The notes under the pieces: generated by a model
What the model was told of the DNA's origin: nothing
Seen by the model: the letters and a program-made list of their open reading frames with translations, nothing else
The model's database searches: none
Assembly: GCF_001183865.1 (NCBI RefSeq)
Contig: NZ_CP012020.1
Span: 186,001-250,000, forward strand
Direction of reading: 5' to 3'
Length of the DNA stretch: 64,000 bases
From: Methylophilus sp. TWE2
GTDB lineage: Bacteria; Pseudomonadota; Gammaproteobacteria; Burkholderiales; Methylophilaceae
In this document: in pieces, positions 1 to 64,000 of the stretch
Position numbering within the stretch: the first letter of the stretch is position 1
How the letters are laid out: each line of letters opens with the position of its first letter
Position numbers and translations under genes: made by a program

Positions 1-1218
1 GTTATTTTTTTTATCTACAATATGTCCATGATGGAAATATGTAGATGCTGCATTTTTTAAATGATCAGGATTAAAACGATCAATTAACCATGAGTTTTTA
101 TTTGTTTTATCACTCTGACCAATCTTAACTACTTTTCCTAAGGTGCTATTTTCTAATCTTAATGTGTATCTTGCCCATATTTCATTTATAGCCCATTCGG
201 CCCATGTTATGGCAATTTCTAAATCAGCTTTTATATTATGAAAGAGAAGGTGCATAGCTTCTTCATCAGTCGCATGCAAAGGAATGTCAGTTAATAGCTT
301 TTGACTGACAAGATACCCTTCATCAGCAATTTTTATATTTTTGCTCGATTTTGGACCTTTTTTAAAAGGGATTGAAGGGATCGCTCCATAAGGTTCCGCA
401 AATAAATCTGAGCGCAATAAATATGTATTTAGGAACGGAAGAATTGAACCGTTCCAGCGAGTAATCAATGTGTTGACCTTGACTCCGCTTGCATACCCCT
501 CCTCAAAATAAAATGTTAGAAATCTTCTTAGAAAAGGACCCATAAAATGGGGGTCTTGGAAGTTCCTCTCATTTAGAGGTTCCTTAGTCTGACGTATAAA
601 ATTAACAAAAGACTTGAGGCCATGAATTCTATCGGCTCCACTGGCGCTGTAATATAGCGTGCAAATGTCGTACAGTTTCTGTGTGAAATCTCGCCCAAAT
701 TTTTCGTAAATGCCGTACAAGGGTGCCCAGTACTCTGCACTTTCTTTATTTGAACATTTCCAAGCATTCCATAGCCAAACTTTTTCTTCATTTAATTCAA
801 GCTTTTCAAATTTTTCAACACAACTGATTGCATCTAAGGAAGGTTTGGTCAGGTGAAATTTCAAACTAGGAAAGGGGTATGAGTCGAATAGTTTTTGGGA
901 TTGCTCACAAAGCCTGGATAGAATACATAGATATGTATAAGTTGTTTGATTAGTTATTTCGAATATTTTTTTCGAGTATAAAGCCCCAGCATATAGGCAG
1001 ATTATTTCCCCAAAGGCCGGGCTTTGCAGAATCGAATCATTTAATTTTCGATTAGTTATTTGCAAAAAGCATTCAAGCGTACGTAAAACTGGCTTAGCTT
1101 TTGCCTTGTAAGCAACGCCCAATTCCACATTGTGGTGGGCCTCCTCTAATTTATGCAGGACATGTAGATTGATTGCCAAAAAGGGAAAATCTATGTTTGC
1201 TCTTGCGATATTGATCAT
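1..1218 (-). CDS. Large protein of inserted element, possible tyrosine-recombinase-like (3' end outside window)
   Basis: All 406 codons from the ATG at 1218 down to base 1 are open, which is very unlikely by chance in such AT-rich DNA. I do not firmly recognise the product. Residues around 215-300 read like the helical, SAM-like core-binding domain of tyrosine recombinases: a 'GLKSFVNFIRQTKE' stretch, then 'TRWNGSILPFLNTYL', then a Pro-rich 'IPSIPFKKGP' segment. A catalytic domain, if present, would lie beyond the window, so this reading is an inference. The gene begins 85 bases past the truncated comM stop on the same strand and could be co-transcribed from the comM promoter. No strong ribosome binding site is visible. 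A stop in frame (1225-1227) fixes the upstream limit of the frame. Confidence 0.75.
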   Translation of the reverse strand, partial: MINIARANIDFPFLAINLHVLHKLEEAHHNVELGVAYKAKAKPVLRTLECFLQITNRKLNDSILQSPAFGEIICLYAGALYSKKIFEITNQTTYTYLCILSRLCEQSQKLFDSYPFPSLKFHLTKPSLDAISCVEKFEKLELNEEKVWLWNAWKCSNKESAEYWAPLYGIYEKFGRDFTQKLYDICTLYYSASGADRIHGLKSFVNFIRQTKEPLNERNFQDPHFMGPFLRRFLTFYFEEGYASGVKVNTLITRWNGSILPFLNTYLLRSDLFAEPYGAIPSIPFKKGPKSSKNIKIADEGYLVSQKLLTDIPLHATDEEAMHLLFHNIKADLEIAITWAEWAINEIWARYTLRLENSTLGKVVKIGQSDKTNKNSWLIDRFNPDHLKNAASTYFHHGHIVDKKNN

Positions 1219-1290
1219 TGTCAATTACTTTCACGTTGGAGGTGTCCATATATACTATTGATGTATATAAATAAAAGTCATATTGACAAT
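1217..1290. repeat. 9-bp inverted repeat pair flanking the recombinase-like gene start
   Basis: ATTGTCAAT at 1217-1225 and ATTGACAAT at 1282-1290 are exact reverse complements 56 bp apart. Between them a second inverted repeat has 7-bp arms (TATATAC 1249-1255, GTATATA 1263-1269) around a 7-bp centre. The left 9-mer overlaps the start codon at 1218. They may be operator sites for autoregulation or arm-type protein binding sites at the element end. Which one is not shown by the sequence. Confidence 0.5.
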
Positions 1291-1301
1291 ATTATAAGAA
1301 A

Positions 1302-1317
1302 AGCTAAACGTTAAGCT
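1302..1317. repeat. Near-palindrome at the comM/element junction
   Basis: AGCTAAACGTTAAGCT matches its own reverse complement at 14 of 16 positions and lies exactly where ComM homology ends. A short imperfect inverted repeat around a few central bases is the usual form of a tyrosine-recombinase core site, so this could be the hybrid attachment site. The unoccupied comM sequence is not available here to confirm it. Confidence 0.4.
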
Positions 1318-2227
1318 CATCTAGGAAGAGCACGCCGTGATGGGCCAGGCTAATTTCACCTGGCCTAGGCACGCTGCCACCCCCGACCAACGCAACAGCA
1401 GAGGCAGTATGATGCGGAGCACGAAAAGGGCGCTGTTTCCAGCGCGTCGCGGGGAACTGTCCTGTCAGCGACAAGATCGCTGCACTTTCAAGCGCTTCCT
1501 GTGTGGACATCTCCGGCAAAATGCCGACAAATCGCTGTGCCAGCATACTTTTGCCTGTGCCTGGGGGACCACTCATTAATAGACTGTGTTGCCCTGCGGC
1601 GGCGATTTCCAGAGCACGCTTGGCACGCAGCTGGCCTTTTACATCCTCGTAATCTGCAAGTGCTGTGTGTTCATTCGGAGTCACCTGTGGGTGTACTGAA
1701 AGCGCCTGCTTGTCAGAAAGATGCGCACATACTGCCAGCAAACTATCCGCAGCAAAAATGGTGCAGCCCTCTACCAAACTGGCTTCATATGCACTTTCTT
1801 GGGGCAGGATGGCGGCTCTTTTATTTGCTTTATCTTGCAGCAATTGATAGGTCATGGCGAGCGCCCCTCGGATAGGTCGCAACGCCCCTGTCAATGCCAA
1901 CTCACCGGCGATAACATAACCCGCCAGGGCTTTTTTGGGAAGCTGACCAGAGGCAGCCAAAATACCGAGCGCAATCGGCAAATCATAACGACCACCTTCT
2001 TTCGGTAAATCAGCGGGGGCAAGGTTCACAGTGATACGGCGGGCAGGGAATTCAAACTGGGCGGTCTGAATAGCGGCTCTCACCCGGTCTTTGCTTTCCT
2101 TGACTTCGGTTTCTGGCAGGCCGACAATCGTGAAGCTGGGTAACCCATTCGCCAAGTGGACTTCTACCACCACTTCTGGCGCCTCCATGCCGCTTAACGC
2201 GCGACTGTATAACACCGCCAGACTCAT
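1304..2227 (-). pseudogene. comM: comM 5' fragment (YifB/ComM Mg-chelatase-like AAA+ helicase), truncated by insertion
   Basis: ComM is a hexameric AAA+ helicase that drives branch migration during natural transformation. This frame keeps the N-terminal domain (from MSLAVLYSRAL) and the Walker A motif GPPGTGKS. It ends at the Walker B region: LFLDEL is followed by two foreign residues and a stop. Intact ComM is about 500 residues and continues after this motif, whereas here only 307 codons remain. A good AAGGAG site precedes the ATG at 2227. Losing the C-terminal part of the AAA+ core and the C-terminal domain should abolish function, which predicts poor chromosomal transformation. The fragment is collinear with the foreign gene downstream and may now act only as its leader. 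Confidence 0.93.
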
Positions 2228-2272
2228 AGCGCACTCCTTAATAATGGAATGCTAACAATTGTAAATTAATTT

Positions 2273-2521
2273 TTACTTTCTGGATGCCTGCGCTTCTTCC
2301 AGCTGACTGATTTTTTCTTCAAGTCGTTTTAATTGCTGCTGCGTGCGCGCTAATAATGCCGATTGGATATCGAATTCTTCACGCGTAACAAGTTCCATTT
2401 TGGTGATTGCGCCCTGAATTAGTGCATGCAGGTTGTTATTTAGCTCTGAAATGGGGCTTGATTCGATTAGTTGTTTGATTTTTAAAGATAATTCCTGAAT
2501 TTTTTCATTTGAAATCAGCAT
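2273..2521 (-). CDS. ubiK: UbiK family ubiquinone biosynthesis accessory factor
   Basis: An 82-residue protein of the UbiK (YqiC/BMFP) family, which assists the Ubi complex of late aerobic ubiquinone synthesis and can associate with membranes. The N-terminal amphipathic part (MLISNEKIQELS) and the C-terminal coiled coil (roughly residues 50-78, QLKRLEEKISQLEEAQ) match the family in order and length. The start chosen is the ATG at 2521, which has AAAGGAG eight bases upstream. A longer frame to 2581 adds 20 residues without family resemblance. It lies 45 bp from comM on the same strand, a pairing seen often in betaproteobacteria. Confidence 0.85.
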   Translation of the reverse strand: MLISNEKIQELSLKIKQLIESSPISELNNNLHALIQGAITKMELVTREEFDIQSALLARTQQQLKRLEEKISQLEEAQASRK

Positions 2522-2690
2522 GGTAAAGGCTCCTTTGCTAACTATTTTAGCATTATCAGTGAGTAAAAAGGGTGGTTGCATCCTTATGTTTAAGAGTTAA
2601 ATCAATAAAAAACAGTTTATTAAATAATTAATATAATATTCTACATTAAAATAAATTATTAAATATTTGAATTTAAATATATTTGTAGTT

Positions 2691-2706
2691 TGGCACGTGC
2701 TTTGCT
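2691..2706 (+). promoter_or_regulatory. Sigma-54 (-24/-12) promoter for the torF-glnK-amtB operon
   Basis: TGGCACG, four bases, then TTGCT matches the RpoN consensus TGGCACG-N4-TTGCW at every fixed position. Expected transcription start is near 2717, about 60 bases before the porin ATG. The preceding ~110 bases are extremely AT-rich, as expected for a bendable region between an enhancer and promoter. I saw no clear NtrC dyad. Confidence 0.85.
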
Positions 2707-2778
2707 TTGTGGTTGTTGTTGTTTCATTCTCGTTTACAACAACTTAATCAAAGATTTCACAGAGAGAGGACTAATAAA

Positions 2779-3717
2779 ATGCGTCAATCTATTTTGCTCA
2801 CAGCAGTATTGAGTGCATTATCTTTTGCACAAGTTTCATACGCAGCTGAAGAAGAAGCTAAGTCAGACTGGACTGCAACTGGTAACATTGGATTTGTTTC
2901 AGACTACTACTTCCGCGGTATTTCCCAAACATGGCATCGCCCAGCAATGCAAGGCGGCATGGACATCACACACAGTAGCGGTTTCTATGGTGGTATCTGG
3001 GGTTCAAATGTGACACCAAATACCTATCCAGACGCAAACGTTGAAATTGACGTTTATGGTGGTTACAACGGTTCTATTCCTGCTGTTGAAGGTTTGGGCT
3101 GGACTGTCGGTCTCTACAGCTATTTGTATCCAGGTGGTTCTTGGAAAAAATACCGCTTGTCTACAGAACCAAACGTAGTCCAAACACCTGGTGGTGGTCG
3201 TTGGGACACTACCGAAGTCAACTTCGGCTTATCCTACAGCTACTTCAGTGCTAAATTGTCATATACACTCACTGATTGGTTTGGTGCTGATCGTGATACT
3301 GGTTGGGATGGCAGCACTAAGGGCTCAACCTATATCGAATTTAACATGGCCTATCCACTGCCATGGTGGGACTTGACCTTGATTGGTCACGTTGGTCAGC
3401 TGAATGTTAATGGTAGCCTTGACGTTGCATTTGATCCAGATGGTCCTGGTGGCGCATCTGGCCCAAGCGCAAGCTTTACCGGTGCATCAAGCCCAGACTA
3501 CACCGACTACAAGATTGGGTTGAGCAAGGCGTTCAAGATTGGCGCAACAGAAGGTTGGAACGCTGGTCTGTATTACGTTGGTGCGAGCAACCGTGAATAC
3601 TGGGGCGAAAATGGCTACGGTGGTACCAGCTTTAATGGCAAAGGTGATGGTGGCCGAGCACAAAGCAAAGACTTGAACGAGGGTCGACTGGTATTCACTT
3701 TAGGCCGTACATTCTAA
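2779..3717 (+). CDS. TorF family putative outer-membrane porin
   Basis: A 312-residue predicted beta-barrel. The signal peptide MRQSILLTAVLSALSFAQVSYA ends at an Ala-x-Ala-like site before AEEEAK. The mature part starts with the family pattern of a sheet-forming segment and 'SDYYFRGISQT' and ends in an aromatic residue (RTF), typical for outer-membrane insertion. Start is ATG 2779, preceded by GAGAGGA; the upstream in-frame start at 2707 would spoil the signal peptide. It sits between a sigma-54 promoter and glnK-amtB, so it is probably induced under nitrogen limitation and may admit a nitrogen source across the outer membrane. The substrate is an inference; family members are poorly characterised. 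Confidence 0.8.
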   Translation: MRQSILLTAVLSALSFAQVSYAAEEEAKSDWTATGNIGFVSDYYFRGISQTWHRPAMQGGMDITHSSGFYGGIWGSNVTPNTYPDANVEIDVYGGYNGSIPAVEGLGWTVGLYSYLYPGGSWKKYRLSTEPNVVQTPGGGRWDTTEVNFGLSYSYFSAKLSYTLTDWFGADRDTGWDGSTKGSTYIEFNMAYPLPWWDLTLIGHVGQLNVNGSLDVAFDPDGPGGASGPSASFTGASSPDYTDYKIGLSKAFKIGATEGWNAGLYYVGASNREYWGENGYGGTSFNGKGDGGRAQSKDLNEGRLVFTLGRTF

Positions 3718-3740
3718 GTTAATAACTAAGCAAGTTTAGA

Positions 3741-3765
3741 TCTGGCGGGCGTGTTGTCCGCCAGA
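3741..3765 (+). promoter_or_regulatory. Intercistronic hairpin between porin and glnK
   Basis: TCTGGCGG and CCGCCAGA form an 8-bp GC-rich stem with a 9-base loop and no following T-run. Such hairpins often stabilise the upstream message or tune the ratio between genes; here the porin would be favoured over glnK and amtB. The glnK ribosome site (GGGAGAAG) follows directly. Confidence 0.5.
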
Positions 3766-3770
3766 GTTAA

Positions 3771-4124
<354 letters not shown>

Positions 4125-4139
4125 GAAAGGGCTTCAGCT

Positions 4140-5546
4140 ATGAAGAAAATTCTTTCCATGTTATCGCTGGTCGCTTTGATGGGCCTGGCGGCAACCCCTG
4201 TGAGTTATGCTGAAGAAACAGTGACAGAAACCATCACTGTTGAAGAAACTGTCGCGCCAGAAGCGGCACCTGCCGCTGAAGCACCCGCTGCTGCTCCGGC
4301 TGAAGCGGCACCAGCTGCGGCTGAAGCAGCGCCAACACTCGATGTTGGCAATACTGCATTTATGATTGTGGCAACCGTGTTGGTGATTTTGATGACCATC
4401 CCAGGGCTGGCTTTGTTTTATGGTGGCTTGGTACGCCAGAAAAACATGCTCTCCGTGCTGATGCAAGTTTTTGTCGTGTTTTCCATGATCTCTGTTCTGT
4501 GGGCGGCTTACGGCTACAGTATGGCGTTTAGCGAAGGTAACATGATCGTTGGCGGCTTGAGCAAGGCGTTTCTGGCAGGCATTACACCAGATAGTTTATC
4601 CGGCAGTATTCCAGAATATGTTTTCCTGACTTTCCAGTTGACTTTCGCTGCAATTACACCTGGCCTGATTGTGGGTGGTTTTGCTGAGCGTATGAAATTC
4701 TCAGCCGTACTACTGTTCTCGGCCTTGTGGGTGACTTTTGCCTACATCCCAATCGCACACATGGTTTGGGGCGGTGGTTACCTGGCAGAGTTGGGTGCCA
4801 AAGACTTTGCCGGTGGTACTGTGGTGCATATCAACGCTGGTGTGGCAGCATTGGTCGGTGCCATCATGCTGGGCAAACGTATCGGTTACGGTAAAGAAGC
4901 GATGCCTCCGCATAATCTCGTGATGACCATGATTGGTGCCTCATTGCTGTGGGTGGGCTGGTTCGGTTTCAACGTGGGCAGTGAATTGGCTGCAGATGCA
5001 ACAGCAGGAATGGTACTGATCAATACACAATTGGCAACGGCTGCTGCCGTATTGGGCTGGATCTTTGCCGAATGGTTGTTCCGTGGCAAGCCTAGCATGC
5101 TGGGCGCTGCATCCGGTGCGGTTGCCGGCTTGGTAGCGATTACACCTGCATGTGGTTTCATCGGTCCAATGGGTTCCATCATCCTGGGCTTTACAGCAAG
5201 CTTTATCAGCCTGTGGGGCGTGACCAAGCTCAAATCAGCCTTGGGCTATGATGATTCGCTGGATGTATTCGGTGTACACGGCCTGGCAGGTATCTGGGGT
5301 GCGGTGGGTACTGGTGTACTGATGGCACCTGGCCTGGGTGGTGTGGGTTATGCCGAAGGCGTGACCATGGGTGGACAAGTGACCACTCAAATCATCGCTG
5401 TTGTCGTGACATTGGTCTGGACTGGTATCGTCAGCGTGATTCTTTATAAAGTAGTAGATGCTGTGGTTGGTCTGCGTGTGAGTGAAGAATATGAGCGTGA
5501 AGGCCTGGACACCACAGAACATGGTGAGCGTGCTTACAGCTTGTAA
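4140..5546 (+). CDS. amtB: Ammonium transporter AmtB
   Basis: Ammonium channel of the inner membrane, 468 residues. It has a cleavable-looking signal sequence and then an Ala/Glu/Pro-rich stretch (about residues 28-62) before the eleven-helix core. The twin histidines lining the pore are His207 (IAHMVWGGG) and His380 (GVHGLAGIWG). The C-terminal tail that binds GlnK ends in YEREGLDTTEHGERAYSL. The Ala-rich periplasmic extension is longer than in E. coli AmtB but occurs in other proteobacteria. It is the last gene of the nitrogen operon; a strong terminator follows 18 bases after its stop. Confidence 0.95.
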   Translation: MKKILSMLSLVALMGLAATPVSYAEETVTETITVEETVAPEAAPAAEAPAAAPAEAAPAAAEAAPTLDVGNTAFMIVATVLVILMTIPGLALFYGGLVRQKNMLSVLMQVFVVFSMISVLWAAYGYSMAFSEGNMIVGGLSKAFLAGITPDSLSGSIPEYVFLTFQLTFAAITPGLIVGGFAERMKFSAVLLFSALWVTFAYIPIAHMVWGGGYLAELGAKDFAGGTVVHINAGVAALVGAIMLGKRIGYGKEAMPPHNLVMTMIGASLLWVGWFGFNVGSELAADATAGMVLINTQLATAAAVLGWIFAEWLFRGKPSMLGAASGAVAGLVAITPACGFIGPMGSIILGFTASFISLWGVTKLKSALGYDDSLDVFGVHGLAGIWGAVGTGVLMAPGLGGVGYAEGVTMGGQVTTQIIAVVVTLVWTGIVSVILYKVVDAVVGLRVSEEYEREGLDTTEHGERAYSL

Positions 5547-5563
5547 CACTTGTGTGATATAAG

Positions 5564-5594
5564 AAAACGGCTCTTATTGAGCCGTTTTTTTTTT
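5564..5594 (+). terminator. Intrinsic terminator after amtB
   Basis: AAAACGGCTC and GAGCCGTTTT pair around a 5-base loop, followed by a run of ten T (5585-5594). Confidence 0.93.
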
Positions 5595-5655
5595 GGGGAA
5601 CTAATATAAACTCAAGTTATCCATTCACAGGGCCTAATTAACAACAATTCTTATC

Positions 5656-7338
5656 ATGGCAAACATTAAACCAGCATCTCTCACGCCTTTTCAAAGAGTC
5701 GTTAAGTTACTTTCGTTTGAAAAACAGGATATTTTTCTGCTGTTTTATTTAACAGCGGCATATGGTGTCCTTGGCATTGCAACACCCGTGGCAGTACAAA
5801 CCATGGTCAATATCGTCACCATGGGAGGAGTCTTGCAGCCACTCTATGTGGTCGGTGTCATCCTGTTTTGTTTGCTGGCATTGTCAGGCACAATTTATGT
5901 CATTGAGAGCTTTCTGGTTGAGATGATCCAGCGCCGGATTTTTGTGCGGCATAGCCTGCAGATTGCAAAAAATACCGAGCAAATCCACATTTCCGTTTAC
6001 GATCAATTCAATCCAGTCGAATTGGTCAACCGGTATTTTGATATTCAAACTGTGCAGAAATCCGTCGCGACCTTGCTAACAGTAGGTTTGACCGCTTTGC
6101 TGCAAGGCTTGATAGGTAGCATTGTTCTGCTTTTTTACAGTCTGTATTTCGGCATTCTGGTCATTCTCATGATGATCGTGTTGTGGGGTATTGTCTTTGG
6201 TTTGGGTAAGCATGCGGAAGAAACCGCCATCAAAGAGTCCAAGGCCAAGTATGAAATGGCTGCCTGGCTGGAAACCATCGCCCGGAATAAATGGCTCTCG
6301 AAATTTTATGGTGCCAGACAGCGCAATTCGGCCAATACGGCGCAGCTTGCTGAAGGCTACCTATCGGTTCGTGGCAAGCACTTTAAAGTACTGATGATGC
6401 AACTGATAGGCGCGGTGAGCTTGTATGCCCTGATAGGCACCGGCATGCTGATTTTGGGGGGCACACTGGTGATTAAAGGCCAGATCAACCTGGGCCAGTT
6501 TGTTGCGGCAGAGCTGATCATTTTTGGTGTGCTGTCAGCGTTTGTGAGATTCGTGACCAAGCTGGAATATTTTTATGACCTGCTTGCCGCCGTAGACAAG
6601 GTGGGCGTGCTGGAAACCCTGCCAGTAGAGCGCTCTGGCGATCATCAATCAGGCGAGGAGGGCTACAAAACGCTGAAGGTCAATCAGCTGACTTTCAGGC
6701 ATGCAGATCAACCGGCTTTGGTGAGTAATATAAGCTTTACCTTGCACCGCGGCCAAAGCCTGGCGGTGATCGGTGCCCTGGGCAGTGGCAAGACCACTTT
6801 ACTGGAGCTCATCACAGGCATGAGGCAACCGGTGCAGGGGCATGTCAGTTACAACGATATTGACGTGCGTCAGCTTGACCTGTCTCATTTGAGAGATCGG
6901 ATTGGTGTTGCCAATAAGGTGGAGTGGCAGCATGGTTCTATTCTGGATAACCTGAAGTTGCAACGGCCAGACATCGCGCTGGATGACGTGATTGAAGTAT
7001 TGCAGGTACTGGGCTTATGGCAAGAAATCAGCAAGTTGCCCAACGGCATAGAAACGGTATTGACTGACTTTGGCGCACCGATGACGCATACGCAACTGCA
7101 ACGTTTGATGCTGGCCCGGGCTATGCTTGGAAAACCGGATGTGTTAATCATTGACAGCCTGCTAGACCAGCTGTCACAGCACGAGCTCGATCAGGTGCTG
7201 ATGTTGCTTAAACGACAACAGCAAGATTGGATACTGCTCATCACGACGCGTTATCAACACATTGCGCAGCACTGCCAGCAGGTGGTGAACCTGCAAAGCA
7301 AGACGCTGACCGATCACACGGGAGGCCAGCATGAATAA
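5656..7338 (+). CDS. Type I secretion-like ABC transporter with degenerate ATPase domain
   Basis: A 560-residue half-transporter: six-helix membrane domain (about residues 25-320) fused to an ABC ATPase domain (about 335-555), without the C39 peptidase domain of bacteriocin exporters. Walker A is intact (GALGSGKTT, Lys379) and Walker B keeps Asp500. However, the catalytic Glu is Ser501, the LSGGQ signature reads MTHTQ (476-480), the Q-loop Gln is replaced (VANK, 418-421) and the H-loop His is Thr531 (ITTR). It should bind ATP but hydrolyse it poorly, if at all. It overlaps the HlyD gene by 8 bp, so it belongs with the adaptor and TolC-like protein downstream. The exported substrate is unknown and no RTX gene is in view. 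Confidence 0.88.
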   Translation: MANIKPASLTPFQRVVKLLSFEKQDIFLLFYLTAAYGVLGIATPVAVQTMVNIVTMGGVLQPLYVVGVILFCLLALSGTIYVIESFLVEMIQRRIFVRHSLQIAKNTEQIHISVYDQFNPVELVNRYFDIQTVQKSVATLLTVGLTALLQGLIGSIVLLFYSLYFGILVILMMIVLWGIVFGLGKHAEETAIKESKAKYEMAAWLETIARNKWLSKFYGARQRNSANTAQLAEGYLSVRGKHFKVLMMQLIGAVSLYALIGTGMLILGGTLVIKGQINLGQFVAAELIIFGVLSAFVRFVTKLEYFYDLLAAVDKVGVLETLPVERSGDHQSGEEGYKTLKVNQLTFRHADQPALVSNISFTLHRGQSLAVIGALGSGKTTLLELITGMRQPVQGHVSYNDIDVRQLDLSHLRDRIGVANKVEWQHGSILDNLKLQRPDIALDDVIEVLQVLGLWQEISKLPNGIETVLTDFGAPMTHTQLQRLMLARAMLGKPDVLIIDSLLDQLSQHELDQVLMLLKRQQQDWILLITTRYQHIAQHCQQVVNLQSKTLTDHTGGQHE

Positions 7339-8644
7339 AGCAGTTGAAACCATGCTGATGGAAGATGTGCAGACGCCCGAGCGGTTAAGGGTCTGGATCA
7401 GGCGCATGGGCTGGTTGGTGGTCGTGTTGCCGATGGCATTTTTACCCCTGCCATGGCAACAAAACGTGACCGCCTTGGGCAAGGTGACTGCCTATTCGCC
7501 TTCCGAACGGGTGCAAACGGTAGATGCGCCGGTAAGCGGTCTGATTCAGCACTGGTACGTACAAGAAGGGTCACAAGTCAAACAAGGCGATGTATTGCTT
7601 GAAATCAGCGATACTGACCCTAACTTCCGGCAACGCCTGCAAGCACAACGCGACAATCTGCAAGACAAGCTGGCTTCCAAAGAAAGCGAGTTATCGGCTT
7701 ACACTGTGCAGCGCGACAACCTGGCGACGGGCCGGGATGCCAAAATCACCGCAGCCCAATATAAACTGGATGTCGCCAACCAGAAAATCCTGAGTGCACA
7801 GGAGGCCGTGAATTCGGCGCAGGCGACCCTCGATGCGGCTACTCTGCAGGTCAAACGCATGCAGCGCTTGCTGGGCGATGGGCTGGTTTCCAAGCGGGAT
7901 ACCGAAGTGGCTGAGCGCGACCATACCATTGCCAGTCGCAACCTGAGCAGCGCTCAGGCGCAATTGCAGTCCGCGATGGCTGAGGCGCAGTCGGCGCGGG
8001 CAGAAATCCGTCAGGTGCGTGCCGATACGCAAGCTTATCTGGACTCGGTGACGGCCAATATCAACAAAATTAAAGGCGAAGTCTCCGATGCCGAAAACAG
8101 CCTGCATAGCTCGGAGATTTCACTGGCGCGGCAAAACATGCAAAAAATCATCGCCCCGCGCGACGGCACAATTTTCCGTTTGCCAGTCAATTCGCAATCG
8201 CAGATTATCAAGCAGGGCGATCCGCTCTTGATTATTGTGCCACATACTTCTCAACGTGCCGTCGAGTTATGGGTCGATGGTCGCGATGCACCGTTGATTA
8301 CGCGCGAGAGCACCGTGCGACTGGAGTTTGAAGGCTGGCCTGCGATTCAGGTCCCAGGCTGGGCGCAAGTCGGGGTGGGGACCTTTGAGGGCAAGATTGC
8401 TTTTGTCGACCCAACGGATAACGGTACAGGCCAGTTCAGGATCATGGTCGTGCATCAGGAAGGCAGCCCTGCCTGGCCTGAGGCCAGGTTCTTGCGCCAG
8501 GGCATTAGCGCAAAAGGCTGGGTATTGTTGCAGAAAGTGACCATTGGTTATGAGTTATGGCGGTTGCTGAATGGCTTCCCCCCCAGAATTCCACCCGAGC
8601 CTACTCCGCTTAATGCTAGCGGCGGTACCGGAGTGTCAAAATGA
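7331..8644 (+). CDS. HlyD family membrane fusion protein
   Basis: Periplasmic adaptor of a type I secretion-like system, 437 residues. It has a short cytoplasmic N-terminus, one membrane helix (about residues 28-45), a first biotinyl-lipoyl half (VDAPVSGLIQHWYVQEGSQVK), a long alpha-helical hairpin (about 100-275, rich in Gln/Ala heptads), a second lipoyl half (IIAPRDGTIFRL) and a beta-barrel domain. The helical hairpin should contact the TolC-like protein encoded next; the membrane part should contact the ABC protein encoded before. It overlaps both neighbours (8 bp and ATGA 4 bp), which implies translational coupling and fixed stoichiometry. Confidence 0.9.
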   Translation: MNKAVETMLMEDVQTPERLRVWIRRMGWLVVVLPMAFLPLPWQQNVTALGKVTAYSPSERVQTVDAPVSGLIQHWYVQEGSQVKQGDVLLEISDTDPNFRQRLQAQRDNLQDKLASKESELSAYTVQRDNLATGRDAKITAAQYKLDVANQKILSAQEAVNSAQATLDAATLQVKRMQRLLGDGLVSKRDTEVAERDHTIASRNLSSAQAQLQSAMAEAQSARAEIRQVRADTQAYLDSVTANINKIKGEVSDAENSLHSSEISLARQNMQKIIAPRDGTIFRLPVNSQSQIIKQGDPLLIIVPHTSQRAVELWVDGRDAPLITRESTVRLEFEGWPAIQVPGWAQVGVGTFEGKIAFVDPTDNGTGQFRIMVVHQEGSPAWPEARFLRQGISAKGWVLLQKVTIGYELWRLLNGFPPRIPPEPTPLNASGGTGVSK

Positions 8645-10386
8645 GTTTTCAAAGATTCACGCTTGCCATCTGTAGTCTGGCTGGCATCCTAGGCATGGTA
8701 TCGGCCTCGGCGGATGACGCTCTCAATGACAGTCGCGCCCGCCAGCGCTTGCAGAATACGGAAGGCCGGGCGCTGGAGCCTTATGCCAAAGGGGCTGGTG
8801 TGCCATTGCATGATGCGGTCAAACACCAGCAACACCAGCGTAGCAAAGCTGTCACCATAGACTTGAAAAGTGCATTGCAACCTTTCGAATCGCCAGAAAC
8901 TGTCAATATGTTGAGCAATGCGCCCAAACAGGGAGCGCAATTGAGTATTGCAGATGTCAGGCAAAAAGCCTTGCAAAACAACCTTAACCTGCAAGTTGCC
9001 AAAATGGACCCGACCATTGCTGCACAATCATTGCGCGAGGAGCAGGCCAAGTTTGACCAAGTGATTTTTGCCTACGCCAAATATGGCCAGAAAGATTTAC
9101 CAGCCATGTCAGGTGACAAGGTGATATTCAAATCTGACAACATCGCGCTCGATGGTGAGCTGGTCAAGCTCAATCCGGCCGAGCAAAAAAAAGAATTCTG
9201 GGAGTTGGAAACCGGGATTAAAGTGCCATTGAGAACCGGTGGTAACATCACCCTTAGCGCACCACTGGACAACTATGAAAGCAAGGGCAGTCTGGCCAGT
9301 GATCAATACCGCAGTGCTTTGCGTTTCTCGTTCAGTCAGCCTTTGTTACGTAATGCCGGGCGTCAGGTCAACGAGGCCAGTATCCGCATTGCCGCCCTTG
9401 ACCAGGATAGCGCACAGCTCAGAACACGTTTGCAGAGTATCCGTATTGTTACTCTGGTGGATAAAGCTTACTGGGATTTATACGAGGCATGGGCGGCACT
9501 GGATGTCCGCCGCAACCAGTATGAATATGCCAGCCAAAACCTGGCCATGGTCAAACGTCGCGTGCAGGAAGGCCTGACGGCCGCAATTGAAGTGAATCGT
9601 GCTGAAATTGGTGTGGCGGACCGCATGGAAGCGCTGATTATTGCTGAAACCAACCTCAAACTGGCACAACGGCAATTACAGTTTTTACTCAATGAGCTTC
9701 CGGAACAAGGCACAAGTGGCGCGCCCTGGGTGCCTTCAACGACGCCAAACCTGGTTAAATTTGAATTTGACCGGGAAAAACTGCTTAAAGATGCATTGGA
9801 TAGCCGGATCGAATTGCTGGAGCAGGAACTCAGGCTTAGCGCAGATCAATTGCAAATTGATTATCTGCAAAACCAGACTCTGCCCATGTTCACGCTGGAT
9901 TACCAATATGGGGCACTTTCCAGTTCGGCCAACCGGCTCGGTAATATCGGCCAGGACTTGCTGAATGGGCAATACAATGACTGGTCTATCGGGCTAAAGT
10001 TTGAAATGCCGGTGAGCAATGAGGCGCGTAAAGCCAAGCTGGATAAAGCGATTGCCCAACGCATGCAACGCCTGACCAATAAAACGTTGCAAACCCTGAC
10101 CGTCAAACGCGAAATCCACGATGCACTGGATAAAATGGAGCAAAACTGGCAACGCATCCTGGCGGCACGCCAGCAGGTGATGATCGCGGGGTATAACTAC
10201 GAAGCAGAACTCAAGCAGTTTAATGAAGGCTTGCGTACCATGACAGAAGTACTGGAAACCCTGACCCGGCTGGGCGAGGCGCAAATCAAGGAAATCCGCG
10301 CCATTAATGACTATCAGGTTGCGCTGATAGATTTAACTTTTGCCACCGGGACAGTGTTAGGTTATACGCAGATTAGTATGCAGTAG
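8641..10386 (+). CDS. TolC family outer-membrane efflux protein
   Basis: A 581-residue outer-membrane channel protein. The signal peptide MSFQRFTLAICSLAGILGMVSASA precedes an unusually long, charged N-terminal region (about residues 25-100), then two TolC/OEP repeats made of long helices and short strands. The second repeat ends with a typical hairpin near residues 505-575. It is longer than E. coli TolC (about 470 mature residues), mostly because of the N-terminal segment. The ATGA overlap with the HlyD gene places it in the same operon, so it completes a trimeric-channel export path. There is no clear terminator after it. Confidence 0.88.
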   Translation: MSFQRFTLAICSLAGILGMVSASADDALNDSRARQRLQNTEGRALEPYAKGAGVPLHDAVKHQQHQRSKAVTIDLKSALQPFESPETVNMLSNAPKQGAQLSIADVRQKALQNNLNLQVAKMDPTIAAQSLREEQAKFDQVIFAYAKYGQKDLPAMSGDKVIFKSDNIALDGELVKLNPAEQKKEFWELETGIKVPLRTGGNITLSAPLDNYESKGSLASDQYRSALRFSFSQPLLRNAGRQVNEASIRIAALDQDSAQLRTRLQSIRIVTLVDKAYWDLYEAWAALDVRRNQYEYASQNLAMVKRRVQEGLTAAIEVNRAEIGVADRMEALIIAETNLKLAQRQLQFLLNELPEQGTSGAPWVPSTTPNLVKFEFDREKLLKDALDSRIELLEQELRLSADQLQIDYLQNQTLPMFTLDYQYGALSSSANRLGNIGQDLLNGQYNDWSIGLKFEMPVSNEARKAKLDKAIAQRMQRLTNKTLQTLTVKREIHDALDKMEQNWQRILAARQQVMIAGYNYEAELKQFNEGLRTMTEVLETLTRLGEAQIKEIRAINDYQVALIDLTFATGTVLGYTQISMQ

Positions 10387-10491
10387 GGCGGTTGCAACCG
10401 TGATGACTCAAGCGATTGTTCTGTGAGTGCCCGCAACCTGATTAAGGCGCGGCAGCGCTATGGCCTGGAGGCTGCGTAATACGACCGCTGG

Positions 10492-11127
10492 CTATTCCGT
10501 GATGCCAGGGTTAAGCAGGCTTTCCACCTGCGCCAGCGTCATGCGGTGGATCCCGGCCTTTTCGCCATGTTTGCGCGGTGCTGTACGCAGGTCGTCAGTC
10601 TCGAAAATACTGATGCGCTGCGTGCCATAACGTGTTTCTACTAGCACCACGGGTACGCGTTTACGTAGCAGTTCGTGTTTTTGTTTGCTCGGACGGTCGG
10701 ACATCCGGTATTGCTGCTCGTCAAGGCGGTAGGGAATGTTCTGGTTAAGCAGGTAGATTTCCAGTTCTTTGGCGCTTTCGGCAAACACATGGATTTCGGT
10801 ATCTGTGTGTGGCCCGGCGGTGCCCTCCATCACAGCACCCGTCAGGAAAGGCTGAAATTTCTGTAGTAAACGCATCGTGTGTAGTGCGGCCTGGCGTAAC
10901 TCCAGCAGGTGGGCCGCGTCGGTTTCGTCTGCATAAAGTGCATGGTACTCACGTAAAGCCGCATCAATTTCTCCGTTGGTCGGCAACGGCGCATCCTGCG
11001 TGATCCCCATTGCTTTGATGGCTTTGCGCTTGGCACGGGCATAATCACTGATGCCTTCTTCAAACATCAGGCGGGCTGCGGACTGCGCGATTTCTTGCCG
11101 CAGGTCACTTGGAAATTCGTCAAACAT
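10492..11127 (-). CDS. Conserved hypothetical protein, possible nucleotidyltransferase-like fold
   Basis: A 211-residue soluble protein I do not recognise by name. The N-terminal third is helical and charged (MFDEFPSDLRQEIAQSAARLM). Near residues 95-115 a segment 'TGAVMEGTAGPHTDTEIHVFAES' recalls the strand-turn-strand of nucleotidyltransferases, where a Gly-rich turn is followed by acidic residues on a hydrophobic strand; this is a weak resemblance. The C-terminal part has Arg/Lys-rich patches (RPSKQKHELLRKR), which could bind nucleic acid. It sits 27 bp downstream of the PBP1A gene on the same strand and may be co-transcribed with it. Confidence 0.7.
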   Translation of the reverse strand: MFDEFPSDLRQEIAQSAARLMFEEGISDYARAKRKAIKAMGITQDAPLPTNGEIDAALREYHALYADETDAAHLLELRQAALHTMRLLQKFQPFLTGAVMEGTAGPHTDTEIHVFAESAKELEIYLLNQNIPYRLDEQQYRMSDRPSKQKHELLRKRVPVVLVETRYGTQRISIFETDDLRTAPRKHGEKAGIHRMTLAQVESLLNPGITE

Positions 11128-11154
11128 ACCGTGGCCCTCGCAATTTAAAGTGTC

Positions 11155-13596
11155 TTAGTTAGGGCTCAGCAATTTAGCGGCCGGATTCGAGGGCAGCTTT
11201 TTGTCATCATTGCCTCCACCACTATGCTCACCAATAAGCCGTTCCAGGAAGGAAGGCTCATCGTCTGCCGGGGCTTGTTCACCTTCTGGGTCAAACAGGC
11301 CAGGCAGATTCTCTGGGGTTGATTGTGGCAAGTGTTCTTCGTAAAAATATTCATAAATGCCGGTATCATCTTCGCCGACTTGTGCCCCGGTATAGGCGTC
11401 CACTTTCAGCTGTAGTACGCCATCCGGTACCTTGTACTGGTAAACCGGCAAACCAGGCAGCGTTTGCTGCATATAACTGATCCAGATCGGTAATGCAGCA
11501 CGGCCACCAGTTTCACCGCGACCCAGGTTGCGTGGATTGTCATAACCCACCCAAGCGACGGCCACCTCTTTCGGGTGATACCCGGCGAACCACGCATCAA
11601 ACTGGTCATTGGTGGTGCCGGTCTTGCCAGCAATATCAGGGCGACGCAAAGAAAGCGCTGCCCTGGCGGTCCCGTCCCGCACCACGTCTTGCAACATGGT
11701 CGTGATGATAAAGGCGTTGCGCTGGTCAATAACCCGCTCTTGCGAAACATGTTTACCGGCTTGAACCGCTTGAATCACCTTGCCGCGGCTATCCACAATC
11801 TTTTCAATCAGGTAAGGATGTACCCTGTAGCCGCTATTGGCAAAGGTCGCATATCCGGCTGCCATTTGCCAGATGGAGGTTGAGCCAGCTCCTAATGCGG
11901 TGGAAAGGTAAGCTGGATGATCTTTAGGGTCAAAGCCGAACCTGCGGAGATAGTTCTGGGCATAACGGGCGCCGATGGCATTCATCAAGCGGATGGAAAT
12001 GGTATTTTTTGACTGTGCCAATGCCTCGCGCAAGCGCATGGGGCCTGCATATTTTTCGTCATAATTACGCGGTTCCCAAGTACTGTTGCTGCCGGTCTCA
12101 GTCGAGGAAAAGCTGATGGGCGCATCTTCAAACACGCTGGCTGGGCTGTATCCTTTTTCAAGCGCAGCCGAGTAAATAAATGGCTTGAAGCTTGATCCGG
12201 GCTGGCGACGACCCTGGGTAACGTGGTTGTATTTGTTGCGCTGGAAACTGAAGCCACCAATTAAGGCCTGTACTTGCCCGGTTTCCGGGTTGAGGGCCAT
12301 AAAACCACTTTCGACCTGAGGTAACTGTACTACCATCCAGTTGTCACCTTGCTGATAAACGCGGATAACCGCTCCCGGCAACAGTGACAGCGGTGTGCGC
12401 TTGGCTGGTGGCATATGGTTTTTCACCAGCAGGATTGCTTTATCCTGCAACTTGAGGACCGTGCCACGCTTGGTGACCAAAGTGAGCAGGTTGGGCTCAA
12501 CCTTGGTGACCAAGGCGGGCACAAACTGGTTGTAAGTGACAAAATCACGCAGTAATTCGCTGACTTCACTGGCCTTCAATTTGCCTGCGGGCAATGAAAT
12601 CACTTGCTCTGCCCCACGGAATCCGTGCCGCAATTCAAAATTGATAATACCCTGGATCACCGCGTTGTTAGCTGCCGCCTGATGTTTGCTGTTAATTGTC
12701 GTGTAAACGCGCAAACCACTGGTATACGCTTTTTCGCCATAGCGTTTATACAAGGTAGCCCTTACGATTTCGGCGACGTATTCGCTGCCCAGTGCTTGTA
12801 TCTGCTGCCTGGATGACTGGAACTTCAATGGAGTGTTCATCGCCTGTTCCAGTTCGCGGTCCGTAATCATGCCGTAGCGGTGCATGTCACGCAGGACTTC
12901 ATGCTGGCGCTTGATCGCGTAGTCGGGATGAATATATGGGTCGTATTTGCTGGGCGCTTTTGGCAGGCCAGCTAGGAGAGCAGCCTCAGCCAGGTTAATC
13001 TGCTTGAGGTCCTTATCAAAGTAAGTCTTGGAGGCGGTGGCAAAGCCATAAGCACGTTCGCCCAGGTAAATCTGGTTCAGGTAAAGCTCCAGGATTTTGT
13101 CCTTGCTGATGGTGTTTTCAATCTTGATCGCCAGCATCGCTTCTTTGATCTTGGTCCAGATGTTACGCGGTGCATCCGGTCCGCTGAAAAAGTTCTTGGC
13201 CACCTGCATGGTGATCGTACTGGCGCCTTCATGGCCGCGTCCCGTGAGATTGTTACGGATGGCGCGCAGGATGCCGGTGGTATCAATGCCGTTATGTTGG
13301 TAAAAGCGCCGGTCTTCAATCGCCAGAATGGCTTCTTTCATGACTTTAGGGGTTTGTTCAATGGGTACAAAGGCGCGGCGTTCTTGGCCAAACTCTGCAA
13401 TCAGCCCGCCCTGGGCATCATAAATACGCAACGGCAGTTTGGGGTGGTAGTCCGTCAGCGCATCGAGTGACGGCAATGACGGATAGAGAATACTGATTAC
13501 CAACACCAGCAGGGCGGCGGCAATCAAGCTGCCGGTAATGGAGAGAAAAAGAAGGGACTGCAACCAGTTTCTTGAATTCATGCTTCTTGCTGCCAT
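11155..13596 (-). CDS. mrcA: Penicillin-binding protein 1A (class A)
   Basis: Bifunctional peptidoglycan synthase (also called ponA), 813 residues, anchored by one helix (about 14-37). The glycosyltransferase domain shows the catalytic Glu94 motif EDRRFYQHNGID and GASTITMQVAKNFF. An OB-like insert follows. The transpeptidase domain has SxxK (GSSFKP, Ser468), SxN (AQSKNT) and KTGTT. The C-terminal tail is Pro/Asp/Glu-rich and likely disordered. Start is ATG 13596; an in-frame ATG at 13581 is possible. It diverges from pilM, the standard betaproteobacterial arrangement that links wall synthesis to type IV pilus genes. Confidence 0.96.
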   Translation of the reverse strand: MAARSMNSRNWLQSLLFLSITGSLIAAALLVLVISILYPSLPSLDALTDYHPKLPLRIYDAQGGLIAEFGQERRAFVPIEQTPKVMKEAILAIEDRRFYQHNGIDTTGILRAIRNNLTGRGHEGASTITMQVAKNFFSGPDAPRNIWTKIKEAMLAIKIENTISKDKILELYLNQIYLGERAYGFATASKTYFDKDLKQINLAEAALLAGLPKAPSKYDPYIHPDYAIKRQHEVLRDMHRYGMITDRELEQAMNTPLKFQSSRQQIQALGSEYVAEIVRATLYKRYGEKAYTSGLRVYTTINSKHQAAANNAVIQGIINFELRHGFRGAEQVISLPAGKLKASEVSELLRDFVTYNQFVPALVTKVEPNLLTLVTKRGTVLKLQDKAILLVKNHMPPAKRTPLSLLPGAVIRVYQQGDNWMVVQLPQVESGFMALNPETGQVQALIGGFSFQRNKYNHVTQGRRQPGSSFKPFIYSAALEKGYSPASVFEDAPISFSSTETGSNSTWEPRNYDEKYAGPMRLREALAQSKNTISIRLMNAIGARYAQNYLRRFGFDPKDHPAYLSTALGAGSTSIWQMAAGYATFANSGYRVHPYLIEKIVDSRGKVIQAVQAGKHVSQERVIDQRNAFIITTMLQDVVRDGTARAALSLRRPDIAGKTGTTNDQFDAWFAGYHPKEVAVAWVGYDNPRNLGRGETGGRAALPIWISYMQQTLPGLPVYQYKVPDGVLQLKVDAYTGAQVGEDDTGIYEYFYEEHLPQSTPENLPGLFDPEGEQAPADDEPSFLERLIGEHSGGGNDDKKLPSNPAAKLLSPN

Positions 13597-13791
13597 CGTG
13601 AGAATTACCCATGAATTGTAATCTTTTTTTGCTGATTCATTGGCAGTTAATTATGGAATCATGCAAATAATCAGCATTCTTCCGACCTTCGCATGACTAG
13701 AGAATTTGCTGTTTCACCATTCAAAAACGTGAGTTGGCATGGATGATGCATGCCCCCACGGGGATTTAAATACTTCAAAAGGGTAATACCG

Positions 13792-14865
13792 TTGAGTCCG
13801 GGCTTTTTACAACGCAAAAAAACCAGTTTTATTGGTGTGGATGTCAGTGCAACCGCCGTCAAGATGGTGGAGTTGAGTGCTGTCGGCAAGCAGCAATTCC
13901 GGCTGGATGGCTATGCCAACGTGACCCTGCCCAAAGGGGTGATCAGTGATGGCAATATTAATGACCTCGCGCAAGTGGCGGATACGTTACGTGCAGCCTG
14001 GCGATTGCTGGGAACGCGCGCACGTCAAGTTGTGTTGGCCTTGCCCACGGCAGCGGTCATTTCCAAACGTGTCATCATGCCTGCCGGTTTGCGCGAAGAG
14101 GACATGGAGTTGCAAGTCGAGTCCGAAGCTAACCAGTATATTCCGTTCCCGCTCGAAGAAATGAATCTCGACTTTCAGGTGCTGGGCCCGATGGGCAAGA
14201 GTACCGATGAAGTAGAGGTACTGATTGTTGCGGCCAAGAAAGAGAAAATCGAGGACCGCGTGGCTGTCGCGGAAGAAGCTGGCCTGAAAGTCAGCATTAT
14301 GGACGTGGAAGCGTATGCAACAGAGACAGCCTATCGCCAGATTCTGAAACAGTTGCCCAACCATAGCAAAAAAACTATCACCATGATTCTTGATATCGGT
14401 GCGCATGTCACGCACGTCAATGTCATGGTAGGCACGCATTCTGTGTATTCTCGCGAGCAAGCCTTTGGTGGCGCAATGTTGTCGCAGGAAATCCAGCGTC
14501 GGTTTGGGCTTTCGCCTGAAGAAAGCGAAATTGCCAAACGACAGGGCGGCTTGCCAGATTCTTATGATCAAGAGGTTCTGCAGCCTTTCTTGCAAAACCT
14601 CGCAGGTGAGGCATCACGTGCCGTCTCTTTCTTTACCAACTCTACACAGTACAACAAGATTGACCATCTCTTGCTGGCCGGCGGGGTCGCAGCCACCGAG
14701 GGCCTGGCCGCCCTCATCGAACAAAAAACTGGTGTACATACCCTGGTGGCCAATAGCTTTCAGGGGATGACACTTGCCCAGAAAATCAAACCCTCCCAGC
14801 TGGAAACGGATGCACCTGCACTGATGATTGCCTGTGGCTTGGCGCTGCGAGGGGTGGACGCATGA
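13792..14865 (+). CDS. pilM: Type IV pilus assembly protein PilM
   Basis: Actin-like cytoplasmic ATPase of the type IVa pilus alignment complex. It starts with the first phosphate-binding strand FIGVDVSATAVKMVEL and carries later motifs such as DIGAHVTHVNVMV and LLAGGVAATEGL. It binds the N-terminal tail of PilN. I place the start at TTG 13792, which has AAAAGGG eight bases before it and gives the usual short lead-in; an in-frame ATG at 13750 has no ribosome site and adds 14 residues. Product length is 357 residues, normal for the family. Its stop overlaps the pilN start (ATGA). Confidence 0.93.
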   Translation: MSPGFLQRKKTSFIGVDVSATAVKMVELSAVGKQQFRLDGYANVTLPKGVISDGNINDLAQVADTLRAAWRLLGTRARQVVLALPTAAVISKRVIMPAGLREEDMELQVESEANQYIPFPLEEMNLDFQVLGPMGKSTDEVEVLIVAAKKEKIEDRVAVAEEAGLKVSIMDVEAYATETAYRQILKQLPNHSKKTITMILDIGAHVTHVNVMVGTHSVYSREQAFGGAMLSQEIQRRFGLSPEESEIAKRQGGLPDSYDQEVLQPFLQNLAGEASRAVSFFTNSTQYNKIDHLLLAGGVAATEGLAALIEQKTGVHTLVANSFQGMTLAQKIKPSQLETDAPALMIACGLALRGVDA

Positions 14866-15452
14866 TTAAAGTCAACCTGTTGCCGCATCGGCAAATCAGA
14901 CGTGCCGAGCGCCAGCGCGAATTTGGACTAATGGCTTCATTGGTAGCCATTGCGGCGGCGGCCATCCTGTTTGTGAGCTGGAGCTATATCCATAACAAAA
15001 TCCAGGCACAACAGGCACGTAACCAGCGCTTGCAGGATGAAATGGTTCGCCTGGATAAAGAGATTGCAGTGATTGGCACCTTGAAAGAGCAAATCAAGCA
15101 TGTGCTGGAGCGCAAGCAGATTGTGGAAGGCCTGCAGAGTGACCGTAACCAGGCGGTATTGATTCTTGATGAACTGGCCAGGCAGTTGCCAGAAGGCATC
15201 TTTCTTAAAAGCGTCAAGCAACTCGAAGATGAGATTGAGCTTAAGGGTGTTGCAGATACCAACACCCGTATCGCCACATTGGTACATAACCTCAGTGACT
15301 CGGCCATTATGCATAGCCCTAACCTGGTGGAGATCAAGGCCAATACCAATGCCCAGGGCGTTAAGGAATATGAATTTGTGTTGCGCGTGTCCTTGAAGCG
15401 TGAGGTCGCTGAAGAAGACCCTGCCAAGAAGTCCGTGCCGGCCAAAGGATAA
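14862..15452 (+). CDS. pilN: Type IV pilus assembly protein PilN
   Basis: Inner-membrane alignment protein of 196 residues. The cytoplasmic N-terminus holds the PilM-binding motif INLLP in the form VNLLPHR. One membrane helix follows (about residues 24-43), then a coiled coil (45-90) and a ferredoxin-like periplasmic domain that pairs with PilO. It overlaps pilM by four bases, and pilO begins six bases after its stop. Confidence 0.95.
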   Translation: MIKVNLLPHRQIRRAERQREFGLMASLVAIAAAAILFVSWSYIHNKIQAQQARNQRLQDEMVRLDKEIAVIGTLKEQIKHVLERKQIVEGLQSDRNQAVLILDELARQLPEGIFLKSVKQLEDEIELKGVADTNTRIATLVHNLSDSAIMHSPNLVEIKANTNAQGVKEYEFVLRVSLKREVAEEDPAKKSVPAKG

Positions 15453-15458
15453 CCAAGC

Positions 15459-16103
15459 ATGCAACTGTCTGATTTTAATAATATTGATCTCAAAACGGCC
15501 GGCAATCTGCCGATGCCAATGAAAGCGGTATTGCTCTCGATTCTGGCAGTGGCGGTGCTGGTGTTGGGCTATGTATTCCTGCTCAGTCCTAATCTCAAAG
15601 AACTGAAAGCCGAAAAAGAAAAAGAGCAAGGGTTACGCGATGAGTACATGGCTAAAAAAATACAAGCGGTGAGGATCAAGGCTTATGAGCAGCAGGTTGT
15701 TGAGATCCAGCGCACCTTTGGTACTTTGCTCAAACAGCTGCCGGATAAATCCGAGATGGATCGCTTGCTGACAGATATTAACCAGGCAGGCTTGAGTCAG
15801 GGCCTTTCGTTTGAAGGCTTTGTGCCTATGCCCGAAATATTCGCCGAGTTTTACGCCGAGAAACCCATCAATATTAAAGTGCTCGGTCACTATCATGAAC
15901 TGGGGGCGTTTGTGACTGAAGTCGCTAAATTATCCCGTATTGTCACGCTGCATAACTTGCAAATCCAGCCTGCCGGCAAAGAGGACAAGCAACCGCATAA
16001 GGATATGCTGGTGATGGAGGCTGTCGCAAAAACCTACCGTTACCTTGACGCAGACGAAGTGGCTGCACGTAAGGCTCAAGAGAGCAAGGCGGGGAAAAAA
16101 TAA
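15459..16103 (+). CDS. pilO: Type IV pilus assembly protein PilO
   Basis: 214-residue partner of PilN. It has a short cytoplasmic segment, one membrane helix (about 25-45, VLLSILAVAVLVLGYVFLL), a coiled coil and a periplasmic ferredoxin-like domain (about 100-195). The PilN-PilO heterodimer links cytoplasmic PilM to the lipoprotein PilP and the secretin. Its stop overlaps the pilP start by one base (TAATG). Confidence 0.95.
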   Translation: MQLSDFNNIDLKTAGNLPMPMKAVLLSILAVAVLVLGYVFLLSPNLKELKAEKEKEQGLRDEYMAKKIQAVRIKAYEQQVVEIQRTFGTLLKQLPDKSEMDRLLTDINQAGLSQGLSFEGFVPMPEIFAEFYAEKPINIKVLGHYHELGAFVTEVAKLSRIVTLHNLQIQPAGKEDKQPHKDMLVMEAVAKTYRYLDADEVAARKAQESKAGKK

Positions 16104-16630
16104 TGCGTAAACAGTCCTTGTTTTCTCTGATTCCAATGTTATTGCTGGCAGCCTGCGGAGGCTCACAGGATGGCGATTTGACGCAGTTTATGAATGAAGC
16201 AGACCAGACCACGGTTGCCCCGGTAGAGCCCTTGCCGGAAGTGCAAGGATTCTCCCCCAAGCAATACAACGCGGATGGTGTGTTACATGACCCTTTTGTG
16301 CCTCGCAAAGCGACGGTGCAAAACACTAATCAGCCTGACTTGAATCGTCCCAAAGAGCCATTAGAGGCGTATCCGCTGGAAAACCTCAAGTTTGTGGGGG
16401 TGTTGAGCAAAAAAAATAGCATCTTTGCCACCATACAAACGCCGGACAACATGGTGTATCAAGTGAAGCCAGGCTCGCATCTGGGTGAAAAATTTGGCGT
16501 GGTGACGGCGTTAACAGAAAACCGTCAAACATTGAAATACGAATTAAAAGTAAAAGAGACGATTCAAGACCCCGTCAGCGGTGAGTGGTCTCAGCAAATG
16601 ACAACATTGGAATTGCAGGAACATCAATGA
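16103..16630 (+). CDS. pilP: Type IV pilus lipoprotein PilP
   Basis: Inner-membrane-associated lipoprotein of 175 residues. The signal sequence ends in the lipobox LLAACG, so Cys18 would be lipidated. An unstructured linker precedes a C-terminal beta-sandwich (about residues 80-170, LENLKFVGVLSKKNSIFATIQTP region) that binds the periplasmic N-domains of PilQ. It overlaps pilQ by four bases. Confidence 0.94.
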   Translation: MRKQSLFSLIPMLLLAACGGSQDGDLTQFMNEADQTTVAPVEPLPEVQGFSPKQYNADGVLHDPFVPRKATVQNTNQPDLNRPKEPLEAYPLENLKFVGVLSKKNSIFATIQTPDNMVYQVKPGSHLGEKFGVVTALTENRQTLKYELKVKETIQDPVSGEWSQQMTTLELQEHQ

Positions 16631-18882
16631 TGAAAAAATTAACATACCTTGTAGCCCGCGTGGCATTCTTGTCGGTCGTGTTGGCGGCACCAGCATGGGG
16701 TATCGCGGCGGAATTGCCAGCCTCTGCCAACCGGTTGCAAGCCGTTGATGTGACCGCCTTGCCCGGTGGCCGGTTGAATGTGCAGCTGCAATTGTCGCAA
16801 CCATTAACAACTGCGCCACTCAGCTTCACCTTGAGCAACCCGCCCAGAATTGTCTTTGACCTGCCGAATACGATGAATGCGACGGGAAAGAATGTGTTGC
16901 CCGTCAGCCAGGGTGTGTTGAAGTCTGTACAAGTGGCGCAGGCCAGTGACCGTAGCCGCGTCGTGCTGAATCTGTCCAAGCCCGTGCAGCATCAATTGCA
17001 GGTGCAAGACCAGGTCTTATTGGTTGCTTTGGCGCAAGAGGGGGCTGACGTTCCTGTTGCGGCTGCCGCTACCGCCGCTAAGCGTTTTGCCGAACCAGAG
17101 GCCGCCGCAGCACATAAAATCCAGAAAATAGACTTTGTCCGTGGCAAAAATGGCGAAGGCCGTATTTTGGTAGATTTGTCTGATAGCCGCGTGGGCGTGA
17201 ATGTGCGCAATGCGGGTAAAACCGTGGTGGTGGATTTTGCCGATACCGAGCTGCCAGAAGAGTTTCAGCGACGCTTGAATGTGGTGAATTTCAATACGCC
17301 GGTACTCTATGTGGACGCCTTGCGCCATCATCACCAGGCGCAGATTGTGATTGAGCCTCAAGGGGATTGGGAGCAATCTGCTTACCAGACCGATCGACGC
17401 CTGGTAGTGGATATCCGTCCCTTGGTCAAAGACCCGAATAAATTAATCCAGGGATCCAAACAGGGATACGCCGGAGAAAAGCTGTCACTTAATTTTCAGC
17501 GTGTGGATGTGCGAGATGTCCTGAAAGTGATTGCTGACTTTACCGGTAAAAATATTGTGGTCAGCGACTCCGTTTCCGGCACTGTCACCATCGGCCTCAA
17601 GGACGTGCCATGGGACCAGGCGCTGGATGTCATCATGAAAAGCAAGGGCCTGGATATGCGCGTCAATGGCAGCGTGATTTCGATTGCGCCTGCTGAAGAA
17701 TTTGCCGCCAAGGAAAAAGCACAGCTGACTGCCGAGGCAGAGCGCGAGACCCTTGAAACACTGCGTACAGAAGTCTTTTCCTTGAAGTACCAGAAAGCCA
17801 TGGACTTCAGGAACATGTTGCTGGGTGGGGGCACCAGCACCGCTGGCGGTGCTACTTCCGGAACGTCCATGGGGGGCTCCACTGGTAGCGCCGCCGGGCG
17901 CATGAACCGCATTCTTTCGCCGCGTGGTAGTGTGACCTTTGATGCGCGTACCAATACGATTTTTGTACAGGACACGCCCAAAAAACTGGAAGAAATTCAG
18001 GCGATCATCAATAAGGTTGATGTGCCAGTCAAACAGGTGATGATTGAATCACGCATGGTCATTGCCTCCAATACATTTTCCAAGGCATTAGGCGCGAGAT
18101 TCGGTATCTCTCAAACCGGCACACCAGGGAGTAACAGCAATCTCTCGATAGGTGGGACGCTGGGTAATAAGGCCACGGCTTTCACTGCGCCCACCACTGC
18201 AGGCGGCACCGGAACATTCACACTTGGTAACCAGGGTGGCACGATCCAAAGTGCGACCCTGAATAACTACACTATCAGCTCTAATGGTCAGCCTGACTTG
18301 ATGTCCAACTTGCCGGTGACAAACGCGTATGGCGGCATAGCGTTGAGTTTGCTGAAATTATCTGCAAACCTGTTGTTAAACTTGGAGCTCTCTGCCCTGG
18401 AGGCGGACTCCCGCGGTAAAGTGATTTCCAGTCCTCGTGTGACCACCGCCAACCAGCAAAAGGCCAGGATTGCACAGGGTGTTGAAATTCCTTATCAAAG
18501 CGCGACAAGCAGTGGTGCGACCGCCGTCAGTTTTAAAAAGGCTGAATTAAGTCTGGAGGTCACACCACAAATTACACCTGATCAAAGAATTATTATGGAT
18601 TTGGATGTGCGTAAAGACAGTCGGGGAGAAACTTTGCCTGGTGGGGTGGCTATTAATACCCAAAACGTGCAAACACAAGTGTTGGTCGGTAATGGCGAAA
18701 CAGTCGTCCTTGGCGGGATTTACGAGCAAGTATCACGTAAAGGGACTGATAAAGTGCCATTCTTTGGTGATCTGCCGGTGGTGGGATACGCCTTCAAGCG
18801 TAACACCAAGCAGGAAGATAAAACCGAACTGTTGATTTTCATCACGCCTAAAGTGATGGATGAAACGATTGCCCTCAACTGA
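16627..18882 (+). CDS. pilQ: Type IV pilus secretin PilQ
   Basis: Outer-membrane secretin through which the type IVa pilus passes, 751 residues. After the signal peptide come AMIN peptidoglycan-binding domains (about 30-260), N0/STN (about 280-350) and N1 domains interrupted by a Gly/Ser/Thr-rich loop (about 399-422), then the secretin beta-barrel domain with the closing motif VPFFGDLPVVGYAFKRN and TELLIFITPKV. Start is the ATG overlapping the pilP stop; an ORF start at 16585 lies inside pilP and is not credible. Together with pilMNOP it forms the complete alignment and outer-membrane subcomplex; pilins and motor ATPases must be elsewhere. Confidence 0.96.
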   Translation: MMKKLTYLVARVAFLSVVLAAPAWGIAAELPASANRLQAVDVTALPGGRLNVQLQLSQPLTTAPLSFTLSNPPRIVFDLPNTMNATGKNVLPVSQGVLKSVQVAQASDRSRVVLNLSKPVQHQLQVQDQVLLVALAQEGADVPVAAAATAAKRFAEPEAAAAHKIQKIDFVRGKNGEGRILVDLSDSRVGVNVRNAGKTVVVDFADTELPEEFQRRLNVVNFNTPVLYVDALRHHHQAQIVIEPQGDWEQSAYQTDRRLVVDIRPLVKDPNKLIQGSKQGYAGEKLSLNFQRVDVRDVLKVIADFTGKNIVVSDSVSGTVTIGLKDVPWDQALDVIMKSKGLDMRVNGSVISIAPAEEFAAKEKAQLTAEAERETLETLRTEVFSLKYQKAMDFRNMLLGGGTSTAGGATSGTSMGGSTGSAAGRMNRILSPRGSVTFDARTNTIFVQDTPKKLEEIQAIINKVDVPVKQVMIESRMVIASNTFSKALGARFGISQTGTPGSNSNLSIGGTLGNKATAFTAPTTAGGTGTFTLGNQGGTIQSATLNNYTISSNGQPDLMSNLPVTNAYGGIALSLLKLSANLLLNLELSALEADSRGKVISSPRVTTANQQKARIAQGVEIPYQSATSSGATAVSFKKAELSLEVTPQITPDQRIIMDLDVRKDSRGETLPGGVAINTQNVQTQVLVGNGETVVLGGIYEQVSRKGTDKVPFFGDLPVVGYAFKRNTKQEDKTELLIFITPKVMDETIALN

Positions 18883-18938
18883 TTTAGCGCTGACAAACGT
18901 GTGCAGTTACTGACAGCCGCCAGGCTTTGCCTTAAAAT

Positions 18939-18966
18939 GCCCAACTGAAACGGTTGGGCTTTTTTA
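18939..18966 (+). terminator. Intrinsic terminator after pilQ, ending at the aroK start
   Basis: GCCCAAC and GTTGGGC pair around a 7-base loop, followed by T18960-T18965. The T-run abuts the aroK ATG at 18966, so the hairpin also covers the place where a ribosome site would be. Confidence 0.8.
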
Positions 18967-19508
18967 TGGGTGCGCAAATACCAAACAACATTTTTTTGAT
19001 CGGATTGATGGGAGCGGGCAAGACCACCGTTGGCAAATTGATCGCCAAGAATTTAGGTAAGACCTTTTACGATACCGATCATGTGATTGAGCAGCGCACT
19101 GGCGTCAAAATCCCCACTATTTTTGAACTGGAAGGTGAGACGGGTTTCCGCAAGCGTGAAACATCTACGCTGGAGGAGCTGACCCAGCAGGACAATATTG
19201 TCCTGGCCACGGGTGGTGGTGCCATTATTGCTCCAGAAAACCGTGAAATTCTCAAGAAATATGGCTATGTGATTTACCTGCGGGCAAATGTGAATGAGCT
19301 GTATCTGCGTACCCGCAATGATAAAAACCGTCCCTTGTTACAGAATGTAGATGTCAAAGCCAGGCTGGAACAATTGTTTCATGCGCGCAATCCACTCTAT
19401 ACCGAAACCGCAAATCTTATTGTGGATACCGGACATCAACCGGTAGCGGTCATTATCCAGAAAATTGAAAACGCCCTGAAAGCGTTGGAGTCATCATGCA
19501 AACCTTAA
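18966..19508 (+). CDS. aroK: Shikimate kinase
   Basis: Phosphorylates shikimate at O3 with ATP, step five of the chorismate pathway. The 180-residue product has Walker [13 protein letters not shown] near residue 13, the shikimate-binding DTDHVIE and GFRKRE motifs, a GGGAI turn and the lid Arg segment NDKNRPLL. Start is ATG 18966; an upstream TTG at 18954 lies inside the terminator stem. No Shine-Dalgarno sequence is visible before the ATG. Its 3' end overlaps aroB by 13 bases, so the two are translated together. Confidence 0.95.
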
Positions 19509-20575
19509 CCGTCAGCCTGGCTGACCGTAGCTATCCTATTCATATCGGCAATCACCTGCTAGGACAGGCCGACCTGATTTTGCCGCATTTAAAACGTAAG
19601 CAGGTCGCCATTGTCAGCAATACCACCGTCGCACCCTTGTATATGCAGACAATGGCCCAGCCACTGCGCGACGCCGGCGTCAGCGTCATTGAAATTATTC
19701 TGCCCGATGGCGAGGCCTACAAAAACAACGAAACCCTGCAAACCATTTACGATCATTTGCTGCAAAACCGTTGTGAGCGTAACACCACCCTGATTGCATT
19801 AGGTGGCGGCGTCATTGGCGACCTGACTGGCTATGCAGCAGCAACATACTTGCGTGGGGTGCCATTTATCCAGGTGCCGACGACATTGCTGTCGCAGGTG
19901 GATTCCAGTGTAGGCGGTAAAACGGGTATCAATCACCCGTTGGGCAAGAACATGATAGGTGCCTTTTACCAGCCTAAGCTGGTGTTGGCAGATATCGATA
20001 CCTTGAAAACGCTGCCACAACGGGAGTTGTCAGCAGGTGTCGCCGAAGTCATCAAATATGGCTTGATTCGCGATGCTGATTTTTTTGACTGGCTGGAAAC
20101 CAATATGTCCGCACTGATGGCATTGGATCCGGCAGTGGCCAGTTATGCCATTTATCGTTCATGCCAGAATAAGGCTGAAGTGGTGGCAGCGGATGAACAC
20201 GAACAAGGCGAACGTGCCCTGCTTAATTTGGGCCATACCTTTGGTCATGCGATTGAAAATGCCATGGGTTATGGTGTCTGGTTGCACGGCGAAGCTGTGG
20301 CAACCGGTACCGTCATGGCCGCAGATTTGTCGCAACGCATGGGTTGGCTGAATGACGCGCAGATCGCACGTATTAAAACCATTATGCAAGCTGCCAAATT
20401 ACCTATAAAAGCACCAGATTTGGGTGTGGAGGAGTATTTACGGCTCATGCAACTGGATAAGAAAGTGTCTGATGGACGTATCCGCCTGATTCTGCAACAG
20501 GACATTGGCAAGGCAGTGATCACGGCAGACTATGATGCTGAAAAGTTAAAGCAGACGCTGTCACTGGCGGCATAA
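19496..20575 (+). CDS. aroB: 3-Dehydroquinate synthase
   Basis: Converts DAHP to 3-dehydroquinate using NAD and a divalent metal; second step of chorismate synthesis. 359 residues with the NAD-binding segment [29 protein letters not shown], the metal ligand region AEVIKYGLI and the conserved [12 protein letters not shown] and HGEAVA motifs that carry the metal-binding His residues. It overlaps aroK and is followed 15 bases later by dgt, the usual betaproteobacterial order. Confidence 0.97.
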
Positions 20576-20590
20576 CACAGAAAGCTAAAT

Positions 20591-21715
20591 ATGACCTTAG
20601 CCCTCTTTGCCGCACATCCAGAACAAACGCGTGGCCGCAAGGTCAGTGAACAAGAGTCGCCTTTGCGCAATGTGTTTCAGCGCGACCGGGACCGTATTAT
20701 CCATTCCACTGCCTTCCGCCGACTGGAATACAAAACCCAGGTATTTGTGAACCATGAAGGCGACCTGTTTCGCACCCGTTTGACGCATAGCATTGAAGTC
20801 GCACAACTTACGCGAGGCATTGCGCGTACCTTGGGTTTGCATGAAGACCTGGCGGAAGCCATTGCGCTGGCGCACGACCTCGGTCATACCCCCTTTGGTC
20901 ATGCCGGTCAGGATGCGCTCAACCATTGCATGCGTGAGTACGGCGGCTTTGAGCACAACCTGCAATCGTTGCGGGTGGTCGACTTGTTGGAAAACCGGTA
21001 TGCCAGTTTTGATGGTTTAAATCTCACTTTTGAAGTACGCGAAGGCATCCTCAAGCATTGCTCACGCAAAAATGCACAACTGCTGGGTGATGTCGGCGAA
21101 CGTTTCCTGCGCGGCGAATCTCCTAGCCTGGAGGCGCAAGTCACCAATTTTGCCGATGAAATCGCCTATAACAACCATGATGTAGATGATGGCTTGCGCT
21201 CAGGGTTGATTACGATTCAACAATTGGCTGGCATTCAGTTGTTTGCCGAAAATATGGCAGAGGTCAAGAAACTGTACGGTGAGATAGAAGAAAAGCGCCT
21301 CGTGCATGAAACCATACGCCGCATGATTAATGTGCTCGTGGTGGATTTATGCCAGCAAAGCCACCAAGCAATCTCGGCTTTAAATCCTTCCAGCATTGAG
21401 GATGTGCGCAAGGCGCCTGATTACCTGGTCGGATTTAGTCAAGCACTGGCTGAAAAGAACCTTGAACTCAAACAGTTTTTGCGTAAGCACCTTTACCAGC
21501 ATTATCGCGTCAATCGCATGAGCGCCAAAGCGCGCCGCATCATTGAAGAGCTGTTCACGGCTTTTATGGATAACCCTGCCTTATTACCCGATGAGTTCCA
21601 GTTAGCCGCTAAACAGGACCAGGCGCGCGCGGTAGCTGATTATATTGCCGGCATGACTGACCGCTATGCGATTCGTGAGCATAAACGCTTGTTTGCCGTA
21701 GAAGAAAGCTGGTAG
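20591..21715 (+). CDS. dgt: Deoxyguanosinetriphosphate triphosphohydrolase-like protein
   Basis: HD-domain dNTPase that removes tripolyphosphate from deoxynucleotides, 374 residues. The metal-binding set is visible: His in [10 protein letters not shown], the HD pair in [15 protein letters not shown], and the later Asp in [13 protein letters not shown]. The family is the shorter dGTPase-like type 2 form rather than the 505-residue E. coli Dgt, so substrate preference is uncertain. It closes the aro operon; a bidirectional terminator follows. Confidence 0.92.
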
Positions 21716-21741
21716 CTAGAAGAGGAATGCTTGGGCGTAAT

Positions 21742-21772
21742 AAAAAAGGCTGCATGACATGCAGCCTTTTTT
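21742..21772. terminator. Bidirectional terminator between dgt and dksA
   Basis: A 14-bp perfect stem (AAAAAAGGCTGCAT / ATGCAGCCTTTTTT) with a GAC loop, giving a T-run on both strands and serving the convergent dgt and dksA genes. Confidence 0.92.
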
Positions 21773-21792
21773 ATTAGAGCGTTTTGGCTAGA

Positions 21793-22215
21793 TTATTTAG
21801 CGACTTGTTTTTCGCGCATTTCGTCCAGGGTTTTGCAATCAATGCACAATGTGGCGGTTGGACGTGCTTCTAGGCGTTTGAGGCCAATTTCAATGCCGCA
21901 GCCTTCGCAATAACCATAATCTCCGCTATCGATATTACGCAGAGTTTCGTCAATTTTCTTGATCAGCTTACGTTCACGGTCGCGGTTGCGCAACTCAAGG
22001 GCCATGTCAGATTCCTGGCTGGCGCGGTCATTCGGGTCTGCAAAGCTGGTGACTTCGTCCTGCATCGTATGCACGGTGCGGTCAATATCATGACTCAGTT
22101 CTGCCTTCCAGTCATTCAGGATTTTACGGAAATGATCCTGCTGTTTTTTATTCATGTATTCCTCACCGGCGGCTGGCTGGTAAGGGGTGAAAGATTTGTT
22201 AACGGTGTCTGCCAT
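21793..22215 (-). CDS. dksA: RNA polymerase-binding transcription factor DksA
   Basis: Acts with ppGpp through the RNA polymerase secondary channel to repress rRNA and activate amino acid genes. 140 residues: a helical coiled coil (about 30-105) whose tip carries DPNDRASQE, including the Asp residues that reach the active site. The zinc finger has all four cysteines (CEGCG and CIDCKT), so it is the zinc-bound form. It is a single-gene unit convergent with dgt. Confidence 0.96.
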
Positions 22216-22370
22216 GATGGTTCCAAAGAACGAAACTACTGAATAGTTATTGCCCGTGAGGGGTTGTGTACTGCATTACGTCAATCAACAATCGCGCGAG
22301 TTTACACCAGTTTTTACAGGGTTGCAAAGTCTCTTTCGCCTTTTGTGACAACCCTGTTTGTAACGGTAAG

Positions 22371-23228
22371 TTAAGCCTGCTCCCTAACTTCTAGCGCTTT
22401 TAAGGTGTTTTCCATGAGCGTGGCAACAGTCATCGGCCCTACACCGCCTGGAACGGGCGTGATATGGCTCGCACGTTGGCTGGCCACTGCAAAATCCACG
22501 TCACCGGTAATTTTTCCATCCGGCAAGCGATTGATGCCGATATCAACGACAACCGCGCCTGGTTTGATCCATTCACCTTTAATCAGGCCAGCCTTACCAG
22601 CCGCAGCCACAACCAGGTCTGCCCTGCCAATGTGTCCAGCGAGATCTTTGGTATGTCTATGGCAACTGGTGACGGTGCAGCCTGCCAACAGTAATTCCAG
22701 GCCCATAGGACGCCCGACGTGGTTCGAAACGCCAACAACGACCGCATCCAGCCCTTTGAGGGAGATGCCGCTGGCTTGCAGCATTTTAATCACGCCATAA
22801 GGTGTGCAGGAACGCAGCAGCGGCTGACGTACTGCCAGGCGACCAATATTGTATGGGTGAAAGCCATCCACATCCTTGGCTGGATCAATCAGGGCAAGAA
22901 TTTCGGTTTCATCAATATGGTGCGGCAAAGGGGATTGCACCAGAATGCCATCGGTTTCATCGTCAGCATTCAATTGTCTAATCAAGGCAAACAATTCTTC
23001 TTGTGACGTGCTGCTCGGTAAATTGTGTGCGACAGAGATAATCCCGACCTTTTCGCAGGCCAGCCGTTTGTTGCGTACATAAATGGCTGAGGCGGCGTCG
23101 TCACCAACTAAAATAACCGCCAGGCAAGGGGCACGTTTCCCTGCTTGCAGGCGTTGGTCAATCTTGACTTTGATTTCTTCTAACAGTTGATTGGCAATCT
23201 GTTTGCCATCAATAATTTGAGCGCTCAT
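22371..23228 (-). CDS. folD: Bifunctional methylenetetrahydrofolate dehydrogenase/cyclohydrolase FolD
   Basis: Interconverts 5,10-methylene-, methenyl- and 10-formyl-tetrahydrofolate with NADP. 285 residues with the catalytic Lys in [13 protein letters not shown], the family signature [19 protein letters not shown] and the Rossmann segment [14 protein letters not shown]. The usual SRSxxVG is SNHVG here, a small departure from the common serine-rich motif. The start is ATG 23228 ([10 protein letters not shown]); the upstream in-frame start at 23267 would add an unsupported hydrophobic leader. In a methylotroph this enzyme would also serve one-carbon flux. Confidence 0.95.
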
Positions 23229-23274
23229 GAGCAAAAAAATTTGTCGTAAAAAAGATAATTTTATCACATCGACA

Positions 23275-23304
23275 TTGACACAAATTCGTAAAATCGGTTA
23301 TATT
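23275..23304 (+). promoter_or_regulatory. Sigma-70 promoter of the tRNA cluster
   Basis: TTGACA at 23275-23280 and TATATT at 23299-23304 with an 18-base spacer (17 if read as TTATAT). tRNA-Pro begins nine bases after the -10 box, so the primary transcript has almost no leader. Confidence 0.75.
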
Positions 23305-23312
23305 TCTGCTTT

Positions 23313-23389
23313 CGGCGTGTAGCGTAGTCTGGTAGCGCGCCTGCTTTGGGAGCAGGATGTCGGGAGTTCGAATCTCTCCACGCCGACCA
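23313..23389 (+). tRNA. tRNA-Pro (TGG)
   Basis: A full cloverleaf of 77 nt with encoded CCA. The acceptor stem CGGCGTG pairs with CACGCCG, the anticodon stem CCTGC/GCAGG holds the loop TTTGGGA with anticodon TGG, and the T-arm carries GTTCGAATC. Confidence 0.97.
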
Positions 23390-23428
23390 GTTTTTCTCTG
23401 GATTGCCTGATCGGCATGTAACTACTAT

Positions 23429-23505
23429 CTGCTCGTAGCTCAACTGGATAGAGCACCAGCCTTCTAAGCTGGGGGTTACAGGTTCGATTCCTGTCGGGCA
23501 GGCCA
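23429..23505 (+). tRNA. tRNA-Arg (TCT)
   Basis: A 77-nt cloverleaf with encoded CCA. Acceptor CTGCTCG pairs with CGGGCAG (one T-G pair), the anticodon loop CTTCTAA gives TCT, and the T-arm carries GGTTCGATTCC. Confidence 0.97.
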
Positions 23506-23519
23506 AAAACTTTCCCAGT

Positions 23520-23596
23520 GGTGGCTATAGCTCAGTTGGTAGAGCCCCGGATTGTGATTCCGGTTGTCGTCGGTTCGAGCCCGATTAGCCACCCCA
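23520..23596 (+). tRNA. tRNA-His (GTG)
   Basis: Cloverleaf with the extra G at position -1 (23520) opposite discriminator C (23593), the identity mark of tRNA-His. Acceptor GTGGCTA pairs with TAGCCAC, anticodon loop TTGTGAT gives GTG, and CCA is encoded. Confidence 0.97.
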
Positions 23597-23613
23597 TTTA
23601 CTTATTCTCGTGC

Positions 23614-23794
23614 TTAAACCCAGATTTTCCATTAGGCGATTTTTAAATCTACTTGAATGCCAACTCGTTCAGTTTGCGTCTTTGTTTGTGCAAATTTTCG
23701 GCCAATAGAATGACTATTACCCTCAAATTTGCACAAAAAATCCATCAAACTGCCCTTCGTTATCGTTTCAAGTCCTAATGGAAGTCTGGGTTAA
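23614..23794. repeat. Long nested palindrome downstream of the tRNA cluster
   Basis: The 181 bp fold on themselves in layers. The outer arms (23614-23636 and 23774-23793) share AACCCAGA and CCATTAGG with short gaps. A middle layer pairs ACTTGAA/TTCAAGT and CAGTTTG/CAAACTG. An inner 13-bp perfect arm is TTTGTGCAAATTT (23685-23697) with AAATTTGCACAAA (23725-23737), and the tip is AATAG/CTATT (23704-23718). No reading frame fits. It may be a non-autonomous repeat element or a structured RNA or cruciform; this intergenic stretch holds nothing else I can name. Confidence 0.8.
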
Positions 23795-23885
23795 ATCCAA
23801 AATTGGTCGTTAAAGTGCGCTCTCTTCGTCACTAAGTCCAAATTCTATTTTTGATAAAGTGTGCGAAAACGTATTTGTCTCGCAC

Positions 23886-24893
23886 ATGACTACACATCTG
23901 GATTTGAACAAATTTATGCAAAGCCTGATAGACCTGACCAAAATCAGGGAAAGTCTCGCTTTGGATCCCGCGTTGTTGTTGCTTATGCAGCACTGGCTTG
24001 GCATTTTTGCTGCACAAGCACAGCCCATCAAGATGCAGGTATTATCCAGGCGCCAGCTGGTCTCGGTCATGAATACTCAACATGCAAGTACTGATCCTGC
24101 CTTTGAGGCCTTCCCAGTCGAAGTCTATGAAATGTTGCTGAATTATCTGGATCAGGAGCATCGTCAGCATCAATGCCTGGCAACAACGGTGGGTAAATTG
24201 CATATTTTTCCGCTTCAACAAAGCATTGCCCACAAAAATGCGATCTTGCTTATTCAGCATGAGGGCCTGGCTAACGAAGCGATAGCGCTGATCGAGCAAT
24301 GTTTGCAGATGTTCCATTACTATGCCCGCCTGATTATCGAAAATGAGCGCGATGGCTTGACCGGATTGCTCAACCGTAAAACATTTGACCAATGCGTGAG
24401 CAAAATCCTGCTCAATGATTACAAGCCGGAATACCGTTTTCCTCTACACCACTACCTGGTGATTTTTGATATTGATTTCTTCAAACGCATTAATGATAAC
24501 TACGGCCACCTCATTGGCGATGAAGTATTGATCCTGTTATCCCGCTTGATGCAGGAAACCTTTCGCGATGGCGACTTACTATTCCGCTTTGGCGGTGAAG
24601 AATTTGTGGGTGTGTTTTCATGCGCTGAACCGCAAGATATCGTGAACTTGCTCGAAAGGTTTAGAGAAGCCCTGGCAGAATATAGCTTCCCGCAAGTTGG
24701 CCATGTCACCATCAGTATTGGTTGCTCGCAAATGGCGCTTAATGTATTGCCTAATACCGTGCTGGAACGTGCGGATGAAGCACTTTATTACGCCAAGGAG
24801 CATGGTAGAAATCAGATTTGCTACTATGAAACCCTGATTGCGCAGGGTTTGCTTAAAGACAGCGTGATTACGGGCGAAATCGAGTTGTTCTAA
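23886..24893 (+). CDS. Diguanylate cyclase (GGDEF)
   Basis: Makes cyclic-di-GMP from two GTP. 335 residues: an N-terminal helical/mixed region (about 1-155) with no sensor domain I recognise, then a GGDEF domain opening with DGLTGLLNRKTFD. The active-site loop is GGEEF, and an RxxD inhibitory site (RDGD) lies five residues before it, so product inhibition is expected. There is no membrane helix, so it is cytoplasmic. Start is ATG 23886; a GTG at 23859 is the only upstream option. It precedes the second pilus locus, and c-di-GMP commonly controls MSHA-type pili through MshE, but a link here is inference from position. Confidence 0.92.
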   Translation: MTTHLDLNKFMQSLIDLTKIRESLALDPALLLLMQHWLGIFAAQAQPIKMQVLSRRQLVSVMNTQHASTDPAFEAFPVEVYEMLLNYLDQEHRQHQCLATTVGKLHIFPLQQSIAHKNAILLIQHEGLANEAIALIEQCLQMFHYYARLIIENERDGLTGLLNRKTFDQCVSKILLNDYKPEYRFPLHHYLVIFDIDFFKRINDNYGHLIGDEVLILLSRLMQETFRDGDLLFRFGGEEFVGVFSCAEPQDIVNLLERFREALAEYSFPQVGHVTISIGCSQMALNVLPNTVLERADEALYYAKEHGRNQICYYETLIAQGLLKDSVITGEIELF

Positions 24894-24953
24894 ATTTTAA
24901 AGATGGCAATGCTTGCCAACCCTATTCTCTTCATCATCACGATGATTTGACTT

Positions 24954-24981
24954 TTGACATTAATTAAAATTAATATATGTT
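24954..24981 (+). promoter_or_regulatory. Likely sigma-70 promoter of the MSHA-like operon
   Basis: TTGACA (24954-24959), a 16-base AT-only spacer, and TATGTT (24976-24981), about 34 bases before the first ATG. A strong ribosome site (AGAGGGGGAG) precedes that ATG. Confidence 0.6.
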
Positions 24982-25014
24982 AAAAAATATCAAACATCTA
25001 AAGAGGGGGAGTGG

Positions 25015-26895
25015 ATGCGTTTTATTATCATCCTGCTGGTTGGTTTATCGCACTCGGCCTGCGTTAGGCAGCCTGCAGATGTTCTTCCCAATAATGCCTT
25101 GCATTTGCCAGAGGCAACCCCTGCCAGCATGCCCCTGGCACCAACTTATCCAGAAGTGGATATTTCAGAGATTGAATCCACGCTTTCGATCAAGCCGCCA
25201 TTAAAGTCAGCAACACCAACCTTACTGATTAATCTGGTTGTGCATGATGCGCCCGTGCAGGAGGTTTTGTTAGCGCTTGCACGAGAGAGTGGATTGAATA
25301 TTGATGTCCATCCCGGTTTGCGCGGTAAGGTCACCCTCAATGCCATCCAGCAGTCTGTTCCCTCAATTTTGGCACGTATGTCCAAACAGTTGGACATGTA
25401 TTACGAATGGGCCAATGGCGTGTGGTCTGTGACGCCGGACATGCCCGTCATCCGCAGCTATAAGCTGAACTGTGTCAATATGAGCCGTGATACCACTGGA
25501 TATATCGGCGTCGCCAGCGAAATTAACAGTGCTGGCAGGGCGGCCGCGGGCGCCGGGAGTAATAGCGCAGCACAAGTCGCTGTGGTGCAGGGTGGATCCA
25601 GTAATAGTTCCAGAACAGCCGTGACGTCACAATCGCGCTATCACTTGTGGGAAAGTATTGTTGAGAATATACAGGCCTTACTGGATGAAACAGATAAGGC
25701 TAGTAATGCACGTGATGAAGTGATGGAGGGGACTTCCTCCTTACTGCATTTGGCCGATCAGGCAAGTACGCCATCAGAATCAACACCAAGCTCGCCAGTG
25801 CTTGAAAAGACTATTCATCCTGAGAAAACGGAACGGGCACGTGTGCGCTGGCGCGCTTCACGACTAATGACAAATCCCGAAGCCGGCATTTTGACCATCA
25901 GGGCGTCGCAAAGCCAACAGGCTCAGGTGCGCTCTTATCTTGAATCGGTGATGCAGGTGGCTGCAAGACAGGTGTTGATCGAAGCCACAATCGTCGAAGT
26001 CGAACTCAGTAAAAGCTTCCAGATGGGCATAGACTGGAGCAGACTCTCGGCCTCTGCCCAGCAACGCGGCTGGCAGTTTGCACAATCGCTGGGTAGCGAA
26101 GCTGCTCAATTTAATCGGGCCAATGGCAGTTGGGAAAGCAATAACAGCAAAAATGCATTGGGTCAAAATAACGGCAGCGTCGCATTTATGTTGGGGTATT
26201 TTAATCCACTGAGTCGTTTGGGTAACCTCGGTGCCAGCGTCACTTTACTTGAGCAGTTTGGCAAGACCCGAGTGTTATCCAGCCCAAAACTGATGGTGTT
26301 GAATAATCAGACTGCCATACTCAAAGTGGTCGATAACCTGGTGTATTTCACCATTCAGTCGCAAATCTCACAAAGCAGCAGTAATAGTGGTAGCAATTTG
26401 CAGGCAGTGACAACGACCGCAAACACAGTGCCTGTCGGGTTAGTCATGGCTGTCACCGCCCAAATAAATAGCCGTCAACGCGTCAATTTAAACGTCCGAC
26501 CTACGGTCTCCAAGGTATTACGCTATATCGAAGATCCTAATCCCCAGCTTGGCAGTGGCAGTGCGCGCATCGTTAGCAGTATTCCTGAAATACAAGTGCG
26601 TGAAATGGAATCCGTTCTGAATATTGCCAGCGGCAATATCGCTGTGCTGGGAGGCTTGATGCAGGAGGATCAACGTGAATTTACCGACAAGGTGCCAGGT
26701 CTGTCCAGGCTGCCTGTGATTGGGCAGGCATTTACCGGTAAGAATCAGGCCGCGAAAAAAACGGAGCTGATTGTTTTTCTGCGGCCGACCGTGATTGGCA
26801 TGGCAGATGTGAAATCAGGTGACTTGCAGTCATTCCAGCCCTTACTGCCGGAAGCATTGCCGTCGGATTTCGAGATTAATGAGGAGCCATCATGA
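25015..26895 (+). CDS. mshL: MSHA-type pilus secretin (MshL-like)
   Basis: Outer-membrane secretin of a second type IV filament system, 626 residues. The signal sequence ends in SACVRQ, a plausible lipobox with Cys16, so it may be its own pilotin-free lipoprotein. An STN/N0 domain lies at about 72-140, then a Ser/Gly-rich loop (about 175-200) and the secretin domain ending in GLMQEDQ, VPGLSRLPVIGQAFTG and TELIVFLRP. It differs clearly from PilQ at 16627: no AMIN domains and no pilMNOP partners beside it. It heads a tightly packed eight-gene run; the stop overlaps the next start by four bases. MshL rather than GspD is inferred from the mshN-mshE-mshG order. Confidence 0.85.
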   Translation: MRFIIILLVGLSHSACVRQPADVLPNNALHLPEATPASMPLAPTYPEVDISEIESTLSIKPPLKSATPTLLINLVVHDAPVQEVLLALARESGLNIDVHPGLRGKVTLNAIQQSVPSILARMSKQLDMYYEWANGVWSVTPDMPVIRSYKLNCVNMSRDTTGYIGVASEINSAGRAAAGAGSNSAAQVAVVQGGSSNSSRTAVTSQSRYHLWESIVENIQALLDETDKASNARDEVMEGTSSLLHLADQASTPSESTPSSPVLEKTIHPEKTERARVRWRASRLMTNPEAGILTIRASQSQQAQVRSYLESVMQVAARQVLIEATIVEVELSKSFQMGIDWSRLSASAQQRGWQFAQSLGSEAAQFNRANGSWESNNSKNALGQNNGSVAFMLGYFNPLSRLGNLGASVTLLEQFGKTRVLSSPKLMVLNNQTAILKVVDNLVYFTIQSQISQSSSNSGSNLQAVTTTANTVPVGLVMAVTAQINSRQRVNLNVRPTVSKVLRYIEDPNPQLGSGSARIVSSIPEIQVREMESVLNIASGNIAVLGGLMQEDQREFTDKVPGLSRLPVIGQAFTGKNQAAKKTELIVFLRPTVIGMADVKSGDLQSFQPLLPEALPSDFEINEEPS

Positions 26896-27599
26896 ATCCT
26901 GGGCGGCAAATGATGAGTGTCCGCAGTGTTATCAAGCGATTTCACAGGCCACAACCATATCGTGGGGCATTGATACACCGAGAGTCACGGGAGTTTGAAA
27001 GCCTGGTGCACGTATTTTTGTGGACCGGCGTTGTGTTATGTGTCTCTCTCGTCTGTCAGCAGACTTACCACTTTTTTGAGGAAAGCAGGCAAGCACCTCA
27101 ATCAAATCAGCAGCAGAAGTCTCAGCAAACATTAATCACATCAATCGCCCCAATGCCGCCTGCCGACGTCTTGCCGGTAGTGCAAGACAGACAAGCTGGC
27201 TTGGTTCAAAGTCTATTCCGTTTCAAGCCGGCCGAAACCAAAGCGCTACCAAGTGTGAACCGACAACCAGAGATAGCAGCTTCAACGAAAGTCACTCAAC
27301 AGGCCAATCCTCGGGTCTGGCAGCTGGAGGTAACGCGCCTGCATGAAACGAATATAGCGCAGCAACTTGCCAATGCCAAGTATCAACTACAGTCAGGATA
27401 TTTTGATCTGGCGCGCCAGTCGTTTGAGCAGATTCTGCAGCAAGACCCGCATCATGTCGTTGCCTTGGTGGGTATGTTGGTGGTCATCGATCAACAGGGC
27501 GATCTCACCCAGCGCGAAGACTATCTCAGAAGAATACGTCAGGAGATTCCAGATTATGTGCCTGATGATGATCCTCTCCTGTTACAGGTGGCGGATTGA
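26892..27599 (+). CDS. MshN-like TPR membrane protein
   Basis: 235 residues with a basic cytoplasmic tail, one membrane helix (about residues 40-60, FLWTGVVLCVSLVCQQTYHFF), a Gln/Pro-rich linker, and a C-terminal TPR-like helical part (about 150-235, AKYQLQSGYFDLARQSFEQIL). The topology and place between secretin and ATPase match MshN of MSHA pili, but it is shorter than Vibrio MshN and sequence similarity cannot be tested here. It overlaps mshL by ATGA and leads into mshE with a two-base gap. Confidence 0.72.
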   Translation: MNPGRQMMSVRSVIKRFHRPQPYRGALIHRESREFESLVHVFLWTGVVLCVSLVCQQTYHFFEESRQAPQSNQQQKSQQTLITSIAPMPPADVLPVVQDRQAGLVQSLFRFKPAETKALPSVNRQPEIAASTKVTQQANPRVWQLEVTRLHETNIAQQLANAKYQLQSGYFDLARQSFEQILQQDPHHVVALVGMLVVIDQQGDLTQREDYLRRIRQEIPDYVPDDDPLLLQVAD

Positions 27600-27601
27600 A
27601 T

Positions 27602-29323
27602 ATGCAGGCGGTTACCGGTCAGGCCCGCTTGGGAGAATGGATGCTGGCAAAAGGCATGATCACGGCTGATCAGCTGGAAATCGCACTCATTGAACAGCAT
27701 AAAAATCATCTTCTGCTAGGGCAGCAATTGGTCCGGTTGCATTTTGTGACAGATGCAATCATCCGGGATGCATTGGCGCAGCATCATGCGCAGGAGAGCA
27801 TAGACCTGCATCAGGTCATTCCAGATCACGAGGCGATGGCCATGGTGCCAGAAGCCTTTGCCAAACAACATAAAGTATTGCCGCTACATTTTTCTGCAGA
27901 CAAAGGCGTCATGCGCATTGCATTTTCTGGGCAAAAGCAGCAACAGATGCTGGAGGAGTTGCGTCGCCTATTGGGAGGAAACATCACGCTTGAATCAGTC
28001 CTGGCTACCGAGGCACATCTGGAACAAGCATTAGACAAGTTTTATGGACACAACCTGTCGCTAGATAGCATTTTGCGTGATATTGAGCAGGAGCACGCCA
28101 CTGGCTTACCCTCAATTCAGCAGGAATCACGGCCTGTCATCAGGCTGGTCAATGCAGTGCTCATTGATGCCGTCAAGCAAGGGGCCTCTGATATTCATTT
28201 TGAACCTGAGCTGGCGTTCTTGCGAATTCGGTACCGTATTGATGGCGTGCTATGGCAAATCCGATGCCTGCATGGGCGTTATTGGCCTGCGATGTGTGTG
28301 CGGCTCAAGATACTGTGTGGGATGGATATTGCCGAGCAACGTTTGCCCCAGGATGGCAGAGTAGATCTGTTTTTATGTGGACGGCAAATTGATTTCAGGG
28401 TATCCAGCCATCCCACATTGCATGGTGAAAATATAGTATTACGCGTGCTGGATCGTGACAAGGCCATCATTCCTTTAGATGGGATGGGTTTGCGTACCCC
28501 TCAACTCGAGCAGGTCAAGGCAATGCTTGCCAAACCGGAAGGCTTGCTCATTGTAACAGGCCCTACCGGCAGTGGAAAAACAACGACCCTGTACTCCATG
28601 CTGGCGCATCTCAACCACGAGCATGTCAATATCATGACACTTGAGGATCCCGTGGAATATCCTCATCCACTGATGCGGCAAACCTCGGTCAATGCTGCAA
28701 ATAAGGTGGATTTTATCAATGGTATCCGCGCCATTCTGCGGCAAGACCCAGACATTATCCTGGTCGGTGAAGTGCGCGACGAGTCGACGGCTGCCATGGC
28801 CATACGTGCAGCGATGACTGGCCATCTGGTCATGACGACCTTGCATACGAATAGTGCTGCCTCTGCTTTCGCACGCCTGAAAGACCTGGGTGTCAGTTCT
28901 CACATGATGGCAGGATGCCTAGTGGGGGTGATTGCCCAACGATTAGTCAGGCAGCTGTGCTTATCTTGCAAGCGGGAAATCGAGACTGATCATGCCCTGA
29001 TCGAATGGTTGCAGCAAACGACAGCCGCTGGGCAAGCAGAGTCGTGTCGCGTGTTTGAGGCAGTGGGATGTACCCACTGCCGTATGAGTGGTTATCGCGG
29101 TAGGTTGGTGATGATGGAAGTATTGGCCATACATAGCGACATGGAATCAATGTTGACGCAATCACTGACGATGGAATGCCTGCAAAATCAGGCGCGGCAG
29201 CATGGATATACTACCCTGGCAGAAGAGGGGCTAAGGCTGGTCAGGGCAGGAGAAACCAGTCTGCAGGAATTGCGCCGGATGGTCGACTTAAGCGCCCTCA
29301 GCAATCATACAGGGTTGATATGA
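27602..29323 (+). CDS. mshE: MshE-like pilus extension ATPase (GspE/PilB family)
   Basis: Hexameric ATPase powering filament extension, 573 residues. An N-terminal MshEN-like domain (about 1-150, containing RLGEWMLAKGMITADQLEIAL) of the type that binds c-di-GMP in MshE precedes the motor domain. Walker A is GPTGSGKTTTL near residue 320, with an Asp box (TLEDPVEYP), Walker B (DIILVGEVRDEST) and His box. The zinc cysteines are complete (CLSCK and CTHC). Start is ATG 27602; a TTG six bases upstream is in frame. The upstream GGEEF protein makes c-di-GMP control plausible. It overlaps mshG by ATGA. Confidence 0.9.
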   Translation: MQAVTGQARLGEWMLAKGMITADQLEIALIEQHKNHLLLGQQLVRLHFVTDAIIRDALAQHHAQESIDLHQVIPDHEAMAMVPEAFAKQHKVLPLHFSADKGVMRIAFSGQKQQQMLEELRRLLGGNITLESVLATEAHLEQALDKFYGHNLSLDSILRDIEQEHATGLPSIQQESRPVIRLVNAVLIDAVKQGASDIHFEPELAFLRIRYRIDGVLWQIRCLHGRYWPAMCVRLKILCGMDIAEQRLPQDGRVDLFLCGRQIDFRVSSHPTLHGENIVLRVLDRDKAIIPLDGMGLRTPQLEQVKAMLAKPEGLLIVTGPTGSGKTTTLYSMLAHLNHEHVNIMTLEDPVEYPHPLMRQTSVNAANKVDFINGIRAILRQDPDIILVGEVRDESTAAMAIRAAMTGHLVMTTLHTNSAASAFARLKDLGVSSHMMAGCLVGVIAQRLVRQLCLSCKREIETDHALIEWLQQTTAAGQAESCRVFEAVGCTHCRMSGYRGRLVMMEVLAIHSDMESMLTQSLTMECLQNQARQHGYTTLAEEGLRLVRAGETSLQELRRMVDLSALSNHTGLI

Positions 29324-30519
29324 CTTATTATCGATATACTGCGATTGACCAGCTTGGTCGCCAGCAACGTGGCTGTATGGACGTGCCCTCAGAGCAGTCG
29401 CTTGTGGAGTGTTTGCAGCAGCAAGAGCTGGAGTTACTGACATACAAGCTTGGGCAACCCTTATTCAGGCGCCAGCCACGTGTAAATAGCGCCGTGTTGA
29501 TCGTGTTTTGCATACAAATGGAGCAATTGCTACAAGCGGGTGTGCCCCTATTGCAGGCAATCGCCGAGTTGGCGGAACAAAGTGAACATAAAGGCCTGCA
29601 GGCAGCATTGCGTATTTTATATCGCGATCTGGAGGCGGGCAGGTTGTTGTCACAAGCATTCCAGGCGCAAGCCAATATATTCCCGCCTTTATTCGGTCAA
29701 TTGGTCGATGCGGGGGAACGCACGGGTCAGTTATCCGAGATCTTCGGGCATTTGACTCGCACGCTGAGTTGGCAGGCTGAATTGCTGGCCCAAATCCGTC
29801 GTGGCCTGACTTATCCTGCGGTGTTGTGTGTCATGGTGGCCGTGGCGGCCTATGTGATGTTGACATTCCTGGTGCCGCAGATGGCCAGCTTTTTGCAAGG
29901 CCTCGGTCAGGAGCTGCCTTGGTCCACGCGGTTGCTGCTCACACTTTCAGATGGTGTGATGGCCTATGGCGGCTGGTTGCTACTCGGCATGGTTTTGCTG
30001 GTCGGCGCGCTGATCGGGATAGTACGCCAATCTCCCCAAGCGGCATTGTTGCTGGATCAATGTCTACTTAAAATCCCGGTCTTTGGCCGGCTCCTGCATC
30101 AGTTGGTATTAGCCCGGTTGTGCCGTTTCCTGGGCTTGATGTACCAGACCGGGATTCCTTTATTGCAGGCGCTAGAGTGGTGTCAGCCCCTATTGCGGCA
30201 ACGTGTCATGGCACTGGCATTGGCAGAAGTGCATCAGCGCGTACAGGCAGGTGAGAGTCTGACATCCAGCTTCAAAGCCACGCTGCAATTTCCACCATTA
30301 ATGTTACGTATGCTCAGTGTCGGTGAAACGACAGGTGCGCTGGATCGTATGCTGTTGCAGTTGGCTACCTTTTACGACATGGAGGTACAGTCACAGCTGC
30401 AAACCCTGTTGCGTTTACTGGAGCCCGCGCTCACTATCAGCCTGGGCCTGATGTTATTGTTTTTGATGGCAGCCGTGATGCTGCCAGTGTATGACAGCTT
30501 TTCAAGTCTGCGCTATTAA
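29320..30519 (+). CDS. mshG: MshG-like inner-membrane platform protein (GspF/PilC family)
   Basis: Inner-membrane assembly platform, 399 residues, with two repeated T2SSF domains. The first covers about 60-180 (FCIQMEQLLQAGVPLLQAI) and the second about 262-385 (LARLCRFLGLMYQTGIPLLQAL). Hydrophobic helices follow each repeat, with a helix pair around 160-230 and a C-terminal helix. It transmits the motion of MshE to add pilin subunits. The start is the ATG overlapping the mshE stop, giving MTYYRYTAIDQLG, the typical family opening. Its stop overlaps the next gene by one base (TAATG). Confidence 0.9.
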   Translation: MTYYRYTAIDQLGRQQRGCMDVPSEQSLVECLQQQELELLTYKLGQPLFRRQPRVNSAVLIVFCIQMEQLLQAGVPLLQAIAELAEQSEHKGLQAALRILYRDLEAGRLLSQAFQAQANIFPPLFGQLVDAGERTGQLSEIFGHLTRTLSWQAELLAQIRRGLTYPAVLCVMVAVAAYVMLTFLVPQMASFLQGLGQELPWSTRLLLTLSDGVMAYGGWLLLGMVLLVGALIGIVRQSPQAALLLDQCLLKIPVFGRLLHQLVLARLCRFLGLMYQTGIPLLQALEWCQPLLRQRVMALALAEVHQRVQAGESLTSSFKATLQFPPLMLRMLSVGETTGALDRMLLQLATFYDMEVQSQLQTLLRLLEPALTISLGLMLLFLMAAVMLPVYDSFSSLRY

Positions 30520-32036
30520 TGATGATGGCTAAGCATCGGTTTTTGATCCTCATTGATCAAGAAACAGGTGTGCATATCGCCCATTTTTCCGGGCAGGAGA
30601 TGCTGGCGTTGCGGGCATGTGATCTCGCTAACGAGGGAAGTCGCCTGGCTTTGCTGCGCTGGTATCAACAGTTTCCGCAGGCAAGGATTATATGTTTAAG
30701 CAATCTTGCGGATGAGCAATATCACGTCGAAACTCTACCCCATGTACGTGGCGCCGCCGGACGCCAGTTCTTGTTGCGCAAGTTGGCTGCCTGGCCTTTT
30801 GCACAAGGATTGCATACGGTATTCCGCCTGAATAGCGTGAAAACCCTGCGCAAGGAAGATCGCTTTCTGTTCGCAGCCATTTTCTATCCGACATTGTCAG
30901 CTTGGCTACCGGAGTTACAAAGGCAATCGCTTGGTATTGAGGGTGTGTATACGCAGGCGCTGACGTTGGCCTGTTGGTTACCGGCATTGCCAAAAGGAGT
31001 GGTGCACCGCTTATGCATCCAGTGCAGGCCACAGCAGGTGCGAATGAGTTATTTGCAGCAACAGCGCTTGTTTTTTAGCCGTCTGATTTCTTTGCCGCGA
31101 GAGGGGTTTTCTGATCTGGATCTCCAGTTTGAGCGCATTGCCCAAGAGGCTAATCAAACCCTTATGACACTCACTCATCAGCGGTGGATACAGGCAGCGG
31201 ATGTGGTACAGATAGTCTGGGTGGGTGAAGTGCCAGATGATGTGGGAGAGGTAAAAAAGTATTTGCCATCTCACTATTTATGGGTATGTATCCCTGCACT
31301 TGAATTATCGCGTCAGTCAGGTGGCAATCCAGCGCCAGAAGCCCTGGACGCGATGGATTGGGCCGCCATGCAATCTATCTTGCAAAGAGATAATTTTTTG
31401 CCCAATTTAGCCCCCGAGGAAGCTTTGCGGCCTGGGCACATCGCTCGTTTGAAGCGTCAGTTACATTGGGCAGGTATTGCCATGACCGGTTTGATGTTGT
31501 TGGCGGGTTGGGTGGGGGTGCAGGCTACGCAACACGATTTGCTGCAAGCAGAACAACTCAACCATCGTCTACAAGGCTTAAAGTCAACCCAGCCTGTCAG
31601 TGAGATGAGCCCTGCCCAGTTGCCACGATTGCGTGCATTAACGCAGACCGTGCAAACCTTAGAGGCTTCAGCGCGCTTGCCAGATGATGCATTGCTTTTA
31701 CTACACAGCACCGTGGCGGATATCTCTCACTGGCAACTGACCGCCCTGGAATGGGAGGCGAATTGGTCAATGGATTCACCTGACGATGGTAAAGATGACC
31801 ATCAAGCACTGCTAACGACATGGATAACCACGGAATTCAATCATCAGGCACAGGCAGAGTGGCAGCAGTTATACAAAAGCTTGCAGAGCCTGCCAGGGAT
31901 TGAAAAGGTAGAAGTGGTCCGTCCCTCTGATGCCTATGCTTCACCTCGGCAGGGCGACACTCGTCAAATGCCTTCGGCAGACAAGGTCATACTTAAATTG
32001 TATTTAAAGCGTACTCAGGAAATGGCGCAATCGTAA
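30519..32036 (+). CDS. Uncharacterised membrane protein of the pilus locus, possible MshI/GspL-like role
   Basis: 505 residues that I do not recognise by family. About 315 cytoplasmic-looking residues come first, then one membrane helix (about 318-338, WAGIAMTGLMLLAGWVGV) and a periplasmic part of about 165 residues with helical segments. This layout (large cytoplasmic domain, one helix, periplasmic ferredoxin-sized domain) is that of GspL or a PilM-PilN fusion, and the gene lies where MshI would be expected to act, next to the platform protein. The actin-like ATPase motifs of PilM are not evident. Function is inferred from topology and context only. It is coupled to both neighbours by one-base overlaps. 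Confidence 0.8.
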   Translation: MMMAKHRFLILIDQETGVHIAHFSGQEMLALRACDLANEGSRLALLRWYQQFPQARIICLSNLADEQYHVETLPHVRGAAGRQFLLRKLAAWPFAQGLHTVFRLNSVKTLRKEDRFLFAAIFYPTLSAWLPELQRQSLGIEGVYTQALTLACWLPALPKGVVHRLCIQCRPQQVRMSYLQQQRLFFSRLISLPREGFSDLDLQFERIAQEANQTLMTLTHQRWIQAADVVQIVWVGEVPDDVGEVKKYLPSHYLWVCIPALELSRQSGGNPAPEALDAMDWAAMQSILQRDNFLPNLAPEEALRPGHIARLKRQLHWAGIAMTGLMLLAGWVGVQATQHDLLQAEQLNHRLQGLKSTQPVSEMSPAQLPRLRALTQTVQTLEASARLPDDALLLLHSTVADISHWQLTALEWEANWSMDSPDDGKDDHQALLTTWITTEFNHQAQAEWQQLYKSLQSLPGIEKVEVVRPSDAYASPRQGDTRQMPSADKVILKLYLKRTQEMAQS

Positions 32037-32647
32037 TGTCGGGTTTCTATTGGCGAGAGTTACGTATCACTATGCTAGCGTGGTTAGCCGTGTTAAGTAT
32101 ATTGGGCATGTTGCTAGCGTTAGTCCTGTATCGTCAGCGCAATGCTGAAGAGGCATTGGTAGAGGCGGAGAGACAATGGCAGCATTTCCAGCAACAAACC
32201 AAGCAGTATGCCAGCTATCAGCCTGAAATGAGCTACTACTTCGCGCATCGCGAAGGATGGCAAACATCCGGGTTGATGCAACTACCTGATTTTGATCAGT
32301 GGGAGTCTGCTTGGGCTAAAATGCAGCAACAGTTTTCTCTCCCTCATTTGGCATATCAGATTCAGCCATCGATGGCTTGTCCAGGAGGCCAGTGTCGTCA
32401 GCAATGGCCGCTTAAGCAATTACCTGAGCTCAATTTCACGGTCACTCCCATCCAACTCAGCTGGTCGGTGCTTCATGAGTTGGACGTGAGTCCATGGTTA
32501 CGGGCGTTGCAGCGTCAATATCACGGTATGTTGCTCGTGCGTCGTTGCCAATGGCAGTTGGCAGAACAGGCAGGGTCTATTGCCGTCCAATGCGATCTGG
32601 CGATGTTTAATTTCCCTAATGTATTAGCAAGCGCGGGATCATCATGA
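32036..32647 (+). CDS. Uncharacterised small membrane protein, PilO/MshJ-like topology
   Basis: 203 residues with one N-terminal membrane helix (about 13-32, WLAVLSILGMLLALVLY), then a coiled coil of about 35 residues and a periplasmic domain with four cysteines, two of them close together (CPGGQCRQQ). PilO, GspM and MshJ share this layout, and the gene follows one with GspL-like topology, so a PilN/PilO-type pair is likely. Sequence similarity to those families is not evident by eye. Disulfide bonding is possible given the paired cysteines. Confidence 0.78.
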   Translation: MSGFYWRELRITMLAWLAVLSILGMLLALVLYRQRNAEEALVEAERQWQHFQQQTKQYASYQPEMSYYFAHREGWQTSGLMQLPDFDQWESAWAKMQQQFSLPHLAYQIQPSMACPGGQCRQQWPLKQLPELNFTVTPIQLSWSVLHELDVSPWLRALQRQYHGMLLVRRCQWQLAEQAGSIAVQCDLAMFNFPNVLASAGSS

Positions 32648-33822
32648 TGCACACGCCTATCTTGCAGAAAGGCGTGGCCGTCTGGCTTGTCCTGTTATTG
32701 CTGTCTGGCGCGGGCGGATGGATGCTGTATAAGCTTTCCCATATCTATCCTGCCAAGCAATTGACCATGCATAAAACGATCACTTCGCTTGCGCTGGCAA
32801 AACAGGCGTTATTGGCTTATGCCCAGCAGCCGCTGGGGCTCACCCAGTGCGAGTCAAATTGCCCACGTCCTGGAGACCTGCCATGTCCTGACCGTAATAA
32901 CGACGGTATTGCTGAGACCTCATGCAGCAATACCGCCCGCCTGGGGCGACTGCCATGGAAAACCTTGGGCATTGGCGACGTGCGTGATGACAGTGGAGAG
33001 CGATTGTGGTATGCCGTGTCTGAGCGTTACAAGAACAACCCGCGCATATTGCCATTAAACCTCGACACGCCTGGTACCTGGAGCCTGCTACTAACAGAAG
33101 GCTTACACTGGGATGCAACCCAGGGCAATGGCGTGGTTGCGGTGATCATTGCGCCCATGCACCCACTGGTGCGGGAAGATGGTTGGATACAGCAAAGGCA
33201 AGAATCCTCCAGCGAAATAGCCAAGCACTATCTTGATGTCCATGCTTTGGATAATGCCAGTCCTATCGAAAATGCAGTAAACGGTTTTGTCATGGCGGCA
33301 TCTAGCCCTCACTTCAATGATGTGGTTTGGCCCATCACGGCGGGGAGCATGCACCAGCAAATGCAAAAGCACGTCTTGAGCGAACTCAAGCGCAGTCTGC
33401 GCTGTACGGCAGCACCATGCCAGGCCTATCCATCACCCGCTGCGGCAGAGGATGAGCGCTGCCTGGGTTTCCAGTCGGTGGCTGTCGGGCAATGCCTCTC
33501 CACTCTTGTAAATATTGGGCGCTTACCTCTGGATGCTACGTCACATTGGCCTGGCACTACGCAGCATATGCTGGACGGCGATGCCAGACACCACTGGTTC
33601 CAGCAGAATAGCTGGCGGGAACAAGTGTTTTACCAGTCTGGCCCAACGCAAACAACTATTATCGTGGCAGGAGAGCGTCTACCGGGGCAATCCCGGGAGA
33701 GTACAACTGATAAGGGGAATCTGAATGCCTACCTGGAGGCATCCACGTTACAGGCCTTGCAGGCACAAAATGCCTACGCACTGACCTTGCCAAGTAACGA
33801 CATTCTTGAGCGTGTGATGTAG
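32644..33822 (+). CDS. Large pilin-like protein (GspK/PilX-like N-terminus)
   Basis: 392 residues starting with a short basic leader and QKG followed by VAVWLVLLLLSG. This fits a class III signal of the GspK/PilX kind, which lacks the Glu at position +5. The globular part is Cys-rich and contains GDLPCPDRNNDGIAET, then GRLPWKTLGIGD and LWYAVS. The same LPCPD...LPW..LG pattern returns in the next gene, so the two are probably distant paralogues. A Ca-binding-like run (DRNNDGIAE) is present. It may sit at the filament tip, like GspK or PilY1-associated minor pilins; that is inference. It overlaps the previous gene by ATGA. Confidence 0.78.
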   Translation: MMHTPILQKGVAVWLVLLLLSGAGGWMLYKLSHIYPAKQLTMHKTITSLALAKQALLAYAQQPLGLTQCESNCPRPGDLPCPDRNNDGIAETSCSNTARLGRLPWKTLGIGDVRDDSGERLWYAVSERYKNNPRILPLNLDTPGTWSLLLTEGLHWDATQGNGVVAVIIAPMHPLVREDGWIQQRQESSSEIAKHYLDVHALDNASPIENAVNGFVMAASSPHFNDVVWPITAGSMHQQMQKHVLSELKRSLRCTAAPCQAYPSPAAAEDERCLGFQSVAVGQCLSTLVNIGRLPLDATSHWPGTTQHMLDGDARHHWFQQNSWREQVFYQSGPTQTTIIVAGERLPGQSRESTTDKGNLNAYLEASTLQALQAQNAYALTLPSNDILERVM

Positions 33823-33824
33823 CA

Positions 33825-34550
33825 ATGAGCCAGCGTCTTCCCCAGTTCCGGCAGAAACAAAAACTGATCCACGGCTTTAGTTTACTGGAGATGGCCATGG
33901 CGCTCGTGATTCTAAGTTTGATGATGGGGTGGTTAATTATGCCCTTGCGCGTACAGAATGGTTTACATAAATATCAGCAGACTGACCAGCGTCTGACGCA
34001 GGCGCAGCAGGCATTACTGGGGCATGCCATTATTTATCATTATCTGCCATGCCCGGATACTGATCAGCCGCCGGATGGCTGGGAGAACGTCTTGGCGAAC
34101 CAGACTTGCACCAGTGATGAAGGGCTTCTGCCATGGCTGCAATTAGGTGTGGCGGCAACCGATGCCTGGGGGCGCTTTTTTCGTTATCGGGCGGATAGTA
34201 CGTTTACCCATCATGCCCAGTGGTTTTCCATCTCCGCCGCTGAGAGTGCCAGTAATATTCAAGTGACTGGCGAGGCTGGGGCGGTCACCAGCATCCCTAG
34301 TCGGCCAGGAGCAATCATCCTTTCGCATGGCGAAAATGGCCTGGGTGGCATACAATCCGTGTCTGGTGGGCAAACATATGCCGTGTCGGCGCCTGTACAT
34401 CCTGACGAACAGGAAAACGCAGATGGCGACCTTGTTTTTGTCGATAAAGCACAACAGCAGGCGGGTGGTGCAGTGTTTGATGACCGCCTGGTGATGCTGT
34501 CACCTAAGGTGCTGATACAGCAGATGGTGCAGGCGCAAAGACTGCCTTGA
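33825..34550 (+). CDS. Prepilin-type minor pilin-like protein
   Basis: 241 residues with a clear prepilin peptidase site: a 17-residue basic leader ending in HG, cut before FSLLEMAMALVILSLMM, with Glu at +5. The domain then shows YLPCPDTDQPPDGWE, GLLPWLQLGVAATDAWG and RYRAD, matching the pattern in the preceding gene. At 224 mature residues it is larger than a major pilin, so a minor or tip role is more likely. It is the only classical prepilin in the eight-gene run. A prepilin peptidase must be supplied from elsewhere. Confidence 0.85.
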   Translation: MSQRLPQFRQKQKLIHGFSLLEMAMALVILSLMMGWLIMPLRVQNGLHKYQQTDQRLTQAQQALLGHAIIYHYLPCPDTDQPPDGWENVLANQTCTSDEGLLPWLQLGVAATDAWGRFFRYRADSTFTHHAQWFSISAAESASNIQVTGEAGAVTSIPSRPGAIILSHGENGLGGIQSVSGGQTYAVSAPVHPDEQENADGDLVFVDKAQQQAGGAVFDDRLVMLSPKVLIQQMVQAQRLP

Positions 34551-34565
34551 ACAAACGGAATTTAG

Positions 34566-35312
34566 ATGCAAGACGATTTATTGTTACGTTACAGCAGACA
34601 CATCATGTTGCCGCAGATTGAATATGCGGGGCAGGAAGAGTTGACGCAAAGCCATGCACTGATTATTGGTGCAGGAGGGTTGGGTGCGCCCGTGTCAATG
34701 TACTTGGCGGCAGCAGGTGTGGGCACATTGACCATTTGTGATTTTGACCAGGTGGACCTGACCAATTTGCAGCGCCAGATTATTCATACCACGGCAGCGG
34801 TAGGGCAAAACAAGGCCCTGTCAGCCCAGGCAACGATTGCCAAACTGAATCCTGAAGTCAAAGTGTATGCCGAAACGATCCAGCTCAATGAGGAGGCGCT
34901 TGCCGGACGTGTTTCAGTCGCAGATGTGGTAATTGATTGCTCTGATAATTTTGCCACGCGCTACTTGCTGAACCAGCTTTGCTTCAACCACAAAACCCCT
35001 TTGGTCTCTGGGGCTGCGATCCGTTTTGAGGGACAGTTAAGCGTGTTTGATTTCCGTCATGAAGATAGCCCGTGCTACCACTGTTTGTATCCGGATGTGG
35101 GCGATGACCAGGAATTGCGTTGTGCTGATAACGGTGTGTTTGCGCCATTGGTGGGCATGGTAGGCACGGCGCAGGCCGCCGAAGCGCTGAAGATTTTGCT
35201 GGATATTGGCCAGACCATGCAGGGCAGGTTGCTGTTGCTGGATGCGCTGAGTGCCGAGTGGCGCACCATACGCCTGAAGAAAGACCCGTCTTGTAAAGTG
35301 TGTGGCGTTTAA
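34566..35312 (+). CDS. moeB: MoeB/ThiF family adenylyltransferase
   Basis: Activates the C-terminal Gly-Gly of a ubiquitin-like sulfur carrier (MoaD or ThiS) by adenylation. 248 residues: the nucleotide-binding GAGGLGAPVSMYLAAAG, Asp in CDFDQVDLTNLQRQ with the Arg finger, and four zinc cysteines (CYHCLYPD and CKVCGV). The C-terminal rhodanese domain of eukaryotic-type homologues is absent. MoeB versus ThiF cannot be told from sequence alone since no moa or thi gene adjoins. It begins 15 bases after the pilin gene and may share its transcript. Confidence 0.9.
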   Translation: MQDDLLLRYSRHIMLPQIEYAGQEELTQSHALIIGAGGLGAPVSMYLAAAGVGTLTICDFDQVDLTNLQRQIIHTTAAVGQNKALSAQATIAKLNPEVKVYAETIQLNEEALAGRVSVADVVIDCSDNFATRYLLNQLCFNHKTPLVSGAAIRFEGQLSVFDFRHEDSPCYHCLYPDVGDDQELRCADNGVFAPLVGMVGTAQAAEALKILLDIGQTMQGRLLLLDALSAEWRTIRLKKDPSCKVCGV

Positions 35313-35524
35313 GTCTTTGGCTCAGTTGGCTGTGTAGCCTGAAGTTGATTGACCAGTTCGGCGATATCCCATTCGCAGCCGCCGCACCCGCTGAGAGCGC
35401 CAGAATAACGCGAAATACCCTCAAGGTCCTTGCCCTGCCTGACCAGCTCAATAATCAGTCCGCGGGTGGTGCCGCTACAGCTGCACAGTACTTCTTTCGG
35501 GTTTTCTTCGTCGGTTTCACACAT
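35309..35524 (-). CDS. BFD-like [2Fe-2S]-binding protein
   Basis: 71 residues with the bacterioferritin-associated-ferredoxin pattern of four cysteines: C-x-C (VLCSCSG) and C-x2-C (GCGGCEWD), which bind a [2Fe-2S] cluster. Bfd proteins donate electrons to release iron from bacterioferritin, and similar domains occur in NirB and other redox enzymes. No bacterioferritin gene is nearby, so the partner is unknown. ATG 35524 is chosen since upstream in-frame starts are only TTG. It overlaps the moeB stop tail-to-tail by four bases. Confidence 0.75.
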   Translation of the reverse strand: MCETDEENPKEVLCSCSGTTRGLIIELVRQGKDLEGISRYSGALSGCGGCEWDIAELVNQLQATQPTEPKT

Positions 35525-35664
35525 CCGTATACGATCGGTTAGTCTAGCCAACCTGCATTTTAATGGCAGACCGGCCAGCAAGGCCAGTAGTGCATGTTCC
35601 TTCCACTATTGCTGTGAAGCCAAAAGCCCGCTAGCATCCATGCATATCCGAGAAAGGGCTGCTG

Positions 35665-36687
35665 ATGAGTAAAGGCGTTCGTTTATCCGAAAAGTGGTTT
35701 AACCGTGCACTATGGATGGTAGCAATCATCTTTGCCTGGTTTTTAACCGGGCTGGGTAAAAGCATTATTGGTGATTTGCCACGTGTGGAGACTGATTACA
35801 CGACCGAGCATTTTGTGAGTCATGCCCAAGTTGATCCATTACGCACAGAGTTGAAAGGGCTTGCCAGGCAGCGCCAGACACTTGCTGATCAACTCGAACA
35901 AGCCAATTTACAGCTCATTATCCGGCAAAAAGATTACCAGGCGGCACGCACCACGTTCGATAACTGGGTCAAAACCAGAGATACGACAGAGGAAGTAGAT
36001 GACCTGGTCAGCCGCACTCGCACACTGGATACGCTCAAGAAACTGGAACGGGATGCGGAAAGGGCGATTGAGGATATTCAGCAGCAGCAAACGAATATTT
36101 CCCAGCATGAAACGCAACTGCTGACGCAGGTAGATACATTGGAAGACGCTGCTCGCCAACAATTAGACGATGCTTATGAGGCGCAGGCAACACGTGTGTT
36201 TTTATATCGCTTATTAGTGACTTTGCCTTTGCTGGCTTTGGCTGCCTGGTTATTTGCCAAAAAGCGTCAATCCCAATATTGGCCGTTTGTGTGGGGATTT
36301 ATTATTTTCGCACTGATGGCCTTCTTTGTTGAGCTGGTGCCTTATTTGCCAGACTATGGTGGCTATGTCCGTTATACCGTGGGTATTGTATTAACTGTCG
36401 TGGGCGGAAAGTATGCGATTACCGCCTTGCAGAATTACCTGAAACAGCAAAAGCTGGCAGAGTCGCAGCCTGAATTTCAAAGACGGGAAGAGCTTGGGTA
36501 CGACACTGCACTGGCAAGATTGGCAAAAAATGTATGCCCTGGCTGTGAGCGCAGTGTAGACCTTAAGAATGAGCAAAATGATTTTTGTACGCATTGTGGC
36601 ATTTGTTTGCACAACTATTGCAATGCCTGCCAGTCTCGCAAAAGCGCCTTTGCCAAGTTTTGCCACAAGTGTGGCACCGCCGCCTGA
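35665..36687 (+). CDS. Membrane protein with coiled coil and C-terminal zinc ribbons
   Basis: 340 residues. One N-terminal membrane helix (about 14-32), a long coiled-coil stretch (about 55-170, rich in Gln/Glu/Arg), then three membrane helices (about 180-255). The C-terminal 60 residues carry four CxxC pairs: CPGC, CTHC, then CLHNYCNAC and CHKC, the signature of double zinc-ribbon domains. The coiled coil would lie in the periplasm and the zinc ribbons in the cytoplasm. I do not know a function. The gene stands alone between a BFD-like gene and convergent valS. Confidence 0.85.
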   Translation: MSKGVRLSEKWFNRALWMVAIIFAWFLTGLGKSIIGDLPRVETDYTTEHFVSHAQVDPLRTELKGLARQRQTLADQLEQANLQLIIRQKDYQAARTTFDNWVKTRDTTEEVDDLVSRTRTLDTLKKLERDAERAIEDIQQQQTNISQHETQLLTQVDTLEDAARQQLDDAYEAQATRVFLYRLLVTLPLLALAAWLFAKKRQSQYWPFVWGFIIFALMAFFVELVPYLPDYGGYVRYTVGIVLTVVGGKYAITALQNYLKQQKLAESQPEFQRREELGYDTALARLAKNVCPGCERSVDLKNEQNDFCTHCGICLHNYCNACQSRKSAFAKFCHKCGTAA

Positions 36688-36700
36688 ACAGGCGACGGTG
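36675..36700. terminator. GC-rich hairpin between convergent genes, weak terminator
   Basis: CACCGCCGCCTG and CAGGCGACGGTG pair with one mismatch around a two-base loop, overlapping the stop of the zinc-ribbon gene. There is no T-run on either strand, so termination efficiency is doubtful. Confidence 0.45.
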
Positions 36701-36718
36701 TGAGGCTTGATTAGAAAA

Positions 36719-39616
36719 TTATTTCAGTTTAGCCAGTTGTGCCTGTAGTTTTTCCAGGCTGGCACTAAACTCTGCCAGACGGGCCTTTTCCTGCTCAACC
36801 ACAGCAGCGGGCGCGCGGGCAACAAAGCTTTCGTTACCCAGTTTGCCGTTAGCTTTGGCAATTTCGCCTTGCAAGCGGGCAATTTCCTTACCTAAGCGTT
36901 CTTTTTCAGCGGCGACATCAATTTCCACCTTAAGCATTAATTTAAAGTCTCCCGCCAGCATGACTGGCGCGTCGGCTTCTGGCAATTCAGCCACAATATC
37001 TACGTTTTCAAGTTTAGCCAGCGACTTCAAATAAGGGGCGTAAGCCGCTAATTGCTCGGCGTCACCTGCGGCGATTAATGGCACCTTGGCGGCGGGTGAA
37101 ATACTCATTTCGCCCCGCAAGCTACGGCAGGCTTCCACGGCGGTTTTCAGTGTGGCAACCCAAGCTTCGGCTTGCTCGTCAATTTTTGCCGGGTCTGCTT
37201 TAGGATACACCTGCAACATGATGCTTTCGGTGCCGCGTGACTTATCTTTGAGCTCAGTCATTGGTGCAATTGTCTGCCAGATTTCTTCTGTCACAAACGG
37301 AATAATCGGATGCGCCAGGCGCAAGATGGTTTCCAATACTCTCAATAATGTACGTCTGGTGGCGCGCTGTTCAGCGTCACTACCACCCTGAATTTGTACC
37401 TTGGCAATTTCCAGGTACCAGTCGCAGTATTGGTCCCAGACAAACTCGTAAATGGCTTTTGCTGCCAGGTCAAAGCGGTAGTCGTTAAAGGCGCGCTCGA
37501 CGTCAGCTTCTGTTCGTTGTAACAGCGAAACAATCCAGCGGTCGGCCTGACTAAATTTACGGCCACCGGCGTCACAACTCTCGGCGCCAAAGCCATTGTC
37601 TTGACCTTCGGTATTCATTAACACGAAACGTGTGGCGTTCCATAGCTTGTTGCAGAAGTTGCGGTAACCCTCGCAGCGTTGCAGGTCAAATTTGATATCC
37701 CGGCCAGGTGAGGCCAGGCTGGCAAAGGTAAAGCGTAGGGCATCTGTTCCGTAAGCAGCAATGCCTTCCGGGAATTCTTTGCGTGTACGTTTCTCGATTT
37801 TTTCCGCATCTTTCGGGTTCATCAAGCCAGTCGTGCGCTTCTTCACCAGTGATTCCAGATCAATGCCATCGATCAAGTCGATAGGATCCAGCACATTGCC
37901 TTTTGATTTCGACATCTTCTGGCCTTCGGCATCGCGGATCAGGCCGTGCACGTAGACATGTTTGAACGGAATCTTGCCCGTGACGTGCTTGGTCATCATG
38001 ACCATACGCGCCACCCAGAAGAAGATAATGTCAAAGCCTGTGACCAGCACAGAGGAGGGCAGGAATTGCTGTAAAGCCTGATTCTGTGCGTCCATGGCTT
38101 CATCGCCGGTCCAGTCTAGTGTGGAGAATGGCCACAATGCGGATGAGTACCAAGTGTCCAACACATCCTCATCACGTTTCAGGTTGCCGGTATAACCTGA
38201 TTCTGTTGCCATTTGTTTGGCTTCAGCTTCATCATGCGCGACAAACACTTCACCGTTTTCGCCATACCACGCCGGAATTTGGTGACCCCACCACAACTGA
38301 CGTGAGATACACCAATCCTGAATATTATTCAGCCACTGGTTGTAAGTGTTCACCCAGTTTTCCGGGTAGAACTTGATCTCGCCATTGGCCACCACTTCCA
38401 GTGCTTTTTCCGTGATGCTCTTGCCATCTTCACCAGGCTTGCTCATGGCAACAAACCACTGGTCGGTCAGCATGGGTTCAATGACCACATTAGTGCGATC
38501 ACCACGAGGGACCTTGAGTTTGTGTTTTTCAACTTTAACCAGGAAGCCACCTGCTTCGAGGTCTTCCACTACTTGTTTGCGGGCGGCAAACCGCTCAAGG
38601 CCAACCAGGTTGGCTGGTAGGTTGATGGCTTGTTTGGCGCTGCCATCATTGGCATACACCTCAGCCGCAGCAGGTACAAAACCTTGCAAGTTCAGGATTA
38701 CGATCTTATCCAAGCCCTGACGCTGCCCGACCATGTTGTCGTTAAAGTCGTGCGCGGGCGTCACTTTCACGACGCCGGTGCCGAACTCTTTATCCACATA
38801 TTCATCTGCAATGACCGGGATCTCACGGTTGCAAAGTGGCAGAGAAACACTTTTGCCAATCAGGTGCGCATAGCGCTCGTCTTCCGGATGCACCATGACG
38901 GCCACGTCACCCAGCATCGTTTCTGGCCGCGTTGTTGCGACAGTCAGATGGCCGGAACCATCCGCCAGCGGATAGTTGATATGCCACATGGAGCCGTCTT
39001 CTTCCTCTTGCACCACTTCGAGGTCAGAAACAGCGGTACCCAGTTTCACATCCCAGTTCACCAGGCGTTTGCCTCGGTAAATCAGGCCCTCGTTGTACAG
39101 GCGCACAAAAGTCTCGGTGACAACCTTGTTGAGGCCTGCATCCATCGTGAAGCGTTCACGGCTCCAATCAGGTGAGGTGCCCAGGCGGCGCATTTGCTTG
39201 GTGATGGTGCCGCCTGAATATTCTTTCCACTCCCACACTTTTTCCAGGAATTTTTCGCGGCCCAGATCATGACGACTCACGCCTTGCGCATCGAGCTGAC
39301 GCTCAACCACAATCTGTGTCGCGATGCCTGCATGATCAGTGCCTGGTTGCCACAAAGTGTTGTCGCCACGCATGCGGTGATAGCGGGTCAACGCATCCAT
39401 GATGGTCTGGTTAAAGCCATGGCCCATATGTAAGGTGCCTGTGACGTTGGGCGGGGGCAGTAAAATGCAGAAATTGTCATTGACGTCGGGGTTCATGCCG
39501 GCGGCATAGAAACCTTTGCTTTCCCAGAAGGCATACCACTGGCTTTCGATGGATTTAGGATCAAACGATTTAGCGAGTTCGCGCGCTGGATTGGAGTTTT
39601 GAGTAGGAGTAGTCAT
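36719..39616 (-). CDS. valS: Valine--tRNA ligase
   Basis: Class I aminoacyl-tRNA synthetase charging tRNA-Val, 965 residues. The HIGH motif is [12 protein letters not shown] near residue 55 and the KMSKS loop is [12 protein letters not shown] near 565. The editing domain (about 200-350) and the anticodon-binding domain follow the family order, and the C-terminal coiled coil (about 900-965, [20 protein letters not shown]) is complete. It is monocistronic as far as visible; the photolyase-like gene lies 49 bases upstream on the same strand. Confidence 0.98.
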
Positions 39617-39665
39617 GCGCGTGATTTTAACACAGCGGGCCAGTGGGCAGGGGCTGGCCGCTGTT

Positions 39666-40913
39666 TCAAGCCGTGTAAAATCTATCGTTGAGAGTCGGCG
39701 CGACCACCTTCCAGTATCGGCTGAAGCGCATCAGCTGATGATCGGTTAATGTCACGTCAGTGATGCGGTTTTCGGGTTGCCATCGCACCTGCAAGCCTGC
39801 CACCGCTTGCTTGAGTACTGGTTGCGGTGTATCCATGCTTGATATCTGTCCCTCGGAGAGCTGCGTCAGGACTTGCCTGGTGTTTCCATGCCATATTTGT
39901 GTCCCTGGCATTTCTGCGAGGCAATCAGCCATGAATTCCAGACGTTTGAGCGGCCAGTGTCCATGGATTTCCGGGTCAAACACAAAAATGGCTGGCATAT
40001 CCAGCGTATGTAAAGGATGCTCGGGCGAAAGCATTTCATCATGTACCCAGACCAACTCCGATAAGGCATCTGAAATGGTGGATAAGGGTGATTGCGAAGT
40101 GTTCGCTAGAGGTTGTAAATCTGTCTCGCGGTTGTCGCGGATATCTTCGGGAAACAGGCGTTGCTGTAAGGTTTCGTAGCTGCTGGCGAAAGGGCATTTG
40201 ATTTTGCACTGATGACACCAGGCTTCCCCACCAAACTTAATAATGTTTTCCTTATTGAAGTAATAGGGCTTGTTGCTAAAGCTGGAGGCTATCCATTGCC
40301 ATGAAAGGTGATTGGACGCGATATCACCATCCAGTAACTGCTGCTCAAACCAGTCAGCTGCCTGGCGCCAGTCAACTTTGAGCCAATGTAACAGATAAGC
40401 AGCCAGCCACATGCGGGCATGGTTGTGGACATAACCTTGCTGCTGCAGCGACCGCACGATCTCATCCATGCAAATGAGTCCGGTAAATCCCTGCGAAATA
40501 AAGTCTGGCAATGGGTTGTGGCCTAGGGTGACTTTAGGCGGCTCCATTTCCTGCATGATTTGGGTGCCAAAGCGGTACCAGACCTGACGAAAGTAATCGC
40601 GGTAACTTAACTCTGAAGCTAGTTTGTTGGCGCGCTTGTCAGAATTTTTCAGGATATGGTCAAGCGCTTCCGGCAGGGTGATGCAACCGTGTCGCAAATA
40701 AGGTGAAAGCCGGGTGACCGCTCCGGACAGGTGATTACGGCTACGGGCATATGATTCGGGGTCCACGGCCTGCAGTCGTTGTAGCGCCATGGTGCGCCCT
40801 CCTTGCCATGCCGTATCCAGTGCAGGTCCCGGCGCATGCGGAAAGCAATCTGCAATTTGTTGCATGCGGGTGGGTCGGTCTGTTGCGAGTGAAAGGCGGA
40901 CTGGATGAGTCAT
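39666..40913 (-). CDS. Photolyase/cryptochrome-like protein with permuted domain order
   Basis: 415 residues. The N-terminal two-thirds (about 1-255) is the helical FAD-binding domain of photolyases: [11 protein letters not shown], then [38 protein letters not shown] and [26 protein letters not shown]. The usual alpha/beta antenna domain is missing from the N-terminus. Instead, residues about 280-345 look like it: [29 protein letters not shown] and [12 protein letters not shown] recall the photolyase opening 'LVWFRNDLRL'. So the domains seem to be circularly permuted. A cysteine trio C233-x2-C236-x3-C240 ([11 protein letters not shown]) follows the FAD domain and could bind a metal or Fe-S cluster. 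DNA repair versus signalling cannot be told. Confidence 0.85.
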
Positions 40914-40977
40914 GGCACACTATTTTGACATAACTAGTGATACCATGGCTTGCAATGTTGTTGGCAAGGATACTTGG

Positions 40978-41418
40978 ATGAACGCCTTATGGTTGTGGTG
41001 TGGACTAGGCCTGGTGCTACTATGCGTGGAAATGCTGGTGGGAACCCTGTATTTTTTATGGTTGGGCATTGCTGCGTTGGTAATGGCGGTGTTGTGCGCC
41101 TTGTTTGCAGAGATGCCACTGGCATTGCAAGCCTTGAACTATGCTGTGCTGGCGGCGATTGCGCTGGCAGTCATGCGAAAACTGGAAAAGCGTAAGCCGG
41201 CATTGCGCGTGGGTCAGGCACAGGGAGAAGAAATCGGCCGAGAAGGCGTGGTGATTGTGGCTATTTCACCAGCCAATCCTGGCAGAATCCGTTTTAGCCA
41301 GGGGGTATTGGGCAGTCGCGAATGGGTGGCATATGCCGATACTGCGATTGCAGAGCAGCAAGCGGCCAGGGTGGTGGCAGTAGAGGGTAATAGTCTGCGT
41401 GTTGCCCCGTTGTCCTGA
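40978..41418 (+). CDS. NfeD family membrane protein
   Basis: 146 residues: three or so membrane helices (about 5-75) and a C-terminal OB-fold domain (about 85-145) containing GREGVVIVAISPANPGRIRFSQGVLGSREWVAYA. NfeD proteins pair with SPFH/stomatin proteins in membrane microdomains, and the next gene is such a protein, 38 bases downstream. The chosen ATG (40978) has AAGGA seven bases before it; the frame opens earlier, at 40912, without membrane-protein features. It is the short NfeD form without the ClpP-like protease domain. Confidence 0.87.
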   Translation: MNALWLWCGLGLVLLCVEMLVGTLYFLWLGIAALVMAVLCALFAEMPLALQALNYAVLAAIALAVMRKLEKRKPALRVGQAQGEEIGREGVVIVAISPANPGRIRFSQGVLGSREWVAYADTAIAEQQAARVVAVEGNSLRVAPLS

Positions 41419-41456
41419 GCTATCACTAGCCATGAATTAATGAAAAAGGAGTAATC

Positions 41457-42302
41457 ATGACTGAAGTCAGTTTAATCGTCATTGTGCTGGTGGTGATTGC
41501 CATCGTCAAAGGCGTGCGCATTGTGCCGCAAGGTGAAGAATGGGTGGTTGAAAGATTGGGCAAGTTCGCTGGCATCCTGACGCCGGGCTTGCATGTGATC
41601 AACCCTATCTTGAGTAGTGTCAGTTATAAAGTCACCACCAAGGACATCATTTTGGATGTACCCGAGCAAGAGGTGATTACACGCGATAACGCGGTGATTC
41701 TGGCCAATGCGGTCGCCTTTATCAAGGTGACCAATATTGAGCGTGCGGTATACGGTATTGAGAATTTCCGTGAGGCCATGCGCAATATGGTGCAAACCAG
41801 TTTGCGTTCGATTATCGGTGGCATGGACCTGAACCATGCGCTGACTTCGCGTGACCGCATCAAGGCCGAGTTGAAAGAAGCCATTGCCGATGAGGCACTG
41901 GACTGGGGCCTGACCGTAAAAAGTGTGGAGATTCAGGATATCAAGCCTTCTGCCAATATGCAGGATGCCATGGAGCGTCAGGCAGCGGCCGAGCGTGAGC
42001 GTGTGGCCGTGGTGACCGAAGCTGAAGGCGCCAAGCAGTCTTTGATCCTGAATGCAGAAGCACGGCTGGAAGCCGCCCGTAAAGATGCTGAAGCGCAAAT
42101 GGTGGGTGCTAAAGCCTCCGCCGAGGCGATCAAGATGATTGCGGAGGCGGTTAAGGAAAATAATACTTCAGCAACGTTTTTGCTGGGGGATCGCTACATT
42201 CAGTCGCTGCAAAAAATGGCAGACTCCAGCAATAGCAAAATTGTCGTGATGCCAGGCGATGTGGTGAGTGCGGTGAAAAACCTGGTCGGCGGCGGCAAGT
42301 AA
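41457..42302 (+). CDS. SPFH/Band 7 stomatin-like protein (QmcA type)
   Basis: 281 residues with an N-terminal membrane anchor (about 4-20), the SPFH domain (about 22-190, starting VRIVPQGEEWVVERLGKFAGIL) and an Ala/Glu-rich coiled-coil (about 190-240) for oligomerisation, ending in a Gly-rich tail. Such proteins form large ring or cage assemblies that organise membrane domains and regulate FtsH-like proteases. A strong AAAAGGAG site precedes the ATG. It forms a two-gene unit with nfeD, the standard arrangement. Confidence 0.93.
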   Translation: MTEVSLIVIVLVVIAIVKGVRIVPQGEEWVVERLGKFAGILTPGLHVINPILSSVSYKVTTKDIILDVPEQEVITRDNAVILANAVAFIKVTNIERAVYGIENFREAMRNMVQTSLRSIIGGMDLNHALTSRDRIKAELKEAIADEALDWGLTVKSVEIQDIKPSANMQDAMERQAAAERERVAVVTEAEGAKQSLILNAEARLEAARKDAEAQMVGAKASAEAIKMIAEAVKENNTSATFLLGDRYIQSLQKMADSSNSKIVVMPGDVVSAVKNLVGGGK

Positions 42303-42414
42303 TCCAGCCCCCGTTTTTTACTGTTTAGATGGCTGCCACGCGAGTCTGTTTTGCGTGGCTGGCATATTTCCTGCATCACGCTGCTTAAAATCATAATATT
42401 CTTGAGGATCAGCA

Positions 42415-45400
42415 GTGGCTATACGCGTCGCTTTACATCACCGCACCCGCTATCAATTCGACCGCCTGGTTAACCTTTCTCCACACGAAGTCCGCCTCAA
42501 GCCCGCTGCCCACGCGCGTACGCCGATTTTGTCGTATTCGCTGACCGTGAAACCGGAAAAGCATTTTATCAACTGGCAGCAAGACCCTTACGGCAACTAC
42601 ATCGCCCGGTATGTGTTCCCCGAAATGGTGCGCGAGCTCGATTTTACGGTCGATTTAGTGGCAGACATGACGGTGATTAATCCGTTTGATTTCTTTGTCG
42701 AGAAATATGCTGAGCACTATCCTTTTCAATATACCGAGCAGCAGTCATTTGAGCTGACTGCCTATTTGCAGCCTGATCCGGTCGAGCCCTTGCTCAAGCA
42801 ACTCATGGCCGAATTGCAGAAAAAGGTGATTCAACCGGAAATGGGCATCGTCGATTTTCTGGTGGCGGTCAACCAGCATGTACAGGCGGCAGTGGGATAT
42901 ACCGTGCGCATGGAGCCGGGCATACAGACGCCAGAAGAAACCCTGACCAAGTTGACCGGTTCCTGCCGGGATTCCGCCTGGTTGCTGGTGCAGATCATGC
43001 GCAATCTGGGCTTGGCCGCCCGCTTTGTCTCCGGCTACCTGATCCAGCTTAAGGCCGATGTCGCCGCGCTGGATGGCCCCAGCGGGACGGATAAGGATTT
43101 TACCGACCTCCACGCCTGGACTGAGGTATTTATCCCTGGTGCCGGCTGGGTCGGGCTGGATCCGACGTCCGGCTTGATGGCAGGTGAGGGGCATATCCCG
43201 CTTGCTTGTACGGCGTTGCCTTCTTCGGCCGCACCGGTGACGGGATATACAGATGTGGCGGAGGTGACGTTTAACCATGAGATGACCGTGACGCGCATTC
43301 ACGAAGACCCGCGTGTGACCAAGCCTTACAGCGAAGAGGACTGGCAGGCCATCCTCAAGCTGGGAGACAAGGTAGATGTGCAGCTCAAAAAGCAAGATGT
43401 GCGGCTGACGCAAGGCGGTGAGCCGACATTTGTCTCGATTGATGATATGGATGGCGCCCAATGGAATACCCAGGCGCTGGGTGAGCATAAACGGCAATTA
43501 GCCGGTGACCTGGCCTTGCGTCTGAAAGCGCATTTTGCGCCCAACGGCTTTTTGCATTACGGCCAGGGCAAATGGTATCCCGGCGAACCGTTGCCTCGCT
43601 GGGCGATTAATATTTACTGGCGGTCCGATGGCAAACCAGTCTGGCGCGATGCCAGTTTGTTTTCTGCCGAGGGCGTCAGTGATGGCTATGGGGTGAAGCA
43701 GGCACAGATGTTTGCGACGCACCTGGCAGGCATGCTGGGCTTTCCTCCGGCGTGTGTCATTCCCGCTTATGAGGATGTGATGAGCTTTGCACAGCAGGAA
43801 CAGCAACTACCTGCCAATGTCGATCCACTCAAGGCTGACCTGAAAGATGCGTCCGAACGTAAACGACTGGCCAGCTTGCTTAACCAAGGCTTGGGGCAGA
43901 TTGTGGGTTACGTCATGCCGCTCAAGCCGGACGAAAGCCGCAGTGCTGGCGAATGGTTGACTAGCAAATGGCCGTTACGGCGTGAGCATTTGTACCTGCT
44001 GGGCGGGGATTCGCCAATGGGCTTGCGCTTGCCGCTGTCTTCATTGCCCTGGCAACTGCCTGCGGATATTGAGCCAGAGTTTCCGCTGGATCCGTTTGCT
44101 GACCAAGAAGCTTTGGAGACATCGAAAACGCCCAAAGTCAGGCTCAAGCACAAAACCACCCAGCCGCTGGCGCGCGAGGTGGTACACACCGCATTGTGTG
44201 TGCAGGTGCGCAACGGCCGCTTGCATGTGTTTATGCCGCCGGTAAACCGTCTTGAAGACTATCTGGATTTGTTGAGTGCCATTGAGCAAACCGCCAGTGA
44301 CTTAAAACTGAAGTTGTGGCTGGAGGGCTATACGCCGCCGCGTGACAGCCGCCTCAAGTTGCTTAGTGTGACGCCGGACCCCGGCGTGATCGAAGTCAAT
44401 ATTCATCCAGCCAGCACCTGGAAAGAGCTGGTCACCAATATGAATGTGCTGTATGAAGAAGCCCGTTTGTGCCGGCTGGGGACGGAAAAATTCATGCTGG
44501 ATGGCCGCCATACCGGTACGGGTGGCGGCAACCATGTGACGCTGGGAGGCGAGACCGCCGCCGATAGCCCGATGTTGCGGCGTCCCGATGTGCTGCGTAG
44601 CCTGATTACTTACTGGCAGAACCATCCGGCACTGTCTTATTTGTTCTCGGGCACCTTTATTGGCCCCACCAGCCAGGCACCGCGTGTGGATGAGGCGCGC
44701 GATGATAATTTGTATGAGTTGGCGATTGCCTTCCAGCAAATGGCGCAAGCCTTGCCGGTTGGCGAGGAGAGCCAGCAGCCTTGGCTGGTTGACCGCTTAC
44801 TGCGTAATCTGCTGGTGGATTTAACCGGTAACACGCATCGCTCTGAGTTTTCCATCGACAAACTGTATTCGCCTGATGGCCCGACCGGCCGCTTGGGTCT
44901 GGTGGAATTCCGCGCTTTTGAAATGCCGCCACACGCACGCATGAGCTTGCTGCAAGGTCTGTTATTACGTGCGCTGGTGGCCCGATTCTGGAAAACACCT
45001 TATACCGGCAAACTGGTCCATTGGGGGACCGAGTTGCATGACCGCTGGATGCTGCCGCACTTTGTAGCGCAGGATATTGCCGATGTGGTGGCCGATTTGC
45101 GTGAGGCCGGTTATGCCTTTGAGCAGCGCTGGTTTGAACCATTTGTTGAGTTCCGTTTTCCGCGCTATGGCACAGTGGCCTATCATGGTGTGGAGCTGGA
45201 GTTGCGTCAGGCGATAGAGCCCTGGAATGTGCTGGGCGAAGAGATGGCGGGCGGCGGCACGGCGCGCTATGTGGATTCCTCGGTGGAGCGCATGCAGTTG
45301 CGCGTGCGCGGCCTCACCGATGGACGCCATGTGGTGACCTGTAACGGACGGCCTTTGCCACTGCAAGCCACTGGCCATGCGGGGGAATATGTGGCCGGGG

Positions 45401-45705
45401 TGCGCTTCCGTGCCTGGAGTCCGTGGTCGGCCTTGCACCCGACGATCCCGGTGCAGGCGCCACTGGTATTTGACCTGGTGGATACCTGGAGCGGAAAGTC
45501 CTTGGGTGGATGTACTTACCATGTTTCTCATCCGGGTGGCCGTAATTACAATACTTTCCCGGTCAATGCCAACGAAGCCGAGGCGCGGCGCTTTGCCCGT
45601 TTCTGGGCGCATGGCCATACACCGGGTAAGGTGACTGTGGTAAAAGAGCCACCAAATCCGCGTTTCCCGTTTACGCTAGACCTGCGTTGGCAGCCGAATG
45701 TGTGA
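42415..45705 (+). CDS. Large transglutaminase-like protein with DUF2126 domain
   Basis: 1096 residues. An N-terminal bacterial transglutaminase-like beta domain (about 1-100) is followed by a transglutaminase core with the full triad Cys184 (GSCRDS), His233 (DLHAWTEV) and Asp249 (LDPTSG). The remaining ~800 residues are the DUF2126 type domain, Trp-rich with QGGEPTFVSIDD near 330-345 and DGRHTGTGGGNHV near 695. The start is GTG 42415 with GAGGA before it. The family occurs with ATP-grasp/alpha-E proteins and a second transglutaminase in a conserved operon, proposed in comparative genomics to make or cleave a peptide or amide-linked product; no substrate is established. Confidence 0.9.
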   Translation: MAIRVALHHRTRYQFDRLVNLSPHEVRLKPAAHARTPILSYSLTVKPEKHFINWQQDPYGNYIARYVFPEMVRELDFTVDLVADMTVINPFDFFVEKYAEHYPFQYTEQQSFELTAYLQPDPVEPLLKQLMAELQKKVIQPEMGIVDFLVAVNQHVQAAVGYTVRMEPGIQTPEETLTKLTGSCRDSAWLLVQIMRNLGLAARFVSGYLIQLKADVAALDGPSGTDKDFTDLHAWTEVFIPGAGWVGLDPTSGLMAGEGHIPLACTALPSSAAPVTGYTDVAEVTFNHEMTVTRIHEDPRVTKPYSEEDWQAILKLGDKVDVQLKKQDVRLTQGGEPTFVSIDDMDGAQWNTQALGEHKRQLAGDLALRLKAHFAPNGFLHYGQGKWYPGEPLPRWAINIYWRSDGKPVWRDASLFSAEGVSDGYGVKQAQMFATHLAGMLGFPPACVIPAYEDVMSFAQQEQQLPANVDPLKADLKDASERKRLASLLNQGLGQIVGYVMPLKPDESRSAGEWLTSKWPLRREHLYLLGGDSPMGLRLPLSSLPWQLPADIEPEFPLDPFADQEALETSKTPKVRLKHKTTQPLAREVVHTALCVQVRNGRLHVFMPPVNRLEDYLDLLSAIEQTASDLKLKLWLEGYTPPRDSRLKLLSVTPDPGVIEVNIHPASTWKELVTNMNVLYEEARLCRLGTEKFMLDGRHTGTGGGNHVTLGGETAADSPMLRRPDVLRSLITYWQNHPALSYLFSGTFIGPTSQAPRVDEARDDNLYELAIAFQQMAQALPVGEESQQPWLVDRLLRNLLVDLTGNTHRSEFSIDKLYSPDGPTGRLGLVEFRAFEMPPHARMSLLQGLLLRALVARFWKTPYTGKLVHWGTELHDRWMLPHFVAQDIADVVADLREAGYAFEQRWFEPFVEFRFPRYGTVAYHGVELELRQAIEPWNVLGEEMAGGGTARYVDSSVERMQLRVRGLTDGRHVVTCNGRPLPLQATGHAGEYVAGVRFRAWSPWSALHPTIPVQAPLVFDLVDTWSGKSLGGCTYHVSHPGGRNYNTFPVNANEAEARRFARFWAHGHTPGKVTVVKEPPNPRFPFTLDLRWQPNV

Positions 45706-45763
45706 ACATCCTGTTACACTCAGTGTCTTGTTAGATAATCCCTCAACGATCACTTAACGACGC

Positions 45764-48304
45764 ATGCAACCGGTGCTTAACCAGCTTTATTTCTCTGACC
45801 GCTATAACGAATTGTTGGATAGCCAGGGCCAGCCACGTCCGCATTGGCAGGCGCTGGTGTCGCAATTGGAGAGCGAAGAGCCGGCCGTCATGCGTAAGCG
45901 CATGGAGGCGGTGCAGCGGCAGATCCGCGATAACGGTGTGACCTATAACGTCTATGCGGACACGCATGGCGTGCAGCGGCCCTGGGATCTGGATGTGTTG
46001 CCGCTGATCATTCCCTCGCATGAGTGGCAGGAGATTGCCGCCGCGGTGGCACAGCGCGCCACCTTACTCAACCAGGTGTTGCTGGATATCTATGGCGAGC
46101 AGCGGCTGTTTGCCAGTGGCCAACTGCCGCCTGCGCTGATTTATGGCCATAATGGCTTTTTGCCATCTTGTGTCGGCATTCCGCATTACGACAATATTGC
46201 TTTGCACAACTATGCTGTCGATCTTGCGCGTTCCCCCAACGGGCAGTGGTGGGTGTTGTCTGACCGTACGCAGTCGCCCACAGGCGCGGGTTATGCGCTC
46301 GAAAACCGTACCATTATTTCCAGTGTGTTCCCCGAAATGTTCCGCGACCTCAATATCGAGAGGTTGAGCGGCTTTTTTGCCAGCATGCGGGATAGCCTGG
46401 CGCATTGGGGCCACCGCGTGGCACAAAATCAGGCACAGACGGTCCCTGGCATTGCCCCACTCAGCCAGGGGGAGCCGCCACTGGTCGTGATCTTGACCCC
46501 AGGGCCGTATAACGAAACCTATCATGAGCAGTCATTTTTAGCTGGGTATCTGGGCTATCCACTGGTGCAAGGCAGCGACCTGACCGTGCGTAACGGGGTG
46601 GTCTGGCTCAAGACTATCGCCGGGCTCAAGCCTGTGCATGCCATTTTGCGCCGGATAGACGATGATTACTGTGACCCGCTGGAGCTGAATGCCGAGTCAC
46701 TGTTAGGCGTTGCGGGACTCACGCAGGCCGCACGCCTCGGCAATGTGCTGATTGCCAATGCGCTGGGTGCGAACCTGTTGCAGTCCGGGGCTTTGCTCGG
46801 CTTTTTGCCCAATTTGTGCCAGTCCTTGCTGGGCGAATCGTTGCGCATGCCTTCGGTGGCGACCTGGTGGTGTGGCGAATCCGCTGCGCTGGAATATGTG
46901 ATCGATCATCTGGATGACCTGGTGATCAAACCCGCGTATCCGCAGGTGCAATATTCGCCGATTTTTGGCGAAGATCTGAATGCGGCACAAAAAGAGGCGC
47001 TGATTGCCAAGCTGCGCGCGCAGCCAGGACACTATATCGCTCAGGAGCAAGTGGATATTTCGCAGGCCCCTGTGCTCAGCCATCATCACCATCAAACGCA
47101 AATGAGTTCGCTGGCCGTGAGTTTGCGCGTGTATGCGTTTGCCACGCCCAATGGTTATGCCATTATGCCGGGTGGCCTTTCCCGGGTCGCCAGTGGTAAA
47201 GATTGCCGGGTGGTCACCATGCAACGGGGCGGGACCAGCAAAGATACCTGGGTACTGTCAGAGTTTACCCAGTCGCCCTTTAGCCTGTTGCGCAAAACCA
47301 CTTCCAGCCAGGACTTGGTGCGTGAAAATCGCTCGCTCTCCAGCCGCATGGCAGAAAACATGTTCTGGTATGGCCGTTATTCGGTACGCAACCTGCAAAA
47401 AGCCATGATGTTACGTGCGACCTTGCGCGCCTTGCTCGAATATACGCCGGAGTCGCGCGAAGGCGAGTGGCCCACCATGCAGGGACTCTGCCAGTGGTTT
47501 GACCTGTTGCCTTCACCCAAAGATGAAGAAGAGTGGGCGACATGGCAGCCGTATAGTGATGATGACATTGAGCCTTTGCTGGTGCAGGCGGTGTTCTCGC
47601 AGCAGTCCGGTAGCCTGGCCACCAGCGTGCAACAGTTGTATCAACAGGCGTTTAACCTGCGTGAACGTATCTCCAATGACCATTGGCGCACCGTGAACGT
47701 GTTGTCCCGGCAATTTATTACCCGGCATGCGCATGCCACCCTGCAGGATGCGATGTCGTACATCGAGCAGGCGGTGAATCATTTTGTCACCTTGACAGGC
47801 TTTGCTATGGACTGGATGACGCGTGACCTGGGCTGGCGTTTTATGTCGCTGGGGCGGCGCATTGAACGCTTGCAATTCATGTGTGTACTGTTGAGCCGCG
47901 CCTTGCAAATGCCTCAGCACAGCAACCTGGAATGGTTGTTACAAGTGACCAATAACCTGGTCACTTACCGTGCCCGCTATGCCTCGCAACCCGAGTGGTT
48001 GCCCGTGCTTGATCTGTTGCTGATGGATGATAATAACCCTAACTCTGTGGTGTTCCAGATCAAGGGGCTGGTCAAATACCTTGAAGAGATGGACGCGCAA
48101 GATAATGCGGGCGGGATCGCCGCCGAGCTTCAGGACTGCTGGCAAGCCCTGCTGCAACTGGATCCTGATCAATGTTTCCTGCCAGGCGACGCGACATTGT
48201 CGGCCTGGTTAAACCGCACCTACGATGTGACCCTGACTTTGTCTGATCGGCTGAGCTTGCGCTTTTTCAGTTACGCCAGCCCGGTGGTAATGTCAGGACA
48301 TTAA
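45764..48304 (+). CDS. Circularly permuted ATP-grasp protein fused to alpha-E domain
   Basis: 846 residues. The first ~500 form the circularly permuted ATP-grasp type 2 domain (former DUF404/DUF407): GVTYNVYADTHGVQRPWDLD near the start, YGHNGFLPSCVG, DDLVIKPAYPQV and a C-terminal ATP-binding portion with HHHHQTQMSSLAVSLR. About residues 520-835 are the helical alpha-E domain (DUF403), beginning SSRMAENMFWYGRYSVRNLQ. In many genomes these two are separate adjacent genes; here they are fused. The ATP-grasp fold points to carboxylate-amine ligation. It lies 58 bases after the first transglutaminase gene and 8 before the second. Confidence 0.9.
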   Translation: MQPVLNQLYFSDRYNELLDSQGQPRPHWQALVSQLESEEPAVMRKRMEAVQRQIRDNGVTYNVYADTHGVQRPWDLDVLPLIIPSHEWQEIAAAVAQRATLLNQVLLDIYGEQRLFASGQLPPALIYGHNGFLPSCVGIPHYDNIALHNYAVDLARSPNGQWWVLSDRTQSPTGAGYALENRTIISSVFPEMFRDLNIERLSGFFASMRDSLAHWGHRVAQNQAQTVPGIAPLSQGEPPLVVILTPGPYNETYHEQSFLAGYLGYPLVQGSDLTVRNGVVWLKTIAGLKPVHAILRRIDDDYCDPLELNAESLLGVAGLTQAARLGNVLIANALGANLLQSGALLGFLPNLCQSLLGESLRMPSVATWWCGESAALEYVIDHLDDLVIKPAYPQVQYSPIFGEDLNAAQKEALIAKLRAQPGHYIAQEQVDISQAPVLSHHHHQTQMSSLAVSLRVYAFATPNGYAIMPGGLSRVASGKDCRVVTMQRGGTSKDTWVLSEFTQSPFSLLRKTTSSQDLVRENRSLSSRMAENMFWYGRYSVRNLQKAMMLRATLRALLEYTPESREGEWPTMQGLCQWFDLLPSPKDEEEWATWQPYSDDDIEPLLVQAVFSQQSGSLATSVQQLYQQAFNLRERISNDHWRTVNVLSRQFITRHAHATLQDAMSYIEQAVNHFVTLTGFAMDWMTRDLGWRFMSLGRRIERLQFMCVLLSRALQMPQHSNLEWLLQVTNNLVTYRARYASQPEWLPVLDLLLMDDNNPNSVVFQIKGLVKYLEEMDAQDNAGGIAAELQDCWQALLQLDPDQCFLPGDATLSAWLNRTYDVTLTLSDRLSLRFFSYASPVVMSGH

Positions 48305-48312
48305 GGCCCACG

Positions 48313-49200
48313 ATGCGTTACCAGGTCGAACATCAAACAGTTTATAGCTACGATTTGCCGGTGATTCAATCACAGCAATTGCTGCATCTCATGCCACGGC
48401 AGACGCCTTTCCAGCAATGCATTTCTTATACGTTGGCTTGCGAACCACAACCCGCCGAACAGTCACGGCGGCAGGACTTTTTTGGCAACAACAATGATTA
48501 CTTCACCATCATGACGCCCCATCAGGCGCTAGAGGTCACTTCCAGATTTCAGGTTGATATCCAGCCGCGGCCGCTGATGGCTGATTTTGTGCAAAGTCCG
48601 CCCTGGGAGCAAGTAAAAGCCCTGTTAAAAGACCAGGACACCCAACATCTGGATGCGGCCCCGTATATCTATGCCACAACCCGGGTGACTTGTAGTGAAG
48701 CATTGGCCAACTTTGCCCTGAGCTGTTTCACGCCGCAGCGGTCGCTACTTGAGGCTGCCATGGCCTTGACGCAAAAAATTTATACCGAGTTTGAGTTTGA
48801 CCCCCAAGCCACCGATATCTCCACCCCCCTGGATACGGTACTGGAAGGCCGCCGCGGCGTCTGCCAGGACTTCGCGCATCTGATGATAGGCGCGCTACGC
48901 TCTATCGGCCTGGCTTGCCGTTATGTCAGCGGGTATATCCTCACCCATCCGCCCGCTGGCCAGCCACGCATGATCGGTGCAGATGCATCGCACGCCTGGC
49001 TGTCAGTGTATTGCCCGGTCTACGGCTGGGTAGACTTTGATCCTACCAATAATTGTTTGGTCCAACAGGAACATATTACTGTGGCCTGGGGCCGTGACTT
49101 TGGCGATGTGTCACCCATGCGCGGCGTGGTGCTGGGAGGCGGCGCGCAGCAACTCACGGTGAGTGTGACTGTGACGCCACTGGAATATGCGGTGGCTTAA
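48313..49200 (+). CDS. Transglutaminase family protein (cysteine peptidase fold)
   Basis: 295 residues: an N-terminal beta domain (MRYQVEHQTVYSYDLPVIQSQQ) followed by the transglutaminase core with all three catalytic residues, in GVCQDFAH, ASHAWLSV and FDPTNN. It lacks a signal peptide, so it acts in the cytoplasm with the ATP-grasp protein. The enzyme is likely a peptidase or amidase acting on the ligated product rather than a cross-linker, by analogy with this operon type. It is the third and last gene of the operon, with a terminator after it. Confidence 0.92.
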   Translation: MRYQVEHQTVYSYDLPVIQSQQLLHLMPRQTPFQQCISYTLACEPQPAEQSRRQDFFGNNNDYFTIMTPHQALEVTSRFQVDIQPRPLMADFVQSPPWEQVKALLKDQDTQHLDAAPYIYATTRVTCSEALANFALSCFTPQRSLLEAAMALTQKIYTEFEFDPQATDISTPLDTVLEGRRGVCQDFAHLMIGALRSIGLACRYVSGYILTHPPAGQPRMIGADASHAWLSVYCPVYGWVDFDPTNNCLVQQEHITVAWGRDFGDVSPMRGVVLGGGAQQLTVSVTVTPLEYAVA

Positions 49201-49317
49201 ACGCGATCAAAAACAGAGTTTCTCCTGTGTTTTCAGCCAACCTTTGATATTGATCAAACCTGTATGCGGGCACATTGTTTAATCTAAGGCCTTGAGAGAT
49301 AGGTAAGTCCACAATTC

Positions 49318-49343
49318 GCCCCGATCCATCGGGGCATTTTTTT
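49318..49343 (+). terminator. Intrinsic terminator after the transglutaminase operon
   Basis: GCCCCGAT and ATCGGGGC pair around a CC loop, followed after one A by seven T (49337-49343). Confidence 0.92.
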
Positions 49344-49352
49344 GCCTGGTGC

Positions 49353-50246
49353 TTATCCGTAACGCTTTTTATATTCGTCTTTCAGCAACTGCCTGAACTC
49401 CGTCATGGTCATCGACAAGGCACCGCCAGGATCATTCTTTCGCCAGCGTCCTATGCCTTTGGGGCCTGCCACTTCGTCATGGCCCAGCACATAGTCAAAG
49501 TTAAATACACTGGGATTGTTTGCCTTGGCCCAGACTAAAAACTCAATTAACGTCGTTTCCTGTGCTTTGGTATAAGGCAAGTAAGCGCCGGCCAGAATAT
49601 TGTCCTGGTTTTGCGTGATCACGCGTACTTTTTTGGCATCCAAAGGGTATTTGCGGCCAGTGTCCCAATAGGTATAAAACTTGCCGTCATATACATCGAG
49701 CCGACCTGGATTAGTGATTTCAATCCCCACCAAAAAATTGGAGACCCCATTGCGTTTTGCGCCATCAATGGTCCAGGCACTTTCACCGGCATGATAGCCC
49801 CATTGGTTGAGCGGGTTGGCCTGCACCAACTTGCCGTCGGTGCCTATGCAGCAGAAAAAATAGGGGCTGCTTGAGATGGCCGTGACCGCATTTTCAACAC
49901 CCTTGGAATATTGGCCAGCCGTAAAGTGGATGATGGCACCAGAAGGATACCCTTTAGGGTATTCTCCCTGCGCTGCACGTTTGATATCAGCGCGTATCAG
50001 GGCTTCGGGGTACCACAATTTTTTTTCGCCGAGCGGGTAGCGCTTTTTTGCCGGGGCCGCCTCTTCAACATGCAAACTGGGGCGGGGCGGTTCGGGCGGC
50101 CTGAATTCTTCAGGCATAGGCTCTTCGAGCAATTGCGAGAGGATTTCAATCTGGCTAAGCGCCAGCGCATCCACTTTGGGGTCGGCGGATAATCTGGCAA
50201 TTTGCATGGCAGACCAGCGCAAGGTATACAGTTTTGCTTTATCCAT
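49353..50246 (-). CDS. N-acetylmuramoyl-L-alanine amidase (Amidase_2 family)
   Basis: 297 residues. The N-terminal ~70 residues are helical and Pro-rich with no signal peptide; the rest is an Amidase_2 domain (about 75-290). The zinc ligands are likely His in GAIIHFTAGQ, His in NQWGYHAGES region and the later LGHDEVAGPKGIGRWRKNDPGG motif, which also bears the catalytic residue. The closest described enzymes are phage-type and AmpD-like amidases. Since there is no export signal, it may act in the cytoplasm on recycled muropeptides, or be a prophage relic; no other phage genes adjoin. It is convergent with the preceding operon. Confidence 0.85.
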   Translation of the reverse strand: MDKAKLYTLRWSAMQIARLSADPKVDALALSQIEILSQLLEEPMPEEFRPPEPPRPSLHVEEAAPAKKRYPLGEKKLWYPEALIRADIKRAAQGEYPKGYPSGAIIHFTAGQYSKGVENAVTAISSSPYFFCCIGTDGKLVQANPLNQWGYHAGESAWTIDGAKRNGVSNFLVGIEITNPGRLDVYDGKFYTYWDTGRKYPLDAKKVRVITQNQDNILAGAYLPYTKAQETTLIEFLVWAKANNPSVFNFDYVLGHDEVAGPKGIGRWRKNDPGGALSMTMTEFRQLLKDEYKKRYG

Positions 50247-50518
50247 CAGGGGCTCCTTAACGATATGCTTCGCTATTGACTGCCGTCACATGCTGCTGCT
50301 CCCATCCTGTGGCGGGTCGCTTCATGGCATGACGTTCCGTGATGCAAAATCTGAATACCGTGGTGTCATGTGGTTTTATATTAACCAGCCTTTGTTAAGT
50401 TGTGTAGGAATTTCAAGCTGGCAAATTTTAAATAAATGATCGATTCGTGAAAGTGTCTGTTTCACCGCAACGCAGTCGCGATAAAATGCTGTTTTGTCTG
50501 GTGGCGGGTGTTGTTTAA

Positions 50519-51190
50519 GTGATTAAAGCAGCTATTTTTGATATGGACGGTCTGTTGATCGATTCCGAGCGCATTATTATGCAAGGCTGCATACAGGCCG
50601 CAGCTACCATAGGGATTACCTACACACAGGCCGAGTATGTGGAACTCGTTGGGCGTGTCTGGTCAGACTCCACCCGGCTCATGACGCAGCAATTGGGCAG
50701 TGAGGCTAACTTTCAACACGTGATGCAGGGGCTGAATGCCTTCCTGGAAACGCGAGACCATGCTTTTCCATTGAAAGATGGCGTGCAAGCATTGTTACAG
50801 TATTATCAGTCGCATGGGATTATTTGTAGCGTGGCGTCTTCATCACCCATTCCTCATATTACACATCGGCTGACGCACACCGGCGTACTGGATTATTTCA
50901 GCCATGTGACGAGTGGCCAGGAGGTTAAGCGCGGCAAACCGCATCCTGATATTTACTTACTAGCGCTTGAGAAACTGGGGCTGCCCGCAGACGAATGTAT
51001 CGCGTTTGAAGACAGCGAGCTGGGCGCACAGGCGGCGATTGCGGCTGGTTTGCGTGTGGTGGTGGTGCCTGACCTCAGGCAACCCAGCGAGCAGGTGCGG
51101 GCAAACGCACACCAGGTGGTAGAAAGCTTGCAACACTGGCTGGAGCACCATGACAGCCTGGTTGGATGCGATTTATCGCGGACGCAGTAA
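50519..51190 (+). CDS. HAD family phosphatase
   Basis: 223-residue haloacid-dehalogenase-type hydrolase. Motif I is DMDGLLIDSE (nucleophile Asp9 and Asp11), motif II the Ser in ASSSPI, motif III the Lys in VKRGKPHPD and motif IV the acidic pair in FEDSELG. The cap is the helical type C1 between motifs I and II. The set resembles phosphoglycolate phosphatase and beta-phosphoglucomutase relatives; the substrate is not readable. Start is GTG 50519. It overlaps the convergent methyltransferase gene by 18 bp. Confidence 0.9.
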   Translation: MIKAAIFDMDGLLIDSERIIMQGCIQAAATIGITYTQAEYVELVGRVWSDSTRLMTQQLGSEANFQHVMQGLNAFLETRDHAFPLKDGVQALLQYYQSHGIICSVASSSPIPHITHRLTHTGVLDYFSHVTSGQEVKRGKPHPDIYLLALEKLGLPADECIAFEDSELGAQAAIAAGLRVVVVPDLRQPSEQVRANAHQVVESLQHWLEHHDSLVGCDLSRTQ

Positions 51191-51811
51191 CCAGGCCGTT
51201 TCTTCAGCAGGGTATTGGCCCTTCATGCCTTTCTCCTGGTAAGTACTGGCCCGTTCTGTCAGCACATAGTGTGGCTCATAGTGGGCGCTAACTTCTGTTC
51301 TGCTCACACTAAATGGCGGGCCAGGCACCAGCGACTGATCATATTGAAAGCTGATCAGCAGTTGCGGTGCCGTTTGCGTGATGGACATCAGATGACGAGA
51401 ATATTGCTTGCGCATTTCGTCTGGCAAGGCAATGAGTGCTGCGCGGTCATAAATGGCATCCACAGTGCCTAGCTGGTCTTGCGTTAACGCGAAAAAGTCG
51501 CCCTGCAATATCTCTATCTGCTCGGTACGATAATGTCTCAGTGAGCCTGATTGCGTGATCTCTGGGGCTAGTTTGAGTTCTGTAAAAAAAGCGTCCACTG
51601 CTAACTGGCTCAGTTCAGCGCCAACCACCTGATACCCTTGCGCCAGCAACCAATGCATATCCAGTGATTTACCGCACAGCGGAACAAAGACGCGCTGACC
51701 AGCCTGCAACCCCAGAGCCTGTAAATGTGCCAGCAAAAACGGGTTGATATCACCCTGGTGAAAGCCTATCTGCTGGTTCTGCCAGCGCTGGTGCCAGAAG
51801 TCGTGTTGCAT
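51173..51811 (-). CDS. tpm: Thiopurine S-methyltransferase
   Basis: 212-residue SAM-dependent methyltransferase of the TPMT family. It opens with the family signature FWHQRWQNQQIGFHQGDINPFL and continues with PLCGKSLDMHWLLAQGYQVVGAELS, the SAM-binding loop. Bacterial members methylate thiopurines and, in some species, selenite and tellurite compounds, giving resistance. The native substrate in this organism is unknown. The 3' end overlaps the HAD gene on the other strand by 18 bp; it is 62 bases from the VOC-like gene and may follow it on one transcript. Confidence 0.93.
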   Translation of the reverse strand: MQHDFWHQRWQNQQIGFHQGDINPFLLAHLQALGLQAGQRVFVPLCGKSLDMHWLLAQGYQVVGAELSQLAVDAFFTELKLAPEITQSGSLRHYRTEQIEILQGDFFALTQDQLGTVDAIYDRAALIALPDEMRKQYSRHLMSITQTAPQLLISFQYDQSLVPGPPFSVSRTEVSAHYEPHYVLTERASTYQEKGMKGQYPAEETAWLLRPR

Positions 51812-51873
51812 GGAGGTCTCTGCTTACTCAAAACAAGTAGTATAAAACAGTCGCCCGCGGTGCACCGGCAAAA

Positions 51874-53121
51874 TTATTTGGCTCCCAGCTGGCTCAGCTT
51901 GGCTTGCGCTTCCAGTACGCCTTCTTCCACCCCGGCGGCTTCCGTGAGTTTAGCCACATTGTCGCGTGTGAAAAAGCCATCAAAACCATCGTAGCGCTGC
52001 ACGTATTCGATAATCAACGATGAATGTTCGGAGGCATTAGAGAATATCTGTTTCAGGCCTTCTTCCTTGGAGCCAATCACATCGAGTAAAAAGCCTTTGC
52101 CCTGGCTGGCAATCGCATCCACCACAAAATCGATATTCTCCTTGCCATCGCGCGTGCCGTCTTTCACCGACAGGGCAATATGATGCAGGCGTGGGCCATA
52201 ATTACGCACAAAAGTCTCAGTAGGCGAAGGTAGTTTTTCCAGGTGATTGACAAAGTAAGGTGTGTTGTTGGCAGTAAATACTTTGGCCGGGCTTTTGGTT
52301 TCGGCAAACCCATGTGCACTTTTGGTGACGTTGGTGGATGAGTTCTGGTCCCAGATATTGTAAGCACCCCAGAAAAAGTAACTGGACCAGGACAGGTATT
52401 CCAGGATCGCCACTTCGCGGTTCTGGCTATATACGCGCGTGGCCAGATGGTCCACAGGCAAAATCAGGTCATCTATACGCAGCTTGGCCTGTTGGTCCTT
52501 GGCCTGCTCATAGGCGGCCTGCACATCCGGGCGTATGGTACTGATGCCCAGTGAGTACACACGTAATTCACCTGGATCGCGTTTCATATAACCAACAATA
52601 TTATGCGTATAGGGCGACGGCTTGCTGATCGCGACATTGCCTGGCAGTTCCAGCTTACGCACTTCGTCCTGCGTAAAGAAGCGGAACTCGCGTTCCTCCT
52701 GTAATCTGACTACTTCATGCATATTGGTGACACGGATAATCTCACCCATATATCGGCTGTTCGGTTTACGCGCGCCCACCGGGTAAATCTCGTTGAGTGA
52801 GCGGAAAATGCCGCGCAGGTTGGGGTCCTTGACTTCGCGCACCAGCAAATCCGGCGAGTTGAGGTCTATGCGCAGGATATGCGTCCAGTGCTTTTCACTC
52901 TCCAGCGTCACAAGATAATGGTAAGAGGTCATTAAAGACAGTTCGGCGATGTACTGGATCGAATGATCCGGGTCCACCGTGATCATCAGGGCATCAATCT
53001 CCTGAATCATGTCGGTCAGGCCCATCTGGTCGCGTTCTTCTAGCAGTTTTTGCAGATACTCCTCAAAGAAAGCCGAGTTCTGTTTATCACCGTGGCGCGC
53101 AAAATCGAGAGAGTTAATCAT
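51874..53121 (-). CDS. VOC-superfamily protein, HPPD-like
   Basis: 415 residues. The C-terminal half resembles 4-hydroxyphenylpyruvate dioxygenase: DHLATRVY with His225, then RLHHIALSVKD with His313/His314, and SLIIEYVQRYDGFDGFFTRDN with Glu372. Two His and one Glu would form the iron-binding facial triad of this family. The first ~215 residues do not match the HPPD N-domain I know and may be a divergent VOC half. True HPPD is about 350 residues with other conserved residues, so the substrate is probably not 4-hydroxyphenylpyruvate. No tyrosine catabolism gene adjoins. Confidence 0.75.
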   Translation of the reverse strand: MINSLDFARHGDKQNSAFFEEYLQKLLEERDQMGLTDMIQEIDALMITVDPDHSIQYIAELSLMTSYHYLVTLESEKHWTHILRIDLNSPDLLVREVKDPNLRGIFRSLNEIYPVGARKPNSRYMGEIIRVTNMHEVVRLQEEREFRFFTQDEVRKLELPGNVAISKPSPYTHNIVGYMKRDPGELRVYSLGISTIRPDVQAAYEQAKDQQAKLRIDDLILPVDHLATRVYSQNREVAILEYLSWSSYFFWGAYNIWDQNSSTNVTKSAHGFAETKSPAKVFTANNTPYFVNHLEKLPSPTETFVRNYGPRLHHIALSVKDGTRDGKENIDFVVDAIASQGKGFLLDVIGSKEEGLKQIFSNASEHSSLIIEYVQRYDGFDGFFTRDNVAKLTEAAGVEEGVLEAQAKLSQLGAK

Positions 53122-53250
53122 GATGCTTCAGTATTAAAGGTAATACTACGTTTAAGCAAGGTACGTTCCCGCTGCGCAATCAGCGCCTAAGCCTGTCCAC
53201 TAGCGCTTTGCAAGCAGGTTTGTATAAAGACATCGCCAACAGCCTGCATT

Positions 53251-53283
53251 AAAAAGCAACAGGGCAACCTTGGTTGCCCTGTT
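53251..53283 (-). terminator. Terminator of the small periplasmic protein gene
   Basis: AACAGGGCAACC and GGTTGCCCTGTT form a perfect 12-bp stem with a two-base loop. Read on the minus strand, GCTTTTT follows the stem, so it serves the gene ending at 53299. A short TTTT also follows on the plus strand. Confidence 0.85.
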
Positions 53284-53298
53284 TTAGTGCTTTAAAGT

Positions 53299-53610
53299 TT
53301 AACGGCCTTTACCACTGAGTGAGCCACGTTTGAGGATAGGGTCATCATAGGCAATGCAGCGGCCTATGCCCAGAAAACTTGGCCGCATCCCCAAGGGGCA
53401 ACTATTGCTGCGCTCAAACTGCTCTACTTTGGTTTTCGCGACTTCTGCTTTTTTGGCATCCTTGAACTCCCAGTAACCGTTGGAGTGCAGGATCACTTCG
53501 TCGCCTTCAACGGTTTTGGCTTGTATGTCATCCTCTGCAGGCTGGGCGGCAAAACTGTATGAGCAACTGAGGCATACTGCAATCAGAAGCCAGCGAGCTG
53601 TGTGTAACAT
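53299..53610 (-). CDS. Small periplasmic protein of unknown function
   Basis: 103 residues with a signal peptide (MLHTARWLLIAVCLSCSYSFAA) cut before QPAED. The mature part has a short beta-type motif, KTVEGDEVILHSNGYWEFKD, resembling the DUF3157-like pattern in which a strand is followed by 'G.W.f'. Two cysteines near residues 71 and 85 could form a disulfide. It lies upstream of a terminator and downstream of prlC on the same strand; function unknown. Confidence 0.72.
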   Translation of the reverse strand: MLHTARWLLIAVCLSCSYSFAAQPAEDDIQAKTVEGDEVILHSNGYWEFKDAKKAEVAKTKVEQFERSNSCPLGMRPSFLGIGRCIAYDDPILKRGSLSGKGR

Positions 53611-53631
53611 AGGGCGGTCCTTGAGTACGTA

Positions 53632-53663
53632 ATAAATAAAAGCCAGGTCTGCACGACCTAGCT
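53632..53663 (-). terminator. Terminator after prlC
   Basis: On the minus strand AGCTAGGTC pairs with GACCTGGCT (one T-G pair) around a five-base loop, followed by TTTATTTA. Confidence 0.7.
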
Positions 53664-53667
53664 TGGG

Positions 53668-55698
53668 TTATTGTGACATGCCATTATGCCTGAGCAAAGC
53701 ATCCATGCTCGGTTCGCGGCCTCTGAAGGCCACAAACGATTCCATCGCCGGACGAGCACCGCCTTGTGCCAGTACCTCATTCTTAAAGCGGCTTCCCGCT
53801 TCTTCAGACAATACGCCCAGTTCTTCAAACAGGCTGTAAGCATCCGCAGAGAGTACCTCTGCCCATTTGTAGCTGTAGTAGCCAGCCGCATAACCACCGG
53901 CAAAAATATGGCTAAAGCTGTTGGGGAAGCGGTTCCACTTCGGTGGACGTAATACCGCCACTTCTTCACGTACTTGCTCTAGCACGTCCAGGGCGGTTTG
54001 TTTGCCTGCCGGATCAAAGCTGCTGTGCAGACGCATATCGAATAATGAAAACTCGATTTGGCGCACGGTTTGCATGCCAGCCTGGAAGTTTTTGGCCGCG
54101 ACCATTTTGTCGAATAGCGCACGTGGCAGTTGCTCACCACTGTCGACATGTGCCGTCATATGGCGCAACACGTCCCATTCCCAGCAGAAGTTTTCCATAA
54201 ACTGGCTGGGGAGCTCTACCGCGTCCCATTCCACACCCTTGATGCCGGAGACACTATATTCCTCGACCTGGGTCAGCATATGGTGCAGGCCGTGTCCAAA
54301 CTCATGAAACAGCGTGATCACTTCGTCATGGGTGAAGAGCGCAGGCTTGTCGCCCACCGGTGCGGAGAAGTTGCAGGTCAGGTAAGCGACGGGCAGTTCA
54401 ATGCCACTGGCTGTTTTGCGGCGCGTGATACATTCATCCATCCAGGCGCCGCCACGTTTGCCATGACGCGCATACAGGTCGAGGTAGAAATAGGCAACTG
54501 GCTGGCGTTGCTGGTCGCTAATTTCGTAGAAACTTGCATCCTTATGCCATAAGGGCGCGTCGGTTTTGCGTACCTGCACGCCAAAAATGGTTTCAACCAC
54601 TTTAAATAATCCGGCCAGCACTTTGTCTTCCGGGAAGTATTGTTTCACTTCCTGATCAGAGAATGCGTATTTTTCTTCACGCAGTTTTTCGCTGATATAG
54701 GCCACGTCCCAGGCCTGCATATCGCTAAAGCCCAGTTTCTCGGCGTAAGCTTTGAGCTCGGCCATGTCTTTTTCAGCGTATGGTTTGGCGCGTTTAGCTA
54801 ACGTATCCAGAAACTCAATCACTTGTTGTGGTGTATCGGCCATTTTGGTGGCCAGTGACAGCTCGGCGTAGTTTTTAAAGCCTAATAGCTGCGCCTCTTC
54901 CTGCTTCAGTTTGAGCAGGTCGGCAATTAAATGGGTGTTGTCCCATTCCGGTTTGCTGAACTCAGAGGCGCGGGTGGCATAGGCGCGGTAGAGGGTTTCG
55001 CGCAATGAGCGATTGTCGCAATACTGCATCACCGGCATATAAGACGGGAAATGCAGGGTAAACAGGTAACCGCTCTGGCCGTCCGCTTTTGCAGCTTCGG
55101 CAGCTGCTTGCAGCGCGTCATCAGGCAGGCCTGTTAACTCAGCAGCGTCTGCAACCACATGCTTGAAGTCATTCGTGTTGTCCAGAATATTCTCTTCAAA
55201 CTTACTGCCCAGTTTGGAGAGCTGTTCGGCAATTTCTTTGAAACGCACTTTTTCCGCAGGTGGCAGCTCGGCACCGCCGAGTTTAAAACCACGCACTTCG
55301 TTATCGATGATTTTCTTTTGTGCCCGGCTGAGTTGGGCGTATTCGGCACTGGCTTGGATCGCTTTGTATTTGTTATACAGGCGTTCGTCCTGCGACAGGT
55401 CGCTATAAAAGTCGGTCAGTTTGGCCAGGTTTTCGTTGTAGGCTTCACGCAACTCCGGCGTGTTCACCACTGCGTTCATGTGTCCGACCGGTCCCCAGCT
55501 ACGCGACAGTTTTTCCGAAAAATCTTCAATCGGCTGCACGAAGTGTTGCCAGTCAGGGGTCTCTGTGGCCGTTGCCAGTTGCTCGACCAGGGCGCGGCCT
55601 TCAGCAAGCAAGGTGTCGATGGCCGGAGACACATGCTCCGGGCGGATGTCATTAAACTTAGGCAGGCCAGTAAAAACGAGTAATGGGTTAGTGCTCAC
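53668..55698 (-). CDS. prlC: Oligopeptidase A (M3 metallopeptidase)
   Basis: Cytoplasmic zinc endopeptidase that degrades short peptides, including cleaved signal peptides; 676 residues. The HExxH motif is in TLFHEFGHGLHHML near residue 464, with the third ligand Glu in the following GIKGVEWDAVELPSQFMENF segment. The fold is otherwise all-helical and of normal length. The start is GTG 55698 (VSTNPLLVF) with AAAGGA seven bases upstream; the longer frame from TTG 55749 adds 17 non-conserved residues. It is followed by a terminator and stands alone. Confidence 0.93.
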   Translation of the reverse strand: MSTNPLLVFTGLPKFNDIRPEHVSPAIDTLLAEGRALVEQLATATETPDWQHFVQPIEDFSEKLSRSWGPVGHMNAVVNTPELREAYNENLAKLTDFYSDLSQDERLYNKYKAIQASAEYAQLSRAQKKIIDNEVRGFKLGGAELPPAEKVRFKEIAEQLSKLGSKFEENILDNTNDFKHVVADAAELTGLPDDALQAAAEAAKADGQSGYLFTLHFPSYMPVMQYCDNRSLRETLYRAYATRASEFSKPEWDNTHLIADLLKLKQEEAQLLGFKNYAELSLATKMADTPQQVIEFLDTLAKRAKPYAEKDMAELKAYAEKLGFSDMQAWDVAYISEKLREEKYAFSDQEVKQYFPEDKVLAGLFKVVETIFGVQVRKTDAPLWHKDASFYEISDQQRQPVAYFYLDLYARHGKRGGAWMDECITRRKTASGIELPVAYLTCNFSAPVGDKPALFTHDEVITLFHEFGHGLHHMLTQVEEYSVSGIKGVEWDAVELPSQFMENFCWEWDVLRHMTAHVDSGEQLPRALFDKMVAAKNFQAGMQTVRQIEFSLFDMRLHSSFDPAGKQTALDVLEQVREEVAVLRPPKWNRFPNSFSHIFAGGYAAGYYSYKWAEVLSADAYSLFEELGVLSEEAGSRFKNEVLAQGGARPAMESFVAFRGREPSMDALLRHNGMSQ

Positions 55699-55795
55699 AA
55701 CGTTATCCTTTGATGAATACAATGCTTGATAGAGGCTATTATTAGCCAAATGTTCGCGTGTGGGTCATTGTATATTTTGATGATGGTGATGAATT

Positions 55796-55826
55796 TTGCA
55801 AATACAAGGACAGGGCTAGTCCTTGT
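55796..55826 (-). terminator. Probable terminator of the PTS operon
   Basis: ACAAGGAC and GTCCTTGT pair around a seven-base loop, touching the ptsI stop codon. On the minus strand the following T-run is short and interrupted (ATTTGC), so it is a modest terminator. Confidence 0.6.
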
Positions 55827-57577
55827 TACAACAGCTCACCGTTAAATTTTTTAATCAGGGGTTCAATTTTTTCCAGGTCACTAAACGACAGGATCTTTTT
55901 GGCCTGTTTGGCCAATATGCTTTCTTCGCTTTGCAGAATTTGTGATTTCACGCTCAGGATATGGGAAGGATGCATGGACAACTGTCGCATGCCCATACCG
56001 ACCAGCAGGCGCGTCAGCTTGATATCGCCCGCCATTTCACCACAGACCGAGACCGGTTTCTGGTATTTTTCTGCGGCTTGTATGGTGAGTTGTATCAGGC
56101 GTAACACGGCCGGATGCAACGGGTTATACAAATGCGCCACCGCATCGTCAGCCCGGTCAATCGCCAGAGTGTACTGAATCAGGTCGTTGGTGCCTATGGA
56201 CAAAAAGTCGAGTTCTTGCGCAAACGCTTCAGCATTGATGGCCGCCGCTGGCACTTCTACCATGCCGCCCATGTGTATCTGCTCGTCAAACGGGATGTTT
56301 TCCTTGCGCAGTGACTCCTTGGCCCGCTCAAGTAACAGCCTGGCCTGGCGCAGTTCGGCCAGGTTAGACAACATGGGGATGAGGATTTTGACCTGCCCGT
56401 AACGTGATGCCCGTAACAGGGCGCGGAACTGGGTGTGGAAAATATGTGGCTCAGCCAGGCAGTAGCGCACAGCACGCAAACCCAGGGCCGGGTTAGTGGC
56501 AGTGACCACTTCGTCCGGGTTCAGTTGCTTGTCTGCACCGATATCCAGCGTACGGATGGTCACCGGATAGCCTTTCATGGCCTCGGCCACGTGCTTGTAG
56601 GCCTCAAACTGCTCCTGCTCGCTGGGCATCTCGCTGCGGTTCATAAACAGGAACTCGGTGCGGTACAAACCTACCCCCACAGCGCCAGACGCTTTTGCAC
56701 TGATCACGTCTTCGGGGACTTCAATATTGGCCAGCAAATCAATCGCTACGCCATCGACAGTCACCGCTTTAGTGGTTTTGATCAGTTGCAGCTTTTGTTG
56801 TGCTAGCTGCCACTGGTTTTGCTTGAGCTTGTATTCGGACAGGACTTCCGGGTCCGGGTTGACAATAACAACCCCGGCGGCGCCATCGACAATCATCAAT
56901 TCGCCGTCGTTGATGAGGTCACGTGCGCGTTGCAATGCCACAATCGATGGAATATTCAGGCTGCGAGCCAGAATCGCAGTATGTGAGGTCACGCCGCCGA
57001 CATCGGTGATAAACGCCGCAAACTGGTGATGCTTGAACTGGATGGCATCGGCCGGCGATACATCATGTGCCACCAGGATCATGGCACGCTCTTGCCGGGC
57101 TTGCAGTTTCTTTTCGCTGGCAGCCAGCTGGTCTCGGCCCAGCAACACTTTGATCACACGTTCAACAACTTGCACCACGTCCTGTTTTCGCTCACGCAAG
57201 TAGGCATCTTCAATGGCGTCAAACTGGGCCACGATATCATCCATTTGCTGCTTGAGCGCCCACTCGGCATTGCATAGCTCATCGCGGATAATGGCCTTGG
57301 GTGCCTCGGAGAGCGACTTGTCACTGAGCATGGCCAGGTGCGTGTTGATAAAAGCACCCAGCTCGGCGGGAGCGTTTTTGGGCAATTGTGACTTGAGTTG
57401 CTCAAGATCGTGTTTGACCAGGGCAATCGCGCGTTCAAAACGGGCGATTTCGTCATCGACACCGCTAGCCTCAATCTTGAAGTGCACGACCTCCAGCAAG
57501 GCATGGGAAATCAGGTGGGCATGGCCAATGGCGATGCCACTGGACACACCGACGCCGTGCATGCTGAAACTGGTCAA
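55826..57577 (-). CDS. ptsI: PTS enzyme I
   Basis: First enzyme of the phosphotransferase system: takes phosphate from phosphoenolpyruvate and passes it to HPr. 583 residues with the swivelling phospho-His domain (His199 in GGVTSHTAILARS), an N-terminal HPr-binding helical domain and the C-terminal PEP-binding barrel (FLSIGTNDLIQYTLAIDR). It starts directly after ptsH (stop and start adjacent). No sugar permease (EIIB/EIIC) is in the window, so it likely serves regulation. Confidence 0.95.
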   Translation of the reverse strand: MTSFSMHGVGVSSGIAIGHAHLISHALLEVVHFKIEASGVDDEIARFERAIALVKHDLEQLKSQLPKNAPAELGAFINTHLAMLSDKSLSEAPKAIIRDELCNAEWALKQQMDDIVAQFDAIEDAYLRERKQDVVQVVERVIKVLLGRDQLAASEKKLQARQERAMILVAHDVSPADAIQFKHHQFAAFITDVGGVTSHTAILARSLNIPSIVALQRARDLINDGELMIVDGAAGVVIVNPDPEVLSEYKLKQNQWQLAQQKLQLIKTTKAVTVDGVAIDLLANIEVPEDVISAKASGAVGVGLYRTEFLFMNRSEMPSEQEQFEAYKHVAEAMKGYPVTIRTLDIGADKQLNPDEVVTATNPALGLRAVRYCLAEPHIFHTQFRALLRASRYGQVKILIPMLSNLAELRQARLLLERAKESLRKENIPFDEQIHMGGMVEVPAAAINAEAFAQELDFLSIGTNDLIQYTLAIDRADDAVAHLYNPLHPAVLRLIQLTIQAAEKYQKPVSVCGEMAGDIKLTRLLVGMGMRQLSMHPSHILSVKSQILQSEESILAKQAKKILSFSDLEKIEPLIKKFNGELL

Positions 57578-57847
57578 TTACTCACCCTCACCAAAGTAGT
57601 CATTCACCAGCGCTTGCAGTGCCGCCAATGCCTGTTCTTCGTCCGGACCGGTGGCTTCAATGTCGATGATGCTGCCTTTGGCTGCAGCCAGCATCATGAC
57701 ACCCATAATACTTTTGGCGTTGACACGACGGCCGTTTTTTTCGACCCAGACTTCGCTTTTGAACTGGCTGGCCGTTTGGGTGAACTTGGTCGAGGCGCGA
57801 GCATGTAAGCCGAGTTTGTTAATGATTTCTACAGAGAGTTTGGCCAT
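57578..57847 (-). CDS. ptsH: HPr phosphocarrier protein
   Basis: 89-residue phosphocarrier. His15 (GLHARAS) takes the phosphate from enzyme I, and Ser46 (NAKSIMGVMML) is the target of HPr kinase, which is encoded in the same cluster. Dual phosphorylation lets it report on both PEP and the ATP/phosphate state. It sits 13 bases after the EIIA gene and adjoins ptsI. Confidence 0.95.
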   Translation of the reverse strand: MAKLSVEIINKLGLHARASTKFTQTASQFKSEVWVEKNGRRVNAKSIMGVMMLAAAKGSIIDIEATGPDEEQALAALQALVNDYFGEGE

Positions 57848-57859
57848 AAGTGTTTAAAG

Positions 57860-58267
57860 TTATTGTGCGTGATGACAAGTGGTTTTGGTGAAGTGGACGA
57901 CGCCATCGCGGCCGCCACTCAGTGCTTTCTGGATGCAGGAATGCAGGCCTTCGTGGCGGTAATTGAGAACGCGGACCAGCATGGGCAAATTCACTCCGGC
58001 AACGCCTTCGATTTCATCTGGCGTTAGCAGGCGAGTGACAATATTGCAGGGCGTTGCGCCGTAAATGTCTGACAACACTAATACCCCTTGGCCGCTATCG
58101 AGGTTTTTAACCAGTGCCTGTGCTTTGGGCAATATTTCGGCTGGGTCGTCATGTTTGGAGATTTCCAGGAAATCCAGCTGTGCCGGGCGATTGCCCATCA
58201 CATGCGTCGCGCAATCAATCAGGCTAGGCCCCAGGCTGCCATGCGCAATAATCAATACACCAATCAT
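57860..58267 (-). CDS. PTS EIIA component, mannose/fructose family
   Basis: 135 residues of the EIIA-Man fold with the phosphorylatable His9 (IIAHGSLG) near the N-terminus, and the conserved DIYGATPCNI region near residue 70. It takes phosphate from HPr. With no matching EIIB, EIIC or EIID in the window, it is a likely output of a regulatory PTS rather than a transporter part. In betaproteobacteria this gene (often ptsL or manX) regularly adjoins ptsH and rapZ-hprK. Confidence 0.9.
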   Translation of the reverse strand: MIGVLIIAHGSLGPSLIDCATHVMGNRPAQLDFLEISKHDDPAEILPKAQALVKNLDSGQGVLVLSDIYGATPCNIVTRLLTPDEIEGVAGVNLPMLVRVLNYRHEGLHSCIQKALSGGRDGVVHFTKTTCHHAQ

Positions 58268-58290
58268 AAGTTTGCTCTCAGAATCCGTAA

Positions 58291-59172
58291 TTAAGGGGTG
58301 GCGGTGACAGGCGCATCGTGCAATTCACGATGACGTGTCATCACTTGATGCTGTTGCTTGAAATAGGCGCCCAGTTGTTCCACCAGATAGACGGAACGGT
58401 GTTGCCCCCCGGTGCAGCCGATGCCGACAGTGACGTAGCTGCGATGATCGTGATAAAAGCTTGGTAACCATTTTTCTATATAGTGCTGAATGTCTTGCTG
58501 CATTTCAAGCACCATGGGTTCGTTTTGCAGAAATTGCTGGATAGGCGCTTCCTTGCCATTGTAAGGGCGCAAAACCGGGTCGTAATGGGGATTAGGCAGA
58601 CTACGCACATCAAACACAAAGTCAGCATCCAGCGGGATGCCATGTTTAAAGCCAAATGAGATAAATGACAGCACCAGTGAGTGGTCGCGCGCTTGCTGGT
58701 AGCTTTGCTCGAGTTGCAGCATCCAGTCACGCGTATGATGACGCAATGCATTGGCCGACAGGTTGCTGGTATCTACATGATGGCCCAGGTTACTCAGCCC
58801 GGATAACAGGTCACGTTCGTGATTGATGCTTTCGTCCAGCGCCTGGTCAGGCGTACTCAAGGGATGTTTGCGCCGGGTTTCGGAAAAACGTTTCACCAGC
58901 GTCTCGCGGCTGGCATCCAGAAAAAGCAGGTGAACAGCAATGCCCTGTGTTTTCAGCGTTTGCAGGATATCTGGCAGCGATTCAATGGCAATGCTGCGGC
59001 TATCGATACTCACAGCGACTTTGGCCGCGTCACGGTCAGCCACATGGTTTTGGATGTGGGGCAACAAGGTGGCAGGCAGGTTATCAATACAATAATAGCC
59101 GCTGTCTTCAAACACGCGCAAAGCAATGGTTTTACCCGAGCCCGACAGACCTGTCACGATCACCAGCTGCAT
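58291..59172 (-). CDS. rapZ: RNase adapter protein RapZ
   Basis: 293-residue P-loop protein, Walker A GLSGSGKT at residues 8-15. In E. coli it presents the small RNA GlmZ to RNase E and tunes GlmS production. The C-terminal RNA-binding half is recognised by FISFGFKHGIPLDADFVFDVR and VGIGCTGGQHRSVYL. It lies 13 bases after hprK and 23 before the EIIA gene. GlmZ-like RNAs were not found in this window, so its target here is unknown. Confidence 0.94.
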   Translation of the reverse strand: MQLVIVTGLSGSGKTIALRVFEDSGYYCIDNLPATLLPHIQNHVADRDAAKVAVSIDSRSIAIESLPDILQTLKTQGIAVHLLFLDASRETLVKRFSETRRKHPLSTPDQALDESINHERDLLSGLSNLGHHVDTSNLSANALRHHTRDWMLQLEQSYQQARDHSLVLSFISFGFKHGIPLDADFVFDVRSLPNPHYDPVLRPYNGKEAPIQQFLQNEPMVLEMQQDIQHYIEKWLPSFYHDHRSYVTVGIGCTGGQHRSVYLVEQLGAYFKQQHQVMTRHRELHDAPVTATP

Positions 59173-59185
59173 GTACCCAACCTTT

Positions 59186-60157
59186 TCATCTTAATTTGCT
59201 TTCCCGGAGCATGATTTGTTTTTGCCGTTGCGTCAGCTGTTTGGTGGCATTCACGCCGCGCAGCAGCAACATATGGTTGCGCACGGCGGCTTCAACCAGT
59301 ACCGCGATGTTGCGGCCAGCCGCAATGGGGATAATGACCTTGCTGACTTCCACATCCAGCACGTGCTGGGTTTGACGGTTGGCGCTCAGGCGGTCCAGGT
59401 CTTGCGGTTTCAGTTCATCCGCCAGTTCCAGCTGTATCATCATGTCCAGTGGTTTAGTCGGTTTGACCGCATTATCGCCGTAGAGTGCGCGGATATTGAG
59501 GATACCCAGGCCACGCACCTCTAAAAAATCTTGCAGCAATTCCGGGCAGCGGCCTTCTATGCGTTCCGGCGAGATACGGTAAAAATCGACAATATCATCC
59601 GCCACCAGGCGGTGACCGCGCGAGATCAGTTCCAGCGCCAGTTCGCTTTTACCAATCGCGGCGCTACCGGTGATCAATACGCCAAAGCCTTGCACCTCCA
59701 TAAACACGCCATGCATGCTGGTGGTTTCTGCCGTGGCCACCGCCAGGTAATGGCTCAGCAACTCCATCAGCTGCGGGCTAATCAACGGTGTAGTAAACAA
59801 GGGAGTTTGTGTTTGTTGCGCGGCTTCGAGCATGATGGCAGGGACTTTTTCGCCGTTGGCGACCACCACCATGGCCAGGTCTGTTGAAAATAAATTACTC
59901 ACCGCCTGCTGCACCGCGAGTATGCTCAAACCGCCCAGGTAATCCATTTCGGCACAGCCCAGCACTTGTACGCGATTGGGATGCACAAAATTCAAATGAC
60001 CGACCAGCGCCAGCGACGGTTTGGTCACGGTGCCTGAAGTCAGGATTTTTTGACCACCAGACTCGCCAGCCACCCATTTCAATTTGAGTTTGCTGCGTAT
60101 CTGTTTGTACAAATCAGCGACAGAGATTTGCGCCATACGGGGTGTCAACATGTCCAC
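59186..60157 (-). CDS. hprK: HPr kinase/phosphorylase
   Basis: Phosphorylates HPr on Ser46 with ATP and reverses this with phosphate. 323 residues: an N-terminal regulatory domain (about 1-130) and a C-terminal kinase domain with the P-loop GSAAIGKSELALELISRGH, a variant of the usual GDSGVGKSE. The catalytic His and the segment EVRGLGILNIR also match. The upstream GTG/ATG choice is settled by conservation of MDMLTPRMAQIS. It is the gene after hpf; the ptsN gene commonly found between them in betaproteobacteria is absent here. Confidence 0.92.
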   Translation of the reverse strand: MDMLTPRMAQISVADLYKQIRSKLKLKWVAGESGGQKILTSGTVTKPSLALVGHLNFVHPNRVQVLGCAEMDYLGGLSILAVQQAVSNLFSTDLAMVVVANGEKVPAIMLEAAQQTQTPLFTTPLISPQLMELLSHYLAVATAETTSMHGVFMEVQGFGVLITGSAAIGKSELALELISRGHRLVADDIVDFYRISPERIEGRCPELLQDFLEVRGLGILNIRALYGDNAVKPTKPLDMMIQLELADELKPQDLDRLSANRQTQHVLDVEVSKVIIPIAAGRNIAVLVEAAVRNHMLLLRGVNATKQLTQRQKQIMLRESKLR

Positions 60158-60240
60158 AAGTGATTGAGGCTCATTTTACAACTGAATAGCAGGTGGTGGG
60201 AGTGAAACGACGTAAAAGTGATACAGAAGTGGTTGTTTGA

Positions 60241-60266
60241 ATTCTCTACCCGAGCGGGTAGAGAAT
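60241..60266. repeat. 26-bp near-perfect palindrome between hpf and hprK
   Basis: ATTCTCTACCCG and its exact complement CGGGTAGAGAAT flank two bases. It lies in the 121-bp gap between hpf and hprK. No T-run follows, so it is not a standard terminator. It could be an RNA-processing site, an attenuator stem or a dimeric repressor operator. Confidence 0.55.
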
Positions 60267-60278
60267 GTGAGGCAAAAC

Positions 60279-60605
60279 TTAGGAACTCAACTGGTGTTTC
60301 ACTGCGCCACCAGATTTATGGTGGTCACCGTTTTTTTCCTTGTGTTTTAATACCTGACGGTCAAGTTTGTCAGTAAGCATGTCGATGGCACTGTACATGT
60401 TCTCATCGGTGCAGGCAGCGTGCAAATCGTTGCCTGGAACGTGCAGTGTGGCTTCAACCTTTTGGGCGAGCTTTTCAACAGACATGGTGACTTTGACATC
60501 GATCACATGGTCGAAGTGATTGCTGATACGCGTAAATTTGGATGAAACGTAATCGCGTAATGCCGGAGTGATTTCTAAATGATGTCCAGTAAGTTGTAAA
60601 TTCAT
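60279..60605 (-). CDS. hpf: Ribosome hibernation promoting factor, short form
   Basis: 108-residue HPF/RaiA family protein that binds the small ribosomal subunit and supports 100S dimer formation in stationary phase. It opens MNLQLTGHHLEITPALRDYVSSK and has the conserved DLHAACTDENMYSAIDMLTDKLDRQV. There is no long C-terminal dimerisation domain, so it is the short (gammaproteobacterial-like) form. AAAGGAG precedes the ATG. It is the probable head gene of the hprK-rapZ-PTS cluster, in the same strand order, although rpoN is not present upstream. Confidence 0.93.
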   Translation of the reverse strand: MNLQLTGHHLEITPALRDYVSSKFTRISNHFDHVIDVKVTMSVEKLAQKVEATLHVPGNDLHAACTDENMYSAIDMLTDKLDRQVLKHKEKNGDHHKSGGAVKHQLSS

Positions 60606-60643
60606 GACAAACTCCTTTTCTCAGAAATGGTGCCTTTCCAGAG

Positions 60644-60663
60644 CCAATTGCCTTATCAATTGG
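60644..60663 (-). promoter_or_regulatory. Small inverted repeat in the hpf leader
   Basis: CCAATTG and CAATTGG separated by six bases, about 40 bases upstream of the hpf ATG. It could be a small leader hairpin or a dimeric DNA-binding site; nothing more is visible. Confidence 0.3.
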
Positions 60664-60785
60664 ATAGAGAGGACAGTTTCAGTTTACTCTTTTGAGAAAC
60701 AGATGCAACCCGGAAGTGAAGTGCTTTATTGATGTTAATCAGGTGTTGCGCAGACTTTTTATCAACTCCATCATTGAGCGCAAAA

Positions 60786-61430
60786 TCATCCCGCCTTTCT
60801 CAAGGTGAGATTGATACGGCAGTTGCCTGTCAGAGAATGTGTGCCTGCCTTAACGGGGCTAACACCATGGTAAAACCTTCGGCTGGCACCTCCCCAGACC
60901 ACCACATCGCCATGCTGTAGCGGAATTTTCACCGGTTTGTCACTACGCTTGCTGCCCCCAAACAGAAACGTGGCCGGCAGGCCAAGTGAGACAGAGACAA
61001 TCGGCTGAGTGAAGTCTTTTTCGTCTTTGTCCTGATGCAGACCCATTTTGCAGCCCGGCGCATAGACATTGATCAGGCAGCTATCAGGCACAAACTGGGA
61101 ATAGCCCGCTTTACCGGCGGCCTCTGCTGCCAGTTGCAAAATCACTGCGGGCAGGGGAGGCCACGATACATTGGTTGATGGGTTGACGGGGCTGTAACCA
61201 TAGCCTTGTGCGTTACTCACCCAGCCTAGTGCCCCCATGCTGCTGGTTTGCACCGACATCACATAGCCCATGGGGGTCATCATGTGCTGCGGTGGGTGTG
61301 CGGTCAGATGGTGTTTTACACAGGGCCACAAGGCATGCATTTCTGGCAGCGCAAATCCAGGCAGCCAACAGGCGCCTTCCGCAATTGCAATTGAGTGTGG
61401 GCGTTGTTCGGTAAATAAATCCATCGTCAT
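60786..61430 (-). CDS. alkB: Alpha-ketoglutarate-dependent DNA dealkylase AlkB
   Basis: Fe(II)/2-oxoglutarate dioxygenase that removes methyl groups from N1-methyladenine and N3-methylcytosine. 214 residues with the iron-binding HxD in LHQDKDE, distal His in FYHGVSP, and the 2OG-binding Arg in RINLTLR. It has the substrate-side YSPVNPSTNVSWPPLP region typical of AlkB. Start is chosen at ATG 61430, which places the gene beyond the end of the upstream deacetylase-like gene; an in-frame start at 61469 would overlap it. No ada gene lies beside it. Confidence 0.9.
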   Translation of the reverse strand: MTMDLFTEQRPHSIAIAEGACWLPGFALPEMHALWPCVKHHLTAHPPQHMMTPMGYVMSVQTSSMGALGWVSNAQGYGYSPVNPSTNVSWPPLPAVILQLAAEAAGKAGYSQFVPDSCLINVYAPGCKMGLHQDKDEKDFTQPIVSVSLGLPATFLFGGSKRSDKPVKIPLQHGDVVVWGGASRRFYHGVSPVKAGTHSLTGNCRINLTLRKAG

Positions 61431-61456
61431 GGTTTGCGTTCGAAGAGAAAAGTGGA

Positions 61457-62380
61457 TTAGTGCATCCACTCGATACGGACATTCTTTTGCCGCGCAAGTT
61501 TTTCCATATGCGGGATGGCGCGTTCCAGATTTAGCAAATGATCCGATGCCGTTTCCTGATGAAAACCTAGCACCATCACAGGATGCCGTGCACTCAATAA
61601 TTGCTCAAACAGTTGCACCAGCTGTTTGGCACTGGTGTAGTCGGCCAGGCCAGCGTTATTGGGGCATTCCATGAGTTCAACACTCAGTGCAAATGGCTGC
61701 TCAAAAGGCGTGCTCTGTGGATGTAACTGTTTAAGCAGGCGGACCAGGCGACTGTCTTTGTGCCAGCGGGTGGTGAGCAAGTTAGCATCAATATAAGAGC
61801 TATCCCAGATAAACCGGTTAGCTTCCAGTGCCGCTTGTAATTTGGGGCCAAATTGCCATGCCCCGGCACGAAAGTGACGGGGGCGTTGAAAGCCATTGGT
61901 GACCAGCAGATCACTGCTGCAAGCAACGAGTTGCGTCAGTTCCAGTTGGTTGTAAGCATATTCGAGGCTCACTGAGTAACCACAGCTTGCTTCGCGGCAG
62001 TCCTCTTTGGCATCGGAGATGGAGGGAGCCGTTTGAAAGGTGACACCGCAGTATTGCACCAATGAACGCATGGGATGCAGATGCAGGCCGACTGTATCCT
62101 GCGGCAGGAATGTGCTGCGGATATGGCTGCCGATTTGCGCACGGTTGGCGCCAGGTTGCAAAAAATAGGCCGGGTTAATCAGATGTAATAAGGGGATGTG
62201 CGGAAATTTTTCCCTGAAACTGCGCATGGCATGCAGATTGTCTTCCTCTAGCGACAGGCCTTCCCAATCGACTGTGACCCAAAGCTGCATGGTTTCCCCT
62301 GCCTTTAGCGGTAAAGCCAGGCAAGCAATCAAGACCGTGAACACTATTTTTACAAGCATGTCCGCGGTCTTTGCATGCAT
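61457..62380 (-). CDS. Polysaccharide deacetylase-like (NodB-fold) protein
   Basis: 307 residues with a signal peptide (VKIVFTVLIACLALPLKAGE). The NodB-type motifs are present: VTVDWEG with the catalytic Asp, the metal site GLHLHP, FRAGAWQ with a conserved Arg, and a C-terminal MVLGFHQE with the second catalytic His. The match to described deacetylases is by motif only, so substrate (chitin, peptidoglycan, polysaccharide) is unknown. It lies four bases before a small periplasmic gene on the same strand, likely one operon. Confidence 0.8.
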   Translation of the reverse strand: MHAKTADMLVKIVFTVLIACLALPLKAGETMQLWVTVDWEGLSLEEDNLHAMRSFREKFPHIPLLHLINPAYFLQPGANRAQIGSHIRSTFLPQDTVGLHLHPMRSLVQYCGVTFQTAPSISDAKEDCREASCGYSVSLEYAYNQLELTQLVACSSDLLVTNGFQRPRHFRAGAWQFGPKLQAALEANRFIWDSSYIDANLLTTRWHKDSRLVRLLKQLHPQSTPFEQPFALSVELMECPNNAGLADYTSAKQLVQLFEQLLSARHPVMVLGFHQETASDHLLNLERAIPHMEKLARQKNVRIEWMH

Positions 62381-62383
62381 GGG

Positions 62384-62956
62384 CTAATTCTGAGCGCATT
62401 TAATGAAGTGTTGTACCATTCTGCCATCCATCATTTGCGAGGTTTGCTTGGTCAACCGACATTCTTTTTCGGGATCCAGCGTCCACTCGGTATTATCAAT
62501 TTCTGTGTAGCGGTCTCTGTCCCATGACCAAACGGAGTCATGGCCGCGCGTGGGTTCCTCGCCCATTTCTTTGAGTTTTCTGTATCCGCTTAATTTCTTA
62601 TCCAGAATTTCCAGGGTATGCGTAGCCGGGTGAGTCCAAATAGGCTTCGCTGTCTTTGCTTTCACAGGAAACATCCACATTGGGCAGTAATGCGCGGTGC
62701 AGACACACATATGCGCAGGCTTCACCAGGTAAGCTTTTGAGGCAGCATTCAGGTGAACGATCTCAGCTTCAAATAGATCATGCGGTTTCACTTCCTGGCA
62801 ACTGGCAATGCGGCTTGGCCCTACTTCTTTGGTCAGGTAAGCGGTAATGTTTGCAGGCAGTTTAGCGGGATTCTGGAAGTGTTTTTCTATGCTGTATTCT
62901 TCAGATGCCATTAAGGCTGACGGGAACAGGAATAAAAGCAGGAAAAGTGTTTTCAT
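62384..62956 (-). CDS. Periplasmic protein of unknown function
   Basis: 190 residues with a signal peptide (MKTLFLLLFLFPSALMAS). The mature part has several cysteines: one in IASCQEVKP, a cluster in MCVCTAHYC, and two in the tail, which suggests disulfide bonding and oxidative folding. I recognise no family. It is co-directional with the deacetylase-like gene, four bases apart, so they may form an envelope-related pair. Confidence 0.78.
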   Translation of the reverse strand: MKTLFLLLFLFPSALMASEEYSIEKHFQNPAKLPANITAYLTKEVGPSRIASCQEVKPHDLFEAEIVHLNAASKAYLVKPAHMCVCTAHYCPMWMFPVKAKTAKPIWTHPATHTLEILDKKLSGYRKLKEMGEEPTRGHDSVWSWDRDRYTEIDNTEWTLDPEKECRLTKQTSQMMDGRMVQHFIKCAQN

Positions 62957-63203
62957 GAAAATGACTCATTGATTGCAAAGTAGTATTTTCCAGCAAATTT
63001 GAGTTTTTTGCGCGTGTATCTTCAATTTTTACAATGCTAGGTGCTTGTTTGCAAGGAGCAAACACGAAGAGGGCGCGCGTCATCTATTTAATTTGGTATT
63101 TTTACTGTTTTATTAGTTGATGCGTATGAGGCAAAGCTTTATTGAACAATTTTTGAGTCAGCGTGAGGTACACCCTAAGCTGACATTTTGACAGGAAGAA
63201 GGC

Positions 63204-63776
63204 TTAAGTTGATAAAGGTTGTGCTGCGGCTAAAAGGTAGGTGCGTACGTTATCTAGGGAGCTGTACACAAACTCATCCTTCACTACGATGTAAGAGAGA
63301 CACAATGAAACTCCCTGTATGTGCTTAAACTTTGGCTCGAGTGATTGTTTTACATGACCACCACTATGCACTAATACATTTCTAACAATACGTAGTTGAT
63401 TTATACAGGTGTAATTGTCCTTAACTGCATCAAGATTAATTCCTGCATGCTGGGTTAGATAGTTGTGCATGCATTTACGGTCATCTCGACCTTTGGCATC
63501 CCACCATGGGAGGCTCAAGTTGTGAAGGTTTTTGTAAGTATCACATAGCTTTATCAGCCAAAACTCTAGAAGGCTGTATGAGTCGATAACCATCCCTGGC
63601 TTGATAAGGTGAGAGAAGCCATGGTATTGCGCCTGTGATAACTCAGAGTCAAGGTCTTGAACCTCAAGCGGGGTCTGACTCTCTTCCTTTGTGGCATCAT
63701 AGTAGACTGCAAAGAGCTTATTGAAATAGTTCTCCAGACTTTTGCAAGAAGAATCAATTTGTGCGGTGAGTTTCAT
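63204..63776 (-). CDS. HEPN-like protein of accessory region
   Basis: 190 residues, mainly helical. A segment near residues 130-145, RIVRNVLVHSGGHV, carries R-x4-H (RNVLVH), the active-site pattern of HEPN RNases, which are common in toxin-antitoxin and antiviral systems. The N-terminal part (about 1-110) is helical and could pack against it. No MNT antitoxin gene is visible, although a reading frame ends 31 bases upstream on the same strand. The gene lies in AT-rich, accessory-looking DNA. Function is an inference from a short motif. Confidence 0.65.
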   Translation of the reverse strand: MKLTAQIDSSCKSLENYFNKLFAVYYDATKEESQTPLEVQDLDSELSQAQYHGFSHLIKPGMVIDSYSLLEFWLIKLCDTYKNLHNLSLPWWDAKGRDDRKCMHNYLTQHAGINLDAVKDNYTCINQLRIVRNVLVHSGGHVKQSLEPKFKHIQGVSLCLSYIVVKDEFVYSSLDNVRTYLLAAAQPLST

Positions 63777-63807
63777 TTCCTAGTCCTACCTGGTTGAGTG
63801 CTTGTGT

Positions 63808-63999
63808 TTAAACAAAACCGAAAGCTACATCTGTTGCTACAGCTCGACGGGAGGCACGGGGGGATTGGCTCCGCCCTAAATCTATTAATGTCCTTACGAA
63901 AATTTGCTGTGGAATTTTTCTATTTGGCCTATCCGGGCTATTGTTGAGAGTATATGCCTCTATTAGAATGCATATCGCAGTAAATATTAATAATAAATC
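63808..63999 (-). CDS. C-terminal end of an unidentified reading frame (start outside window)
   Basis: On the minus strand 63 codons are open from the window edge to a stop at 63808-63810, ending DVAFGFV. The first part is hydrophobic (LLLIFTAICILI) and the rest basic with Ser/Arg/Pro residues. It could be the tail of a membrane protein cotranscribed with the HEPN-like gene 31 bases downstream. An open frame of this length can also arise by chance, so it is offered with low confidence. Confidence 0.35.
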   Translation of the reverse strand, partial: DLLLIFTAICILIEAYTLNNSPDRPNRKIPQQIFVRTLIDLGRSQSPRASRRAVATDVAFGFV

Positions 64000-64000
64000 A

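Follow-up and report, generated by a model that had tools for sequence, protein, structure and literature searches.

A type IV filament operon in Methylophilus sp. TWE2, probably distinct from MSHA, and an unlinked candidate for its major pilin

What filament is built by an operon that encodes a secretin, an assembly ATPase and a platform protein without any small major pilin? The question is raised by eight genes in a 64,000-nucleotide stretch of the Methylophilus sp. TWE2 genome (positions 186,001 to 250,000 of contig NZ_CP012020.1), which was analysed as a whole and is referred to here as the window. The initial annotation described an MSHA-like locus in which a secretin, a TPR protein, an MshEN-type ATPase and a platform protein are joined to two unrecognised and two pilin-like proteins, with the small major pilin missing, and this list of parts was confirmed (Table 1). 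All eight open reading frames (25015-34550) are present and intact. Their successive spacings are -4, -4, -4, -1, -1, -4 and +2 bases, so the overlaps of one to four bases claimed earlier hold at six junctions, but the last gene, p241, is preceded by a 2-base gap; moeB starts 15 bases past the operon end. Comparison with the corresponding genes of a relative (locus L073 of genome G075) gives dN/dS values of 0.07-0.40 for the eight genes, arguing that the operon is under purifying selection. Pfam and NCBIfam scans return no match for p505, p203 or p392. One membrane segment is predicted by eye in the TPR protein.

Table 1. Genes of the filament operon and the adjacent cyclase gene (positions in the window)
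Feature	Position	Strand	Basis or remark
GGDEF diguanylate cyclase, 344 aa	23859..24893	+	PF00990; ends 121 bp upstream of the operon
Secretin, 626 aa, MshL-like	25015..26895	+	PF00263; TIGR02519 (MshL) 241.2 bits, slightly below the curated cut-off of 250.2
TPR protein in the MshN place, 235 aa	26892..27599	+	Position; TPR_19 E 9e-5, below the Pfam cut-off
MshEN/GspE-type assembly ATPase, 575 aa, TTG start as called	27596..29323	+	PF00437, PF05157, NF053729
Platform protein, 399 aa	29320..30519	+	PF00482 (T2SSF)
p505, membrane protein, 505 aa, in the PilM/N or MshI place	30519..32036	+	Position
p203, membrane protein, 203 aa, in the PilO or MshJ place	32036..32647	+	Position
p392, pilin-like, 392 aa, without Glu5, duplicated head; proposed tip pilin	32644..33822	+	Homology to p241; internal repeat
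p241, prepilin with Glu5; proposed minor pilin beside the tip	33825..34550	+	PF07963 (N_methyl)

The locus was also said to lack a retraction ATPase and a prepilin peptidase, and indeed it encodes neither a PilT-type ATPase nor such a peptidase, and no small major pilin either. The first two absences are not odd, because both are normal for MSH-type systems: MSH loci are regularly without a prepilin peptidase according to one survey (PMC6668835), and the MSHA pilus of V. cholerae depends on PilT according to another paper (PMC9815625). This leaves the missing pilin as the one notable absence among the three reported. The genome (3.08 Mb, one contig) contains ten T2SSE matches, 19 N_methyl matches (E up to 1) and two A24 peptidases, and two short T2SSE proteins adjoin at 1,042 kb in what would be a PilT/PilU layout. 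The genome's own A24 peptidase may process the prepilins of the operon, and its PilT-type motor may drive any retraction.

The gene order SecL-TPR-E-G-p505-p203-K-p392-p241 recurs in Methylophilaceae and well beyond. Among 67 loci whose sequence reaches at least 9 kb to the upstream side of p241, fetched via p392 or p241 and scored with our own thresholds, the six core genes E-G-p505-p203-p392-p241 stand together in 64 (several strains being represented twice, under two locus ids), arguing that the grouping is more than chance; the three that fail are L150, L153 and L166. A p505 homologue, conservedly followed by p203 in relatives, is found in 187 of the 399 genomes sampled from the order and in 75 of 158 genera. 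None of the 13 Methylophilus-type loci has the small K gene, which L151 and L166 lack too. Twelve longer stretches from relatives include an MshM-like ATPase upstream in ten cases, and in nine the upstream protein begins like an NtrC-type response regulator; the one of these nine that was scanned has receiver, sigma54-activator and HTH domains. As judged from sequence, the secretin, the ATPase, the platform and the two paralogous pilin-like proteins are intact and are conserved as a unit with p505 and p203.

The two pilin-like proteins are paralogues, with homology that extends over 200 columns (99.5%). Glu5 of p241 is invariant in 30 sequences, and in the loci tested with a regular expression the stretch from the ATPase gene to p241 contains no other canonical prepilin. 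Its partner p392 lacks Glu5 and contains an internal repeat that amounts to a duplicated head. Predicted models were obtained for both proteins, with a helix at 20-71 and a pLDDT of 81 for p241 and a pLDDT of 86.5 for p392. Foldseek found no PDB match to either model at E up to 0.001, which in itself does not imply a new fold for the pilin heads. The VIA rows for both models are weak, and the predicted p241 model bears a weak resemblance to major pilins; sequence searches of the PDB with profiles of p241 and of LPGDD, a further prepilin described next, matched mainly pilin N-termini. The filament could be primed and capped by p392, with its double head, together with p241.

LPGDD was first noticed in several loci from outside the family, as another prepilin encoded downstream. 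Its alignment shows strong conservation of the N-terminus, and a PGD motif. The copy in this genome (C1:510,460-511,095, 212 aa) lies 290 kb from the operon, beside genes that we take to be mlaFED. LPGDD is present in 202 of the 399 genomes of the order (E up to 1e-10), and its distribution follows that of p241 closely. At thresholds of our own choosing for both proteins (E below 1e-15 for a strong p241), LPGDD and strong p241 occur together in 196 genomes, p241 alone in 5, LPGDD alone in 6 and neither in 192 (phi 0.945); with LPGDD at E below 1e-25, the corresponding counts are 186, 15, 4 and 194. Against p505 they are 181 with both, 6 with p505 only, 21 with LPGDD only and 191 with neither (phi 0.867). 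Classical MshE (E up to 1e-150), taken as a marker of MSH, served as control and is present in 109 genomes; its association with LPGDD is loose (phi 0.392), and 17 genomes with this marker have none of p241, p505 and LPGDD. In 14 families of mixed state, both the system (p505 or strong p241) and LPGDD are present in 68 genomes, the system only in 2, LPGDD only in 2 and neither in 58, family being assigned for 308 of the 399 genomes. A single-sequence search with p392 finds it in 69 of 150 genomes of the family, and finds no match in G030, which has p505. Since this search misses divergent members, p505 and p241 were used to count co-occurrence. LPGDD is found in 81 of 124 family genomes, a larger share than that returned by the p392 search, which to that extent speaks against the pairing. 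Some genomes have several LPGDD matches (seven in G264), as may be the case for major pilins.

Physical linkage points in the same direction outside the family. Loci with at least 2.5 kb of downstream sequence were compared, family being assigned from titles and layout. Of the 27 that belong to other families, 15 have LPGDD on the strand of p241, 264-8154 bp further downstream. The remaining 12 show no LPGDD within the fetched flank, and in none of the 48 Methylophilaceae loci examined, this genome included, is it linked to the operon; both results weigh against LPGDD as the shaft pilin. The LPGDD gene may also be under sigma54-type control in relatives. In L131, L132, L142, L150, L157, L158 and L243-L245 its divergent neighbour encodes a histidine kinase (about 570 aa; HATPase_c, with a weak PrsK match), and six of these nine kinase-adjacent LPGDD genes have, in the 200 bp before them, a sigma54-like site that agrees with the consensus at 10 or more of 12 positions. 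By the same criterion such a site precedes 21 of 1002 control open reading frames (p 1.6e-8), which were collected mechanically and are not verified genes, and 4 of the 18 LPGDD genes that have no kinase next to them. Copies of the Methylophilus type (L042, L241 and L242) score 7, 7 and 8, like most controls. In many relatives, the sensor kinase and the NtrC-type regulator at the front of the operon probably act together on the remote LPGDD gene, switching it on via sigma54, and this control would have been lost in Methylophilus.

The missing major pilin is most likely the 212-aa LPGDD prepilin, which would form the shaft. The initial annotation had suggested that the filament might be built from the larger pilins or borrow the pilin of the other system; a pilin from elsewhere is indeed favoured, but the candidate is a third prepilin, distinct from MshA and from the pilins of the neighbouring pilMNOPQ-type system. 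The most serious alternative is a two-pilin machine in which p241 polymerises, p392 forms the tip and the product is a short pilus or pseudopilus, perhaps used in secretion, with LPGDD serving some other filament and co-occurring by shared history. This would account for the status of p241 as the only canonical prepilin in the stretch tested, for its retained Glu5 and for the weak likeness of its model to major pilins. Two small relatives, G020 and G029, also have LPGDD without a p505 match, in a search that had no positive control. Nevertheless, we consider the two-pilin machine unlikely, since LPGDD co-occurs tightly with p241 within mixed families too, is frequently linked to the operon, and often carries sigma54-like sites that fit the regulator at the operon front.

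The likeness to MSHA that was originally proposed requires separate consideration, as a full msh operon elsewhere in the genome had been expected to turn the locus into a split but ordinary MSHA system. A search for other prepilins and for mshA and mshM homologues yielded the 19 N_methyl matches already mentioned and an apparently complete MSHA operon, A and M included, at C1:613,932-630,013 in the order E-G-A-C-D-O-P-Q-I-I2-J-K-L-M-N. Of the ten proteins scanned from it, MshL exceeds the cut-off of the MSH-specific model (254.2 against 250.2), and generic domain models are passed by the ATPase and the first pilin. The other gene names are ones that we take from gene order and prepilin motifs. 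Loci L032-L042, which include the MSHA operon up to C1:625,000, contain no BLASTP match to p505, p203 or p392 at E up to 0.01.

The relationship between the two machines was examined in an ATPase tree of 67 of 96 sequences, comprising 32 window-type ATPases (those of this operon's kind in relatives), 30 MSH ATPases and five others; 29 window-type sequences, many of them near-duplicates, were dropped for speed. Window-type ATPases form their own clade (UFBoot 96, FastTree 1.0) and MSH ATPases another (UFBoot 100, FastTree 0.53). The order of window-type, MSH and T2SS-like ATPases is weakly supported (UFBoot 62), and FastTree places the window type with the T2SS-like ones at only 0.40. The expected msh operon was found, but the operon in the window is a separate lineage and not its other half: a split or truncated MSHA is ruled out by the complete operon elsewhere together with the separate ATPase clades. 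By the evidence of this tree, the operon is probably a distinct type IV filament lineage, separate from MSH by descent. The original reading was right in recognising a filament-type machine without its own small pilin, and is partly supported overall.

One might still regard the operon as a divergent MSH system, a second copy in which p241 or LPGDD is the equivalent of MshA. It shares with MSH the secretin-TPR-ATPase-platform order, an MshEN ATPase, a secretin that nearly passes the MshL model, the absence of a prepilin peptidase from the locus and, in relatives only, the MshM-like gene upstream. In the model of Denise et al. 2019 (PMC6668835), mshA, E, G, L and M are mandatory and mshA may be a loner, the latter a point in favour of this reading. 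With respect to these genes, the operon has a T2SSE protein with an MshEN domain and a T2SSF protein, the ATPase falling outside the MSH clade; no mshM open reading frame is present in the locus, nor is mshA, the genome's mshA-like gene being part of the complete MSHA operon. The operon differs in its separate ATPase clade and unlinked candidate major pilin, and in that p505, p203, p392 and p241 replace MshI, MshJ and the MshA-Q pilins. In profile comparisons, neither p505 nor p203 resembles the MshI, MshI2 or MshJ of this genome. Given also the coexisting classical operon and the merely loose association of LPGDD with the MSH marker, a divergent MSH is quite improbable.

The profiles of p505 and p203 (12 and 10 rows, then 63 and 49 rows) were compared more widely, and in no pairing tried did they reveal a recognisable PilM/N/O, GspL/M or MshI/J. 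This includes the PilM-, PilN- and PilO-like proteins of the window, and E. coli GspL and GspM, which as single-sequence targets are insensitive. From their position, p505 and p203 would form the alignment complex. The operon shares with T2SS a secretin, a GspE/GspF-type ATPase and platform, and a Glu5-less pilin-like protein, as GspK is in T2SS. It differs in having two pilin-like genes, not five pseudopilins (GspG-K), and no similarity to GspC (in Pfam and NCBIfam scans), GspL or GspM was found in its proteins. In the type IVa pilus, PilSR controls pilA; relatives with a pilin gene set apart and probably under two-component and sigma54-type control resemble that arrangement, and the peptidase would be shared. 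In contrast to the type IVa pilus, the system here has one compact operon, an MshEN ATPase and other pilins, and the pilM-N-O-P-Q-type cluster lies apart at window positions 13750-18882. No description of the operon was recognised in the literature covered, mostly at the level of abstracts and with few subscription journals. Denise et al. count 101 'generic' systems, which may include this one (PMC6668835).

The genome encodes both MSHA and type IVa pilins, and the machine might in principle assemble one of these instead. This is very hard to reconcile with the absence of the MSH marker from 100 of the 187 p505 genomes, or with the complete genome G006, which has the system and only eight N_methyl proteins: p241, LPGDD, five that resemble the type IVa set and one more, as judged by coordinates and lengths.

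The MshEN ATPase and the nearby diguanylate cyclase pointed out earlier are both present, and the MshEN domain fits the suggested control by c-di-GMP, whose binding may gate extension. The P-loop and cysteine pairs of the ATPase are invariant across 20 relatives. A strict c-di-GMP motif pattern is present in 34 of 61 window-type ATPases and 4 of 30 MSH ATPases; because this pattern is too narrow, it was replaced by the curated domain model NF053729, which the operon ATPase passes (55.7 bits against a cut-off of 38) and which matches 20 of 20 window-type ATPases at E up to 1e-5. The cyclase gene is upstream of the operon in 12 of 13 Methylophilus-type loci, and the sequence of the remaining one does not reach far enough. 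Between cyclase and secretin these loci have neither the regulator nor MshM, and the kinase is likewise not at its usual place. Strain G048, labelled as the same genus, has the order cyclase, regulator, MshM, secretin, with a cyclase related to that of the window; loss of the middle genes from such a layout would give the one seen here. The missing K, regulator, MshM and kinase could be taken as signs of a decaying system that no longer makes a filament in Methylophilus, a view with little to recommend it given eight intact reading frames, the low dN/dS values and the invariant ATPase motifs.

Overall, the operon probably specifies a type IV filament machine of a distinct kind, akin to MSH and T2SS yet separate from both, with a shaft drawn from the unlinked LPGDD gene; in Methylophilus the kinase, regulator, MshM and K are gone from their usual places, and the cyclase stands beside the operon. 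A broader proposal, which we regard as evenly balanced, is that nearly half of the order's sampled genomes contain an unrecognised filament class equal in rank to MSH or T2SS. Its ATPase would be gated by c-di-GMP, and its alignment complex would consist of proteins without known domains; the tip pilin, tandem-headed and lacking Glu5, would derive from its neighbour pilin, and the shaft pilin would be set apart under the sigma54 two-component control of the machine itself. Pfam and NCBIfam do not recognise components of this machine, whose p505 marks 187 of 399 genomes. The twin pilins p241 and p392 would be a simple case of a tip pilin arising by duplication, and the link to a specific remote pilin makes the fibre directly testable in a methylotroph.

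Outside the window, the genome holds two more T2SS-like loci (L032 and L033), and a putative PEP-CTERM protein is encoded some kb from the L033 gene set. The Tad-like locus contains an A24 peptidase, a secretin, a small Flp-like pilin and genes in the places of TadA, TadB and TadC, as judged by layout. Within the window itself, the pilM-N-O-P-Q-like cluster lies about 5 kb upstream of the GGDEF cyclase gene. In the 15 kb read at the locus of the 612-aa ATPase, no platform, secretin or pilin genes could be recognized.

Putative pilus and secretion loci of the genome (G000:C1, its contig)
Feature	Locus	Position	Content or basis
T2SS-like locus	L032	G000:C1:822001-842000	GspG-like prepilin, platform, ATPase, three proteins in the places of PilM/N/O, TPR-secretin, more prepilins
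T2SS-like locus	L033	G000:C1:2331001-2351000	as L032
Tad-like locus	L038	G000:C1:1120001-1140000	gene names by layout
GspE-type ATPase, 612 aa	L036	6982-8820 of L036; G000:C1 near 2,577 kb	
type IVa pilus-like pilM-N-O-P-Q cluster	window	13750-18882	layout

The gene for LPGDD, the proposed remote shaft pilin, and the divergent histidine kinase gene are kept together in relatives whether or not the pair is linked to the filament operon (L131, L132, L142, L150, L157, L158, L243-L245). Six genomes (G264, G302, G481, G253, G357 and G184) each have 4-7 LPGDD matches, some of which may be fragments on split contigs. In several relatives (L230, L231, L233, L235, L236 and L237) a cluster that looks mla-like by eye adjoins the filament operon itself, and the LPGDD gene of the Methylophilaceae has this same apparent mla-like neighbourhood.
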